From Symbiodinium sp. CCMP2592 (taxonomy: Eukaryota > Sar > Dinophyceae > Suessiales > Symbiodiniaceae), in NCBI GenBank assembly GCA_905221615.1, contig CAJNDT010000610.1, positions 1-64,000 on the forward strand: a stretch of DNA of 64,000 nucleotides. The letters are read 5' to 3'. Below are positions 1 to 64,000 of this stretch, one piece after another. Position 1 is the stretch's first letter. Every line of letters starts with the position of its first letter. Below the pieces are notes generated by a model. The model had not been told where the DNA came from and made no database searches. It saw only the letters and a list, made by a program, of their open reading frames with translations. The position numbers and the translations under genes were made by a program.

Positions 1-660
1 TTCATCGAATCTATTAAGAACGTCCTTCATCTTCCATAATCCCTACATTTTTCGTATTCATCGGAGCCGCTAAAATTAGAGATTCCTATATCCTATATTC
101 GAAATATCTTTCGTATCGATATAACGGATATTTCGTGTATAAATGAGGAAAGAGAAGAGAGATATGCCTCTTTATATAGATTTTTCTACTATATATCTTG
201 CCTTCGAAATACCTTTCATTTTTCTAGAAGATTAAACCTCTTCGCGATGGTAAACCGAATCCAGTGGGACGATACAGAGATTTTGATTTCGTAAACAAAT
301 TAGACCCTCGATAATAAGATCATTGAATATAGAGATGAGACCAAATTTTTTTACGGCTTCATGATGAAGATGTATGCATATATATATATATATACATACA
401 TACCCATACATCCACTCTAACATCTGCGAATATGCAGTGTTTATCTTCTTTTTCAGGAACTAATCCGCCACCCAGCTTCAGTTCCTACGTGGTCAATATG
501 ATATGTAGAAGTTCATTGGCACAGTGGTGCGTGCATATCGAAGCGGCAATAGCTTTTCAATCTACCACGTGTCACCAGGATCCGAATGAATCCAAATCAT
601 GATGAGGATGACGATTTGGAGTCCTTTCACGCCGGCGGGAGTGCTTCTCGGTTTTGGGTT
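1..660. other. AT-rich unique stretch, no gene seen
   Basis: Contains a short TA run and no recognisable element end or coding motif. Confidence 0.5.
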
Positions 661-696
661 TAGGAGTTAAAGGTTTAGGGGCTAGGGTTTAGAGGT

Positions 697-720
697 GGGT
701 GTGTGTGTGTGTGTGTGCGC
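697..720. repeat. GT dinucleotide microsatellite
   Basis: A short run of about 9 GT units next to TTTAGGG motifs. Confidence 0.9.
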
Positions 721-1236
721 ATGTGTGGGTGGGGAGGTTTGCCGGACGGTAACTATGTAGTGTATTTTGTGGCAGCGGCGACAAGGGATCTCAATCTGCG
801 ACGAATTGCTTTCATCACCCCCCTACCACCCCCCCCCAGGGGGATCCTCCCCCCTGCCCCCCCCATACCCCTCCCCACCAGACCCCCAAGATCGAAATTA
901 AGCCTGCCCTGATGCAATGTCGACGGTTAAGGTAAGTTCTTGTTTTGAAGTGTGGTGGGCCTTTCTCTCCGCAAGTAGGGCGAGGCAATAAGGTAAGTAT
1001 AGGGTTAAGGGTCTAAAGTCTACAGTACTACGGCCAAGACAAGAAGAACCGACAACTCAGAAACCTTTCAGGACATGTCCTTCACCCTTTAATACCCTAA
1101 ACCCGAAAGCCATAGCCCCTAAAGCCCTAACCCTAAAGCCCTAAAGCCTTAAGTCTTTGATTGTGATTGTGTTCTGGGGATCCTCACTGAAGGTGAGGAA
1201 GCCTGTAAGCTCCATAAAGCATCGGACCAAAAAAAA

Positions 1237-1300
1237 ATTAGGACCCTTCTTATAAGGACCCCAAAATCAGGTACCCCTAGTTTTCGGAATCCCCCATATT
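1237..1300. mobile_element. MITE family E, right half
   Basis: TTATAAGGACCCCAAAATCA through TTTTCGGAATCCCCCATAT matches the right half of family E. Confidence 0.65.
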
Positions 1301-1464
1301 GGGGAGTCTTAAGATGGCGCTTTAAAACACTCCAGCTAGAAACCATTGAAAGAAAACGAAAAACAACCTCGTCCGGTATCCTAGAAGAGCTAAAGTTTTA
1401 CACTGTTAGCTTTCAGTGTCATATAGGGGTTGCAATACCCCAGAGCAGGGTAAAGGCTACCTAA

Positions 1465-1577
1465 TACGGTTGATGATATATATATATATATCCTGCAGTA
1501 CCCATAATAAGGAATATACCATAATTCCCATAGTTTAGGGTCCTTAAGGTAATGCAGGATTTATATCATCAACCGTA
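1465..1577. mobile_element. MITE family A copy 1
   Basis: The ends TACGGTTGATGATATA and its complement flank an AT-rich hairpin that contains ATCCTGCA and its complement. A TA microsatellite has grown in the left arm. Confidence 0.85.
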
Positions 1578-1847
1578 GTACTGGGTCATTGAAAGACGAT
1601 AGCTTGGCTAAGCTCCCCTGTCTGCGATCCCTCTTTCAAGGGTCAGCGGACGCAGTAAGGCACTGGCCGGTATGTAAGGCCATGGACGGAGTAAGGCACT
1701 GGGCGGCATGTAAGGCCATGGAGGGCACATGTCCAACTACGAAGATTCCAAATTCCAAACCCTAAACCCTACAGCCCAAACCCTAAAACCCTCAACCCTA
1801 CACCCTAAACCCCCGCACCCCAAACCTTAACACCAAAGTAGTTGTAG

Positions 1848-1911
1848 TAGTCAGTACTTGTATTGGTAGTTAGTCGTCGTCGTAGTAGTAGTAGTAGTAG
1901 TGGTAGTAGTG

Positions 1912-1966
<55 letters not shown>

Positions 1967-2035
1967 CAGTAGTAGTATTATTATGATGATGATTATTATT
2001 AGTAGTAGTAGTAGTAGCAGTAGTAGCAGTACTAA
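1848..2035. repeat. GTA/GTG trinucleotide microsatellite
   Basis: About 60 triplets, the complement of the CTA array at 13.9 kb. Confidence 0.95.
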
Positions 2036-2170
2036 CACTGATCTCCACTCTCAGCCCTCGAGACTCCCTAACAAAACATACAACTCTAATTTCAAGGGTA
2101 AGTGAATTGAAAACGATAGGGTTTAGGGTTGAATCCTTGTGTAAGGCAAGGACATACTGTAAGGACACCT

Positions 2171-2268
2171 GGTTCATGGTTGGGATAGGATTAAGAATTT
2201 TAGTTGTATATTCCTTATTGGGTTTAAGTACGCAGAAACATGTAAAATGTTACCCAACTATGACAAAG
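2171..2268. mobile_element. MITE family AA copy 1
   Basis: GGTTCATGGTTGGGATAGGA pairs with TGTTACCCAACTATGACA. This is the intergenic relative of ankyrin intron 4. Confidence 0.78.
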
Positions 2269-2607
2269 ACAATGGAGCCAGGGCAGCGCTTTAGCCACTA
2301 CTAGGGCGGCCTCAATAATTAGAATAGGGTTTTTTGGGTGGTATACTACGAAATTTTGTAATAAGGAACCCCTCAAATAGTGTAGATAATTCTTAAGGCC
2401 GCTATATTAATCAGTTTCAGTCCTCCATCAAGTATCTTCGTTCGCTTTCTTCCTCGGGCGACTGTGTCCTGAGATATTTGGAGGCACATCGCGCTTCCAC
2501 CTAATGGTACGTAGAGCCTCTGTGATATGGTACGTGGATAATCCATCAGCTGCTTTATGTGTTTTTTGAAGTATCTGAGGGGACTGAATTCATACAGTTC
2601 GTGGTTC

Positions 2608-2710
2608 CTGTTGATGGCCAAAATCCTGCATTACCCATTATAAGGAAGATACCATACTTCCCATAGTTTAGAGTCCTTAGAGGGTCATGCAGGATTTTGT
2701 CCATCAACAG
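2608..2710. mobile_element. MITE family A copy 2
   Basis: The ends are CTGTTGATGGCCAAAATCCT and TTTGTCCATCAACAG, the GATGGACAAAATCC subtype. Confidence 0.85.
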
Positions 2711-2869
2711 TTTGTGAAGCTCCTCTGTGAGCACTGAAGAAGCTTCTAGGGTTTAGAGGGTTCCATAAAGGGCTCCTTTTCAGGGTTCCATTAAGGGTAC
2801 TATTGGGTTGAAATAGGGTTCGAGGATTTTAAGGTTTTTGGGTTTAGGGTGAAAAGGCTTGGGCTCTAA

Positions 2870-3346
2870 AGCCTCAGTTGTCAAACGCCCCAAAATGGTG
2901 TTAACGTGTTCTCTGTATGCTGTGTCAACAACCTGCACGTCCCAAAGCAGATCTGTGACTGAGTGAGAATCCTCCGGAAGAACCAGGCTCAAAGCAAACA
3001 GTGCTCTGGAGATTTGGGACAAGCCTGATTCGAGCTTCTCCTTGCGGGGAACCTGCCTCTGTTCGTCTGTGGTTGCGTGGGTGCACATGTCGAAGTGGGG
3101 AAGGCCTGTCAGACCCAGTAGTGCCATAACCTAAGTCCGAACCAAACTGCTATGTCTGGCATCTATAGGTCTAGGCTTTGGGGATAACAAAGCTTCGTGA
3201 GAGACGCACTGACCTGCAGAACCAGAAACGTGACAAGCCTTACGCCAAAACCTTCCAAACTTCGCGCTCAAATCGAGTGAGATCCTCAACGCTAAGCCTT
3301 CTTTCTTGAAATCGCTGGCCCGAAATCTGAAACTGCACTTCAGCAA
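2870..3346 (-). CDS. Candidate exons of an unknown gene
   Basis: Two minus-strand stretches look coding rather than repeat-derived: 3346-3240 (QISGQRFQERRLSVEDLTRF) and 3127-2870 (SGLSQISRALFALSLVLPED, LLWDVQVVDTAYREHVNTIL). They would be separate exons, as the frame changes near 3131-3240. No family is recognised. Downstream the frame runs into telomere-like repeats. Confidence 0.3.
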
Positions 3347-3500
3347 TGCCCCCCCCCCCTTTAGGCAAGCGTACTGTAGCTGTTTGGCCAGCCAGTAGAA
3401 CCTTGGAGGTGGAGATGCGCATAGGTGTTTTTAAGAATCTCGGATTGCGAACTGGCTTGCTAGGCATGCCAGCATTATGTGAATGGGTGCGATTCGTTTG

Positions 3501-3615
3501 TACCCAGAGCCTCCAAAACCCCTTAAAAAAGGAATATACCGTAAAGTATAGTAGGATCCATAATATGATTTAAGGTATATATTCCTTAATTAAGGGGTTT
3601 TGGAGGCTCTGGGTA
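3501..3615. mobile_element. MITE family D copy 1
   Basis: TACCCAGAGCCTCCAAAACC pairs with GGTTTTGGAGGCTCTGGGTA around a TAGTAGGATCC core. Confidence 0.9.
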
Positions 3616-3724
3616 TGTGAATGCCCACGTGTCGTTCTTGGTGCAACCGGTGTCGAGCCAGGGGTCTGATGCTCTCGAGGTTACTCACAGATTCCAAAAA
3701 CCCCTGCGCGGATTCCGTAAACTA

Positions 3725-3916
3725 CTGTTGATGGACAAAATCCTGCATGACCCTTAAGGACTCTAAATTATGGGAATTATGGTATATTCCTAATAATGGG
3801 TAATGCAGGACTTATATCCCTAAACCCTAAAACCCTATAGATCCCTTAAAGGAGCCCCTTAAAGGTACCCTTATAGCTCCCCTTAAAGGAACCCTAGGAT
3901 TTTTGTCCATCAGCAG
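3725..3916. mobile_element. MITE family A copy 3, interrupted
   Basis: It has complete ends (CTGTTGATGG and CCATCAGCAG), but the right arm is split by about 85 bp of CCCTAAA and CCTTTAAAGGAACCC sequence. Confidence 0.8.
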
Positions 3917-4020
3917 TATGACCCAAAAGCCTTAGTATATGAGTCCTTAGAGCCCTAAACCATATAGATCCCTTTAAAGGAACCCTGAAAGATCCCTTTA
4001 AAGGAACCCTATGATAGACA
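3830..4020. repeat. CCTTTAAAGGAACCCTATAGA motif cluster
   Basis: Several copies of the self-complementary CCTTTAAAGG motif. Clusters also lie at 17530-17595, 42177-42245 and 54190-54240. Confidence 0.8.
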
Positions 4021-4104
4021 AGGGGTGCTTAAGACTGAAGAGGCATCGAAGACTGCAGGATTGACTGATGGATTTTTCAGTTACGAATACAGCACGCGGG
4101 GCAC

Positions 4105-4190
4105 GGTCTAGGGTTTAAGGTTTTTAGGGTTTGAGGTTTAGGGTTCAGGGTTTAGGGTTTTTGGGGTTTGAGGTTTAGGGTTTAGGGTTT
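4105..4190. repeat. Interstitial TTTAGGG tract
   Basis: Degenerate units with poly-T slippage (TTTTTAGGG). Confidence 0.85.
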
Positions 4191-4528
4191 TAGATCTCTC
4201 CGGATCTGTCCAAATCGTTCCAGGGGACGGCATTGTCAAGCAGGCGCATGCAATCGTGACGCTGATTGACCTGAGCAACATCAGGCTGGCTTGGCAAGCT
4301 GTGGCAACCTCAACCCTTGGCCCTGCAACTTAAAATCATATAAACTTCGCTGAGCACGAAAGACTACACCAAGAACCTCGAAGCAGAAACCCAAAACCTA
4401 AGAGCCCCAAGCCTATCCCCTAAACCCTGGCACCCAAACCCTAAACCGCTAAACAAGAGACTCCTAAACCCGAAACCCCAAACCTTGAACTGGTGTCCTG
4501 AGTTGGGTTTCATATGCTTGGCGGGAAT

Positions 4529-4642
4529 TACTTAAAGGATCATGGGACTTAGTAACTAGGGTTATAGTTAGGGTAACTGTAATTATAACCCCAATTAAGG
4601 TACTTATAACCTTACTTACTAAGTCCCATGATCCTCCAAGTA
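4529..4642. mobile_element. MITE family C copy 1
   Basis: TACTTAAAGGATCATGGGAC pairs with GTCCCATGATCCTCCAAGTA, the ATCATGGG subtype. Confidence 0.88.
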
Positions 4643-4671
4643 CCCAAACCCGATGAACCTTCAACCCTACA

Positions 4672-4768
4672 GGGAACTCCAGAAAGTTGGAATATGGTTT
4701 CATGGTAGGATACCCTATAATTTACCATAGAAGGGTTAAGATAATCATATTCCAACTTTCTGGCTTTT
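4672..4768. mobile_element. MITE family B copy 1
   Basis: CCAGAAAGTTGGAATATG pairs with CATATTCCAACTTTCTGG around a GGTAGGATACCC core. Confidence 0.82.
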
Positions 4769-5177
4769 ACCCTAAACCCTGACACCCTGACAAATTCTTG
4801 GGTGTCATTGGAAGAATGACGAAGACACTTGTTGTATGCTGACCAACCACTAGAAAAGGCCCGCAGGTCTGTTCAGGGAACATTTGTCAACCCCCATGAA
4901 GCAACATACCTCCCTAGAGCCCTGAACCATGCACAACATGTCAGTGCGCCTGCCCGAGCTGTGCGGCCAGTCTGCTCCGCCGATTGAACCCTAATTTAGG
5001 GTTCAGGGCTTATAGACCAATCTCCCTAACCGTCCTTTACGACCACAACACCACCAAACAAGCAAAGCGAGTTCAATCTCTCCCTCAAACCCCAAAACCC
5101 TAAAACCCTAAACCCTTAAACACTAAAACCTGTAAACCCTTTACCCTTAAGCCCTGAACCCTGAAACCTTTCAACCC

Positions 5178-5273
5178 CTACCTTGAGCCGGAAGAACCTA
5201 CCGTTTTAAGGACTTATATAAGGAAATCATAATAGGGAACCCTAAAACGGTAGGTTATTCCGGCTTAAGGTAA
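5178..5273. mobile_element. MITE family M copy 1
   Basis: CTACCTTGAGCCGGAAGAAC pairs with GGTTATTCCGGCTTAAGGTA around ACCTACCGTTTTAAGG. Confidence 0.8.
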
Positions 5274-5355
5274 ACCCTAAGCCCAGCAATTGAACATCAC
5301 CGATCCCTGCAGCGAAGAACAGGAGCTCCTCGGGCTCACAAGGGAGTTCGGGATT

Positions 5356-5464
5356 CCCAGAGACTCCAAAACCCCTTAATTAAGGAATATACCTTAAAGT
5401 ATAGTAGGATCCTTAATATGATTTAAGGAGTATTCCTTAATTAAGGGGTTTTGGAGGCTCTGGG
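5356..5464. mobile_element. MITE family D copy 2
   Basis: CCCAGAGACTCCAAAACCCC pairs with GGGGTTTTGGAGGCTCTGGG. Confidence 0.9.
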
Positions 5465-5480
5465 GATTGGGGGCTTTAAG

Positions 5481-5588
5481 CCTACTTGTCGGGTAACATG
5501 GGGAACTAAAGGTTAACTATCCTTTTTGGTTATATAGGGACTATACTACCCAAAAAAGGTCAAAGGTTACCTACTCTACTACTAGGTA
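5481..5588. mobile_element. MITE family J copy 1
   Basis: CCTACTTGTCGGGTAACATG to GTTACCTACTCTACTACTAG with a CTTTTTTGGG-type inner stem. Confidence 0.78.
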
Positions 5589-5799
5589 AGGGATTTAGAA
5601 GGCTGTGTAAGGATTCTATAAGGGCTCTAGAAGGGCTTGACAAACGGCGTAAAGGGAAGGGATTTTGGTCCCTTCTGGAGACAGCCGCCCTTGAAGAAAC
5701 TTGGCTCCCTGCACGCGCGGATGCAATGAGAAGTATGCCATTGAAGCTGCCTGAGATCGAAAGAGGAGGTTGCTTGACTTGGCTTTCGACTGCAGCCAA

Positions 5800-5895
5800 C
5801 CCTAAACCCTAAACCCCTAAACTCCAAACCCCTAAACCCCCTAAACCCCTAAACCCCTAAACCCCAAACCCCTAAACCCCCTAAACCCCTAAACC
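5800..5895. repeat. Interstitial telomere-motif tract (CCCCTAAA variants)
   Basis: Runs of AACCCCTAAA with length variants immediately follow an open region at 5.6-5.8 kb. Confidence 0.9.
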
Positions 5896-6020
5896 ACATG
5901 TAGAGCGGATATTCCGTCAACCCGACACCCTAGGCAAATCCTAGATCTCCTGAACCCTAACCCGAGGATAAGGGCTTGCTATAGGGACCTTCCAAATTAA
6001 AACCCAATTCTAATTAAATT

Positions 6021-6119
6021 CTGCTGATGGACAAAATCCTGCATGACCCTAAGGACTCTAAACTATGGGAACTATGGTATATTCCTTATACTGGGTCATG
6101 CAGGATTTTGTCCATCAGC
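6021..6119. mobile_element. MITE family A copy 4
   Basis: A 99-bp palindrome with CTGCTGATGGACAAAATCC ends. It sits inside a larger inverted pair (ACCCAATTC and GAATTGGGT), so it is nested. Confidence 0.85.
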
Positions 6120-6247
6120 CGTTCGAATTGGGTTTTTGTGGTAAAGTGTACTCTAATTGCATTGGTAACTATCTATTGTAAGGCTTAGCCCACCCCCAAC
6201 ACTTACCACTTACCCCCGCTTCGGGAAACTTAGAGGACTTTGCACTG

Positions 6248-6360
6248 CATATGGGTGGTTGTCAAAATTTAAGGTCCCTCTTTGGGTACCCTACATTTTA
6301 GGTGCCGTATTATAATAAGGACCCAAAAAGGGACCCGAATATTGACAACCAGCCATATGG
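6248..6360. mobile_element. MITE family K copy 1
   Basis: GCATATGGGTGGTTGTCAAA to TTGACAACCAGCCATATGG. It shares its right tip with family E copy 1. Confidence 0.85.
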
Positions 6361-6466
6361 GAGTTTCCCAAAATAGGGGACCCTAGTATAGTACCCTAAG
6401 TAGTAGGATCCTCATTATAAGGACCCCAAAATAAGATACCCCTAATTTTCGGAAACTTCCATATGG
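6354..6466. mobile_element. MITE family E copy 1, sharing its left end with family K
   Basis: ATATGGGAGTTTCCCAAAAT to TTTTCGGAAACTTCCATAT. Its left ATATGG is also the right end of family K copy 1. Confidence 0.85.
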
Positions 6467-6754
6467 GTTTAGTAAGGACCTACAGGAAGGAGGGTTTGGT
6501 AGGTTAAGGTAACTCCTAAGTGCCATTTCTGCCAGGGTGCAGTGCACTGCTGGAAGGCAAAGTTTGCGAAAGCGGCATCGCATGTCTGGGCATTTGCAAC
6601 GAGGTTTAGGGTTTTGGGGTTTAGGTTTAAGGTTTAGGGGTTGAAGGTTTAGGGGTTTAGGGTCTCTCTTCTTCGCTAACCGGGCCCAAAATCTTTGTAA
6701 CTTTCTGAGATAGACAGCAATGTCTAAGGCCAAAAGTTCAACGTTCTCCTATTT

Positions 6755-6861
6755 GCTTAGTTGCCTACTATCCTACGGCAAATGTTTGTTAACCTTTGGG
6801 ATTATGTCGGGGCTAAAATCACAGGCAAACGGTCGAAGGTTACCTCCTCTACTTCTAGGAA
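6755..6861. mobile_element. MITE family J-like, diverged
   Basis: TTGCCTACTATCCTACGGCA to AAGGTTACCTCCTCTACTTC. Confidence 0.45.
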
Positions 6862-6963
6862 TGGACGAACACACAGTGTACACCCTAAGTAGCCCGGTGG
6901 GAAAACACCAAAACAACGTTAGCTGCGTCTGAGGCTTTAGGGTTCCGGCTACTAAGTGGTTAT

Positions 6964-7012
6964 TGGGTTTAGGGTTTAGGGTTTAGGGTTTAGGGTTTAG
7001 GGTTTAGGGTAT
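6964..7012. repeat. Interstitial TTTAGGG tract
   Basis: About seven perfect head-to-tail TTTAGGG units. Confidence 0.95.
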
Positions 7013-7235
7013 TATAGGGTTGAGGGACTTGGCTAGGGCTTTATTTCTGCTATGGGCTATACCCTAAACTAAACTCCAAAAAACAGACACCCCAAACCCT
7101 AAACGGCCCTAAAGCCTGAATACGACACCCTCAACTCTCTAAACCCCAAGACCAAAAACCCTAGACATGCAAGCAGGCGGGTTATAGCACTCGAAGGACC
7201 TCACACATTGGAAAACGGAGGCTAGATGATGCACC

Positions 7236-7322
7236 TTTACCCAAAACCTACTTGTTTTTGGTTCCCTGCGAATTCCATGTTAGAGTTAAGGATAAGAACC
7301 TCCAAGCAAGTAGGTCATGGGA
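7236..7322. mobile_element. Short palindromic element
   Basis: ACCCAAAACCTACTTG pairs with CAAGTAGGTCATGGG; single copy seen. Confidence 0.5.
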
Positions 7323-7750
7323 GTTTAAGGCACAGTAAAATCAACGTGCATACAACCAATGAACAGGAAAATGAGTCTGTCAAGGGGCATGCTCTTTCAT
7401 CGAACAGGGTAAGAAGCGAATGATTGCTATTGCCACAATCGTCACTACTGTTTGCTTTTTTCAGTCCTACTGTCGCCGGTTAGGCAGCAACTGCCAGGAC
7501 TTCGGATGACAGTATGGGGCTGGCTTCTGAAGGCAAAGGGAAAGTCGAAACATCGGTGCTTGGAAACCAAAAAACCTTTTGGGTTGTGGGTTGGAGGGTT
7601 TAAGTAGCGCTTCGAACTGTTCTGCTGGGACGACTTGGATCCCGAACCCCGGATCACCGCTGACCGGCATTGGATCACTCGACCGAAAATTGAAACCCTC
7701 AGCTCACCCTAATCCCGAAAGCCTTGTCGACGGTTGGGCGGGCCTTTCAA

Positions 7751-7968
7751 CTTAGTTGCAGTTCACAAGCCCCCAAAAGTCTACACTTTCAGTTTTACAG
7801 TGCGAAATATTATCCCAAAAAGTGCAAAGTGTATCCACTCAGCTACTAGACCCAAGAGTAACCCAGGAATAAAAAGGGTGCCCTTTTTGCTTTAAAGGAG
7901 CTTATAAGGGAACCTGAACCCCCAAAAAAGGGAATAAGAGCCTACTCTGGGTCCTAGGCTACTAAGTC
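7751..7968. mobile_element. MITE family L copy 1, interrupted by family G
   Basis: CTTAGTTGCAGTTCACAAGC to ATCCACTCAGCTA, then the nested element, then GCTACTAAGTC. Confidence 0.78.
7846..7957. mobile_element. MITE family G copy 1, nested in family L
   Basis: CTAGACCCAAGAGTAACCCA to TACTCTGGGTCCTAG. It sits inside the right tip of family L copy 1 with GCTA repeated on both sides. Confidence 0.85.
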
Positions 7969-8037
7969 AAGCTGTTCAAGGAAGGACCCGAAGCAGCATC
8001 TCAGAGTCCGGGCAGCCCAGGGATGCTGAGAGTTTAG

Positions 8038-8156
8038 GGCTTAGGGTTTAAGCGTTTAGGCGTTTAGGCGTTTAGGGGTTCAGGGGTTCAGGGGTTCAGG
8101 GGTTTAGGGTTTAGAGGCTTAGGGGTTCAGGGGTTTAAGGGTTCAGGGTTTTGGTG
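8038..8156. repeat. Degenerate TTTAGGC/TTCAGGGG tract
   Basis: Units of GCGTTTAG and GGGGTTCAG show local re-amplification of telomere-motif variants. Confidence 0.85.
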
Positions 8157-8247
8157 GGACGATGCTGGCAGCCGCCTTTCCCGGGTACATGTCCGCCACG
8201 ACGGCGCGATTCACAGACTCGTAGCCTGGGGTTGTAATTGCTTGTCA

Positions 8248-8359
8248 CCTAGGATACCCAGTAACCTAAGAATAAAAAGGCCTCTCTTTTTGGTATTGGG
8301 TAACTTTATAAGGAACCTAGGACTACAAAAAGGGAATAAGGGTACTACTGGGCATCCTC
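8248..8359. mobile_element. MITE family H copy 1
   Basis: CCTAGGATACCCAGTAACCT to GTACTACTGGGCATCC. It is followed closely by family I. Confidence 0.87.
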
Positions 8360-8380
8360 GTGTCTCATTTTTTCCGGAGA

Positions 8381-8471
8381 CTCACCATTGGTTAGTAGGG
8401 AATGGAGGAATGGGGTACAACTATATCTACTATTACTGCCATTCTTCCATTCCCGACTAACCAAAGGTAAG
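8381..8471. mobile_element. MITE family I copy 1
   Basis: CTCACCATTGGTTAGTAGGG to ATTCCCGACTAACCAAAGGT. The loop contains a seed of CTACTATTACT. Confidence 0.82.
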
Positions 8472-8570
8472 AATGATGGTTGAAGTGTTGCGACATGTGC
8501 ATGGGGTGTCCTCTGTCGGCACAGGATTAAAACGGTACCTGCTTGGAGATCATGGCTTCAGAGACTAAAA

Positions 8571-8681
8571 CTAGACCTTAGAGTAACCCAGGCATAAAAA
8601 GGATGCCCTTTTTGGTTTAAAGGGGCTTATAAGGGAACCTGAACCCTAAAAAAGGGAATAAGGGCCTACTCTGGGTCCTAG
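8571..8681. mobile_element. MITE family G copy 2
   Basis: CTAGACCTTAGAGTAACCCA to CTACTCTGGGTCCTAG. Confidence 0.87.
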
Positions 8682-9381
8682 AAAAACTCGGAACCTCTGA
8701 GCCTGAAAACTTCCTTCCTTGGTGCTTAGGATTGGCGCTGGGCTTGGGGCTTGGTTGATTTACGTGTGTCCCTGAACCCTAATATTGAAGCCCAAACCCC
8801 GAAACTCCACACCCTGAATGCCAAACTCTAACCCTCTCAAAACCTAAACCTTTAAACCCCTGAAAGTTGAAACGCAAAAATCATAGAGCCTAACAACCCC
8901 CAAGGTAAAACCCTGAATCTGTGTTCAACCCATTTGCCTTTCACTCTGGCAAGAGTTAGGATTCCGAAAAGCGGGTGCGCATGCTGTACACAAAAGAACG
9001 TCTTCTTTAACTGTAAACCAAAACTCTACACAAATGTTGGTTTAATTAGGGGTTATGGTTTTAGGGCTCCTTCCTTGGAAGTAAATAGCGGGTGAGGGTG
9101 CTTAGCTTCGACACCGGGGTTTAAGGCCTCGGTACGCAGATCGGATACAAAAAAGAAAGGGCTTCGTACTACGTTATATAAGCCTAGCTGCAATGATGTA
9201 CACTCACAAATGCTTCTGTCGATCCCACCACAAGCCCTAACATCATCACTATCTCTAATATGAAGAGCCGGAGCTCTGGTAAGTATCATGGGTTTCTGAG
9301 CAGTTTCCTCAGGGAAGCCATTGACCGTTCGAAAGTGTCGCTTCGCATCAGTACAATGTCAAAGAAGGAGCAGTAGAGGCG

Positions 9382-9492
9382 AAATGGGAGTTTCCGGAAA
9401 TAGGGGACCCTTCTATAGTACCCTGAGTAGTAGGATCCTGATTATAAGGACCCCAGAAAAAGGTACCCCTAATTTTCGGAAACTCCCCAATG
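9382..9492. mobile_element. MITE family E copy 2, just 3' of the oxidase stop
   Basis: AATGGGAGTTTCCGGAAATA to TTTTCGGAAACTCCCCAATG. It ends 25 bp downstream of the D-amino-acid oxidase stop. Confidence 0.87.
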
Positions 9493-9516
9493 GATTTCTT
9501 GCAGGGATCACCTTCT

Positions 9517-10433
9517 TCACGCCTGCAGTGCTTCTCGCACCAGCGACGCGCACTCCTTGGCTGCTCCGACGTTGACGGTCCATCCGCTACCTCCATGGCC
9601 ATAGTTGTGGATGAGCTTGATAGGAGAATGAGTAAAGCTGGAGTCAATTTCGCACCTGACCGTTGGCCGGTATGGCCGAAAACCCACCCACTGGGAAGTA
9701 GGCGTGCTCTTGTCAATATCGATCCCAAGATTGAAAGAGTTCTGGAAGAGTCGCACTCTCTCCTCGTCTGAGATGGTCTCCCGTGCATCTTGCTCCAAGT
9801 AGCTGCCACCAACTAAGATAGTCGGACCACGAGGAACCAGATAGCATGGCAGCGTATCACTGCCCCAGGGAGCATGCTCAGCCATTATGGCAGCATCGTT
9901 AGTATTCGCTTGATCACTGTCGCGCCCTGTCACGAATGACTGCCGACGTTCTACTGTCTCTCTGTCGTAATGGAGCAGAATTCCTCGTGCCCCCAGCATT
10001 TGGTCGTCGTGACACAGCTTGCGAGAAGCCAAGCCAGTGCAATTGACAACAGCGTCGCAATTCTTTGTGGCGGCCATTTCAATCATCTCCTGCATCGACT
10101 CGAACATGCCGGTGGTTTCGTCTGTCGGAGCAGATGGCACATCGACCTCCTCGAGCATTTCTGATGCTCTTTCCAAGAGATGCTGCAGCATGAGCGTGGC
10201 GTTCACGATGGGCGTAAAGAACAAATGCGCATGCCGATAGCCAGCATTCAAAAGTTCGTGCTCTGATGGAATCCTTAAACGATTCACCGAGTTCTGCTGA
10301 GACAGCATCTCAACGGTGAGCTGCTGAAACTTCAGTCGCGGGTCGCTCGTCCACTCCCCCAAGGTCGTCGACTGAATCAGCTCCTCAGTCATTCCGCTTT
10401 GTGTAGTAAGCAACCCATCTCGTACTTCTGCGA
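9517..10433 (-). CDS. DAO: D-amino-acid oxidase family protein, terminal exon
   Basis: This exon of about 305 codons encodes most of an FAD-dependent D-amino-acid oxidase. That family deaminates D-amino acids to 2-oxo acids with hydrogen peroxide release, often in peroxisomes. It contains DAVVNCTG, then LVPRGPTILVGGSYLE, GFRPYRPTVRCE (the conserved substrate-binding arginine region) and the family signature HNYGHGGSGWTVNVGAA close to the C-terminus. It ends in EALQA followed by TGA, with no evident peroxisomal SKL-type tripeptide. The 5' boundary is approximate; the frame stays open to about 10467. Upstream exons are at 11225-11108, 12217-12141 and 14580-14505. Whether the substrate is neutral D-amino acids or D-aspartate cannot be decided here. 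A family E MITE lies just downstream of the stop. Confidence 0.88.
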
Positions 10434-10605
10434 CTGTAGGTATGCTATGCTGACTTCTACTTGACATATGAACACGTGCGCATGCGACTTTGTATTACTC
10501 TGTATCTGATATATGCACACATACATGCGTATGGGTCGGGCAAGATGAGCTAAGGCGGCAAAGTCAGAGATCAACCCAGAGAGTGACCGCCACACAGAGA
10601 GGGAC

Positions 10606-10637
10606 AAACGAGGGCGAGAGAGGGAGAGAGAGAGAGA
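10606..10637. repeat. GA-rich microsatellite in oxidase intron
   Basis: GAGAGAGGGAGAGAGAGAGA, upstream (minus strand) of the terminal oxidase exon. Confidence 0.85.
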
Positions 10638-10812
10638 TGCACCCGATAACAATACATTCTAGTAGCCCTGCACGCAAAACCCCTCGAACAAGTTGAGCCG
10701 GGAATCTGAATTTTTGCGAAAGCATAGGATCTCTACGCTAGTCGATTTCGGAGCTCCGGCATCTTAGGTTGAGGGTTCAGAGCTTAGAGCTTAGGGTTGA
10801 AGGCTTAAGGGG

Positions 10813-10920
10813 TTTACTGAGTTGCTGAATTCATAGCCCCCCAAAAGCGTACACTTTTCGTTTTATAGTGGGTACTGCTATGCCAAAAAGTGTAAACTGT
10901 ATCCACTCAGCTACTAAATT
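10813..10920. mobile_element. MITE family L copy 2, in oxidase intron
   Basis: TTTACTGAGTTGCTGAATTC to TCCACTCAGCTACTAAATT. It lies in the intron between the 11.2-kb and 10.4-kb exons. Confidence 0.8.
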
Positions 10921-10991
10921 GAAGGGAAAGCACACTGCATCACAATCTGTATGCAGTATACAGGAAGGCTTTGAGGTTCGACAATCAAACC

Positions 10992-11104
10992 CTAATGTAG
11001 GAACCTGATTAAGGAACCTTGGGCCTCAATTTGGGTTCCTTATATGAATCCTACTATATTGGGGGTTATAGGGCCAGGGCTTCTTAATCAGGTTCCTACA
11101 TTAG
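10992..11104. mobile_element. MITE family R copy 1 at the oxidase exon edge
   Basis: CTAATGTAGGAACCTGATTA pairs perfectly with TAATCAGGTTCCTACATTAG. ACC lies on both sides. On the minus strand it starts at the likely donor G|GTCTAATG and ends CATTAG|GG. Confidence 0.85.
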
Positions 11105-11107
11105 ACC

Positions 11108-11225
11108 AGTCGGCAATGACAAGCCCAGGGTCCTTCATCAGCTTGACAGTTGGGACGATCTCCACCAACCTCGCTTCAGCACTTTCTTTCGCCACCGTAT
11201 AGTCCAACAGCTCGTCCAGCGTTTC
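11108..11225 (-). CDS. DAO: D-amino-acid oxidase, internal exon
   Basis: After the acceptor CTGCAG|GAAACG this exon encodes ETLDELLDYTVAKESAEAR followed by LVEIVPTVKLMKDPG. This matches the segment of the family that follows the GLW motif (TLDELL, then RLVxGVxLxRDP). It continues the 12217-12141 exon in frame (WATETLDELL). A family R MITE begins within three bases of the exon end, so the donor is probably GACTG|GTCTAATG, though its phase with the terminal exon was not resolved. Confidence 0.7.
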
Positions 11226-11442
11226 CTGCAGAAGTTGTAAGGCACTTAAAGATCTGCTTGCATCTACACTCGGCCCTGTTGTGTGGGCGGTTGTCGGAAA
11301 AGAAAACGGGTAGGCCGAAATCGAAAGCCCAACATCCAGCACACCCCAAAACCCTAAATATCCTACTTGATTTTTGGAGGAGGGGGGTTGTGTAGGATCC
11401 ACGCAAACCTCAAACTGAAACCCAAACCCTGAACCAAAAAGG

Positions 11443-11600
11443 CCAGATCCCTAAACCCTAAACCTCCTAAACCCCAAACCCCTGAACCCTAAACCCCAAC
11501 ACCCTAAAACCCTAAACCCTAAACCCTAAACCCTAAACCCTAAAACCCTAAAACCCTAAACCCTAAACCCTAAACCCCTACACCCTAAAACCCTAGACCT
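11443..11600. repeat. Interstitial CCCTAAA tract in oxidase intron
   Basis: About 20 units, partly perfect. It is followed by the degenerate CCCTAAAGCCC array up to about 12125. Confidence 0.93.
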
Positions 11601-11819
11601 CAAATCAAACTTTGACTTCCACAACCCTCGAGGCCCCAATGCCCTCAAGCCCTGAACCTTAAGCCCTAGACCCCGAAACCCTACAAGCCCCGAAACCGGT
11701 AAACCCTAAAGCCCGAAAGTAGACAGCCCTTAGAACGAACCAGTATCACAGTAATGGTTCCAAGACTCCCTCCAATTTCATCACAAGAAAATTATAAATG
11801 GTTCTAAAAGCATTAAAGA

Positions 11820-12128
11820 AACCCTAAAGCCCAAACTATAAGCCCCAAAACCCAAAGGCCCCAGCCCCAAAGCCCTTAAGCCTAAACCAAAAGGCCTGAA
11901 CCCTTAGACGTAAACCCAAAACCCTAAAGCCCTCAGCCCTCAAGCCCTAAACCCTAAGCCCAAAGCTCTAAACCCTAAGCCCAAAGTCCAAAGCCCTAAA
12001 GCCCTATACCCTAAGCCCTCAAGCCCTAAACCCTGTGCCCTAAAGCCCTAAGCCCTAAACCCTAAGCCCCAGGCCCAAAGCCCTAAATCCAAAGCCCTAA
12101 GCCCTAAAGCCCTAAGCCCTAGACCCCC
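11820..12128. repeat. Degenerate CCCTAAGCCC array in oxidase intron
   Basis: A variant telomere-like array with GCC interspersed ends directly at the conserved GLW-motif exon. Confidence 0.85.
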
Positions 12129-12140
12129 ACGACAAGCTTC

Positions 12141-12217
12141 GGTAGCCCATCGATCCGTCCGCGGGTCGTCGCAATGAAAGGGCATCCACAGGCCACCGGC
12201 ACCCATCGAACATGTGC
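12141..12217 (-). CDS. DAO: D-amino-acid oxidase, GLW-motif exon
   Basis: After the acceptor ATAAG|GCACATG this exon encodes SMGAGGLWMPFHCDDPRTDR and then WAT. This is the conserved AAGLW-type segment of D-amino-acid oxidases that contacts the flavin. It ends at ACC|GAAGC, a GA donor like those in the ankyrin gene. It is a single unique-sequence island between long degenerate CCCTAAA arrays, so it is easily missed. Confidence 0.8.
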
Positions 12218-12465
12218 CTTATGTACGAACTGACCTAACTTTCCATGGACTGTGTTCGAATCTTTGGAATACCATGCGAACTAGAACATGAACGAATCAC
12301 AGGTCAAAGTGCTTAGGGCTGTTGGCGTTTTTTAGAAGGTTTTTGGGTTTTTACTGTTTTGGATTTGTTAGTGCTTTAAGGCCCAAGGGCATATAAAATC
12401 CAGTCGGGCTGTATGGCTGAGACTTTAGGGTTCTAGGGCTAGGTCTTAAGGGTTGAGGCTCAGGG

Positions 12466-12578
12466 TACCCAGAGAGCCCAAGACCCCTTAATTAAGGACT
12501 ATGCCTTAAATTATAAGGGGACGCATCATATGATTTAAGATATATTCCTTAATTAAGGGGTATTGGGCTCTCTGGGTA
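12466..12578. mobile_element. MITE family D copy 3
   Basis: TACCCAGAGAGCCCAAGACC to GGTATTGGGCTCTCTGGGTA. It lies between the D-amino-acid oxidase exons at 12.2 and 14.5 kb. Confidence 0.88.
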
Positions 12579-12713
12579 CTCTGGCTCAGATCTCAGAAGG
12601 CTTTTAAAATACAAGCTCAGCGAAGACTTGATCAGGCCCTGCACGCTAACACCCTGAGACCTCGACCCTAAATCCAAGAGGTTCGGAGTCAGGTGCAGGG
12701 ATTGGGTCGAGAG

Positions 12714-12815
12714 GTTTAGGGTTTAGGGTTTAGGGTTCAGGGTTTAGGGTTTAGGGTTCAGGGTTTTAGGGTTTAGGGTTCAGGGTTTTAGGGTTTAGGG
12801 TTCAGAGTTTAGGGA
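12714..12815. repeat. Interstitial TTTAGGG tract
   Basis: TTTAGGG and TTCAGGG units in plus orientation, opposite to the tract at 11.5 kb. Confidence 0.93.
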
Positions 12816-13256
12816 TTGAGGATCAAACCGTAGCACTGCTATGCGCTACTAAACATTCCTATGTGTCGCCATAGCATGAGCAAGTACCAGTCCGAAAGTA
12901 CACGGTATCTAGCGCACTACAGCTCACCTGCTGGACTCCTACAGTAGCTTGTCGATGTCTGAAGACCAATTACTTGCAAGACAGGCACCAAGTATACGGG
13001 CAAATCTCGAAATCTAGGTCCCTTTTACTCTCCTTTTTGCAGGGGTGTCGTACTACGTAGTTTGGAATCTAGAAAGCGACCCCAATCTACAGAACTGCCC
13101 ATGCGCATCACGATCATCGTGTCATCTAATGCATGTGCTGCGAAGCGTCGTTCAGAAACCGGGAACAGCGCCCCAAAATCTCAACTTACGACTCCTGCAG
13201 GATGCGGCCCCTGCAACCGCAACAGTCAGGTCACGCACTTAGGGGCAAGAGGGAAT

Positions 13257-13365
13257 CAGTAAGTAGGTTCTAAGTAGCGTGAAAAGTACCCTACATGGAG
13301 TTCCACCAATTATAGATGTAAAACTACTTAAGACTGACTTTCTAAGTCCCCTCGGCCTCCAATCG
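13257..13365. mobile_element. MITE family C copy, diverged
   Basis: CAGTAAGTAGGTTCTAAGTA, GTACCCTACATGGAGTT and CTAAGTCCCC identify a degraded copy. Confidence 0.5.
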
Positions 13366-13509
13366 CATGTACAGCGACACTGTTAGCTTGACGACAACAC
13401 CGGAGTGATTCAATTAGTTATTCATAAATCCGCGACACAACCCCAAGCCCTACCCAAAATTCAAAACCCTACGCAATAAGACAACCTAAAACCCCTCAAC
13501 CGCAAACCC

Positions 13510-13601
13510 AGATACTGGGATGCAAGGGATGCCGAGGAGAGAAAAGCTGTACGTGCACTTGCTTCCTCGAAGAAAGCTCCTGATGACAAAGGCGTAGGGT
13601 G
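13510..13601 (+). CDS. Candidate small exon, unknown
   Basis: Between a CCCAG acceptor and a GG|GTGAGT donor the plus strand encodes YWDARDAEERKAVRALASSK followed by KAPDDKGV, a charged helical peptide. It lies in the D-amino-acid oxidase intron region on the opposite strand. It may be chance. Confidence 0.22.
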
Positions 13602-13871
13602 AGTTTGCGCATTGTTTAGATCGAAGTTGAACGATTCGGATTCAGGTTTCAGACATGGGCCTAGGCTGTATATAGAGGGATTAAGTTTGGAGAATAGGGA
13701 CAACTAGGCACGGATGGAGCAATACACTATGACTTAATTTAAGAGGGTTGCTGCTTGCGACTGCTGACTACTGCAGCTTTCCGCTGCTGCTTCACCCACC
13801 TCCTCGTCATCCTCCTACTGCCACTACCACTTCCCGACCCCGCGACAGCGACAGCGACGATTCCCACTGCT

Positions 13872-13878
13872 GATGCTG

Positions 13879-13909
<31 letters not shown>

Positions 13910-14016
13910 CACAACCACTACCACTACTACTGCTACTGCTACTTCTTCTATTACTACTACTACTACTACGACGACTACTACTGCTACTACTGCTACTACT
14001 ACTGCTACTACGACTA

Positions 14017-14055
<39 letters not shown>

Positions 14056-14056
14056 T

Positions 14057-14105
<49 letters not shown>

Positions 14106-14462
14106 GCTACTGCTACTGCTACTACTGCTACTACTGCTACTACTGCTACTACTGCTACTGCTGCTGCTGCTGCTGCTGCTACTGCTACTGCTACTGCTAC
14201 TGCTACTGCTACTACTGCTACTACTGCTACTACTGCTACTGTGCTACTGCTACTGCTACTGCTACTGCTACTGCTACTGTGCTACTGTGCTACTGTGCTA
14301 CTGTGCTACTGTGCTACTGCTACTGCTACTGCTACTGCTACTGCTACTGCTACTACTACTACTACTGCTGCTACTACTACTACTACTACTACTACTAGTC
14401 CTACCACGACGACTACTACTACTACTACTACTACTCCTCCTCCTCCTACTGCTACTGCTACT
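13872..14462. repeat. CTA/CTG trinucleotide microsatellite, about 590 bp
   Basis: Long runs of CTA are mixed with GCT-ACT and TGCTACTG units. All frames stay open only because of the triplet period. It lies inside the inferred first intron region of the D-amino-acid oxidase gene. Confidence 0.95.
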
Positions 14463-14504
14463 TCTCCATGCTTAGTCGTCAATCATCAAAAACAAAGCGA
14501 AGAA

Positions 14505-14580
14505 GACGCTCCAGGGCCGTCCGAAGGCCAATGGCCCCGGATCCCACCACCAAGACGCGCTTCATCGGGGTGGCCGCCAT
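14505..14580 (-). CDS. DAO: D-amino-acid oxidase, first exon with FAD-binding motif
   Basis: The ATG at 14580-14578 opens MAATPMKR and then VLVVGSGAIGLRTALERLL, a textbook beta-alpha-beta dinucleotide-binding start (GxGxxG) as found at the N-terminus of this oxidase family. The frame reaches a stop soon after, so a donor near 14505-14513 is likely (CTTC|GC or TTT|GTTTTT). One exon of roughly 20-30 residues between here and 12217 was not found. The assignment rests on motif, strand and order. Confidence 0.7.
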
Positions 14581-15162
14581 CGCTACACTTAGAGGCCCAG
14601 GGGCCTTAAGGGGTTTTTGGAGGGGGTTCCTTCAAGGGCTCCTATAAGACTTCTATAAGGGTTCTAAGTGGAGTCTAGGCCCCGGTTTATTGGGGGCTTT
14701 AAATATAAGTAGACTCATAGAGGCCTGAAGGGTTCCTGTATTGAAGAGCTACTTCATCAAGGCTTAGCATAAGGGCCTCAATAAACAGGACAGGGTTTTG
14801 GGATGTTTTGGGGTCTGTTAGACTGGACTTATATAAGGGGCATGAACGTCCTTCACCCTTGAACCAAAAACCGAAGCTTCAGCAGGCAGTTGCATGCAAC
14901 TCGTGAGTGGGACTCAAATTTCATGCTGACTGAGATCTTCAACCTGCATCGCAAAACCGAAGCCCCCTCAACAGCTTCCAGAAACCCTTAAGCCCCCAAC
15001 CCTAAACCCCCCTAAACCCCCACAACAAAAGATCCTCAGGCCCCTAAACTCCGGTTTCAACAACCCGCCCTCTAAAGGAAAGCTGCCGGTGCCGAGCCAC
15101 TTCCCCGGCCCAGGCCCCAAAGCACGTAGGCGACCAGAATGCCAGCCTAAAGGAGGCGGCTC

Positions 15163-15270
15163 TACCCAGAGACTCCAATATCCGCTTGATTAAGGAAAGT
15201 TCCTCAAATCATAGTCTGGATTCTCCTAGAATTCAAGGTACATTCTTAACGGTTATGGAGTCTCTTGGTA
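15163..15270. mobile_element. MITE family D copy 4
   Basis: TACCCAGAGACTCCAATA to TATGGAGTCTCTTGGTA; a diverged interior. Confidence 0.72.
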
Positions 15271-15493
15271 TTATATGGCTCTAATGAGTGTGCGCTACGC
15301 GCTTTGAGAAAATTGGGGGGAGTATAACGCTTTAGTATAGGAGCTTCAACAACTGGAATAGGGTCTTCAAGTTTTGGGTGTATCATCTTGAAAATACTGA
15401 GGGGCTACATCGTGATACTTACCTGGACACCGAAAATGGCCTTTTATAGGTTTTGGGCTACTATTTTACCTACTTTGGGGGGTTTAGGTAGTT

Positions 15494-15597
15494 GGACCCT
15501 AGAGTAATCTAGGAACAAAAGGGCGCCCTTCTTGGTTTAAAGGTGGTTATAAGGGAAGGTGAACCCTAAAAAGAAATAAAGGCTTACTCTGGGTCCG
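15494..15597. mobile_element. MITE family G copy 3
   Basis: GGACCCTAGAGTAATCTAGG to TTACTCTGGGTCC. Confidence 0.78.
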
Positions 15598-15654
15598 AGA
15601 AATACCCAACTCGGCTTCCGAGGTTTGGTGCAATACGGGCCGGGAGTCGAGGCA

Positions 15655-15767
15655 TACCCAGAGACTCCGACATGCCATGATTCAGTAATACTCCTTAAAC
15701 CGTATTAGGGATCCTACTATAATTTCAAGTGAATTCCTTATTCAAGTGGTTTTGGAGTCTCTGGGTA
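15655..15767. mobile_element. MITE family D copy 5
   Basis: TACCCAGAGACTCCGACA to GGTTTTGGAGTCTCTGGGTA. Confidence 0.82.
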
Positions 15768-15800
15768 GGCTGCTTGGGTTTGAGGGCCAAGGGGATTGGG

Positions 15801-15976
15801 ACGGTTGATGAAACAATCCTATAGGGTCCTTTGAGGGATCTATAGGATTTATGGTTTGACAGGGTTTAGGGTTAGTAATTTAGGGTTATGATATAAATCC
15901 TGCCTTACCTTAAGGACCCTGGACTATGGGAATTATGGTATTTAGTATGGGGAATGCAGGGTTTGTATCATCTACA
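15801..15976. mobile_element. MITE family A copy 5, interrupted
   Basis: The left tip ACGGTTGATGA is separated by about 70 bp of telomere-like sequence from ATGATATAAATCCTGCC and the rest of the element. Confidence 0.6.
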
Positions 15977-16483
15977 GGATCTCTGGCCAGACTTTCGGCT
16001 TTCAACCCTACTTGGACCTCTAGAAAACAAAGTAAGGGCGCATTCTAGATTGTAAATGGGAGCAAGCCACCCCCAAATTCCTGACTGCAACGCAAACCCG
16101 CTGATTCTCTACACCCTCCTAAACCCCTGAATCCTGAACCCTAAGCCCTAGAACCCCTAAACCCCAAACCCGATCAGACCCTAAACGGATCCTCCAAGCT
16201 GACCCTTCGGCATTCTGAGTTTCGGGTGTCATTCTAGGCTTTATGGGTTTGGGGAACTGAGGGTGTGGGGGTTTAGGGGTTTATGGGCTTAGGGTTTATA
16301 GGGTTTGGGGTTTAGGGGTGAGGGGTTTTCAGTTTCAGGGTCTAGGGGTCCATCCCTATCGAGTTGCATGCTTACGTTACACTAGACCCTGAGCCCTGAA
16401 CCCTAACATCAACTCGATATCCTAACACCTCAGCCCTGAACCCTACACTCAACACTCCAAATCCTAAAACCTACCTGGACGCT

Positions 16484-16531
16484 AAGAAACCTACCTTTCT
16501 AAGGACTGTTATAAGGAAATCAGCAAGTTCA
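16484..16531. mobile_element. MITE family M, left half
   Basis: AAGAAACCTACCTTTCTAAG followed by GACTGTTATAAGGAAATCA; no right half. Confidence 0.55.
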
Positions 16532-16653
16532 AGAGCTCTAAGAAAAAGCACAGGTTCATAGGGTCCAGGTATCCCCAAACCGCTGCTATATGCTATCGAA
16601 ACCCTCATTGACCCCTCTAAGAAGCCTAATTTAGAGAACTACGTCTATGTTAC

Positions 16654-16723
16654 CTGCATGCCTTCCAGCCCGACATCTGCGTCGCCGTCAAGCACCTCAA
16701 TACGTTTTGCGACTCTCCGAGTC
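16654..16723 (-). CDS. Candidate small exon, unknown
   Basis: The minus strand encodes RRVAKRIEVLDGDADVGLEG followed by MQ and then a GTAACA donor. The peptide looks coding and lies in a unique-sequence island between repeats. No family is recognised and no partner exon was found. Confidence 0.22.
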
Positions 16724-17287
16724 TTTTGGATGAGAATAGGGCTTCAGGGTGGCTTATGGTTTAGGGTCTTCATGGCTGAATAGGACTTTAGGGTGTATTG
16801 TGGTATATTATGCTATGGCTCTCTGAGTGAGTTCAGGGTGTAGGCTGTTCAGGCTTGAAATTTGCTTCCTAACTTTGAAAATTAGGTCCTCGAAGACCAG
16901 GAGTGTCAACTCTTTGGGTGATCGGAGGCGGAGTATATGGCTCAGGAGCCTTACTGCTTACAGCGGGTTTTTTTCATGTTAGTCAGGCGAAGGAGCCCTA
17001 AGTACGGAGTAGTGGCATTCTATGTTCGTTGCATGCACCACCGTCGACGTCGTCACGTCGTCGTCGTGTTGGTACTAGAACTCATGTGTCGACGGGGCAG
17101 TGTAGATCAATAGCAGCAGCAGGAAAGTCTATACAAGTATATCTGTATATCTATATATATATATATGTATACATGTAGTACCATTGTAAGGGTTTAGGGC
17201 TTGAGGAGCAGAAAACCCCCAAGCCCGAAGCCACCCCAAACTCGAGATTCCAACCTACCGAGCCACCCGTTTGAATGGTCGAGCTGG

Positions 17288-17402
17288 TTTGGGGTTTAGG
17301 GGTTTTTGGTTTTAGGGTTTATAGGGTTTTAGGGTATAGGGTTTCAGGGTTTAGGGTTTTAGAGTTTAGGGTTTTAGGGTTTAGGGTTGTAGGGTTCTTG
17401 GG
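17288..17402. repeat. Interstitial TTTAGGG tract
   Basis: Irregular TTTTAGGG and TTTAGGG units. Confidence 0.88.
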
Positions 17403-17609
17403 TAGTTTACGGCTTAGGGACGGAAACCTCTACGACCGCCGCTGGCATTGGCCAGGGAAGCCCCCCAAGAACTCGATGCGGGCGAGGCTCATGGTGCACA
17501 GAAAAGCCTCACAACACGGGGAGTGGACTTAGTAAGGGCTCTTAAAGGGCTCCTTAAAGGGATCTATAGGGTTCCTTAAAAGGATCTGTGGGGTGTAGCG
17601 TTAAGGGTC

Positions 17610-17722
17610 TACTTGGAGGGGCAGGGGACTTAGTAAGTCGTTTACAGGTAGTGTCATAATTGGAGTAACTCCATTTAGGGTACTTATAACTCTACTTACT
17701 AAGTCCCCCGCCCCTCCAAGTA
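17610..17722. mobile_element. MITE family C copy 2
   Basis: TACTTGGAGGGGCAGGGGAC pairs with CCCGCCCCTCCAAGTA, the GGGGCAGGGG subtype. Confidence 0.85.
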
Positions 17723-17861
17723 AGGTGGGCTTTAGGATTTTCAACGTGGAGGGGGAGGAGCGACCTTCAGGATCCATAAGCCGCCAACCCTAAATCGCAG
17801 GAATCAAGGCCCGAAAGGCAGGACCCCTGGGTACAGGAGAAGCGCTTTACGGTGCACATCA

Positions 17862-17964
17862 AGGGAGTTTCCGAATATAGGGGACCCTAACATGATACCC
17901 TAACTAGTAGGATCCTTATTATGAGGACCCGAAAATAAAGTACCTCTAATTTCGGAAACTCCCA
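17862..17964. mobile_element. MITE family E copy 3
   Basis: AGGGAGTTTCCGAATATAGG to AATTTCGGAAACTCCC. Confidence 0.82.
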
Positions 17965-18098
17965 CACCTGCAGAACCTGGTAAAACCCACACACCCTTAC
18001 CCCCAGAGCCCCGAAGTTGCAGAAGCCAAAACCGAAAGTTTAGGGCGAGCTTTAGGAATTAGGGGTTCGGGGCTTACCTAAACGCTAAAAAGAGAGCT

Positions 18099-18190
18099 TC
18101 CCAGAGGCTCCAAAACCCCCTTAATTTAGGAATAGACTTTAACGTATAGTATCCTTTATATGGCTCAAGGTATATTCCCGATGTCAAGGT
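18099..18190. mobile_element. MITE family D copy 6, right end lost
   Basis: CCCAGAGGCTCCAAAACCCC and the core remain; the right terminal repeat is missing. Confidence 0.6.
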
Positions 18191-18404
18191 TTAGGTTTGT
18201 GGGCTTTGCCAAGGCTCTTGCTTTGAATTAGGGTGTAGCGCTCTGTCGCCCAAGGCGCAGCAGGACTCTAAGGAACCTTCCTGTGTAAAGACTGGTACGA
18301 GGGGCGTCATCATGATTTACGGTACTGTATCCCAGAGCAACAAATTAAAGGCTAACGCTTTGGGGGGTAAACAAGGACTGGAATACAACAAACCTCTCGT
18401 GATC

Positions 18405-18509
18405 TGCTCCAAACGCCCCATAATTAAACAATACACCTTAAATCATATTCAAGATGCTACTATTATTCAAAGAATATTCCTTAGTTAAGAGATATTGGAG
18501 GCTCTGGGG
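18405..18509. mobile_element. MITE family D copy 7, left tip lost
   Basis: CTCCAAACGCCCCATAATTA to ATATTGGAGGCTCTGGGG. Confidence 0.62.
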
Positions 18510-18909
18510 CACTGAGGCTTAATGATCTGGCTTTGATTCTTAGGCTGGGGTTTTGGGATCTTGGGGTTTAGGGCTTACGTTGATTGAAGCTATAATATTA
18601 TGGCCTTGATAGTTAGAATTGCGAACGCAGAATAATCAGGCTAAGGGTGATCTTATGGGTAGAAACAGATCTTTTCGACCACTATATTCGGTTCCAGGGC
18701 GCCCTTTTTCCTTCCCGAATTGGGGGAACTAGACACTTGGACTTGGTGGCCTAGGATTCCTGTAAGGGTTCCTTAAACGAGCTTCTACAAGGGCTGCTAA
18801 ACGGTTGTAGTATAGGGTCCTGTGTGTAGGTTCTAAGACCATTGTTTCGGGAACGGTAGGGAAGTTCTCTTGGTGCTTGTTCCGACCCCTGTATTAAGAT
18901 GAGATACCT

Positions 18910-19033
18910 TACTTGGAGGGGCACGGGACTTAGTGAGTAGGTTATGAGTAGAGTTAGAAGTACCCTAAATGGAGTTACCCCAATTATAACCCTACGTATA
19001 AACGACTTACGAAGTCCCCTGCCCCTCCAAGTA
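18910..19033. mobile_element. MITE family C copy 3
   Basis: TACTTGGAGGGGCACGGGAC to CCTGCCCCTCCAAGTAA, the GGGGCAGGGG subtype. Confidence 0.85.
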
Positions 19034-19320
19034 AGCTTGGTCGATAGTTGATGGCTTGGTCTTAAAGCGTCGGGCCTTGGAGTCTTAGGGGGTGGAATCT
19101 TAAATTTTCAGCGTCGTTCGGTGTAGAGCTTTAGGTTTATTTACGGCTGTTGGTCCGTTGACTTAACCTAATTACTTCAAACAAGCCTAAATTCTGCATT
19201 TCAGAAGCCAGGGCGCGAAAGCCCCCAGGGCCAGTGGGTATCCCTGCGCGGGCAACATCAAGGTAGCTCTCCAAACCCTACCTCCGAAATCCAGAACGGT
19301 TTAACCCCAAAACCCGTAAA

Positions 19321-19420
19321 CAACCGAAACCCTAAAACCCTAAACCCTAAACCCTAAAACCTAAAACCCTAAACCCCTAAACCCTAAACCCCTAAAACCC
19401 TAAAACCCTAAACCCTAAAC
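19321..19420. repeat. Interstitial CCCTAAA tract
   Basis: About 13 units with A-length variants. Confidence 0.93.
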
Positions 19421-19489
19421 TATCGGATGTAGGGCCCTGGGCCCGAGTTTATTCATGCTTGGTACCCTTGCTTAATGATTAGAGCACGT

Positions 19490-19590
19490 ATATAATATCC
19501 CTAGGCATTAAGGACTCATATATTCAGGCTTTTGGGCCCAAAGACATACTATATAAGGCTTTTGGGCGATTTTGATGCCCAGGGTATGGG
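19490..19590. mobile_element. MITE family Q copy 1
   Basis: The pair AGGCTTTTGGGCCCAAAGAC and AAGGCTTTTGGGCGATTTTG repeats at 22907 and 26207. Confidence 0.6.
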
Positions 19591-19882
19591 GGCCTAAGGA
19601 ATGGCATTACTAGTTAATCAATTAATCAGGATTCTACATGTCGTGCCTCTCAGGATTTTGAAGATTGCGTTTCGGGGTTGTGCAAAGCTGAAAGCATGAG
19701 AGTTGGGCTTTCCTTCCTGTTGAAGCCCTTCGGCCTTAGGTGCAGGCTTGGAAAGAGAGGGCGCCTAGGGGCCCTTGTTGGGTGTAGGGTTTTGGGTCGT
19801 AGGATCCGAACTGTGGTTCTATGTCAGCGTCTCCAAACTTTAAAATTGAGGCCCCTGTGATGCTGCACTTGTTGCGTAACGC

Positions 19883-20044
19883 ATGGCCGAAACTGCTCCT
19901 AGTAAGCCCCAATTACGTCATGGTACTGGTCCGCATAAGAGACCTGAGGCGCTGACCACACAACGGCAGCAACAGCAAAAGCAGCAGCAACAGCAGCCCC
20001 AACCGCAACAGCAGCAGCAGCAGCAACAGAACCAGAAACAGTAA
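19883..20044 (+). CDS. Candidate Gln-rich exon over a CAG/CAA repeat
   Basis: An ATG opens MAETAPSKPQLRHGTGPHKR, then a glutamine-rich run encoded by mixed CAG/CAA, ending NQKQ and a stop whose context (AAACA|GTAAGC) is also a good donor. The mixed codons make it look slightly more than a bare microsatellite, but it may be non-coding. The opposite strand is open only as leucine or alanine runs. Confidence 0.25.
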   Translation: MAETAPSKPQLRHGTGPHKRPEALTTQRQQQQKQQQQQPQPQQQQQQQQNQKQ

Positions 20045-20059
20045 GCAGCAACAACAACA

Positions 20060-21180
20060 ACACCAAGCAACTGTCAAGCGCCAACTTCCCAACAGTGCAC
20101 AAACCAATCGCAGAAGCAGAAGCCGGCAAGGAGTCATGCTTCGGTGCAAAGCAAATGACAAATCCCAACTTCTTTCTGCAACACCCAAGGTTTATTGCAG
20201 CTTAAATTGGCTTAAATAATAGAATATTTAATATCTTCCCTGAAAAAATGTTGCAAGCTTCTCGAACCAAACTCTCTAAAGCCAATCAGGTGCACAGTCA
20301 AGTTCAACTGTCCGCATCTGCAATGAACTACCATCACCTAGTTCCTCAGCGTGAAGACAAAATGTTTTAGGCCAGGGGCAACTATGAATAGGGTTGTTGA
20401 TACCCAACTAAGGGGGTTTGAGCAATGAGACCTATAGCTGCCTGATGCAGAACATCTCAGAACTATACCTGCAAAACTGTTACCAAGCCGTCTGGCGGCC
20501 TTACGAAAACGATCGTAGTTCAACGTAAAGTTCAGGAAATCAAGGGCGGTGTTCTGAAGCCTTAATGGTTTAGGCTTTGGTTTCGAACGTTGAAACACCT
20601 GGGTCAATCCCTTCCGTGCTACGTGTTCAGTAAGGGGTGGCAAAGGCGATACCGATGTTCTATGTTAGTGTCACATGCTGTTGTTCGGATTTCCCGTGTG
20701 GGACTTTGAGAAGACGGCACTGCAGGCCGGTTGTGACTTATAATCGGCGGATGTTTGTTGATCTGTCTTCTCCCCGGCCTATTAGAGAAACCGGACTCTT
20801 GTTGCAATAGCGGCTGCCTCATACACTCCATCAGGAACCTAATGAAAGCGACCAACGTGACCAGCATGCAGAACTTACTTGTCAGTTGATCGGCTGGGGA
20901 GGGTCAAAAACACCCACAACGCAGGTTCAAGGCTGGTTACAGAGATGCTGAAAGTGGGAGGAACAAGGGATAAACAAAACTTCAACTATCCAGAACCCCA
21001 ATAAACACATCATACCTGTAGCCGCCTCTTCCGCTATCCGTGCACCTCTAAGCTCAAATGTTAATCAAACACCTGAACAAACAGGGAAGTTCTGAGCTCA
21101 TTTTCTGAATGCAGCTATCATGAACAAATTAGGCAAAGCAAACGAAAGGCTGTATTAATACTGTATTAAGTTATTGTAAC
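20060..21180. other. Unique sequence, no supported gene
   Basis: Relatively repeat-free for this window. Short open frames exist on the minus strand (for example near 20643-20338) but none shows a family motif. Confidence 0.4.
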
Positions 21181-21423
21181 GTTAAAGCAGGTTGCCGTGC
21201 CAAGTATTCGTACAGGCTCTTGGTATGGCAACACCATGGCAAACAAGTCGGTAAATACCAAGATCAGCAACTCGCAAGCCTGCCAAGATGCACACTCTAC
21301 TTGTGCTGCAATGATGCTTAGACTGCATGTTGCGCGAGCGGCTCATTACACCAGGAACGCATGGCACAGTCTTCTGCCTCAGGTTAGTCTGGGTCCATCG
21401 CAAGCGATCAGAACCTGGACCAA

Positions 21424-21513
21424 TTTGGGAAGTTCCGAAGATTCGGGGTACCTTATTTTGGGGTCCTTATAGTAAGGATCCTACTAGGGTCCTCTATTTT
21501 CGGAAACCCCCAT
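21424..21513. mobile_element. MITE family E copy 4, shortened
   Basis: TTTGGGAAGTTCCGAAGATT to TTTTCGGAAACCCCCATTTG, with part of the core missing. Confidence 0.75.
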
Positions 21514-21743
21514 TTGTTCGTCATGGTTCTGATCGCTGAATGGACACAAATGCCACGACGATCTCAATATGTGAGGGTATATTCACCTCGGGCTTCTACC
21601 AATCGGTCTCCTTGCAACGACTTGCTGCACCGCGTGGGGGAGTTGGGTTGAGCCGTTTCCCAATACTTTGTCACACCTGATCTGATATCCAAGGAGCTGC
21701 CATCCTGACTTCGTTTCTCGGTCTCATAGTATATAAGTACGGA

Positions 21744-21853
21744 CATATGGGAGTTTCCGAAAACTAGGGGTACCTTTCCTGGGGTCCTTAAAATAAGGAT
21801 CCTACTATTTAAGGTACTATGTTAGGGTCCCCTATTTTCGGAAACTCCCATAT
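21744..21853. mobile_element. MITE family E copy 5
   Basis: CATATGGGAGTTTCCGAAAA to TTTTCGGAAACTCCCATAT, intact. Confidence 0.9.
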
Positions 21854-22092
21854 ACCCCTAACATACACAGCACAGATGCACACGCCTACGCGCACACAAG
21901 CACACACAAACTTTGCATACAGAGACGAACAAGCACAAAAAACATGCGCGCCGACGGCCTAATGTCAACGTACACGATACCTAGGCCCCCGAAGACCTAA
22001 ACCTTAAACCGCCCCAGCCCCGAAACTTGAGCCCTTTGCCCCGCATCTCACCATTGCCTTGCCGTACTGCTCGCCCAGGCTACCTGTCGCAA

Positions 22093-22178
22093 AAAACCCT
22101 AAACCCTAAACCCTAAACCCCTAAACCCTAATCCCTAAACCCCTAAACCCTGAACCCTAAACCCTAAACCCTAAACTC
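22093..22178. repeat. Interstitial CCCTAAA tract
   Basis: About 11 units. Confidence 0.93.
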
Positions 22179-22250
22179 AAACGGGAGGTCTTCGGGTTTA
22201 GGGCTTGGGGCATTTGATCTTAACGTCCTCGAGTTTGCCTTAAGCTCTGA

Positions 22251-22360
22251 ACTTAGTTGCTGAGTTCATGAGCTCAAGAAAGTCAACTTTCAGTTCCATA
22301 TTTGGGATAATATTAAATTATGCCAAAAACAAAAATATATACTCCTTCAGCGACCAAATA
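22251..22360. mobile_element. MITE family L copy 3, diverged
   Basis: ACTTAGTTGCTGAGTTCATG to TACTCCTTCAGCGACCAAAT. Confidence 0.65.
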
Positions 22361-22699
22361 CGCTCTAAGCTCTGGTCTCTGACACTTCACCATCGAGCTG
22401 TGACTTGACCATCAAGCAATCGAGTAGAACAACCCTTTCACTAAAATATGATATCAGTAGAAACTAATAGTTCGAGTTTAGGGTTTAGGGTTTAGGGGCT
22501 ACAGGCGTGATAGGTTAATAGAAAGACTGGCGTCCTACTTGGTTACTCGCGATGGGACATCCTAGCATGCTCGTACAAGCGCCCGACGCGGCCTCAATTC
22601 AACGGCCCAAAACTTTAAAACACTGCTTGAAGGCTTGAAGTGTCATTTAGGAGGCATCAGCATGTAAATCCAGAGGCCACAGACCTACAACCCCTCAAG

Positions 22700-22786
22700 T
22701 ACGATTGATGATAGAAATCCTGCATTACCTTCCTTAAGGACCCTAAACAATGGGAATAATGGTATACTCCTTATACATCAGCAGTA
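22700..22786. mobile_element. MITE family A copy 6 with 15-bp flanking duplication
   Basis: The ends TACGATTGATG and CATCAGCAGTA are of two different subtypes. The element is flanked exactly by CTACAACCCCTCAAG at 22685-22699 and 22787-22801. Confidence 0.8.
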
Positions 22787-22906
22787 CTACAACCCCTCAA
22801 GCATCATCTCGATGTCGACTGGAGAAACCCTAGAGGGCAGTCTCAGAGGATAACCGAGATATACCCCGAGATATACCCGAAATATCAGGATGCCTATTTC
22901 CCTTAG

Positions 22907-22990
22907 GCTCTAAGGACTCATATTTTAAGGCTTTTGGGCCCAAAGACCATACTATAGAAGGCTTTTGGGCTATTTTGAGCCTTAGGGTTT
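22907..22990. mobile_element. MITE family Q copy 2
   Basis: CTCTAAGGACTCATATTTTA and GGCTTTTGGGCCCAAAGACC. Confidence 0.62.
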
Positions 22991-23531
22991 GTGTTCTAAA
23001 AACCCACAAATTCGGCACCTGTTGCTTGAAGAACCCTCCCACTCAAAGCTGCATCGAGGAGCTGTAGAACGAGGATGACAGCGCGGCCGATGCCACCGTG
23101 CACGCGGTCAGGGTGCCGATGAATTCTGGCGGCGTCGGTTCTAGTATATAAGAGACTGTGGGGCCGGAATTGTTGACAAATAACGCGATTCTTCAGGTTC
23201 CTTATTATGAGCATGATACAATATATCCCCCCAAGCCCTATTCTAATGGATCCTTTACAGGAGAAGTTGCCGAGTTTTGTGAACGAATGCCTGTGACTGT
23301 GCGTAGTGTCTCCTCGCAGTCCTTATGCAGCTGTAATGTACCATCCAAAACCCTGCTCGGATAAACCCCAAACCCTGCAAGCGGGTTCGGGAACAGGGAC
23401 GATTATACAGTTTACATAGTCTTCGGGGCGATGTCTGGGGCTCGTTGAAGCTTCATGTGTGGCTTGCACGAAAATGTGGCCTGCACGACGTCTTCGGCAG
23501 ATTTCACAGCTGCCTGAAAACGATTGCTCGA

Positions 23532-23532
<1 letters not shown>

Positions 23533-23580
<48 letters not shown>
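23533..23580. repeat. GT dinucleotide microsatellite
   Basis: About 24 GT units. Confidence 0.97.
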
Positions 23581-23583
<3 letters not shown>

Positions 23584-23589
23584 GCTTCC

Positions 23590-24360
23590 CCCACTCAAAC
23601 GGCGCAGGAACGTGTGGTGCATTCATTGCGCTGTTTCGGGGCTTCGCTTTAAGAGCTGCCTTTTTGGCTTTTTTGTGGGCTGGGGTGGGGGGGGGGGGCG
23701 GTGGGGGTGGTGCGGGGGATCAGCCCGTGCTTTCTCGGCTTCGTTTGCTATGTGTCTGAAAACGTCGCCTGGGCGGAAAATTTGCACTATTCCAGACTGA
23801 CACGCTTCGCTGTTGTTTCTGTTGTTCTTTGGCTCAGCGAAACAGATCTCACCTGAATTCTGATTTCACAGCGATTTCGTGGCTGGATGCTTCCTGCACA
23901 CATGATTCGCATCATTGCACAACGCTTCCTTTTCTGCATCTTGCGGGTTTTGGTACTTGTTTCTTTTGTGCGTCCTTGTTTGGGTTGGGTGGACTCTGAG
24001 GAGGAGTCGGGAGCTCAAGACATTGTTTTAGCGAAAACGTCCCGCACCTGGCCCTGACTCAGAGGATGCCTCAAAACGCGGACCGCGTGCAGGATTCCAA
24101 CGATTCCACCATGCGACGCTTCTTTCTTGCTTCTTTTCTTCCTGGGCTCTCCTAGAAAACATCCATGTGAAATCGCATTCAGTTTCAAGAGATGCTCGTC
24201 ATTGCTCGTCACCTTATAGTAAGTAGGTGTCTTAGACCCCTTATAAAAAATACGAAATAGCTATAAGGTCCCTAAAAGCTTGGATTCGGATCTGTGCATG
24301 GCCATAAACACCCTCACAGTAACTCTGGTTGGCATACTTGGCAGATGCTAAACTGGTAAA
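23590..24360. other. Unique sequence, no supported gene
   Basis: A GC-rich stretch with a G-run near 23690, then unique sequence. No element ends or protein motifs were recognised. Confidence 0.4.
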
Positions 24361-24361
24361 C

Positions 24362-24475
24362 TTTAGAAGCTGCCCCCACCCTGTAATAGTGACTATAAGG
24401 ATTATATAAATACTATATTAGGGCCCTATTATATTCCTATTATACCACTATTACAGGGTGGGGGCAGCTTCTAAG
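24362..24475. mobile_element. Long palindromic element, family S
   Basis: TTAGAAGCTGCCCCCACCCT pairs with AGGGTGGGGGCAGCTTCTAA; single copy seen. Confidence 0.78.
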
Positions 24476-24548
24476 ATAAACTGCTCATATCCACCACCCT
24501 TTTTGCCAGAGGCGGGCTCTATTTATGGACCTCAGACCCCAAAGTGAT

Positions 24549-24666
24549 GGGAAGCCAAAAGGGGGGGTTTAAGATTCCTGGGGTAGGGATTCCTTAATAT
24601 GAACCCTATTATGGGAACCCTAATCCCTACTAAACCCCCATAGGCTAAAACCCCTTTTGGCCTCCT
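24549..24666. mobile_element. Long palindromic element, family T
   Basis: GGAAGCCAAAAGGGGGGGTT pairs with AACCCCTTTTGGCCTCC; single copy seen. Confidence 0.7.
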
Positions 24667-24830
24667 ATGACAAAGTAAGTCTTCTTGGCGATCTACTCCA
24701 AACCAAGGCCGGAATAGTAAAGCGAAACCATCAGCCGAGCAGGCTCGGACCTTGAAACACCCCCGCGGTAAACACCAGAGTCATGAATCCGCAGCCATGT
24801 CAGCGTCGGAAAACCGAAACTTAAACAAAC

Positions 24831-24982
24831 TCCCATGTCCTATGCATAGTATCCATTGCAGTTCCTTTTTTGGTTTAACCAACTTTGTATTCTTGTAATA
24901 CAAAGCTGGTTCGATTATAGGATCCCGCTCAACCCTGAAACTGCTTAACCAAGACAAAGGAACTACAATGGAGACTCTAGGT
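24831..24982. mobile_element. Long palindromic element, family Y
   Basis: ATCCATTGCAGTTCCTTTTT pairs with AAAGGAACTACAATGGAGAC; single copy seen. Confidence 0.6.
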
Positions 24983-24986
24983 ATCC

Positions 24987-25098
24987 CTATGTAAGGGTCC
25001 AAGTGACTAATAATCATATCCTCTGCCAAATATTAACGTACAGATCTACTACCCTAAACCCAAGTACCTCATTATTGGGCCTTTGGACCCTTGGGGTG
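24987..25098. mobile_element. MITE family O copy
   Basis: AAGGGTCCAAGTGACTAATA pairs with TTATTGGGCCTTTGGACCCT. Confidence 0.65.
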
Positions 25099-25446
25099 TG
25101 TACGCCCAAACACCGTCGCAAATCTCAGTTACCTCGCCCCACTTCGCGAGATGTGATCTCGGCATTGAAGTAGCCGTTCATGAAGGCTGATCCTGGTTAG
25201 GGTTTGGGGGTTTAGAGGTTTAGGCTGATCCTGAGACCAAGGCGAGACAATGTGGATTTAGGGTTCAGGGTGGCTTACGGTCTCGGATTTAGGGTTTACG
25301 GTTGGTGGGAAGAGAGACATACTATACTATGTCTCGGGCTATGTCTCGAACAGAGCTGCCTTAGCATTTTCAACACGGTGCCTATTTTCTTGTCTTATAC
25401 CCAGGAACCTCGAGGAAGAGTCTTGAGAAGTTTTCAGTCATGTTGA

Positions 25447-25553
25447 CTAACCAGTGGTTTTGAGGTTCCCTTGGCTCTTTAGCTCCTTACTCAATAGGGA
25501 TTATCATCCTCCCTGGCTCCTTAGCTCCTCCAATATCAATGGTGAGTTGAGCA
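25447..25553. repeat. Dispersed 105-bp repeat, copy 1
   Basis: CCAGTGGTTTTGAGGTTCCC to ATATCAATGGTGAGT. It is about 90% identical by eye to 29402-29507. Confidence 0.8.
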
Positions 25554-25609
25554 GACCCGACCTTGGGATGTTGCGTTCTAACCTCTTTAAGAGATGGAGC
25601 CCTAAACTC

Positions 25610-25718
25610 CTCTGTCTGGTTCTTAGTAGGGAATGGGGAATGGAGGCATTGTTGGGGATCATATAGGGACTACTATAGGGATCCATTCCCCCATTCCCTA
25701 CTAAGGACCAGACAGAGG
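25610..25718. mobile_element. MITE family I-like hairpin
   Basis: CTCTGTCTGGTTCTTAGTAG pairs with CTACTAAGGACCAGACAGAG; the inner GGGAATGG matches family I. Confidence 0.75.
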
Positions 25719-25783
25719 GTTCAGGGTTTAGGGTTTTAAACCCCCCAACCCGTACACTGGACTCCTCAACCCCCTTACCTTTG

Positions 25784-25921
25784 GTTAGTAGGGAATGAAG
25801 AATGGTAGTAATACGTTTGATGATATGGTATATTCCTTATCATGGGTAATCCAGGATTTATATCATCAACCGTAGTTCTAGTTATACCTCACTCATCCAT
25901 TCCCTACAAAGCCAAGGTAAG
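25784..25921. mobile_element. MITE family I copy 2 carrying nested family A
   Basis: CTTACCTTTGGTTAGTAGGG to CATTCCCTACAAAGCCAAGG, with a 63-bp family A copy in the loop. Confidence 0.8.
25812..25874. mobile_element. MITE family A copy 7, short, nested in family I
   Basis: A 63-bp internally deleted copy with TACGTTTGATGATAT and ATATCATCAACCGTA ends lies inside a family I element. Confidence 0.75.
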
Positions 25922-26206
25922 CCCCTAGACCCCACACACCCTGACATAAGAAACAGCCGAGAGCCAACTAACAGCAGCAGCAACAGATGTCCAACCTCAG
26001 GTGGCCTTGGAGAACCTTTCAAAACCTGCTGTTGTGCAGTCCCTATAACTTCCATATTAGTGTCCCTAGTAAGGAGCTTAAAAGCTAGGTTATGTTCGTC
26101 TAAGGTAGGTTAAACCTGGACCCCCAGAGTATGTGAATCATAGCCTTTTATCGGGGTTGGGCCGTTATATCACCTATGTTTGGGGATGTCTAGGAAAGGG
26201 TTGCTC

Positions 26207-26290
26207 AAAATGGCCCAAAAGCCTTACATAATATGGTCTTTAGGCCCAAACGCCTTAAAATATGAGTCCCTAGAGCCTTAGGGTTAATAA
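26207..26290. mobile_element. MITE family Q copy 3
   Basis: Inverted relative to copy 2: GGCCCAAAAGCCTTACATAA to ATGAGTCCCTAGAGCCTTAG. Confidence 0.62.
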
Positions 26291-26352
26291 GGTTCTCTGC
26301 GTTTGGTATCCGTCACATGCATCTTCGCTTTGGGACAGAGGTCTTGGAGTCT

Positions 26353-26447
26353 GCCTGGACCCTAAGGAACCTCCCTGTTTTAGGGTTCCCTAATCTGATT
26401 TCTTTATATAAGACCTTAAAAAAGTAGGTTATTTGGGGTTAAGGTGG
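26353..26447. mobile_element. MITE family M copy 2
   Basis: GACCCTAAGGAACCTCCCTG to AGTAGGTTATTTGGGGTTAA. Confidence 0.7.
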
Positions 26448-26573
26448 GGTTTAGGGTTTTAGAGTCTCTAATACCCTAAGGGTCTAACTAGTCCTTACTT
26501 ATGGTTCTTGGTACCCAAAACCGCCCAGAGCCCTCTGATAAGGAGTTCTTGGACCCTTAGGAGTCCAGAGTTT

Positions 26574-26663
26574 ACCATAACCCTGAATAACCTACCTTTT
26601 TAGTGCTCCCTATTATGATTTCCTTTTCTAAGTCGAAGGGTAGGTTCTTCGGGGTTAAGGTAG
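26574..26663. mobile_element. MITE family M copy 3
   Basis: ACCATAACCCTGAATAACCT to GGTTCTTCGGGGTTAAGGTA. Confidence 0.75.
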
Positions 26664-27936
26664 GGCTTAGGATGGAAAGTGTAGGGCTGGGTGTATAGGA
26701 CGGAGGGTTGTGGTTCAGCATGAGTTCATGAGGTTGAAGATAGAGGGTTTAGGTTTTAGACGTTTAGGGAGAGGATGACTGACAGGGTTTAGGGGGAGGG
26801 AGATGGAGTGTAGGGCTTCTGGTTGAAGCTTTAGGGTTTTATGCGAGCCAGGTGGCCGAAACCAAAGGCGATGTTGGTCGGAGACAGCAGCCATATCCTC
26901 GAGCCATCGAACGATTCGAAGACTTGGATCGAAACGGCAACTCGCAAAAAGGCCCACCGTCCCTATCAGGGTTCCATGGACCGGTTCCTTTAAGGGTCCC
27001 TGTGAGGGTTTATAAACACGGTACCATAAAGGTTTAGGTTTTAAGGGTTCTAAGTACCTATAGAGTAGAGTGTAGGTTGTCTATATTCAGAGTGACTAAT
27101 TAGTCTGATTTGGGGAAGTATCCCACCATAACAGTACCCAGGAGACTTTGTGACGTAGGGAGTTCCTTTCTTGGTTAAGCAAGTATGGGTAGGGTTTAGG
27201 GCCTACGGCTCATGATGGGTATCTAAGTAGTTCATTTGGACAGCGTAGCTAAAGCCGGAGCTGTTTTAGTTCCCGAGAAGAAAGGATAAACTGCCGAAAG
27301 ACCGCGGGACGTAAATGTAACGTATGGGGTCTACCCGCGGTTTCCACCGTAGTTCCGCGTTTGGTTTGCAGATCTGTGATGGTAAAAACCCTACACCGTA
27401 CACACCAGCAAAAATCTGCTAACAGTGTTTCAAGCCCCCCTTTCCCCCGCACAACAAGCAACTTGCTTTCGCATGATGAAGCGCCTGGATTCCAACACCC
27501 CGGCCCTTAACATGAGTTTTCAAGTGTTTGGGGAATGCTCCTTAATCAAGGGTTTGCGGAGTCTGTATGTGACAGACAGACGTATCTGGCATCATACAGA
27601 CCACAGTCAGTTGAAGGTTCATGCAGGTTTTAAGGTGTAGGATTTTCGGGGCTGTAGAGTCCATGAGGTTCTGTACAACGGGTTCCAGGGCACGCGGAGG
27701 GGATTGGTGGCGGGGGAGGGGTTCGGGATCCAGAGGTCTACCAGGAAGCCCCTCGCCGGGTACACTTTAATAGCGATTATAGCCCTAGCGCTACACAGTA
27801 GAAGAATAGAGGGTATTTGGGAGGTCTAGATAAGGCTCGGGTTTAGAGGTTGTTGGTTCAGGTCGACAACGTGCCCAATATCTCGAAACCCCCCAAAACT
27901 CGAAAGCCCTCGTCAACGCATTTAGGGTTGAGGCTT

Positions 27937-28037
27937 TACCCAGATACTCCAATATCAAGGTATAAACTGTAAACTATAATAGGATCCCTGATATGAAAGA
28001 AATATTCTTGAATTAAGTGGTTTTGGCGGATCTGGGC
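27937..28037. mobile_element. MITE family D copy 8
   Basis: TACCCAGATACTCCAATATC to GGTTTTGGCGGATCTGGG, with an internal deletion on the left arm. Confidence 0.7.
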
Positions 28038-28380
28038 AGCCTTAACACCCTTAACCCTCCGAAACCAACATCGCTCGAAGGTCAGCCGAGGTGCAGGGGA
28101 TCCGGCCAAAGGGCCACCACCTGCCATGTTGAGGATTGAACAATCACCAAATCTTTTTGGGTTTAGGGAATACTGTTCCACTCTTAATGGTTTGGGGTTT
28201 AGGGGTTAGGAGCATATCCACAATATCAAGTATGCCAACATCGCGCTCGGTTTTCGAAGAAGCTTAGAGAGGTGTGGTCTAGTCCTTTCGGTGGATCGTC
28301 CCTGGCTGCCAGGCCGATGAGGTAACAAGGGTCATCCTGTGGGCATTCCGGGTAGTTGGGGGGAATCTCAATCCTGAAGC

Positions 28381-28635
28381 TTAGGTATTGGTGTCCGAAT
28401 CCAAGACCTGGATTTCATGAACATGCCGCTTACATGCCAGTCTAGAATGCTCGAAGAGCTTCGCAAACCTGAAACTCTCGCGCACTCGCTCTGGCGCGAC
28501 GTTGCAAAAAAAACGGGCAGGGCCGACTGATACGAGCTTCTCCACGACCTGCATCACAAGGAGTCCAAGGGCTAAAGAATCCTCAAAGGTCCAAAGGGCC
28601 CAACGAAAAGGTAGTTCGGTTACGCATAGTACCAA
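28381..28635 (-). CDS. Candidate exon, unknown protein
   Basis: The open frame includes LALGLLVMQVVEKLVSVGPA and PERVRESFRFAKLFEHSRLA, and reaches a stop after LDSDTNT. Its composition is unlike the surrounding repeats and it has no MITE ends. No family is recognised; the start is uncertain. Confidence 0.3.
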   Translation of the reverse strand: MVLCVTELPFRWALWTFEDSLALGLLVMQVVEKLVSVGPARFFCNVAPERVRESFRFAKLFEHSRLACKRHVHEIQVLDSDTNT

Positions 28636-29401
28636 TCTAGGTTAGCGTTTGTGGCTTTCGGGAAAGTATATGATGATTGGGTACTTGGACCCTCAGGGAA
28701 ACATGGAAACATCCACATCCAACCAAGGCCCCGAACATGGGTTCTCGGGTTCATGGCTGGGGAAGGAAGCAGGGACTCGACCGTTGACATCTAGCAGAAG
28801 CGAGTCCTGCGCATGGGTTCGAAGGAATGCAGACCTGAAGGTTTAGGGTTTTTGGGGTTTCGGGTTTGGATTAAGACCACAAGCCCGAACACTCACCATT
28901 GGAGTTGCGTTACCTACGACCGTACTTACATGTCCTCCCTTCCTTCGAGGAGGGATTCGGTGCTCTGGTTCGGAGGACCCTTGCAAAACCGAAAAAAACC
29001 CTTATAAATGGTCTGCTTTCTGCTAGAAAACAGCACCCCTGTTCACCCTATCCCGTAACTTAAACCCGCCCGCCCCCCCCCCCCCAACACTCTATAGTCT
29101 ATGACCCTAAACCCTAAGCAGAGTGAGAGGAACCAACCCTGACTGCTTTGTGCAGAGTGCTTGGATTTAGAAAAGCGGCTGAGCTTAAAAAGGGTTTCCA
29201 TCAGGTTGTCTGTAGGTGATAGGGTTAGGAAGTTACCACGCTGATATGAGCATACAGCGGAACCTAACAAGAACATCACAGCACCAATGATTGCAACATC
29301 ATGCAATAGCTTGAGGACTGTCGGTGCTATGATCTTTGCCTTGACAGGAAGGCGCCATCATTTTCTGCGCCACCGAACGCCAGATTGCGATACAGAGTCA
29401 T

Positions 29402-29507
29402 CTAACCAGTGGTTTTGCGGTTCCCTTGGTTCTTTAGCTCCTTACTGAAAGGGATTATCATCATCCGTGGCTCCTTAGCTCCTCCAATATCAATGGTGAG
29501 TCATGGC
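29402..29507. repeat. Dispersed 105-bp repeat, copy 2
   Basis: The partner of 25447-25553. Its ends recall a family I terminus (CTAACCA and ATGGTGAGT) split by an insert. Confidence 0.8.
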
Positions 29508-29553
29508 GTGATTGAGAACGCCGTTGCCGAGGCTCGAAGTCTGAAGCTTGGGT

Positions 29554-29707
29554 TCCAGACCCCTGGGAGGATGGTTTTGGGTTTAGGGGTTTAGGGTTTA
29601 GGATCTAGCAAGTAGATCCCCCAATTTGGGGCTGTATACTGCTAAGGGTACTTTATAGGAGCCTCCATCAAGGGATCTACTTTTTGGATCCTCCCGGGGG
29701 TCTGGGT
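29554..29707. mobile_element. MITE family F copy 1 with telomere-motif insertion
   Basis: CCAGACCCCTGGGAGGAT is split from GATCTAGCAAGTAGATCCC by about 30 bp of TTTAGGG motif with AGGAT on both sides. The right end is CCTCCCGGGGGTCTGGG. Confidence 0.8.
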
Positions 29708-29827
29708 TTCGGTAGGCATCGATGTCCAAGCAGTTCTGGCCAGAGGTCGAATGTTCCATTCTCAGCGAAAGCTTAGAAGGTTGGACCTCAATTGCTTCGC
29801 TTGGCGTCGAGGTCTTTGGGCAGCGAT

Positions 29828-30298
29828 TCACTGGGAGAAGAGACATATGCTAAATGCACGACCAAGGAGCTTCATATCCAATAAAAACGAGTGCCATGTA
29901 ATACCACTACGGGAAACGAAAGCTGGCGGAGGAGCCGCGCCACGTACTTCCATCTCGTGATCATCTCTAACGATGCGTCTGATGATCCTGCGAATGATCC
30001 CATGCCGAGCGGGGGGTTGAAATGCTACGTAATGACGGGATGTAGCCAAACCATGCTGCGACAGGTAAGCAGGCGCACTGCATGGCTTGACCAAAAGCAG
30101 TGTCGCCAAGTAGTGCCTCAAAGTTTCAAGCTCTGTGTCGAGATGCATACTGGCACGAGTCGGCCACGGCCAAGGCCTTACCAGCAACAAATTCTGGGCG
30201 CTGGCTTCGTCAATGTGCTTTCCGGGCTCCACTCCTTCACAGGTCACATGAACCATAGAGGCTCTCCGAAATTTTCGTCCCAAAGCTTCCTTAGTCAA
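29828..30298 (-). CDS. Unknown protein, third and possible fourth exon of the Cys-rich gene
   Basis: After TTTTCTTAG| the frame reads LTKEALGRKFRRASMVHVTC and continues to about SAPAYL. The same frame later encodes ITWHSFLLDMKLLGRAF, which repeats the ending of the first exon. The middle part is less coding-like and may contain an intron. It is listed as one open stretch because splice sites could not be fixed. Confidence 0.35.
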   Translation of the reverse strand: MTKEALGRKFRRASMVHVTCEGVEPGKHIDEASAQNLLLVRPWPWPTRASMHLDTELETLRHYLATLLLVKPCSAPAYLSQHGLATSRHYVAFQPPARHGIIRRIIRRIVRDDHEMEVRGAAPPPAFVSRSGITWHSFLLDMKLLGRAFSICLFSQ

Positions 30299-30395
30299 TC
30301 TTGACCTAAGAAAAGACAGTAGACGAGCTAAGTACGGTTGAAAGCTAGGACCTGTCTAATGCATCCTGATGAAGCTTGTTTTGCTGTTCGCAATA

Positions 30396-30807
30396 TCATA
30401 GCATACCCTGAACCATGACTGCATCAAGCCCTTCTTCGGTACGCCAAGCTTCAGAGGCAGACAATACCAGCCCAAGGTTCTTCATGTGCATGTGAGTCCC
30501 CGAAGTTTCATGGCAGAAAGTGGGATGGGATTCACCATAGCTTTCGTCAAAAAGCCACACGCGACGGACTCCATTCACCTCCGCAAGCTCCGAATCCGCA
30601 CATTTCCATTTTTCCCCTGTGCTCTGTTCGAGAACCTGAGTAGCAGCCCATGCTGCATCCCGATCGCCAAGTGTAGTGCAAATGCCCAGCTGGCACAGGC
30701 CCTTATCCTGACAGTCCAGAATGTACCCTAACAGGATGTCTGCGTGGGGGCGTAGTTCGAATTCGCTCAGCTTGCCATTCATCCAGCGATAGTTTACCAG
30801 GGTGTAC
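30396..30807 (-). CDS. Unknown protein, second exon of the Cys-rich gene
   Basis: After a probable acceptor CCTGAG|GTACACC the frame reads TLVNYRWMNGKLSEFELRPH, then about 110 more residues with balanced composition (GYILDCQDKGLCQLGICTT and others). No family is recognised. The phase of the join to the previous exon is unresolved. A donor near GGTTCAGG|GTATGC is likely at the end, where the open frame runs on only a few residues to stop. Confidence 0.45.
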
Positions 30808-30864
30808 CTCAGGGTTGAAGGTTTGGAGCTGCACTTTACTGCTTAAGAGAGCGGAGACTCATAC

Positions 30865-31158
30865 CAGAAATGCACGGCCAAGCAGCTTCAGATCCACCAA
30901 AAACAAATAACCACACGTCTCCGCCTCGTCCTCGAAAATTTGAGATTCCGTGGTGGCATCCCCGCTCAAGAGGTCTGACCGTGTCAACACATCGTCAGAG
31001 AGGGCTGGGCGGTGACAGAAAGGACATCCCCGGGCCCGACACTCCGCCGACCGGCAAATAGAAATCCGATTTCGATTAGACGATCTGCCCGAGCAGTTGG
31101 GCTCTGGGCATGCAAAAACGTGAATGGTGCCTTGGCCACAGTAGAAGCACTGCTCCAT
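30865..31158 (-). CDS. Cys-rich unknown protein, first exon
   Basis: The ATG at 31158 opens MEQCFYCGQGTIHVFACPEP with further Cys residues (NCSG, CRSAEC, CPFCH). This is a likely zinc-binding module of several CxxC-type pairs in the first 50 residues. It ends in FLVDLKLLGRAFL before a GTATGAG donor. A near repeat of that ending (FLLDMKLLGRAF) is encoded about 1 kb downstream near 29846-29890. The function is not recognised. A family A MITE sits about 55 bp upstream of the start. Confidence 0.5.
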
Positions 31159-31213
31159 GGCACGGTGGAAGACGCACAAGCTAGCACGCCAAGTTCGCGA
31201 CACAACCTTGATA

Positions 31214-31315
31214 CTGCTGATGGACAAAATCCTGCATGACCCATAATAAGGAATATACCATAATTCCCATAGTTTTAGGGTCCTTAAGGTAATGCAGGAT
31301 TTTGTCCATCAGCAG
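31214..31315. mobile_element. MITE family A copy 8
   Basis: CTGCTGATGG and CCATCAGCAG ends are flanked by TA on both sides. It lies just upstream of the Cys-rich gene start. Confidence 0.88.
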
Positions 31316-32156
31316 TAGCACCCGCTTAAAGCCGGAAGACCGATACACCCAAACAACAAGACAACGATGCAGAGCCTCGAATGACTACGAACAACTGCCA
31401 GCATCTCAAAACCTGACTGCTAGAGGCCGAAACCCCAAACCAAGTCTATCCGAGGTCTGAATACCCTGAACCCGATCCCTAAACCCTAAATCCTAAACCC
31501 GAAACCGCAAATCTAGAAGCCCCTTCGCCCCAGAGTCCTCAGCCGAAAGCAGCGCCTGAACACCCTGTACCACAGTGTTTTGTTGCCAGGGGAGGTGTAT
31601 CTTCTCCTCAATGGAGTAATGTGGGCTTGGGGCGTGAACTGGACTGTATAATTAGGTATTTGCGGGGACAGGGCGAGCTTGGGATCTGGGTGAAAGACTT
31701 GGAGTTCGAGGGTCTGGGTTTAGGGTTTAGGTTTAGGGTTTGGAGTCTTGGCTGTACCAGGACCCCCCAAGTGCCCTGTAATAGAGCCCTTATGGTCCGT
31801 AATTGTGCGTATTTAAAAGTATAATACAGGGTAGTTGCGAGGGGCCAGGTTCAGGGTTTGGGCTTCGGGTTGTGATTTGAGGTTTAGGGCGTACCTTGGT
31901 CAGAAGGCCTAGATGGGTCATGCACCACAGTCGGCCTGCTTACGAAGATAAAAGAGCCCCCTTCGTTCCTTGGATAAGGTTTAGGGGTTTAGGCATTTAG
32001 AGGTTTGGGGTTTTAGGGGTTTGGGTGTTTAGGCTTTTTCTGTTGCCCTTGCCTCCTTCTTATAGGTTCCCTGTCAAGCAAAAAACAACTACGACGTTAG
32101 AGCGCTTGCGTGTAGACTAGGTTTCGGGCGCAGGCGCAGGGATCAAGGTTTGTGTT

Positions 32157-32270
32157 CCTAGGATACCCAGTAACCTAAGAATAAAAAGGCCTCTCTTTTT
32201 GGTATTGGGTAACTTTATAAGGAACCTAGGACTACAAAAAGGGAATAAGGGTACTACTGGGCATCCTAGG
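32157..32270. mobile_element. MITE family H copy 2
   Basis: CCTAGGATACCCAGTAACCT to TACTACTGGGCATCCTAGG. It is essentially identical to copies 1 and 3 throughout. Confidence 0.9.
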
Positions 32271-32396
32271 TTCAGTGGTTTGGCTTTCATGAGGGTTCAT
32301 GGTTCAGGGCTTCGGGAAGAGCCGCTCATAGCTCACGCTTTAAGGGTTTAGGGTTTAGGGTTTAGGGTTGCAGAGCCGTGCATAGCTCTGTTTAGG

Positions 32397-32512
32397 CCTA
32401 GTTGTCGGATATCATGGTCTTCATAAAGGTTAATTTTTTGGGTATATAGGGATTATGTCAGAACTATACTACCCAAAAAAGGGGTTAAAGGTTACCTACT
32501 CTACTACTAGGT
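32397..32512. mobile_element. MITE family J copy 2
   Basis: CCTAGTTGTCGGATATCATG to GTTACCTACTCTACTACTAG. Confidence 0.8.
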
Positions 32513-32701
32513 GTTTGGGGTCCACGTCCAAGTCTAAGGGTTTCAGGTTTGGGGATTCTGAAATTCCCAGCTGGCCGAGAAAAACCCTGCACCCCGAAGC
32601 CTGATCCCTTCACGAAAGAACCGAAACGCCAAGCCCAAACTTCAAAGCCTTGCAAACCGTACAAATTTCCTAATGAAGTGTTTAGAATTCCCAAGCAGAA
32701 C

Positions 32702-32789
32702 CTGGACCATAAAGAATCTACCTTTTGAGGGCTCCGCATTATGATTTCCTTATATAAGTCCTCAAAAGGTAGGCTATTTGGGGTTAAGG
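32702..32789. mobile_element. MITE family M copy 4
   Basis: GAATCTACCTTTTGAGGGCT to AAGGTAGGCTATTTGGGGTT. Confidence 0.75.
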
Positions 32790-32799
32790 AAATACTTTA

Positions 32800-34280
32800 G
32801 ATTCTCTACACCCGGACTTGACCCTAGGTCGGAGACCCCGGAACATCTGTTGCCGACCTGGTTCCTCTGCACTGGCTGGCGCTCCTATGCGAGAAACGGA
32901 GATGACTCAGCGGCTCTGCAGGGCTTCTATCATCCAGAAAATTAGTTTTTAGGGTTGCCGGAGGCTTTATACGGGATCGATAAGGCTGTTGTAAGGGTGT
33001 CCCAAGGGTTCTGATTCTGTACTGGTTCCATAGGAGATCTCCCTCATTCTAATCCCACGAAGGGTTCTCAGGGCCTAGCGGGATCCTTCAAGGGTCGAGT
33101 CGTGTTTAAGGGTTTTGGGTTCAGGGGTTTTGTGCTTACCTCTTTCAAGGGTTAGGGTATCCTGATAAGCACGCCCCTCGTTCACCCTTGGCAATGGACT
33201 TATTTTTGCCCGCTGTTTACAGGAAGCGGGCTAATCAGGGGCCCAGCTCAACCTGCTTGCTTGTAACATTCCGCCATCTTCCATTCTGCATTCTGGAGTC
33301 TGCAGCAGGACTTGGCAAAAGTAGGCAATAGTAGCTTGAGGCATCGTCATGCTCATTATGTAGCACAGTGGTGTTCCTCGGGTTGGGGGTGTAGGATTTC
33401 GAGCTTTGGGCTTCAGGGGTTCAGTGTTCGTAGATTTTGTGCAGCATAAGTTCTCCTCCTCAATATCAGGGCATGATCGCAGATCTAATTAAGACGCGAA
33501 TCGCCCTGACAGCACTTCTGCAGAGGCCGATGGGATTGAAAGGGGGGAGGGATAAGGGTTGCGGGCGCTTATGTGATGAGGAGTCCCTGAAGTGCCTCTA
33601 AAGGATCAATGCTTCTCTTCTTCGCAACTGCTCCAGCCGTCATGGCACTGATGCTGAATCTGTAATATATGGCCTCAATAACTTGAATATCGTTTTGAAG
33701 CCCATTATACTACAATTATCAGAAGGAGCCCCCCAAAATAGTCTTGGTAATTATTTAGGCCCTTATAGTATGCTGTTTGAAAGGAAAAACGAGCCGGTCG
33801 TTGTCACGATCGCTGTCACTGTCATAGCAAGCTCACTTTTGTGTGGACCCTCAGTTCTCGTGTTCTAGCCGAGCACCGGAATGACTGAAAGATGTACAAG
33901 AACCTACCTGCCTGCGTTAGCAAGGAAGATTGAAGGAAGGGAGGCTTCCTCCATCTGTTAATACTGAATGATGCCATATCTCCCTTAACCCTGTTCCAAG
34001 TTTTCATGCCCGGGTTTTCATTAATATAAGGGCCTTAATAATTAGAATAGGCTTTTGAGGCCCACTATACTCTAATTCATAGTAAGCAACAAGGAAAATA
34101 GTAAATGCTTCCTAGCCATATTCCTTAATTAAGGGGTATTCCCTAAAATCCCCTTATGGAGCCCGAATAGATCCCCTTGAAGGAACCCTTTAAGGAGCCC
34201 CGATATTGAATTTGCACCAATGGCGCGGCTGGGCCGATGCAAGCCTGCTCTCCAGGAAGTGCTTCGTAGCGGATGAAGAC
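32800..34280. other. Unique sequence with scattered telomere-like motifs, no supported gene
   Basis: No palindromic element or convincing coding frame was seen apart from short GGTTTAGGG and CTTTAAGGG motifs. Confidence 0.4.
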
Positions 34281-34383
34281 GGCCTAGGTAGCTCGAGCTA
34301 CGTAACGTAGGGGCGATTGAAACATGGAATAATGGCAGGATTCCCTATATTTTACCTTAAAGGGACTATGATACTGGGGTTTA

Positions 34384-34497
34384 TAGTAGAAGCCGGAAAG
34401 TTGGAACATGGCTTTAGGAGGATCAGTGCTAGGATCCCTTCTAATTTACCTTAAGGGCATGAGGAGAATGATGTTCCAACTTTCTGGCTTCTACTAT
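34384..34497. mobile_element. MITE family B copy 2 within a 30-bp direct repeat
   Basis: TAGTAGAAGCCGGAAAGTTG pairs with CAACTTTCTGGCTTCTACTA. The block 34315-34496 is bounded by a 30-bp duplication (34285-34314 and 34497-34526). Confidence 0.82.
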
Positions 34498-34639
34498 AGG
34501 TAGCTCGAACTACGTAACGTAGGGGCCATTAATAAGGGCCTCAAGAATCAGAACAGGGCTTGGGGTCCATTAATGCTTCTCATTCTACTATGTATATATA
34601 CTAGTAACAACAGCAACATAATATTCATGATAAATATAA

Positions 34640-34675
<36 letters not shown>
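34640..34675. repeat. TA dinucleotide microsatellite
   Basis: About 16 TA units. Similar short runs occur at about 377-396, 17152-17166 and 45007-45038. Confidence 0.93.
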
Positions 34676-34677
<2 letters not shown>

Positions 34678-35367
34678 CCATGAACCCTTCGGATGACAGT
34701 ATTATGGATTGCTCGTTGAGGTCTTCAGGCCTTACAATTTGAGATTTTCCAGCTTTCGCAGATAGCTTATGGCGTTCGAAGTTCCATTTGTCTTCATCGC
34801 TCCGGTCGCCCTCCAAGCTTGGATTCCACCGAAAAGCCGACATGTAACTGCCATAAAATGGAAAAGGGTTCAACTACCGTAGTATATGGGCCCATAATTA
34901 ATTTTTGGTGGCCCATTATACTATGCCTATAATCCGAACCAACAAAATAGCGGCTTGCACTTATTACGGCCCTTATAGTGTTAGGATTCATTAATGCAAG
35001 GGTCCCCAAGGCGGGTTCATGTTTCGGGCGGCGAAATATAGGGTTTAGGGTTTGGGGATCAAAATGCTTCAAAGCTTTGTTTATGTAGTTTACCACGGGA
35101 ACTTGACAAGTATGACCCGCATTTTGGCAGCATGACGGTGGTGGTGGTATTATCATAAAGGGAATATAAGTCTATCAGGGGGCACCTTGACTCATCATTC
35201 ATACATGGATTCGAGGTCTTTGGGACGTCGGAGGACTTAGTTTAGCCATTTTAGGCAGGATCATTGGGGTTTTGGGTTTGAGATAGGTAGTTTTGGAAGT
35301 TAGCAGTTGGGAGAGCGTATCCCTAAACCTTGCACCCCTAAACTCTAACATCCGAAACCACCCCATT

Positions 35368-35479
35368 ACTACTATTTGCTTAAGAACCCCCAAAAAATAA
35401 AAAATATATTCCTTAAGGGGGGTAATATAGGGATTATTATTTTTATTTTTTGGGGGGGGGTTCTTAAGCAAATAGTAGA
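35368..35479. mobile_element. Long palindromic element, family W
   Basis: TACTATTTGCTTAAGAACCC pairs with GGGTTCTTAAGCAAATAGTA. Confidence 0.75.
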
Positions 35480-35787
35480 TTATCTGGGACTTCTTGCTAA
35501 GTACGTGCACCCTTAGGCAAAGCCCTGTTGGGGTCGGGGAGCGGTCGGGGGCTCAAGCAACTCCGACCAGGGGTTCGTGTTGGGGTTTAGGGTTTATGGG
35601 TTTAGGGTCTAGGGGTTTAGGGATTAGGGACCAAGATCGGGCTTTATGGTAATTCCTTCTTACGAGAACTGAAATTTAAGTTCCGGAAAGAGAACTCAGA
35701 AAAGTTGGCCCCCAAAGCCAAACACGCAAGCCTCGAGCTTCAGCCACCGCTCGCGAAAACGTTGACCATAACCCACAAAGCAAACGT

Positions 35788-35818
35788 AAGGTTGATGATG
35801 TAAATCCTGCATTATCTT
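35788..35818. mobile_element. MITE family A copy 9, half element
   Basis: Only the left arm GGTTGATGATGTAAATCCTG remains. The flanks carry a short repeat of CACAAAGCAA and CAAACGTA. Confidence 0.55.
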
Positions 35819-35937
35819 AGGATCCCCTGCAAACGTATGCCACAAAGCAATGCTCTCTGGGCTGTCAAGCTGTGGCGGCCACTGCCAGAAGTCCGACGGC
35901 CTGCAGTGGCTTGCCCTAAGGGCCCAGAAGACCCAAC

Positions 35938-36025
35938 AGTTGGATACTTAGGTTTCGGATAGTAGTTATGTAGGTTACTATTTGGCAGAGTATATAATTA
36001 TTGGGTGCTTGGACTCTGAGGGTTG
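35938..36025. mobile_element. MITE family O copy
   Basis: GATAGTAGTTATGTAGGTTA and ATAATTATTGGGTGCTTGGA match the copies at 40268 and 56676. Confidence 0.6.
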
Positions 36026-36254
36026 CAGGCTCGATGTGTAGGAGGGAGGCTCCAGGTTCCAGCGATCGAGGTTACTGTGCCTGCCAAGGGTATCTGGGGT
36101 GCATCTGCGGGTTCTGTGAGTATGCTTCTCTAAGGGTCCATGTGCCCACACAGTATATACTTTGGGCCCCATGTACCTATGTAGCGAGTACTTTTGTCCT
36201 TTGAGGCCAAACTACTAATCTACTGTTTGTGTACATGTATCCTTGGGCTAAAAT

Positions 36255-36365
36255 ACAGTTGAAGCCAGAAAGTTGGAACATCATTATCCTCATGCTCTTA
36301 AGGTAAAGTATAAGGGATCCTAGCACTGATCCTCCTAAAGCCATGTTCCAACTTTCTGGGATTTG
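36255..36365. mobile_element. MITE family B copy 3 (composite with A)
   Basis: GAAGCCAGAAAGTTGGAACA and its partner TGTTCCAACTTTCTGG flank about 100 bp. It is followed 7 bp later by a family A copy; the same pair recurs at 54651-54876. Confidence 0.82.
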
Positions 36366-36372
36366 CTTTAAG

Positions 36373-36456
36373 TACGGTTGATGATATAAATCCTGCATTA
36401 CCCAGAATGACGAATATACCATAACTCCCATAGTTTAGGGTCCTTAAGGTAATGCA
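36373..36456. mobile_element. MITE family A copy 10, right end lost
   Basis: The left end TACGGTTGATGATATAAATC is intact. The copy stops at AATGCA where the right terminal repeat should follow. Confidence 0.75.
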
Positions 36457-36959
36457 CTATGTACAGATTTCAAGACCGATTTGAGGAGCAGGTTATAGCA
36501 GTTGGAAATCAACGTGGCAAAAAGCTCGGCATGCTGATGCAAGTTCCAAGTTCAAACCCTAAACCCTAAACCCCGTGAACCTGAAAGTTGAAATGGAACC
36601 AAAAGTCGGAATTTATGAAGCCTACTAATTTAGAAGAGGGTTCCTTTAAAGGAGTGTATATATGAGGGTTGCTATCAGGGATCTTTCAGGGCACTTTTAT
36701 CTGGGGGCTTGGAGTTTTGGAAACTTGGAGATGGGTCAAATCTCCACCGCAACACAGTCCGGGAACTTTGGGTCTGCATATTCCAAGATTTGGCCTTTCA
36801 CCACAGGGGGTTTTTAGGTATCAAAAACCGATAAATCACTACTATTTGGACCCTTAGGATAAATCCTGAGGCCTCAGTCCCATTAAGCCTAGACGCTCAA
36901 CCCTTCATAAGGACTACTTGGACTTGGACCCTTCGGATCACGCGAAGAAGCTTCTAAAG

Positions 36960-37054
36960 GGAACTCCAGAAAGTTGGAATATGGATTAATGGTAGGATCC
37001 CCTATAATTTACCATAAAGGGTTAGGAGAATCATATTCCAACTTTCTGGCTTCT
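36960..37054. mobile_element. MITE family B copy 4
   Basis: GGAACTCCAGAAAGTTGGAA to TTCCAACTTTCTGGCTTCTA with a GGTAGGATCCCC core. It is very close to copy 1. Confidence 0.82.
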
Positions 37055-37606
37055 ACTTTACAGGCTTTTGGTCTATAAAGTACCCAGAGGCTCCATAGTA
37101 GTTCCTTTTTGGGCTTACCTTATTGGATTCTAAATATGAACCCCAAGAAATAGGAACTACTAGCTCTTTAGGATTGTAGAAAGCTCTCAGGATGACCGGA
37201 ATCCTCTGCTTCAGACCAAAATTTCGATACCGGTGGAAGGATCAGCCCTTGAACCCTAAATCTGTCAGCCGAAACCCTAAGCCTTGTTTAAGGAAACCGC
37301 AAAGCCTTGTTTAACCTCAGGGTAATTGTACCCAATTAGGATATACTTTGGCCTTACAAATAGTCCCCATATATTTTATGTACTTGGGGGCCAAAGTAGC
37401 TCCTGTTTAGATACATGGACCCTTAGTGTAAGGAAGTTCAAGGGAGACCCACACATTGACATTCACACTAAACCATAATTCCCTAAACCCGTAAACCCAA
37501 ACCCCTAAACCCTCAACCCTAACCCTAACCCCAAAGTCACAGACAGTGCTTGGACGGCTAAGGCGGCGGCCGCGATGGAAAGCCTTTCCTGCCCAGGGAG
37601 AACCAC

Positions 37607-37785
37607 ACCCAGACCTTCCAAAATCCTTCAATTGAGAATATAACTTGAATCAAATAGTGATCCTCGAAAAAGGATCTATAGGGGTTCTATAAGGGAATTA
37701 AGGATATGCCTTGAATCGAAATAAGGGTCCTACTATACTTCCAAGTAAAATATTCCTGGAACTAAAGTAGTTTGGAAGGTCTGGG
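37607..37785. mobile_element. MITE family D copy 9, with internal insertion
   Basis: ACCCAGACCTTCCAAAATCC to AGTTTGGAAGGTCTGGG. The left arm is partly duplicated around a GGATCTATAGGGG insert. Confidence 0.7.
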
Positions 37786-37850
37786 CATGGACATGAAAGG
37801 GAGGGACGGAGGGACAAGGCACCGCGTCCATCCCTAAGGAGGATGCCTTG

Positions 37851-38348
37851 TTAGTAACTATCCAGGGATTGAGGGAAATAAGCTAGGGATCTGATTTTGG
37901 CTGTGTGAGTGGGGGCCTGAGTGTCGCGACTCTGCTGAAAACCTTTCCCCACATTCAGAATCTGCAAGGAAGGTTCGAGGGTCTCAATTTCCTTCGTCAC
38001 TTTGATGTAGAGGTCGTCCTTGATCAAACGCATCATGTCGTCGGTCTTCCAGTTGTTGATAGCTGCGAGCATGATTTGGGCAGTCTGCGAAATTCCAGCG
38101 CCCAGATGCCACGGATCCTTGGCTGGATCGGCGCATAGGTGGCTGTGGTACGCCACCTTGCGGTTGCCCTTGCATGCCGCCGTCCAGATGTCTGGCAGGG
38201 ACATGTTGTCAAGCGTGCTCTCGCCGAAGGGCTCATACTGTTGACTTGACACTGAGTCTCATGGATACAACTTAGTGCGGCGTTCTTCTGCAGCCATTTC
38301 ACGCTCAGCATATTCCTGGGCAGTGTCAGTGAACAAACCGGAGGACAT
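37851..38348 (-). pseudogene. Conserved-looking unknown protein with one in-frame TGA
   Basis: The ATG at 38348 sits in a strong context (GCCACCATGTCC). It opens MSSGLFTDTAQEYAEREMAA, EERRTKLYP, then a TGA at 38261-38259, then the same frame continues for about 130 residues (SSQQYEPFGESTLDN, LPDIWTAACKGNRKVAYHSH, KDPWHLGAGISQTAQIMLAA) to a stop at 37851. Both halves look coding. The TGA may mark a broken copy, a very short intron, or recoding. The function is not recognised. A family U hairpin lies 240 bp upstream. Confidence 0.5.
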
Positions 38349-38589
38349 GGTGGCAGATCGCGTCGTGTGGGAAACTAGGAGACAAAGTAATCTTCGAGCT
38401 CTTGTTGTAAGTGGCGGCCGCCTAACCCTAAACTGGACTACTTCAAGACCAAAGTATATACTAATTGGGTGGCCTCCGCCCTTCAAAAAGAGCCATCAAC
38501 AAAACCCTTCAACTGGCTTTTGAAACCCTCCGTGGCCCTGCCGCCAAAACCGACTTCTCCAAAAAACAATGTAGATTCCTTAATACGTT

Positions 38590-38702
38590 AACTGGGTTCT
38601 TGTTAGGGGATTTAATCTAAGTTACCATAATGCGGGGCTATAGGAAATAAGATGGTTTCTGTATTATGGTAATTTGTTGAATCCCTTAGCAAGATCCCAG
38701 TT
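38590..38702. mobile_element. Long palindromic element, family U
   Basis: AACTGGGTTCTTGTTAGGGG pairs with CCCTTAGCAAGATCCCAGTT. It is directly followed by family F copy 2. Confidence 0.75.
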
Positions 38703-38800
38703 CCCAGACCCCCGGAAAGGTAGATCCCTTAATGGGGGCTCCTATAAAGTACCCTTCGTAGTATAGGGCCCCAAATTGGGGGATCTACTTTCTAGATCCT
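38703..38800. mobile_element. MITE family F copy 2, right end replaced by telomere motif
   Basis: CCCAGACCCCCGGAAAGG to TACTTTCTAGATCC, then CCCTAAA repeats begin abruptly. Confidence 0.75.
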
Positions 38801-38892
38801 AAACCCTAAACCCTAAACCCCTAAACCTAAACCCCTATAAACCCTAAACCCCTAAACCCTAAACCCCTAAACCCCTAAACCCTAAACCCTTA
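38797..38892. repeat. Interstitial CCCTAAA tract replacing a MITE end
   Basis: It begins inside the right arm of family F copy 2. Confidence 0.92.
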
Positions 38893-39076
38893 GATCCCTG
38901 TAAAGGAGGTCTGAGTTAAAGCTCCGTAGGCCCTGAAGCCTGGGGACCCTAAATCCCAAACCCCGAACCCTACTTAAAGGATCAGGGGACTTAGTAACGA
39001 GGGTTCCTTAAACGGCTCCTTTTTGGGATCTATAGGGTTCCTTTGAAGGGATCTACAGGGTTTAGGGTTTAGGGTC

Positions 39077-39190
39077 TACTTAAAAGATCATGGGACTTAG
39101 TAACTAGGGTTATAGTTAGGGTAACTATACTTATAACCCCAATTAAGGAACTTATAACCTTACTTACTAAGTCCCATGATCCTCCAAGTA
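39077..39190. mobile_element. MITE family C copy 4, with its left end duplicated
   Basis: A full copy. A second copy of its left 35 bp lies at 38971-39005, separated by 71 bp of GGATCTATAGGG and TTTAGGG motifs. Confidence 0.82.
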
Positions 39191-39341
39191 GCGGGCCAGC
39201 TGCAAGGAACTCAACAAAAACATTAAAGATCTCTTTGTAGATCCCTGGACCCCGAGCTAAACCCGAAACCTAAACCCTCAACACTAGAGGCCCTCCTAGC
39301 TCCTAGAGTATAATAATACTCCAAAACTCTGTTCTCAGTAT

Positions 39342-39454
39342 TCTAGGATACCCAATAACCTAAGAATAAAAAGGCCTCTCTTTTTGGTATTGGGTAACTT
39401 TATAAGGAACCTAGGACTACAAAAAGGGAATAAGGGTACTACTGGGCATCCTAG
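39342..39454. mobile_element. MITE family H copy 3
   Basis: TCTAGGATACCCAATAACCT to TACTGGGCATCCTAG, with only a base or two of difference from copy 2. Confidence 0.9.
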
Positions 39455-39494
39455 TATTCCGGCCCCTGTATTAACCCCTGAAACCCGATAGTAA

Positions 39495-39607
39495 ACCTCA
39501 TAAAATTAATTGGAAACTGGATTCAGGCCAACACGTGCTGGGATTCCCTATACATCAATCTTAAGGATTGAGGCTATTAGGTTTCCAATTTGTGGGCTTC
39601 TACTGTA
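39495..39607. mobile_element. MITE family B-like, diverged
   Basis: AATTGGAAACTGGATT pairs weakly with GGTTTCCAATTTGTGGGCTT, resembling the family B right end. Confidence 0.45.
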
Positions 39608-39812
39608 AACCCTAAACCCTATAAACCCTTTGTAGAACCCTTATAGATCCCTTTAAAGGAACCCTTATCGACCCCTTTTAAAGGAACCACAAAACCCTAT
39701 ACTGCAAACCCCCTAAACCCCTAAACCCTAGACCCCAACCCTAAACCCCTAAACCCCTAAACCCTAAACCCCTAAACCCTAAACCCCTAACCTCTAAACC
39801 CTTAAACCCTCG
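39605..39812. repeat. CCCTAAA and CCTTTAAAGGAACCC mixed tract
   Basis: Two motif types alternate; the second half is mainly CCCCTAAA. Confidence 0.88.
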
Positions 39813-40267
39813 CGGGCCAGCTGCAAGGATTGGACCAAGGAGACTAACAGTTTCACGGCAAACTCCCAAGCGAGGTAGCGAACGGCAAAGACTCCTGGCT
39901 CCATGGTTTAAGGTTGAAGGGTTTAGGGTTTAGGACTTTAGGGTTTAGGGTTCAGGAATCTTTTAATGGATTAGGGTTTACGGTTTACGGCAGTTTAAAT
40001 GGTTCCTACTTCTTTAGGGTTCCGTCGAGGCTTCCTACAAGCGATCCGAAGCATTCTACAAGGGATTACAGGCTTACAAACCTGAAAAGTTTGGGCTGGG
40101 GCTCGGGGGGATTTGAGGCTAATTTTAGGGCCCAGGGCTTTTAGGGTCCAGGGTCAGGGTCCGGAGCTTAACCAGGGCGCGAGGTTTCCCCTTAGAGCTC
40201 AAGGACTGGTCTGCTCGGGTGGGAGATCTGGTGGCTAGCGTTTAGGGTTTAGGCTCGCAAAACCACC

Positions 40268-40376
40268 CCTAAGGCTCCAAAGGACCTAATAATTATGTAC
40301 GTAGGCTTCGGATAGTAGTTATGTAGGTTACTATTTTGGAGAGTATATGATAACTAGGCACTTAGACCCTCAGGGA
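40268..40376. mobile_element. MITE family O copy
   Basis: CCTAAGGCTCCAAAGGACCT to ACTAGGCACTTAGACCCTCA with the shared GGATAGTAGTTATGTAGG core. Confidence 0.68.
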
Positions 40377-41043
40377 ACCCTAAACCCTCAGCGTCGTGCA
40401 TTGAAACAACCATAATTTTGTTTACTTCCAAGCTCTGCTTAAGTGGAGCCGTTGTTTTATAAGCAACCAACCGCAGTACTAACAACATCAAACTAAGGCT
40501 TCGCCCTGAAACCCAATTCCTAAACCCAACATCAAACTCCCAGGTCCGACACATCAGACTCCTACACCCCTGACACCCGAGGTCCTACACCCAAAACCAG
40601 TCTATCGATGAAACACGACGTACCAAAATCTAAACTCCTGAACCCTGAAACCCCAGCTACAGAAATCAAGCTCCGACACCGTGAAAAAAACCCTGCAATT
40701 CCAAGTCCGAAGCCCGAATTCAGCGAAACCTCATGTCCTAAACCCAAACTCAAACTTCCAAGACCCGAAGCCCCAAGTCCTGAACCCAAAAGCACAAGCC
40801 CTGTGCGCAGGTATTGGGCGGCGGCCGGGTGGAGCTCGGGCACCCGGTATAAGCATTCGTACAAGGAGCTGCGCTGTCCAATGTGACATGTACTTCTACG
40901 CAGGGGAGGTATGTCAAGGACCGGGCTGTGATGTGCGGTCAGGACGCGGCACTTTCACTTTTGTAAGCGTACGGTTCCGTGCTGATGCTCGGCAAAGGTG
41001 CGCGGCACCGCACAGGATTCTTCAAGAGTGGCATACGCCCTGA

Positions 41044-41148
41044 ACCCAGAGACTCCAAAACCCCTTAATTAAGGAATATACCTTAAAGTAGGATCCTTAA
41101 TATGATTTAAGAAATATTCCTTAATTAAGGGATATTGGAGTCTCTGGG
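41044..41148. mobile_element. MITE family D copy 10
   Basis: ACCCAGAGACTCCAAAACCC to ATATTGGAGTCTCTGGG, a well-preserved copy. Confidence 0.88.
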
Positions 41149-41221
41149 AACTATGGTACGCCACCAGATGCCGGGCTCAAAATCAGCTGCTGAGATTCGG
41201 CCCACCGGCCAGCTATGGCAT

Positions 41222-41290
41222 GCGGTTTAGGGGCTTAGGGTTTAGGGTTTAGGGGTTTAGGGGTTTAGGGTTTAGGGTTTAGGGTTTAGC
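41222..41290. repeat. Interstitial TTTAGGG tract
   Basis: About nine units. Confidence 0.93.
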
Positions 41291-41556
41291 TCGTTGTGGA
41301 GCATGAACCGCACAAATAAGGAAGGGGAAAGACTCGCCCCGAAATCCGTAGAAAGAGCCGAACCCTGCACCCTACATAAACCCTAAGCACTTTAGGCCCT
41401 ATAAACCCGAACCCTAAAACTTAAACCGGAAAACTGTACCCTAAAGCCTAAGCCCTAAACCCCGTAAGACTTAAACTCTGAAGCCTAAAACTCTAAACCC
41501 TAGACCCACCCCTTTATCGAACCACTCATAGCTCCCTTTAAAGGAGCCCTTATGCA

Positions 41557-41621
41557 CCCCTATACAGGAACCCTAAACCCTAAACCCTAAACCCTAAACC
41601 CCTATACAGGAACCCTAAACC
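41557..41621. repeat. CCCTAAA tract between 24-bp direct repeats
   Basis: CCCCTATACAGGAACCCTAA (plus ACCC) occurs at 41557 and again at 41598 with CCCTAAA units between. Confidence 0.85.
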
Positions 41622-41682
41622 CCCCCAAAACGCGAACTCAGAAGGCGCTCCTGAGAGCCTCGCTGTGACGGCCTGTGCTTGC

Positions 41683-41888
41683 AGGTGTTCTATAACCCAA
41701 AGGGTCCTATGTACTGATAATGTCCTAGGGTTCCCTTTTAAAGGAGTCCATAAGGGATCTATACCGGGTTCTATGGATAGTTACCTATGTACTGTTATGG
41801 GGGATACTTCCCTAAGTCATAATAGTAATTCCTACTATGGAAACCCTACATTCTTCTATATTGGTACATAGGACCCTCTGGGTAATTA
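41683..41888. mobile_element. Palindromic element, family Z, longer form
   Basis: AACCCAAAGGGTCCTATGTA pairs with TACATAGGACCCTCTGGGT at about 200 bp spacing. Confidence 0.6.
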
Positions 41889-42262
41889 ACTTTAAGGACA
41901 GTTTTTTGTTAAGGGTTTAGGGGGTTCCTGTATGGGCATTATGATAAGGATCCCTAAGGATAGCATTCCTAATTATGAAGTACCCAAAGGCCCCCAAAGT
42001 AGCTCCTTTTTTGGGGTCACTGTTTGGGTCCGTTGGACCCTTAGGCCTACACAGGCTTGGGATGTATCATGTACAGATCTCTATTCGCCAAACTTGGAAT
42101 GTCGGGTCCCGTTCATTGTCAGCTTGGACCGTCGCTTGACGTTTGGGGCCTTGAGCACCGATTCTGAATCTTAGTAAGGGCTCCTTGATGGGATCTATAG
42201 GCTTCCTTAGAGGGATCTATAGGGTTCCTTAAAAGGATCTATGGGGTTTAGGGTTTAGGGCT

Positions 42263-42386
42263 TACTTGGAGGGGCAGGGGACTTAGTAAGTCGTTTATAA
42301 GTAGGGTTATAATTGGGGTAACTCCATTTGGGGTACTTATAACCCTACTCATAACCTGCTTACTAAGTGCCCTGCCCCTCCAAGTA
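42263..42386. mobile_element. MITE family C copy 5
   Basis: TACTTGGAGGGGCAGGGGAC to CTGCCCCTCCAAGTA. It abuts family J copy 4. Confidence 0.85.
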
Positions 42387-42388
42387 GG

Positions 42389-42496
42389 AACTTGTCGGGT
42401 ATCATGGGGAACTAAAGGCTAAACTTTGTGGGTATATAGGGATTATATACTATACAACAGAAAAAAAGTTCAAAGGTTACCTGCTCTACTACTAGG
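42389..42496. mobile_element. MITE family J copy 3
   Basis: AACTTGTCGGGTATCATGGG to GTTACCTGCTCTACTACTAG. It abuts family C copy 5. Confidence 0.8.
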
Positions 42497-42966
42497 TCTT
42501 AGTAGAGGTGAAGACAAGCAGATGCTGGTTGCCTAAGGCTTGCACGGAACTGGACTCAAGCAAGCTGATTTGAGATGGTTTTGGCGCTCACAGAGTCTGC
42601 AGGGTTTAGGGTTTTAGGGGTCAGGGTTTAGTGGTTAGGGGTTAGTGTCTGAAGAATAGGTCAAGTTCAAAGTTTACGATGCTGGGCTCGGGACTATGGT
42701 TTCCGGGCAGCACTGTCCAACCCTCAGACCCTGAAGCCTAAACCGAAATCACTTCACATGCGAAGCCCCGCCCTCTGTGCACTCGATCTGCTGTTTTCCC
42801 AGAAAAAAGCAAAAGCTGTCCCGAACAGCAGAGGGGCCGCAATAGTGAGAACAGAGTTTCCTGGTATATATGGGACTGTCTATACGGTATGTCATACTAT
42901 AGTGATGACAAGGAACCCTAAGGAACGACATAGACATTTTCAGGCCCCTATGTTACACGGCTTGCG

Positions 42967-44346
42967 TCAGATCTTCGCAGGTAAGCATGCAATCTTTACC
43001 TTGCCGCTCGTAGATGCCCACATCTTCGGTATCTTGCCCTGACTGTCCTGTGCGGTCTTAGCAGGTCCTGCTTCAAGAAGCCATCTTGCAATCTCAGCTT
43101 CGCCGCTGGCAGCCGCAAAGACCAGCGCTGTACTTCCCCACCGGTCCTTTAACTCCCTGTCAGCACCAAAGTCCAAAAGCAAACGCACCTAGTTCATGGT
43201 TGGGATAGGATTAAAAAAAACTTAAATTGTTATTCCTTTTTGGGTTTAAGTACCCCCTAAACCCTAAACCCTAAACCCTGAACCCTAAACCCTAGACCGA
43301 AATATACAATGTTACCAAACTATGAGAAAGCCACGATCTCCTTGTGACCGGCCATGCAAGCCTCCATTAGAGCCGTGGTACCGTCACGGCCTGTCCAATC
43401 CTGCTTGGCTCAGGGTTTAGGGTTTAAGGTTTAGGGGTTTAGGGTTTTGGGGTTTGGGGTTTAGGGTTTAGGGTTTAGGGAATCCTGCTTGGCTCCGGCA
43501 GACAGCAGAAGCCGGACAACTTCAGTGTGGCCCTTGATGGAAGCTTCCATAAGACTGGTTTTGCCGTAAGGATTGATCGCATCTTTGTCTGCGCCAGCCT
43601 GGGTTCTTTTTAAGGAGTTCGAGCCAAGTTACGACAAAAAGGATACCGCATCACCGGCGTACTAGACATCCATATTAGGGCAGCTTTAAAATGAAACTCC
43701 TTAATAAGAGCCCTGCAGCCTCCAATAGCACTTGTGCAACCTCCACGTGCCCCTCCATCGATGCCCGCATGAGGGCCGTCAGGCCCCCGCGATCAGTCAA
43801 GGAATGATCCTCGGTTCTTTTCGATTCAACGCAGCTCTACTGGGACTTGAAACGACATCTGAAAGCATGAACCCTAACATTGTTGAGCTGTTGATTAAAA
43901 AAGCAAAAGCTAAAGCTTTAAGCCGCCGTCTTAGAAAACATCCAGGTGTCATAACCGGCATCCAGCAGCAATCGAACAATGTGGGCATGGCCGGCGGCAG
44001 ATGCGCACATGAGAGCAGTTCTACCGAAGGCATCTATAGAGTCCTTGTCTGTGCTTGCCCGCAGCAGCCATCGCGCTGCCTCAACCTCACCACTCGTGGC
44101 TGTAGCTCGCAGTTCGTCTGCAACTTCTGACTGCAGAGTCATCGGCAGCAGAACCAGCTGCAAGTCCATGCATGAACCCAGCTTGAAAGTATCATCCATC
44201 CGGCATCCATGATGGAAAAGTTGCTGAAGTGAAACTGGAAAGCCATTCCTCCTTCGCAAACAATGCTTCAAGGCCTTCACGTCGCTCAGCTCCACGTCAG
44301 GTATGGCAGCCAACTCTTCCCCAGAGAGCCTCCAAATGCGGAGCAT
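42967..44346 (-). CDS. Ubiquitin-like plus ankyrin-repeat protein, five exons
   Basis: Exons read on the minus strand: 44346-43951, 43809-43720, 43598-43485, 43400-43335 and 43188-42967. All four introns are phase 0, and splicing gives about 295 residues. Residues 1-70 (MLRIW, SGEEL, DVKALK, MDLQLVLLP) resemble a ubiquitin-like domain. About five ankyrin repeats follow, each with the T/S-A-L-M and LLLxAG signatures. Donors are GA, GC, GA and GT; every acceptor is AG followed by G. Proteins with this layout are common in dinoflagellates and probably mediate protein-protein contacts; the partner cannot be read from the sequence. The last exon may stop at TGA or may splice at GTAAAG after the residues STSGK, so the true C-terminus is uncertain. 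A family D MITE lies about 20 bp upstream of the ATG. Confidence 0.82.
43189..43334 (-). mobile_element. MITE family AA copy forming ankyrin intron 4 (GT-AG, 146 bp)
   Basis: The terminal inverted repeats (plus strand GTTCATGGTTGGGATAGG and ATGTTACCAAACTATGAGA) lie within a few bases of the donor GAGATC|GTGGC and the acceptor CTAG|GTGCG. Splicing joins HKEI to VRLLLDFGAD. The middle holds a telomere-motif tract. Family AA also occurs at 2171 and 63969. Confidence 0.78.
43401..43484 (-). other. Ankyrin gene intron 3: telomere-repeat intron (GA-AG, 84 bp)
   Basis: The intron is a 69-bp degenerate TTTAGGG tract (plus strand 43412-43480) flanked by two copies of AATCCTGCTTGGCTC (43397-43411 and 43481-43495). 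Removal at CAG|GATT on both sides restores SAGAKQDWTGRDGTTALM in frame. See the findings. Confidence 0.8.
43599..43719 (-). other. Ankyrin gene intron 2 (GC-AG, 121 bp), hairpin-bearing
   Basis: The donor is GGAG|GCTGCAGG and the acceptor is CCCAG|GCTGGC. The join gives LLEAGADKD, the expected ankyrin sequence. AGGCTG is repeated at the two junctions. The ends of the intron are inverted repeats (CTTATTAAGGAGTT and AACTCCTTAAAAAG), so this intron looks like a MITE-derived introner. Confidence 0.75.
43810..43950 (-). other. Ankyrin gene intron 1 (GA-AG, 141 bp)
   Basis: The donor is TAT|GACACC and the acceptor is ACCGAG|GATCAT. Joining the exons gives LLLDAGYDHSLTDRGG, which fits the ankyrin spacing exactly. 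The dinucleotide GA is repeated at both junctions. No MITE terminal repeat is evident inside. Confidence 0.7.
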
Positions 44347-44365
44347 CTCGCTGGCAAGCAGGCCA

Positions 44366-44470
44366 ACCCAGAGAGCCCAATACCCCTTAATTAGGGAATA
44401 TGGCTCAAATAATATGGGGCTTCATATTCTGATTTAAGCTATATTTCCTATTTAAGGGGTATTGGGCTCT
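44366..44470. mobile_element. MITE family D copy 11, upstream of the ankyrin gene
   Basis: ACCCAGAGAGCCCAATACCC to GGGTATTGGGCTCT; the last bases are missing where family X begins. Confidence 0.8.
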
Positions 44471-44476
44471 AAAATG

Positions 44477-44570
44477 GCGGTTCCTTAAGGCTCCAGTTCC
44501 CTAGATACTGGGTTAACTACTGTGTTACATACTATGAAGTAAACTACTATTTAAGTAACTGGAGCCGTGG
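44477..44570. mobile_element. Palindromic element, family X
   Basis: GGCTCCAGTTCCCTAG pairs with AAGTAACTGGAGCC. It joins the truncated end of family D copy 11 upstream of the ankyrin gene. Confidence 0.55.
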
Positions 44571-45005
44571 GGTTCGCTTGCACGAAGCTGGAAGCCCAAA
44601 ACGGCAGATTGAAAGCAGAATGACACTGCGACGGCATGCCAAGTCCTGACAGTGCTCTTCACTACTGACTATGACTGTTACTAACTACGTATTTTCGCTT
44701 CAACCTTGCTTTTCATCCACCCCTCCGCGTTTCCAGCAGCTGGTCATCTTATCTCGACGGATTGCGAAGCGTTTGCACAGGCAAACGAAGTCAGATGTAG
44801 CCAGTCCCATCCATAACCCTAAACCCTAAACCGTCACCAAACCCGGCACAAAGCATCAAGCAAGCCTGGAGCGAATGGGAGTTAACGAAGGCGCTTGCTC
44901 GTTTGAGGGTTTAGAATTTCCAGGGCCCATTATAGGGTTTACCTGACCCCCCAACAGCCAACCTTTTACAAGGAAACCATAAAAGAAAACCAACAAAAAG
45001 GCGGG

Positions 45006-45006
<1 letters not shown>

Positions 45007-45038
<32 letters not shown>
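45007..45038. repeat. TA dinucleotide microsatellite
   Basis: About 15 TA units. Confidence 0.93.
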
Positions 45039-45041
<3 letters not shown>

Positions 45042-45207
45042 ACAAATATGTTTTTTATAGGTATATAAAGTCTTGTAGAACTCTTGTAGAACCCTTACAG
45101 AATCTCAGAAACCCGTAAAGGAACCTTTTTGAAGGAACCCTTATAGGTAGCTTTCGGTTCCTTTAAAGGGTGCGGTCTGGCCTGGGCGTGACTGAAATTT
45201 TGGCCCC

Positions 45208-45318
45208 AACAAAGCACATAAGCACAAATTAGGATAGGGATGTCCCATATAACCCCCTATAATAAGGCCCAATGAGGTAGGGGTATCCCGATCAAATGCT
45301 TATGCTTATGTCCTTTTT
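45208..45318. mobile_element. Palindromic element with AGCACATAAGC ends
   Basis: CATAAGCACAAATTAGGATA pairs loosely with TATCCCGATCAAATGCTTAT. Confidence 0.5.
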
Positions 45319-45402
45319 GGGTCCCATAAAGACTTAACGTCAGTGGCGGTCTGGGCATTTCCGGCTCGCCGCACGGCAAGGTTTGGTTTAGGGTTGATGT
45401 AT

Positions 45403-45505
45403 AACCCAGAGGGTCCTACCATCACGGAACTAAGCCCCAAAAGACCATTCTAATCATGGCTTTGGGGGACCAAATCCATAACAGTGGTAGATACGGATCC
45501 TCTTA
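45403..45505. mobile_element. Element sharing the family Z left end
   Basis: TATAACCCAGAGGGTCCTAC matches the end at 41683; the right end is ACGGATCCTC. Confidence 0.45.
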
Positions 45506-45857
45506 TTGTCATTAGTATATTACTACTGTCAGATCATTGCTATTACTAACAATTACTATTACCTGTATTGTTGCAAAAAAGACGGTGCTCCGCCTTCTCT
45601 TCTCCTTCAACCGCAAGAAGCTTGGAAGCTTGCCTGGAAGTGGCTTTCCGATTGGCTTCAGCACGTCACAAGATTTGCGAACTTGCGTTGCTTTACCCGA
45701 TTTGCCGCGACCCTAATCCCTCAACCCTGGACCCTACAAATACCCTAAACCCCTAGACTTTGACTTGCAAATGCCGCAGCTTTCGACACCGCCGAAACCC
45801 AAAAGCATTTCGGCACTCCGGATCGTGAGCCGCCGCCTCCCTCAAGGTAGTGCTTCT

Positions 45858-45973
45858 CAGACCCCCGGGAGGATCCAAAAAGTAGATCCCTTAACGGGAG
45901 CTCCGCTACCCTATTAGTAGTATAGGGCCCCAAAGTAGGGGATCTACTTTCCAGATCCTCCCGCGGGTCTGGG
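45858..45973. mobile_element. MITE family F copy 3
   Basis: CAGACCCCCGGGAGGATCCA to AGATCCTCCCGCGGGTCTGG. Confidence 0.88.
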
Positions 45974-46456
45974 TTAGGCTTTATTCAGGGGTTCCTACAG
46001 GGTTCTAATATAGGGGCCTTAATAACTATAGAGGATTGCGAGTTTAGGGTTTGGGACAAAAATATAGGGGCTGTAACAACTAGAGTAGGGGTTTTGGGGT
46101 ATTTTAAACTATATAATCGTACTAAGGGACTCCCACGATAGTTTTGGTGATTATTACTTTCTAGATTCTCCGAGGGGCCGGGTGCGAACCTGAAACCTTA
46201 TGCCGTAACCCTTGCTTGAACTCTCTTCTTAAAAACCGGACCCACAAGGTTCAGACTTTCTAAGATAGACCAAACACCCCTAAACCCTAAACCGATTGCT
46301 CTCCCTTCCTTTGGCTATCTAGTAGAGCGCTCCAGCGTGTCTTGAAGTAACGGGCCAACATATCCGAGGCAAGCGATCCACACCCCGGCACCTCTTTACT
46401 GGGCTCTTGCTGAAGAGTTTCGTTTTAAGTTACAGGAATGGGGATCCATCGTGCAT

Positions 46457-46566
46457 CATATGGGTCGTTGTCAAAATTATGGCCCTTTTGGGTACCCTGA
46501 ATATTAGGTGCCGTATTATGATAAGGACCCCAAAAGGGACCATAATTTTGACAACCACCCATATGG
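46457..46566. mobile_element. MITE family K copy 2
   Basis: CATATGGGTCGTTGTCAAAA to TTTTGACAACCACCCATATG. Confidence 0.87.
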
Positions 46567-47385
46567 GTCTCCTTTAAATGATAATTAACGTAAATCGAAC
46601 TGCTACCTCCTCCACGAGGACCCTCTTTAAGGGTACCGCACCACTGTTTTGCTCCTATACGCTCCTGTAGTGCCAAACAGGCTTGTAGCACGTGTCCAGC
46701 CAACAACCTGCGGTACGTTGCGTCGACCCATAATATGTACAGCCCAGCTGAGCCCCAAAGCCTACAAACCTTATAAACATTAAGGGTTACTAGACCCCAA
46801 ACCCTTAATCCTAAACCTAACCTCTGAGCCCCTGAGCTGGAGGAGAAACGCCAAATTGATGTGTGTCGCAACTTGACCAATAACGCCTTCGCAATCGGGT
46901 TGTAAGTAAGGATACCCTTGTTCTGGGCTCTGGTTTTACCAATGCTGTCTTCGATCCTAATTTTCCCGAGCCCGCACTAAACACTACAAGCCTAAACCCT
47001 GTAAAGGCAAAGCACCGAAACCCATACGGCCACACTTTTTTAAACCGGAAACTCAATGAAACGATGGAGGAGCCATTGAAATACCCCATCAGCAAACACT
47101 ATAGAACAAATTCCAAAGAACATCCCTATCTAAGAAAACAAGCACTTTCGAAAGAACGTCGCCCACCTCCACCCGAATGAAAATGCAGCAGACAACTTAG
47201 TTGTTCAGTATCCTGGGGAAACTAACACCGGTTTGGATTGCAAAGGCCTGGGCTTGTGGTCCCAGAAGAATCTGTCGACCCGCGGTGCATTGGTCTCTGG
47301 GAGGTATGGTGATTCGGTCTCGGACTTCGAGACGCAGGCTTTGGTTTGGTGATAGTAGGAGGCTGAGGCCAGCCAGGATTGCATC
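46567..47385. other. Unique sequence, no supported gene
   Basis: Only shadow frames and one short CCCTAAA run; nothing recognised. Confidence 0.4.
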
Positions 47386-47494
47386 CCCAGAGACACCAAT
47401 ACCCCTAAATTAAGGAATCTACCTTAAATTATGAAAGGATGCTTCATATGGTTTAAGGAATACTCCTTAACTACGGGATATAGGAGTCTCTGGG
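47386..47494. mobile_element. MITE family D copy 12
   Basis: CCCAGAGACACCAATACCCC to ATATAGGAGTCTCTGGGT. Confidence 0.82.
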
Positions 47495-48007
47495 TCCCGT
47501 TGAGCTCGGTGGTGTCGGATGCTCGTCAGCGGCCCAGGGGACTCTCGGCCCACATCAACCCTCTTACAGTACCCCTATGGAAACCCTAAACCTCTAAACA
47601 CTAAACCCTAAACCCTAAAGATCCATTTAAGGAACCCTATTAGCTGCCTGTTTAGGGTCCCGTCTGAGATCCCCCCCCTAAGACGGCACCGAAAAAATGA
47701 CCCGCAAAGGGACCCTAATTTAGAATTACATACTTGTTGCGCTAGAAGGTAGGCCTTTAAGACTTTTTGGGGACTATAAAGGGGATCTACAAGGGTTCTA
47801 TACGGGCGTATACGGGTTCTCAGCAACAGCGTAGGTAACCTTTATAGGGTTTAATGTTTAGGGTACTATAGCAACTACATGTATACTGAACTTAGACCCC
47901 TAGCAAAAACACATAGTTTTAGCTGTTTCTTGGGGAGAACAGCATCCCAAGATTGAACAACATATTTCCAAGTACCACTAAGACAGCTTTTGAGAGAACT
48001 ACCCAAG

Positions 48008-48172
48008 TGTTCCTAAACCCTAAACCCTAAATAAATCCTAAACCCTAAACAAATCCTAAACCCCTATATAAATAAATCCTAAACCCTAAACCCTAAATAA
48101 ATCCTAAACCCTAAACCCTAAATAAATCCTAAACCCTAAACCCTAAATAAATCCTAAACCCTAAACCCCAAC
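48008..48172. repeat. Higher-order telomere-motif array
   Basis: A unit of about 25 bp (AAATAAATCC plus two CCTAAAC motifs) is repeated about five times. Confidence 0.9.
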
Positions 48173-48280
48173 TACCCAAGTTTTCGCCCCAAGCCGAGTC
48201 GCGCGAAGTAGGAGCCCTGGGATGACCAGAGGATTCCAGCACCGACCCCTGAAAACGCGGAGCGTTGCTTAGGGTTCCTT

Positions 48281-48350
48281 ACTTAGGGTTCCTATAAAGT
48301 ACCCTTAGTAGTATAGGGCTCCAAATTGGGGGATCTAGTTTCTAGATCCG
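48281..48350. mobile_element. MITE family F copy 4, right part
   Basis: CCTATAAAGTACCCTTAGTA to TTCTAGATCC, truncated at both ends. Confidence 0.6.
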
Positions 48351-48463
48351 GCAGGGGACTTAGTAAGTAGGTTATAAGTAGGGTTATAGTTGGGGTAACT
48401 CCATTTAGGGTACTTGTAGCTCTACTTATAACTTACTTACTAAGTCCACTGCCCATCCAAGTA
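48350..48463. mobile_element. MITE family C copy 6, left end fused to family F
   Basis: The left tip is replaced by the truncated right end of a family F element (TTTCTAGATCCGGCAGGGGA). Confidence 0.7.
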
Positions 48464-48464
48464 G

Positions 48465-48800
48465 GGTTCCTTTAAGGGTTCTATAACAGGGTTCCTTAGG
48501 GTTCCATTAAGGGATCTATAATAGGGTTCCTTATGCTTCCTTTAAGGGATCTTTAATACGGTTCCTTATGGTTCGGTCTTTCAAGGGGGATAGTATGGGG
48601 TTCCTTATGGTTCGGTCCTTTATGGGGGATAGTGTAGGGTTCCGTATGGTTCGGTCCTTTAAGAGGATAGTATAGGGTTCCTTGTGGTTCGGTCCTGTGA
48701 GGGCGAGAGTATAGTGTTCTAGAATAGGGTCCCCGTTTAAGGGGGTGGTATACTGTTCTATATTTAATTATAATGGTTCCTGTAAGGGTTCTGTAAAGGG
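48465..48800. repeat. Minisatellite of GGTTCCTTATGGTTCGGTCC units
   Basis: At least four units of about 45-50 bp combine GGGTTCCTTATGGTTCGG with TTTAAGGGGGATAGTA. They grow out of the dispersed TTCCTTTAAGGGATCTATA motif. Confidence 0.85.
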
Positions 48801-49048
48801 ATCTATAAAGGCCTAAGGGGTTAGGGCTTACGGTTTTGGGTTAAGGTTTAGGGTTAGGGGTTTAGGGTTTAAGGTTAGGGTTTGGGACTGCTTTTAAGAT
48901 CCTTTGAGCAATGGGGTGGCTTTGACAAGAGTGAAGGCTTGCAGCTTCGGGTCTTTCCTAATCAGGGAGCCATCCACGGAGCTTTCTTCCAGACCTTCTC
49001 GCGGAGTGGATCTGTTTGCCGCCTGGAAGCACATCGGTGGCATTCAAA

Positions 49049-49171
49049 ACCCAGACCCTCGGGAGGATCGAGAAAGTAGATCCCCTAATTTGAGGGCCCT
49101 ATACTACTAAGGGTACTCTATAGGAACCCCCATTAAGGGATCTACTTTCTAGATCCTCCCGGGGGTCTGGG
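49049..49171. mobile_element. MITE family F copy 5
   Basis: ACCCAGACCCTCGGGAGGAT to ATCCTCCCGGGGGTCTGGG. Confidence 0.88.
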
Positions 49172-49249
49172 AAACTGAGACGTCGGGTTTGCAAACGACA
49201 AGCGAGTGCGGCGGCGGTCGTTGGTTCGTGATCTGCGGCCGGAATCGGG

Positions 49250-49291
49250 GGTTTAGGGTTTAGGGTTTAGGGAAACCCTAAACCCTAAACC
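49250..49291. repeat. Head-to-head telomere-motif palindrome
   Basis: Three TTTAGGG units are followed without spacer by AAACCCTAAACCC. Confidence 0.95.
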
Positions 49292-49437
49292 ACTAGACCC
49301 TAAGCCCTAGCCCGCACACCCTAAACCCCTAAAGTCTAAACATCCAACATGTTTGCCCAATACATCATGAACCGCCTCTTTCGTAACCCGAAAAGTCGTG
49401 CACCTCTCGCCGACGGCTGAACTCTAAGCCCTACTCC

Positions 49438-49632
49438 CGAAACCCTAAAACCCTAAACCCCTAAAGCCCTAAACCCCGAAAACCCTAAACCCCCCAAACC
49501 CTAAACCCCTAAAACCCTAAACCCCTAAAACCCTAAACCCTAAGGCCCTAAACCCTAAAACCCCAAACCCCAAAACCCTAAACCCTAAAACCCTAAACCC
49601 TTGGACCCTAAACCCTTAAACTTAGGGTTTGG
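49438..49632. repeat. Interstitial CCCTAAA tract
   Basis: About 24 units with variants. Confidence 0.93.
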
Positions 49633-49682
49633 GGCTGGGCCCTCGAAGGTCGGGAGTTGAGGTGAGGTAGAGATCGATGCTG

Positions 49683-49909
49683 ACCCAGACCCCCGGAAGG
49701 ATCCAAAGAGTAGACCCCTTAATGGGGTTTAGGGTTGAGGGTCTAGGAGTTTAAGGGTTTAGGGTTTAAGGGTTTAGGGTTAGGGGTTTAGGGTTTAGGG
49801 GTTTAAGGTTTAGGGTAGATCCCTTGATGGGGGTTCCTATAAAGTACCCTTAGTCGTATAGTGCCCCAAATTAGCGGATCTACTTTCTAGATCCTCCCTG
49901 GGGTCTGGG
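49683..49909. mobile_element. MITE family F copy 6 split by telomere motif
   Basis: ACCCAGACCCCCGGAAGG to CTCCCTGGGGTCTGGGG, with an 87-bp TTTAGGG tract (49728-49814) inserted between 18-bp near-duplicates. Confidence 0.85.
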
Positions 49910-49921
49910 GATGTACCTCTC

Positions 49922-50006
49922 TACTTGGAGGGGACTTAGTAAGTCGTTGTAGGGTTATAATTGAGGTAACTCCACACCTAGTTTCTAAGTCCCCTGGACC
50001 TCTAAG
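49922..50006. mobile_element. MITE family C copy 7, internally deleted
   Basis: TACTTGGAGGGGACTTAGTA to TAAGTCCCCTGGACCTCTAA, about 85 bp long. Confidence 0.75.
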
Positions 50007-50394
50007 CAAAAAACCCAAACCCGCACCCACTCCCCCCGGACCTGCAAGAGAAGATCCTACGAAAAGGAGGCCGGGACCGGCGGCCAGGCAGGTCTGGCGG
50101 GAGGTGAGGCTGTAAAAAAGGGGCCTGAATCATTAGAATAGGGTTCCTTTCAAGGGGTGTATAAGGGTTAGTACAAGGGCTAGTACAAGGATCTAGTTTA
50201 GGGGCCTTAACAATTAGAATAGGGTTTTGGGGGCTGCTTAGTATAACTATAGTATAACATCCCACAAAACCATATTGTAATTAAGGCCCCCAAAATAGGG
50301 GGGGTAAAGCATGACTTAAAGACTTGACTAGGGCTTCTATTGGGAGGAATGCTTTGGGCTGAAGACGAACTCAATTCTCTGCCGATTTGTGATC

Positions 50395-50658
50395 TTATGG
50401 TTCGACCTTCGGTTGTTCGATGGTTTTTACACGGGACAGGCAAGCTATAAGGAAGGTGAAAATGAGCCTGAGTAAGACCGGATCAAGCCAACCACGGCTA
50501 CAACTGTCGCAAAGCTTTTCTCGTGATCTTTTCAGTACGGCCGTTTGGAGGTCAAGAGGGTTGCGGATTGAAGCTTCAGGGTTTCCGACGGACAGCTTGA
50601 AGTGCCACCGCAGTTCATTGTTGAAGGCTGTAAGGGGGTCCGAGTCAGAGTACTTCAT
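50395..50658 (-). CDS. Candidate exon, unknown protein, partly duplicated nearby
   Basis: The frame begins MKYSDSDPLTAFNNELRWHF and carries a hydrophobic stretch (VLLRLIFTFLIACL) near the C-terminus, a possible membrane segment. Its first about 20 codons and about 45 bp upstream recur in inverted orientation at about 51795-51890. The function is not recognised. Confidence 0.3.
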   Translation of the reverse strand: MKYSDSDPLTAFNNELRWHFKLSVGNPEASIRNPLDLQTAVLKRSREKLCDSCSRGWLDPVLLRLIFTFLIACLSRVKTIEQPKVEP

Positions 50659-50704
50659 GATCGATGCTACTCATGTGGCTTTCTCGCTTTAACCAAACAA
50701 GCCC
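50612..50704. repeat. Inverted duplication, copy 1
   Basis: It covers the start of the candidate exon at 50658 and its upstream region. The partner is 51795-51890. Confidence 0.82.
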
Positions 50705-51794
50705 TAAACCCTAAACGCCTCAACCCATAGTTCTATTCTGATTTATTGGGGCCATGTCTGTGGTTTGGCTTGTAGGCTGCCCAGCCAGAGTAAAGAGCAC
50801 CGATTCCACGATTTAGGGGTGTAGGATTTGTGAGGGTTGGGGGTTAGGCTTCAGTGTTCAATAAGGGTCTTGATGGTGCAAATAAATCGGGTCCGTTTAA
50901 GGGTCCCTTCTTAAGCCTACTGTTTCTGTAAATCCTGGGGTTTCTGGGTATATCATAATCTAGTGTACTTGAGTGTAACAGGGAACCCAGGGAAGGATCG
51001 TATTCGACCTACGAGCTTAACACTCTTAGGTGAATAAGAGAAACTTTCACATCGGGCACTTCCTTTTTGGGCGGAAAGTGCAACCTATATGGCTGGAGAT
51101 ACTGCTGTTCTTTTTAGGGTTCGCGATTTGGGAATTACAGAAAAACAATAGACCCCAGCGAATCCCAGATTATATGAATTGGTGAAGTGACCCTGGTTTC
51201 GGGTTTCGGATTCAGGGGTTTGGAGCTTGGTTTCGGGGCGGGAGCCCCTTGACTCAGAGCTGCCAAGGCTTTTAGCTCGGGTTTGACAGGGTTTAGGCTT
51301 TAGCGTTTAGGGCTTAGGCTTTTACAGGGCTTAGGGCTTCGGGTTCCACAGGGTTTAGGGTTTTACACGGTTTAGGGTTCAGGGTTGTGTAGGGTTTAGG
51401 GTTATGAACTGTTAATGTAAGGAGTTGCAATGAAGAGCGGAGTGCATCATGCCTCCACTGCTCTAAATCAAGTGATCACGCGGCACTATCCCTATAACCC
51501 TTAAAACTCCAGACCCTGCAATCGCTAAGCCCTGTCTAAGCCCTGAACCCCATAACCCCTATTGGTTGCGGGCTAGTCCGGATCGGGAGATTAGTTTCAA
51601 CGGGTGGGAGTGGAGGGCCACGAAGAGGAGTCCAGGCAGCAGCAAAGAAGGGAACTCGTGAGCAGGTACAATGCATCTAGAAAATCAGTTTTCGGCCAAC
51701 TCTGCCGGGACTGAGAAACTTTCAGGAGTTGGGATTGCAAGCTTTCCGAAACATTATTAGGGCTCAACACTCGACGTCCTTTTATCCCTGCAGG

Positions 51795-51890
51795 GCTTGT
51801 TTGGTTAAAGCAAGGAAGCCACATGAGTAGTATCGATCATGAAGCACTCCGACTCGGACACCCTCACTGCCTTCAACAATGACCCTAAAG
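51795..51890. repeat. Inverted duplication, copy 2
   Basis: GGTTAAAGCAAGGAAGCCAC and GATCATGAAGCACTCCGACT match the complement of 50704-50612 with scattered changes. Confidence 0.82.
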
Positions 51891-51942
51891 GTCCAAATCC
51901 CGAAGAATCATATACTCTCCCACATATTAACCTAGCTGACGA

Positions 51943-52054
51943 ATATGGGAGTTTCCGAAAATAAGGGCCCCTAACATCGTAGCCAAGATAGTAGGATCCA
52001 TTATTATAAGGACCCCCAAAATAAGGTATCCCTCATTTTCGGAAACCCTAATAT
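51943..52054. mobile_element. MITE family E copy 6
   Basis: ATATGGGAGTTTCCGAAAAT to TTTTCGGAAACCCTAATAT. Confidence 0.87.
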
Positions 52055-52147
52055 CTATAACTCAAGCACCTTAGTTCTTTGGGCCCTTTGGCCACTTAGA
52101 CCCCCTTTTGAAAACCATACCAACCCCTTGTTGAATCCTTGTGGAAC

Positions 52148-52260
52148 TACCCAGACCTTCCAAAATCCCTTATTTAAGGAATATACCTTAAATTATAATA
52201 AGATCCCTAATATGAATTAAGGTATATTCCTTAATTAAGGGATTTTGGAAGGCCTGGGTA
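52148..52260. mobile_element. MITE family D copy 13
   Basis: TACCCAGACCTTCCAAAATC to GATTTTGGAAGGCCTGGGTA, a near-perfect palindrome. Confidence 0.9.
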
Positions 52261-52599
52261 TGGAGCCCCCTTACTTACTGGGGCCTTAGGACCCGCAACA
52301 TAGAAGCCTAAATAATTACCTTTAGGGTCCCTTGTTCTGAATATACTACAATTGAGCCCAAAATACCCTTTTCAAACTACTAAGGCCCCTACAGTAGGGT
52401 GCAACTTCCGGCCTCCTCTGGCATTTTTGCTGGCTGCAAGGCCATGGCAAGGGGGAACCTGTCAAAGCCCATCGGTTGGGGCTTCGAATTTTGGGGCTGT
52501 AGGGTTTAGGGTTTAGGGGTTGATTAGGGTCTTGATATTGAAGCTACGGGTTTCAACGTGTTAGGGTGCAGGGCGACGCGGGCGTGTTGAGGATGGTGA

Positions 52600-52711
52600 T
52601 ACCCGGAGCCTCCAAGACCCCTCAATTAAGGCACATGCCTTCGTTAAACAACGTATAGTGGGATCAGTAATGATGATTTAAGGTATATTCCTTAATTAAG
52701 GGGTTTTGGAT
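52600..52711. mobile_element. MITE family D copy 14
   Basis: TACCCGGAGCCTCCAAGACC to TTAAGGGGTTTTGGA; the right tip is altered. Confidence 0.72.
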
Positions 52712-52801
52712 GGTTTTGGAGAACTGAGAACGTAGACTCGACACCAAGACCTTGGAGAATAGCTTGCACAAGCACGGCGTCAAGCAAATGGGCCTGAAGT
52801 C

Positions 52802-52915
52802 TACTTAAAGGATCATAGGACTTAGTATCTAAGGTTATAATTAGGGTAACTATACCTATAACCCCAATTAAGGTACTTATAACCTTACTTACTAAGTCCC
52901 ATGATCCTCCAAGTA
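52802..52915. mobile_element. MITE family C copy 8
   Basis: TACTTAAAGGATCATAGGAC to TCCCATGATCCTCCAAGTA. It lies 22 bp from family E copy 7. Confidence 0.87.
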
Positions 52916-52937
52916 GGGGCTTCGTAGGGCAAGAAAC

Positions 52938-53050
52938 ATATGGGGAGTTTCCACAAATAGGGAACCCTAACATAGTACCCTGAATAGTAGGATCCTGATT
53001 CTAAGGAGCCCAAAATAAGGTACCCCCCCAATTTTCGGAAACTCCCATAT
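52938..53050. mobile_element. MITE family E copy 7
   Basis: CATATGGGGAGTTTCCACAA to TTTTCGGAAACTCCCATAT. Confidence 0.88.
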
Positions 53051-53397
53051 CTTACCCACTCGCCCCAAGCTTCTGGTATGGGCTTGGAGCCTGAAAGTAG
53101 GTCTGTGAAGAAGCGTGCTAGCTTACCTCCGGTGTCCACCGTGTGGTTTTGAAGGCCTCCCAAGTTATGTAGTCATTCCCTGAAGCTGTTCTTAGGGGTT
53201 TAAGGGGTTTAGGGGTGTAGGGGTTCAGGGATTTAGGGGTTTAGGGTGTAGAGTTTAGGGTACCTTGTCGACGACAATCTTGAAGCACCACAGGCCCTCA
53301 GGACCCTTACCCACCGTCCCAGCGCCTTCCTCTCAACCCCAAACTCGAAACCGAAATAGCGAACGCCGAACCTATGTCCCAGAACACTACTTGGAGG

Positions 53398-53511
53398 ATC
53401 ATGGGACTTAGTAGGTAAGGTTATAAGTACCTTAATTGGGGTTATAAGTATAGTTACCCTAATTATAACCTTAGTTACTAAGTCCTATGATCCTTTAAGT
53501 AAGAATTTGAA
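53398..53511. mobile_element. MITE family C copy 9
   Basis: TACTTGGAGGATCATGGGAC to CCTATGATCCTTTAAGTA, inverted relative to copy 1. Confidence 0.87.
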
Positions 53512-53931
53512 GTCTAAATCCCAGAAATCCTATGCCGAAAAGCTGAACCCTCAAACCCTTAACCTAAGACCTGAAACCCAGACCCTAAACACTTGAACCC
53601 AAAGCCCTTATAAGCCCTAAACCCCGAAGCCTCAAACCCTCGAGTGCTGCAGCCGCGAACCCTAAGCCCTGAAACCCTCAAATGCTGGGCCCCTGGAACT
53701 TGTATCGTAAGGGAGCTAAAGATTGACCTTCGGGAATGTACCATTACAGCAACCTGATAAAGAATCCCTGGGTAATTACTCGTTAGGGTCCTTTCTATGA
53801 ACCCTACTATTTTAAATAAGGTTTTTACATTGGGGATTATAGTATCCAAGAAGGCTAAAGATAACCAACTCCACTGCAAAGAACCCTTATAGAACCCCGT
53901 CTCATTCCCCTTGTAGTATCCCTCGCAATGC

Positions 53932-53970
53932 CCCCAAAAGGTTAAAGGTTACCTACTCTACTACTTAGGA
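53932..53970. mobile_element. MITE family J, right end only
   Basis: CCCCAAAAGGTTAAAGGTTA followed by CCTACTCTACTACT. Confidence 0.6.
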
Positions 53971-54070
53971 AACCCGGAATCTGAATTCTAAACCCTAAAA
54001 CCCAAATCCTAAGCCCCAAAACCCAAAGCCCTAAACCCTAGACCCCTATAACCCCGAAGCCCTAAAACCC

Positions 54071-54184
54071 TACTTGGAGGATCATGGGACTTAGTAAGTA
54101 AGGTTATAAGTACCTTAATTGGGGGTATAAGTATAGTTAGCCTTATTATAACCTTAGTTACTAAGTCCCATGATCCCTTAAGCA
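54071..54184. mobile_element. MITE family C copy 10
   Basis: TACTTGGAGGATCATGGGAC to CCCATGATCCCTTAAGCA. It is nearly identical to copy 9. Confidence 0.86.
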
Positions 54185-54351
54185 GACCCTAAACCCTAAA
54201 CCCTATAGATCCCTTTAAGGAACCCTATAGATCCCTATAATCCCGAAGTTGAACCCCTGAGGCGGAGACAGGAGGCAGTAGGCGCAGTAGGTGGCAAAGG
54301 AAACGATGAGACAATTTCGGCGGCCTGAGCGCTTTCGGGTTTAAGTTCGAG

Positions 54352-54436
54352 CTACCAAAACCTACCTTGTAGGGTCCCTATAAAATCCATAGTAGGGTTT
54401 TTCTAGCAAGACCCTAGCGTTGAAGGCAGGTTTTAC
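54352..54436. mobile_element. Short palindromic element
   Basis: AAAACCTACCTTGTAGGGTC pairs with TTGAAGGCAGGTTTT. Confidence 0.45.
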
Positions 54437-54528
54437 ATGTTGCAGTTGAAAAATCTCCGAGCATGCGGAGCTCAGTTCTCTCAGGGTTGTACGGCTTCGG
54501 GCCATGGGTGTTACTCGAGGTGCAGGGT

Positions 54529-54653
54529 TTACTTAGAGACCCACGGACTTAGTCAGGACGTTATAAGGTGAGCTCTAAGTACCCCAAATAGAGTTACCTC
54601 GATTATAACCCTGCTTATATACGACTTACTAAGTCCCCTGGGCCTCCATAGTA
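54529..54653. mobile_element. MITE family C copy 11
   Basis: A diverged copy ending CCCCTGGGCCTCCATAGTA, directly followed by family B. Confidence 0.68.
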
Positions 54654-54770
54654 GAAGCCAGAAAGCTGGAACATCAGTATCCTCATGCCCCTAAGGTGTA
54701 AAGTATACGTAAGGGATCCTAGCACTAATCCTCCTACACCCATGTTCCAAATCTCTGGGATTCGCTTTAA
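54653..54770. mobile_element. MITE family B copy 6 (composite with A)
   Basis: Its left end overlaps the right end of family C copy 11 (CCATAGTAGAAGCC). It is the diverged twin of the copy at 36255. Confidence 0.75.
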
Positions 54771-54771
54771 G

Positions 54772-54876
54772 TATGGTTGATGATATAAATCCTGCATTAC
54801 CCAGAACAAGGAATATACCATAACTCCCATAGTTTAGGGTCCTTAAGGTAATGCAGGATTTATATCATCAACCGTA
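54772..54876. mobile_element. MITE family A copy 11
   Basis: A full-length copy with TATGGTTGATGATATAAATC and ATATCATCAACCGTA ends, second member of the B+A composite. Confidence 0.85.
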
Positions 54877-54907
54877 GGTCCTCGGATCTCTCCTTCAAAA
54901 GATCAAA

Positions 54908-55000
54908 CGGGAAAGGAGGGACCCTTAATGGGGACCCCTACCCTATAATGGGCTATACCATGGGTATATAATAGCTACTTAAGCGTATATACCTAGGACT
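54908..55000. mobile_element. MITE family P copy 1
   Basis: GGAGGGACCCTTAATGGGGA with the interior GGGTATATAATAGCTACTTA shared with 56260. Confidence 0.6.
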
Positions 55001-55287
55001 TCTTCGTAGAGTTTTTCTGGGAGACCTATGCTAGAGATGCAGGTCGGGTGAAGAGAGCCTGCAACAAAAAGAAGCAGCTTCCATTGCTCGTCGTGTGTTC
55101 TCCCATTGGGAGTTAGTCTAAATATGTTGTACCTACTTCTCAAGGCCGCTGAGCTCTCAAGCATTGTATGACGATCCTGAACTGTTGAGGCCTTATGGTT
55201 TACTTGCTTGGCAATACCCTGCCCATCCCGAGAAAACACCAGAAACATGATGAAAGGATTTAGGGTTCCCGGCTCGTCTTGCAGCAA
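54979..55287 (-). CDS. Candidate exon, unknown protein
   Basis: The open frame includes RHTMLESSAALRSRYNIFRL and GLPEKLYEEVLGIYA. It is non-repetitive apart from its 3' end, which overlaps the family P element (54908-55000). No family is recognised; the start and splice sites are uncertain. Confidence 0.27.
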   Translation of the reverse strand: MLQDEPGTLNPFIMFLVFSRDGQGIAKQVNHKASTVQDRHTMLESSAALRSRYNIFRLTPNGRTHDEQWKLLLFVAGSLHPTCISSIGLPEKLYEEVLGIYA

Positions 55288-55335
55288 AGCCTACCTTATA
55301 GATCTTTACTGCTCAATCTGTTATTTCCGTATGCC

Positions 55336-55446
55336 CATGTGGGAGTTGCCGAAAACAGAGGACCAAACTATAGTACCCTACATAGTAGGATCCTTATTAT
55401 AAGAACTCCAAAATAAGGCACCCTGATCTTCGGAAACTCCCATGTG
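55336..55446. mobile_element. MITE family E copy 8
   Basis: CATGTGGGAGTTGCCGAAAA to CTTCGGAAACTCCCATGTG; the compensated outer base pair keeps the palindrome. Confidence 0.85.
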
Positions 55447-55552
55447 GCTATGGCTGATGGAAAAGCTAAGCCGAAGATGCCAAATCCTAAAGTCATACAA
55501 CGACGGAAGTCCTACATGCAAAGCGGGGAAAGGCCAAGACTCCTAACCCTGA

Positions 55553-55641
55553 ATATGAGGGTTTCCGAAATTGGGGGACCCTCATATAGTACCTTAGTAG
55601 GATCCTTATCATAAGAAGCCTAAAATAAGGTACCCCATATG
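55553..55641. mobile_element. MITE family E copy 9, right end shortened
   Basis: ATATGAGGGTTTCCGAAATT to AAATAAGGTACCCCATAT. Confidence 0.75.
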
Positions 55642-55745
55642 GTGTTGGTAGATTCTTTTGAGACGGTCTTATACAGAACATGACTTGGGGTAGACGGATT
55701 TGCAGGCCATGGGTTCTTGCACATGGATTCTTGAACGCGATTTCT

Positions 55746-55790
55746 TAGACGGTTTAGGGTTTAGGGTTTAGGGTTTAGGGTTTAGGGGTC
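55746..55790. repeat. Interstitial TTTAGGG tract
   Basis: About six perfect units. Confidence 0.93.
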
Positions 55791-56042
55791 ATTCTTGGGA
55801 ACAAGTGCGAACGCGGCTTTTGCAGACTCTTGGCTTCGGGAACGGATGTCCATATGCATCTCATAAATCTACCCTACCCTCTATCATTCCCCATAACACC
55901 AGCTACTAAGGGCCCTAAGAGCCATAAGAGCTCCATTAAAGGGTACTTGGGGGTCCTGGTAGCATTAGCTCACTGTCAATGCGTAGTAAGCCCTATACCC
56001 CAAAACCCAAGCCCCAAACCTTAATGCAAAAGCAGGGCTTTG

Positions 56043-56145
56043 GGTCTATCAAAGGGTCCAAGTACCTAATAATCATATACTTTAACCTAGATTACCCCTA
56101 TCCGCAATCAAAGTACCTGATTATTGGGTCCTTTGGACCCTTGGC
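56043..56145. mobile_element. MITE family O copy
   Basis: CAAAGGGTCCAAGTACCTAA to TTATTGGGTCCTTTGGACCC. Confidence 0.68.
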
Positions 56146-56259
56146 GTCAGGGTTTCTGCCCAAGCTCCTTAGCTCACGGTCTATGAGCCGTAAGCCCTAT
56201 ACCCCAAACCCCAAGCCCCAAAGCTTAATGGTCCTTTGGACCCTTGGGGTTTAGGGCTT

Positions 56260-56338
56260 CTGCTTGGTATATAATGGGTATATAATAGCTATACTAAGGG
56301 TATATACCTAGGGGTCCTTATTAAGAGTCCCTCCTTTT
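56260..56338. mobile_element. MITE family P copy 2
   Basis: TAATGGGTATATAATAGCTA to ATTAAGAGTCCCTCCTTTT. Confidence 0.6.
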
Positions 56339-56447
56339 GAGCTCCCAGCCTAAGAGGGCCAGCATCGGCACGGCGACGAGGAGCGAGCCGGGTAGAGTCG
56401 AGAACTCAGAAACGCGAAAGGGCCAAGGGGTGAGAAGATGCAGAGCT

Positions 56448-56650
56448 TTTAGGGTTTAGGGTTTTAGGGTTTAGGGCTTTACGATGTTTGGGTTTAGGGT
56501 TTTAGGGTTTTAGGGCTTTAGAGTGTTTAGGGCTATAAGGTTTTATGGCTTTACGGTTTTATGGCTTTCGGGCTTTACGCTTTCAGGGTTTAGGGTTTAA
56601 GGTCTTAGGTTTAGGGCTTTGGGGCTTTAGGGCTTAGGTCTTAGGGGGTC
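56448..56650. repeat. Degenerate TTTAGGG/TTTAGGGC array
   Basis: Units drift to GGCTTTA and GGTTTTA; no coding signal. Confidence 0.85.
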
Positions 56651-56675
56651 AATGAGGCAGGGTGTAACCCCAAGG

Positions 56676-56772
56676 GTCCAAAGGACCCAATAATTAGGTA
56701 CTCGGTTTTGGGATAGTAGTTATGTAGGTTAGGATTTTTGAGAGTACATGAATATTAGCTACTTGGACCCCT
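56676..56772. mobile_element. MITE family O copy
   Basis: CAAGGGTCCAAAGGACCCAA to ATTAGCTACTTGGACCC. Confidence 0.68.
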
Positions 56773-57149
56773 GGTTTATGGTTCTGGGATCAAGACCTTC
56801 CAACAGCCCCTACCCCTTTATTCTAATTTAAATAGCCACTATTCAGGGACCATAAGGTCCCTGTTCAAGGGTACTTGGGGTGTTTGTTTTTTGGGCTTGG
56901 TGGGTTGCCTGGACCCCAACAGTATCTAGAATGTAGAATAATCACCTTTCATAATAGATGTTGGGCCATCGGTTTTGAATTCCTCTCGATGCTTTAAAAG
57001 TACGGTTTTGAGGCTTTGGGGCTTCGGCGCTTGTTGTTTTAACTTTAGTCAAGTCTCGGTGGTCCCGGATTGTGGGGTGTGGGTATGCCCCTCTCACTGC
57101 CGATGTCGAAAGAAGCTGAGTGGTTCGATTTCTTCTTTCAGCTGCTTAT

Positions 57150-57444
57150 TTATCTTTTCGTTGGTGGGTCCTGAAGCTTGGGCATCGGATCAGCATGTCT
57201 CCACATCCGCAACTTGCGGCTCCATGCGAAAGCCGAACTCGCAGTGATGTCTCCCCCACCCCGCAGCGAAGGCTCCACTGATTCCTCGACGAACTTCTTA
57301 TTGAAGAATTGTGCGCCGTCGTCGCCCTCTGCCGGAAGCTCAGCTAAGTGGCCCTCTCTGAGGCATCTCCTCTGTCCGCCAAAACACACACCAGAACACG
57401 CCAAACGTGTTGACGTGAACGACAGCGGGCCTGGAGTGAAATGA
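57150..57444 (-). CDS. Candidate exon, unknown protein
   Basis: The minus-strand frame includes LPAEGDDGAQFFNKKFVEES and SRKLRMWRHADPMPKL. It is GC-balanced and free of MITE ends. It could be a shadow of a plus-strand frame open over the same bases, so confidence is low. Confidence 0.25.
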
Positions 57445-57536
57445 ATTATGCGGGTTCCACCCCCAACAACATCACTTACAGGATGCTGTTGCAAAGGGCC
57501 TACAACCCCAAAAAAAAGTAGGATTCAAACTGAGAA

Positions 57537-57584
57537 CCCTAATTATTAAATGCCCAAGGTTTCTTAATCAGGTTCCGACATTGA
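57537..57584. mobile_element. MITE family R, right part
   Basis: CCAAGGTTTCTTAATCAGGT followed by TCCGACATTGAAC. Confidence 0.6.
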
Positions 57585-57703
57585 ACAATAACCCATCAGG
57601 ACTTCAACAACCCCCAAACCGTAAACCCGGAAGGCCAAAACGCCTCCAAGTCGACGACCTTCAAGCCCAAACCAGACGCATCCTGAAGCCGAATCCAAGG
57701 GTA

Positions 57704-57805
57704 AAAGGAGGGACCCTTAATAAGGATACCCTTAATATAGCTATTAAATACCCATTATATAGTCCTTTATAGGGCAGGGGTCCCCAGTACGGGTCCCTCC
57801 TTTTC
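57704..57805. mobile_element. MITE family P copy 3
   Basis: AAAAGGAGGGACCCTTAATA pairs with AGTACGGGTCCCTCCTTTT. Confidence 0.75.
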
Positions 57806-58358
57806 CCCTTTGACCGAAGCCCACCAAAAAGCACCCTGAAACCTAAGCCCAGAAATTCCGAGCTCCCGTGCATAGAAGATGCCATTGGCGAGGGAGCCAC
57901 ATCGCTCTGAAAAGAGTGAGGTGGAGTAGACGATGAGGGCACCGACGCCTGATCGTCTTTCAATCCAGCATTCGGATTTGAGAATTAGGGCCTAGGCGTT
58001 TAGGGTTTAGGGCTTAGGATTTAGGGCCCAGGCATCGCTATGGCATCGTTGGACTTGAAGGGACGTATCTGGGACTTGGGATTTCGGGATAGGGCGGTTA
58101 GGGGTTTAGGGTTCAGGGGGCCGTGACTGTACGATAGATCGAGTTGGACTTCCTGTTTCGCCGGTGTTGAGTCTTAGTTTGGTGTTTCGCCATGATTTTC
58201 TGCGTGCCACTGTATGTCGATGCCGGCAGCAAGAAATGGTACTAGGTTGGCCCTTGGAAGCCTCTGCATCCTAATGGTAAACAAGATCTTCTTAAGCCCA
58301 ATAAAAGAAAACAAGCCCGCCGATAAGCGAAAATGTGAAGAATCCCAAAGGCCTATGT

Positions 58359-58470
58359 CTAGACCCAAGAGTAACCTAGGCATAAAAAGGGTGCCCTTTT
58401 TGGTTTGAAGGGGCTTATAAGGGAACCTGAACCTCCAAAAAAGGGAATAAGGGCCTACTCCAGGTCGTAG
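58359..58470. mobile_element. MITE family G copy 4
   Basis: CTAGACCCAAGAGTAACCTA to CTACTCCAGGTCGTAG. Confidence 0.85.
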
Positions 58471-58642
58471 ATGTAGGTTAGGAGAGCAACCGATGCAATG
58501 TTCAGGGCTTACACGCGGCCCCCCTCGTTTGGGAGTACTGGCTCAATTGTTGGGCCTAGGGCTTGGGGTTAACGTTTAGGGGTTTAGGAGTTTAAGGTTT
58601 AGGGTTTGAGTTTGGTAGTTCGGGCTCAAGTTTGAGGCGGGT

Positions 58643-58749
58643 GCAAGAATAACTTAGGAATAAAACGGGTGCCCGTTTTGGTACAAAGGGGCTTACAAGG
58701 GACCTGAACCCCAAACAAAAAGGGAATCAGGGCCTACTCTAAGTCCTAG
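58643..58749. mobile_element. MITE family G copy 5
   Basis: CAAGAATAACTTAGGAATAA to CTACTCTAAGTCCTAG. The stem CGGGTGCCCG differs from other copies. Confidence 0.78.
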
Positions 58750-58807
58750 TAGTCTTCTTTTTACCATGAAGACACCAATGGCATGAAACCCAAACCCCGC
58801 AGCATCA

Positions 58808-58918
58808 ATATGGGAGTTTCCGAAACTTGGGGGTACCTTATTTTGGGGTCATTATAATAAGGATCCTACTACTTAGGGTGCTATATTCGGGTCCCCTATT
58901 TTCGGAAACTCCCATATA
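58808..58918. mobile_element. MITE family E copy 10
   Basis: ATATGGGAGTTTCCGAAACT to TTTTCGGAAACTCCCATAT. Confidence 0.9.
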
Positions 58919-58924
58919 GACCAA

Positions 58925-59930
58925 CAAGTTGAGGTACTGCTGACCGAATGAAAGTTGTGTTTAGGGTTGGAGTTCGCGGTGCACAAAAGACATTCAGCAA
59001 AGCTACGAGCTCTGGCAACGACGCGTGACCGCAAACACGGTACGAAGGCCTGTGGCCCCGGGTGTTGCCGCTGTTTTGTGGACGAAGCCCCTACAATCCT
59101 GAAGTCACAACTTTGTAGGTTTGGGGCAGCAGGAAAACATTCGGGTTGTCGGGATGTTCCGAGTGTCGAAATCCTGAATGACCCTATAAATCCTATAACT
59201 TTGGCCTCTTATCTATTGCCGAGGGTTACAGTTTGCGGTCCCCACGACAACACCCCATGGATGTGCTATATTAACCCCAAACCAGGACATTTTGGACCGA
59301 AGACACTGACACGTAAACCTTAAGCCTGAGCCCTACGAAACGTGCGCCTGCATGGACAGCGCCGAAGCAGTTGGCCATGAGCTTTAGGTTTCCCTGCGAG
59401 CGGAGGCGAAGGGATTGATGGTGCAATTCCTGTTCAGGGCGTGGCTTTTAAGGTGGCCCTGCAGCACCGATGACACCAATGAAAATCACCAGCATTACAT
59501 CCCCAAACCCACTGATGTTGAACAACACCAGTCGGCCTCGATGGCATCTGCTGCAGCCATGGGTGGCGATTGCTCCATTAGTGAGTGAAGGCAAAAACGC
59601 AATTTATTGGGGGTTTCGGGGCTCTCTGAACTCTGAGCTTCAAGCTCAAAGCTGCAGATCTTTCGGAGAGAGGGCTCTCGCAGTGCCGGATCTTAAAGTC
59701 CGTTTGAGGTTCAGGGTTTAGGGTTTAGAGTTTGAAAGTTCATGGATTTGAGCTTGGGTTTGAGGGGTCTGAGTTGCGCACGGAAGATGTTAGGTGCCCG
59801 CACCCGGATGAAGTTCGGTGTGCGTGGTCTGAGGATGGAGCAGCAGCGGTTCATTGAGCGATCTTCTCAATCTGCATCTTCGCTCGGAGCTGCCTCAATT
59901 CTAAACCATCCTAAACCCTAGACCCTAAAC
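58925..59930. other. Unique sequence, weak open frames only
   Basis: A 122-codon plus-strand frame at 58955-59323 has many Cys and His but no family motif, and may be chance. Confidence 0.4.
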
Positions 59931-59932
59931 CC

Positions 59933-60029
59933 CTACCTTAACCCTGAATAACCAAAAAAAATTAGGTTTCTCTATTATGATTTCCTTATATAAATCCTTA
60001 AAAGGGTAGGTTCTTCAGGGTGAAGGTAG
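59933..60029. mobile_element. MITE family M copy 5
   Basis: CTACCTTAACCCTGAATAAC to AGGTTCTTCAGGGTGAAGGT. Confidence 0.75.
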
Positions 60030-60847
60030 ACCCTAAACCCTCAAGCCTTCAACGCTAAACCCTAAATACTCTGATTGGACCTCCTGCTCCCCCGCTTCCT
60101 CCAGCCCGATAAGCGTTCTTAGGGCTTAACATACCTTAATGATTGAAAAAATACGGGCTCTAGAGTCCTTGTGAGGGCTTGATCACGGATAAGTCCAAAG
60201 TTACTAGAATAGGATTCTCAGCGGGTGAGAACCCTAGCCAAAAGAATCAATTATGGTAGGGGTTCATAAGTTATATAAACCACCCAAATTTAATGGCTAC
60301 CTACTCAACCCCTACATGATTAAGGGATTCGGGTTTAGGACCTCGGGATTCGGGTTGAGACGCCTGAGACAAGAACTTTACCCCCAACCCCATGCCCCGA
60401 TTCCTAAACCTTAAAAAGTTAAGCCTGCTCTTGGTATGGACAAAGGCCTCCAAAAACCCTATAAGCACTTCAAGCCCTTTCGCCCTGTATTCGTCCCTCA
60501 ATCCTAAACCTTGAGCCCCATGTAGGGAGAAGCTCACATCACATAAAACTCCGTAGCAACGCATGCATAAAGACCTGATGAATACTATGAAGCCCTGACC
60601 TCAGCCGTTTTCATGAAAACGTATCGAAGCCTATCAATGAAACCACATGAAAACCTGCAACACCCTCAACCCTCAAAGCCCTAGAGAATACTATAAAGCC
60701 AAACCCAAAGCGCTGTTTGGACATCCGCTGATCACCAGTCGAATGCCATCAAAGGAAGCTTCTAAGGCGGCTTTCACGTCGGTGCCGAGTCCTTCGGGTG
60801 GTGGGTTTCCTTTTTAAGAACTCTCTTTGGGTGGCTTCTCTAAGTCT

Positions 60848-61115
60848 GAGGGGTTTGGGTTTAGGCTTTAGGGCTTCAGGTTTAGGGATAGTCAAAGGGG
60901 TTTAGGTTTAGGTTTTAGGGGTTTAGGGCTTTGGGGCCTCAGGTTTAGGAATAGTCAAAGGGTTTAGGTTTAGGTTTTAGGGTTTAGGGGTTTAGGGCTT
61001 AAGGTCTAGGGGAAGTCTAAGGGGTCAAAGTTTAGGGTTTAGGCTTTAGGGGTTTAGGGCTTTAGGTTAAGGGGAAGTCTCATCAGGGGTTTAGGTTTAG
61101 GGTTTAGGCTTAAGC
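60848..61115. repeat. Telomere-derived minisatellite
   Basis: Four units of about 60-70 bp, each ending GGATAGTCAAAGG or GGGGAAGTCT after TTTAGGG variants. Confidence 0.85.
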
Positions 61116-61196
61116 CTCCTCCGGGCTGAAGAGTTGCCCTTCAAGGAGCAACGAAGGACGGTCTTCGCTCGATGAGAGGTCTGTATGTACCCTAGA

Positions 61197-61313
61197 CCCA
61201 GACCTTTGGGAGGATCTAGTAGATCCCCTAGTTTGGGGCCCTATACCACTAACTAAACTTTATAGGAACCCCCATTAAAGGATCTACTTTTTGGATCCTC
61301 CCAAATAGGTCTG
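61197..61313. mobile_element. MITE family F copy 7
   Basis: ACCCAGACCTTTGGGAGGAT to GGATCCTCCCAAATAGGTCT. Confidence 0.82.
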
Positions 61314-61899
61314 CGGAGGGGCTCTAGAAGGGATCTAGGACCCCGGAGGGCTGTCGGCAAGGCGCGATAATTGCTTGAAGTGCTCTTTTCAAGGCGCTTC
61401 AGGGGGTTCCGTAGAGGCTCCATGAGGGTCCCAACACTCTTCTTTGAGAGTTCTTTGAGGTTCTTTGAGGGCGCTGGAGTTCGGAAATAAGTGCTATATG
61501 GGTTGAGGGAAAAGGCCTACGGTTTTGGGTTGATGAGCGTAGGTCCAAAAAGGCTTGAAAGGGCCTTGGGGTTTAGACCAAAATGTTGAGCATGCTATGA
61601 CCTACTTACGAGGTCCCTGGCCGTAGGAGTTTCAGAATGCACGGGGCCCCAACAACGGAACCAATGTAGCAGCATCCGTTCGATAGGCCTGATAGGGTCG
61701 CCGAAATCAGCTATCCTAGCCTGGGCTTTTGAGTAACCAGGGAGAAAAAAGTATAAACATGTATTTCATAATTGTCCCTTCTAAGAAAAAAGTATTAAGG
61801 TCTGGTACTCCAAAGCCCAGTAGCTTCATACACCAGCAAAAACCGAAATATGCCACTTGCAGCTGAGGAACTTCCTCCTCAACCCAAACCCCAAGTCCC

Positions 61900-62215
61900 T
61901 CCTATAGATCCTTTCAAAGGAGCCCGGGACGTTCGGAGTTGAAGGTAAACTTAGTGAAGGATTAAAGGAACCCTCATGACAGTAATCTTAATTGAAGGAT
62001 CCCTGGAAGGAATCCCGAACTTTGATTAAAGGAACCTGTCAAGGAACCCTCAGTACAGGAACCCTTATTCGAGCACCCCTTAGAGGAATCCTTATTAATT
62101 AGAGCAACCCTGAAAGGAACCATTCATCCAGAAACTCTGATTACAGGATCACTCATGAAAGGAACCCCTGTTCAAGGAACCCTTACGTAAAGGAACCCAA
62201 CAGCCCAGAAACCCT
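61900..62215. repeat. AAGGAACCCTTA short-motif field
   Basis: Irregular copies of AAGGAACCC and ATTAAAGGAACC; no coding signal. Confidence 0.8.
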
Positions 62216-62757
62216 AGACGACCCGTAAACCCTAAACCCCCAAACCCTAAACCCCACAACCTGATAAAACCATGAACAAAACCCACAAAGCCCTAAACTC
62301 CTGAACACTGAACAAACCCTGGCCCAAACACAAAATAAAATCCAAATCCTTAAGCCCTAAACCCCCAAAATACCGGAGTTTGCCACTGAGCCCTCGGCAG
62401 CGGAGGCGAAACTGCGATCACTGCGGAGCCCCAGGGGCCAAGAGACTCCTTCGCTCAGAGGAGTGGGGGCTTTGACTGGTTCCTTCAAGGGACCTCTTGA
62501 AGGGAACCCTTACAGCGGCCGGCCGATGCCGGGCGCAGTTACAAGTACAGAAAGTGAAACGTAAATCAAGTGAAACTGTTACTGACTGTCCTTTCAAATG
62601 GGTTACTGTACAACAGAAACAGTTCGACAAATAGATGGTGCTGAACCACCAGCGACACGTCGACCAGCAACTTGTTGTGTGCTTGGGGTTAAGCCCAAGT
62701 TCACCCACCGAACCACTTGGACACACCGATTGCCAGGCAAAGTCCTTTCTTACTGAG

Positions 62758-62962
62758 TTTGAACTGCGGGGGTGGGGCCTTGGACGCCCCCGGTGGAAAA
62801 AAAATCAGAACTCTTACAGATCTTGAACTCCGAGGGTGGGGCCCTGGACTGATGGGGTGCCCCTGATTTCTAAATCAGAACCCTTACAGATCTTGAACTC
62901 CGAGGGTCGGGCTTTGGGTTGATGGGGCGCCCCTGATTTCTAAATCAGAACCGCTGCAGATC
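62758..62962. repeat. Tandem 70-bp repeat
   Basis: AAATCAGAACCCTTACAGAT to GGCGCCCCTGATTTCT, unit 70 bp, with two full and two partial copies. Confidence 0.92.
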
Positions 62963-62963
62963 T

Positions 62964-63060
62964 AGAAGCCAGAAAGTTAGAATATCATTATCATAATCCC
63001 TTTAAGGTAAACTATAGGGGATCCTGCCATTATTCCATATTCCAACTTTCTGGAGTTCCC
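62964..63060. mobile_element. MITE family B copy 7
   Basis: CTAGAAGCCAGAAAGTTAGA to TTCCAACTTTCTGGAGTTCC with a GGGGATCCTGCC core. Confidence 0.8.
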
Positions 63061-63254
63061 CGTAAAGGGAACCCTTGAGGGATCTATAAGCGATCTTTCG
63101 GGCTGCGAGGGCTTAAGCTTTAAAGGTCTAGGTTTTTTTTAATGTGTGATGACCAGAGTCTGCGACCTAGGCCTGCCTATACAGGTACACACAGGTGAGA
63201 CAAGCTGACCATGTAGTCATCAGGTCTAGGGGTTTAGGGTTTAGGGGTTTGCTT

Positions 63255-63297
63255 GCCTCTGGATTTTCGGGAATGGAGGAATGGGGTACAATTTTAA

Positions 63298-63350
<53 letters not shown>

Positions 63351-63382
63351 CATTCTTCCATTCCCTACTAACCAAAGGTAAG
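63255..63382. mobile_element. MITE family I copy 3 with CTA expansion
   Basis: GGGAATGGAGGAATGG to CCATTCTTCCATTCCCTACT. The loop is a run of about 17 CTA units. Confidence 0.82.
63299..63350. repeat. CTA microsatellite inside a MITE
   Basis: About 17 CTA units occupy the loop of family I copy 3. Confidence 0.95.
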
Positions 63383-63465
63383 CTATTGGATGACTAAGGC
63401 CCCTATATTATAGTACCCTTATAGAACCCTTATAGTAACCCGTATAGACCCCTTTATAAGGCCCC

Positions 63466-63492
63466 TTCCATTCCCTACTAACCAAAGGTAAA
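63466..63492. mobile_element. MITE family I, solo right end
   Basis: TTCCATTCCCTACTAACCAA plus AGGTAA repeats the right terminus of the neighbouring copy. Confidence 0.6.
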
Positions 63493-63544
63493 TTAAGGGG
63501 GGTTTTAGTGGAGTCTGAGGGGCTCCGAAGAAGCTGTCCGGGAA

Positions 63545-63652
63545 TAGGGAGTTTCCGAAAACAGGGGTACCTCATTTTGGCGTCCTCATAATAAGGATCC
63601 TACTATTTAGGGTACTATATTAGGGTCCCCTATTTTCGGAAACTCCCATATA
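63545..63652. mobile_element. MITE family E copy 11
   Basis: TAGGGAGTTTCCGAAAACAG to TTTTCGGAAACTCCCATAT. Confidence 0.88.
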
Positions 63653-63655
63653 GTG

Positions 63656-63730
63656 AACCCCAGAAAGTTGGAACATTGATTTAGGAGGATTAGGGCTGGG
63701 ATTCCTTCTACTCTACCTTAAAAATCAAGT
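63656..63730. mobile_element. MITE family B copy 8, left part
   Basis: CCCCAGAAAGTTGGAACATT and the family core are present. The right half is interrupted by the family V hairpin. Confidence 0.65.
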
Positions 63731-63870
63731 TTCATAGGGATCCTTAGGTGTGTAGGGGGGAGGGGTGTAGGGGACTATTTTTCCTTAAATAGGCCTTATT
63801 AGTCCTTATTATGGGCCTTAAGGCCCCCTACCCCCCCCCTCCCCCTACACCCCTAAGGATCCCCATGAAA
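63731..63870. mobile_element. Long palindromic element, family V, nested
   Basis: TTTCATAGGGATCCTTAGGT pairs with CCTAAGGATCCCCATGAAA; the stem is rich in GGGGGGAGGGG. It interrupts family B copy 8. Confidence 0.75.
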
Positions 63871-63968
63871 GTTTAGGATGCTTCATTCATAATCCCCTTA
63901 ATCCTTTAACCCTGAACCCTACACCCTGAGATCTCGGTTTGTTGTCTTCTTTCTTCTAGTTCATTGGG

Positions 63969-64000
63969 TTCATGGTTGGGATAGTAGGAAAGAGTATGTG
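63969..64000. mobile_element. MITE family AA, left end at window edge
   Basis: GGTTCATGGTTGGGATAG at the right edge matches the family AA terminus; the rest lies outside the window. Confidence 0.6.

Follow-up and report, generated by a model that had tools for sequence, protein, structure and literature searches.

How introns originate has long been debated, and the inserted material is seldom still legible together with the duplicated target. Introners of dinoflagellates were reportedly described by Roy et al. in 2023. According to the available portions of the respective accounts, new introns of Daphnia pulex carry terminal repeats of 4-12 bp, which were ascribed to staggered breaks (PMC4202315), and among the interstitial telomeres of the horse deletions prevail, with a few direct duplications that were ascribed to staggered breaks (PMC7215372). 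GC-AG and GA-AG introns in Symbiodiniaceae are given at 25-74% in the accessible part of a review (PMC11453091). Break-repair introns, interstitial telomere insertions, and relaxed dinoflagellate donors are each known. In the accessible portion of the open-access literature, we found no report of a telomere-derived intron, nor of a telomere insert combined with a break-repair duplication and a relaxed donor.

In the present study, we analyzed a 64-kb stretch of DNA (hereafter, the window), in which we modelled a minus-strand ankyrin-repeat gene of 295 residues in five exons; the model starts from MLRIWRLSGEEL, and its stop codon ends at 42967. All introns of the model were placed by restoring the ankyrin repeat, from sequence alone. 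The features are as follows, with a slash for the splice junction.

43951 to 44346, minus strand: exon 1 (model), from MLRIWRLSGEEL, matched to intronless paralogues
43810 to 43950, minus strand: intron I1, 141 bp, TAT/GACACC...CCGAG/GATCAT, modelled as GA-AG/G
43720 to 43809, minus strand: exon 2 (model)
43599 to 43719, minus strand: intron I2, 121 bp, GAG/GCTGCA...CCCAG/GCTGGC, modelled as GC-AG/G
43485 to 43598, minus strand: exon 3 (model), ankyrin repeat interrupted near its end
43481 to 43495, plus strand: direct repeat copy 2, identical at 15 of 15 bases, on the exon 3 side
43412 to 43480, plus strand: TTTAGGG-type tract, 69 bp (CCCTAAA on the strand of the gene)
43401 to 43484, minus strand: proposed intron I3, 84 bp, /GATTCCCT...AAGCAG/GATT, GA-AG/G
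43397 to 43411, plus strand: direct repeat copy 1, AATCCTGCTTGGCTC, on the exon 4 side
43335 to 43400, minus strand: exon 4 (model)
43189 to 43334, minus strand: intron I4, 146 bp, modelled as GT-AG/G, a copy of a dispersed element of about 99 bp
43255 to 43298, minus strand: a further telomere-type tract, lying within the I4 element
42967 to 43188, minus strand: exon 5 (model), to the first in-frame stop

Five Pfam ankyrin families scored above the cut-off in this model, which is open throughout outside I3; the last ankyrin repeat before the stop is degenerate in appearance, as judged by eye. As the first-pass annotation had described, an ankyrin exon contains a 69-bp TTTAGGG-type tract with an identical 15-bp copy on each side (43397-43495), and both copies directly abut the tract with no spare base between. 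AATCCTGCTTGGCTC occurs exactly twice in the window and not at all on the other strand. The tract consists of TTTAGGG units mixed with TTTAAGG, TTTAGGGG, TTTTGGGG, and TTTGGGG, and minus-strand readthrough meets stop codons within it in all three frames. The claim that an 84-bp minus-strand excision restores the coding phase was confirmed: removal of 43401-43484 (/GATT...GCAG/GATT) gives an in-frame ...LLLSAGAKQDWTGRDGTTALMEACMAGHKEI... and brings back the length of the ankyrin repeat too. Around this interval there are 13 stop-free in-phase joins of the form G[TCA]...AG/G, of which the 84-bp join alone keeps the full ankyrin repeat and the remaining 12 cost residues; in-frame GT or GC donors upstream could pair with the same I3 acceptor at a cost of 3-12 residues.

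I3 contains the tract and the rest of one duplicate, and nothing else. It has the donor (G[T/C/A]), the acceptor (AG/G), and the in-phase join of a dinoflagellate-type spliceosomal intron, and the direct repeat spans its exon-intron borders, as for a neointron of double-strand-break repair. Junction repeats are exact over at most 6 bp in the 14 other modelled introns, as at I2 (AGGCTG), whereas the repeat at I3 extends over 15 bp. The use of GA donors with AG/G, which the annotation had named for dinoflagellates, fits this material; I1, a second intron of this kind within the gene, and one of the dynein introns were modelled with it too. With duplicates identical at 15 of 15 positions, the event looks recent. 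The 15-bp repeat alone is notable, and not astronomically rare in a repeat-rich genome; that it coincides with an excision restoring both frame and repeat length exactly is a stronger point than the repeat itself.

The locus resembles the new introns of D. pulex in that an exon received an insertion with terminal direct repeats spanning the exon-intron border, and differs in the length of the repeat (15 bp vs 4-12 bp), in the GA-AG/G borders, and in that I3 is known from sequence alone; the string "telomer" is absent from the accessible text of the Daphnia account (PMC4202315). As with mammalian short interstitial telomeric sequences, for which a one-step insertion of telomere-type DNA into unrelated sequence is presented in the available part of the account (PMC7215372), the I3 tract lies in unrelated pre-existing sequence, the exon being continuous in paralogues. 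Unlike the mammalian cases, as far as they are covered there, the present tracts are of the TTTAGGG type in an alga and very dense, and this one lies inside a coding exon with an apparent intron function. Like the dinoflagellate introners described in the accessible text (PMC11453091), I3 would be a gained intron bounded by direct repeats; however, introners are repeated families, with inverted repeats in Amoebophrya in the part of the account available (PMC7789003), whereas the I3 tract is a simple telomere repeat without inverted ends. Terminal inverted repeats are a feature of some introner families, not of all, and in I3 with 20 bases of flank on each side we found no exact inverted repeat of 6-12 bp.

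The neighboring I4 fits the introner pattern better than I3. Its element of about 99 bp, TTTGTCATAGTTGGGTAAC...CCAACCATGAACYAG, has four other copies in the sequence that we compared, and besides its own copy at least 40 genome-wide matches, one of them a partial second piece, when 40 of 941 candidates were scored; the element is likely to represent an introner family. The tract at 43255-43298 inside I4 is missing from all four of the compared copies, one of which lies in the window.

2169 to 2267, minus strand: I4-element copy lacking a telomere tract

A single gene thus holds an introner-like I4 invaded by a telomere tract, beside a proposed intron, I3, that consists of a tract and its duplicated target only.

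The site of I3 was compared with its relatives. At least 223 genome matches to the ankyrin gene were found at E 1e-8 or better with 139 of 2557 candidates scored, and the paralogues listed from these, own locus aside, share 38-59% protein identity. Over 40 residues around the I3 site, 26 of 28 intronless paralogue loci, which are 41-50% identical and may be retrocopies, are gap-free; as for the two gapped ones, L010 is short of one residue and L037 has an extra 33-residue repeat. Among the best 120 of 2464 database relatives, 119 span the site and 96 are gap-free within six residues of it; the best-scoring named relatives among these 120 are Symbiodinium proteins. Together with the GA and GC donors and AG/G acceptors, this suggests that the DNA comes from a dinoflagellate. 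Because paralogues and database relatives are mostly gap-free there, the exon looks ancestrally continuous at the I3 site, and the tract appears to interrupt it. In a genome search with the joined exon flanks (one first-look candidate), no close paralogue or second allele without the tract was found, and the flanks matched this locus only, in two pieces. As a separate observation, this very large and largely intronless ankyrin family has a common N-terminus (at least 223 matches), as if it had been spread by retroposition.

The I3 tract is one of a very large class. In the 1.098-Gb assembly (5383 contigs), exact (TTTAGGG)3 matches on both strands number 148,652, with overlapping matches within a tract counted separately, vs 1 for the reversed control. 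The window itself has 61 telomere-type tracts covering 4527 bases (7%), a context absent from the first-pass annotation, as was the tract in the adjacent intron (43189-43334). For a comparison of tract flanks we used 322 kb of sequence, which was enriched for perfect TTTAGGG runs and is not a random sample, and omitted overlapping or duplicate loci (L002, L003, L004, L009, and L036) and tracts less than 45 bases from a locus end. Tract-free relatives were seen for 14 tracts at first, and for 10 of 283 tracts with usable flanks after more loci, a stricter E-value, and a limit of 14 gap letters were applied. The relatives of L048, of three tracts in L101, and of the tract at window position 54186 were dropped, as the alignments were gappy or the relatives had similar repeats; in L101, two of the tracts share the same flanking sequence. 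By our reading of the alignments, 8 of the 10 tracts (L018, L025, L029, L039 at 8290, L044, L114, L170, and the I4 tract) show an insertion or a small loss without duplication. One of the other two (window position 49725) shows a clear target duplication, and L119 is ambiguous. Because some sites have tract-free relatives, the view that telomere tracts are insertions into pre-existing sequence is well supported by these comparisons. The mix of mostly duplication-free tracts with a few duplicated ones resembles, by analogy, the interstitial telomeres of the horse as far as the available account describes them. At L029 (1451-1479, G000:C746), a 29-bp tract lies directly next to what looks like the start codon of an ankyrin paralogue that has no introns, and the relative at L021 is without the tract.

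Filtered flanking repeats with a score of at least 9 were found around 7 of 301 tracts, the I3 tract included, where a control of 12,040 random intervals predicts 0.72; the smaller sample gave 7 of 260 vs 0.63 under the same kind of control. Before tandem repeats were filtered out, the excess was weak (11 of 260 vs 6.7 in random intervals). A partner-shuffling control, which expected 0.53 for those 11 of 260 at the same score, was set aside; the gap between 0.53 and 6.7 reflects local repetition, and because this separates the two unfiltered controls we relied on the filtered random intervals. Chance was rejected as the sole explanation of the repeats by a modest margin (7 of 301 vs 0.72). One of the seven filtered cases is the I3 tract, and another (window position 60898) lies within a 62-bp tandem array. 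When 12,040 random intervals were drawn outside the tracts and matched to them in length, 16 had a filtered flanking repeat with a score of at least 14, or about 1 in 750 per interval.

The cleanest case after I3 is at L039, where 24 of 24 bases are identical around a tract (3777-3800 and 3849-3872) and absent elsewhere in the 10-kb locus. The duplicated sequence at L039 3777-3872 (G000:C1, about 203777-203872) is TAGGGGTCCTTACTAAGGGTCCCT; a tandem array was rejected here, as there are two clean copies only. Another case with a duplication is again in the window.

49725 to 49816, plus strand: telomere-type tract inside a repeat element, with 18-bp near-identical repeats at 49710-49727 and 49815-49832 (2 mismatches)

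It is enclosed by GTAGACCCCTTAATGGGG and GTAGATCCCTTGATGGGG, and its relative at 29600-29707 has one copy and no tract. The lengths of the flanking duplications thus vary (15 at I3, 24 at L039, and 18 with 2 mismatches at 49725), as would be expected of breaks. Two further arrangements were observed. A 157-bp telomere-type tract at 48012-48168 has 12-bp exact repeats, AACTACCCAAGT, at 47997-48008 and 48170-48181, in flanks that by eye are not obviously coding. At L001 (G000:C1), CTGCTCCGGCATCGCCAGGAG stands three times in a row (368-388, 477-497, and 655-675, the third copy with 2 mismatches) with telomere-type tracts between; could this be repeated insertion with duplication at one place?

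We attempted 12 junctions in genes for dynein heavy chains and resolved 11 of them. None of these 11 introns is a pure telomere tract, and one has an internal tract of 98 bp. The donors were GT in 6, GC in 4, and GA in 1, counts that depend on the forced G[TCA]...AG/G rule, with several second-best placements scoring close. A pure telomere tract is therefore seen in 1 of 15 modelled introns, namely I3, which in this small sample is a single case and does not constitute a family of the introner kind; no second pure tract in coding sequence was found among the dynein introns and compared loci. The expectation that telomere-motif introns would form a common class thus failed on the dynein genes. 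In the annotation the tract had been inserted and had thereby created an intron, with telomere repeats as an introner-like source. The insertion stands, with continuous paralogues here and tract-free relatives elsewhere; the introner-like source is not supported, given the 8 of 10 tracts without duplication and the dynein introns.

On balance, we consider it somewhat more likely than not that a staggered break was repaired with an insert of telomere-type DNA and that this insert could serve as an intron immediately. A staggered double-strand break would have occurred in an exon of the ankyrin-repeat gene, and telomere-type DNA, presumably from a telomere or from telomerase, would have been captured or synthesised at the break. 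Filling in of the 15-base overhangs would have duplicated the target, GAGCCAAGCAGGATT on the strand of the gene, which by chance contained AG/GA. Because dinoflagellates accept GA donors, the tract could have been usable as an intron at once: with GA, GT, or GC donors and an AG/G 3' end accepted, one copy would supply the 5' and the other the 3' splice site, and the insertion would have been removable from RNA from its birth. We predict that I3 is spliced, with a confidence slightly better than even. AG/G[ACT] in the duplicate is weak evidence for splicing, because in the coding sequence of the 28 paralogues 17.4% of 15-bp windows contain it (AG/GT, 6.6%).

That frequency also suits the main alternative, in our view rather unlikely, in which the insertion is real and broke the gene, the tract being retained in RNA or the gene silent, with the splice sites a by-product of the duplication. 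Because the duplicates are identical, the event must be recent and has left little time for decay, so that a gene broken not long ago would be hard to tell apart; the family is huge (at least 223 matches), so that loss of one copy may be tolerable, and the final ankyrin repeat has a degenerate appearance. However, the join is exact in both phase and repeat length, GA-AG/G fits I1 and the dynein intron, and the model is open everywhere else, although an open frame is compatible with a newly broken gene. A further account, in which a tract invaded an older intron and the 15-bp repeat goes back to an earlier duplication of splice sites or arose by chance, seems very improbable. The I4 tract does sit inside an older element, and one dynein intron has its internal 98-bp tract, but I3 has no sequence besides the tract and what is left of the duplicate, and the junction repeats of the 14 other introns stay within 6 bp.

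We see as little likelihood in the movement of the tract as an introner-like transposon, with a target duplication made by a transposase and not by filler DNA at a break, even though introners are documented in dinoflagellates in the accessible part of the literature (PMC11453091) and a family of dispersed elements includes I4. I3 with its 20-base flanks has no exact inverted repeat of 6-12 bp, the duplications around tracts are variable in length or missing, and pure tracts are found in 0 of 11 dynein introns; the varied lengths and the lack of inverted ends count against a transposase. An artefact of assembly or of local duplication is the least credible explanation and in our view extremely unlikely. 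Local duplications are abundant (48 of 12,040 random intervals have a filtered repeat with a score of at least 7), but the coding frame is restored exactly. The whole feature, at 99 bp, is short enough that single reads should contain it, which also counts against an artefact.

If the break-repair insertion at I3 is spliced, the insertion of telomere repeats into breaks and the gain of introns through break repair would be joined in one birth event. Under the relaxed donor rule (17.4% vs 6.6%), about 2.6 times more such insertions would survive, and a genome with 148,652 (TTTAGGG)3 matches is a natural experiment for this prediction. A speculative extension, which we regard as quite doubtful, is that the lineage repeatedly draws on telomere-type DNA as the material of new introns. 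In that case, break repair would scatter TTTAGGG tracts, the relaxed donor rule would let a sizeable share of the exon hits with a duplication splice, and telomere maintenance would feed intron gain. With no pure telomere tract among the 11 dynein introns, recurrence is unproven.

As for the rest of the window, Rfam and tRNA scans were empty. A 325-residue open frame on the minus strand (9520-10494) matches Pfam DAO, FAD-dependent oxidoreductase, and a 584-bp CTA-type array at 13879-14462 has several frames open as low-complexity protein.
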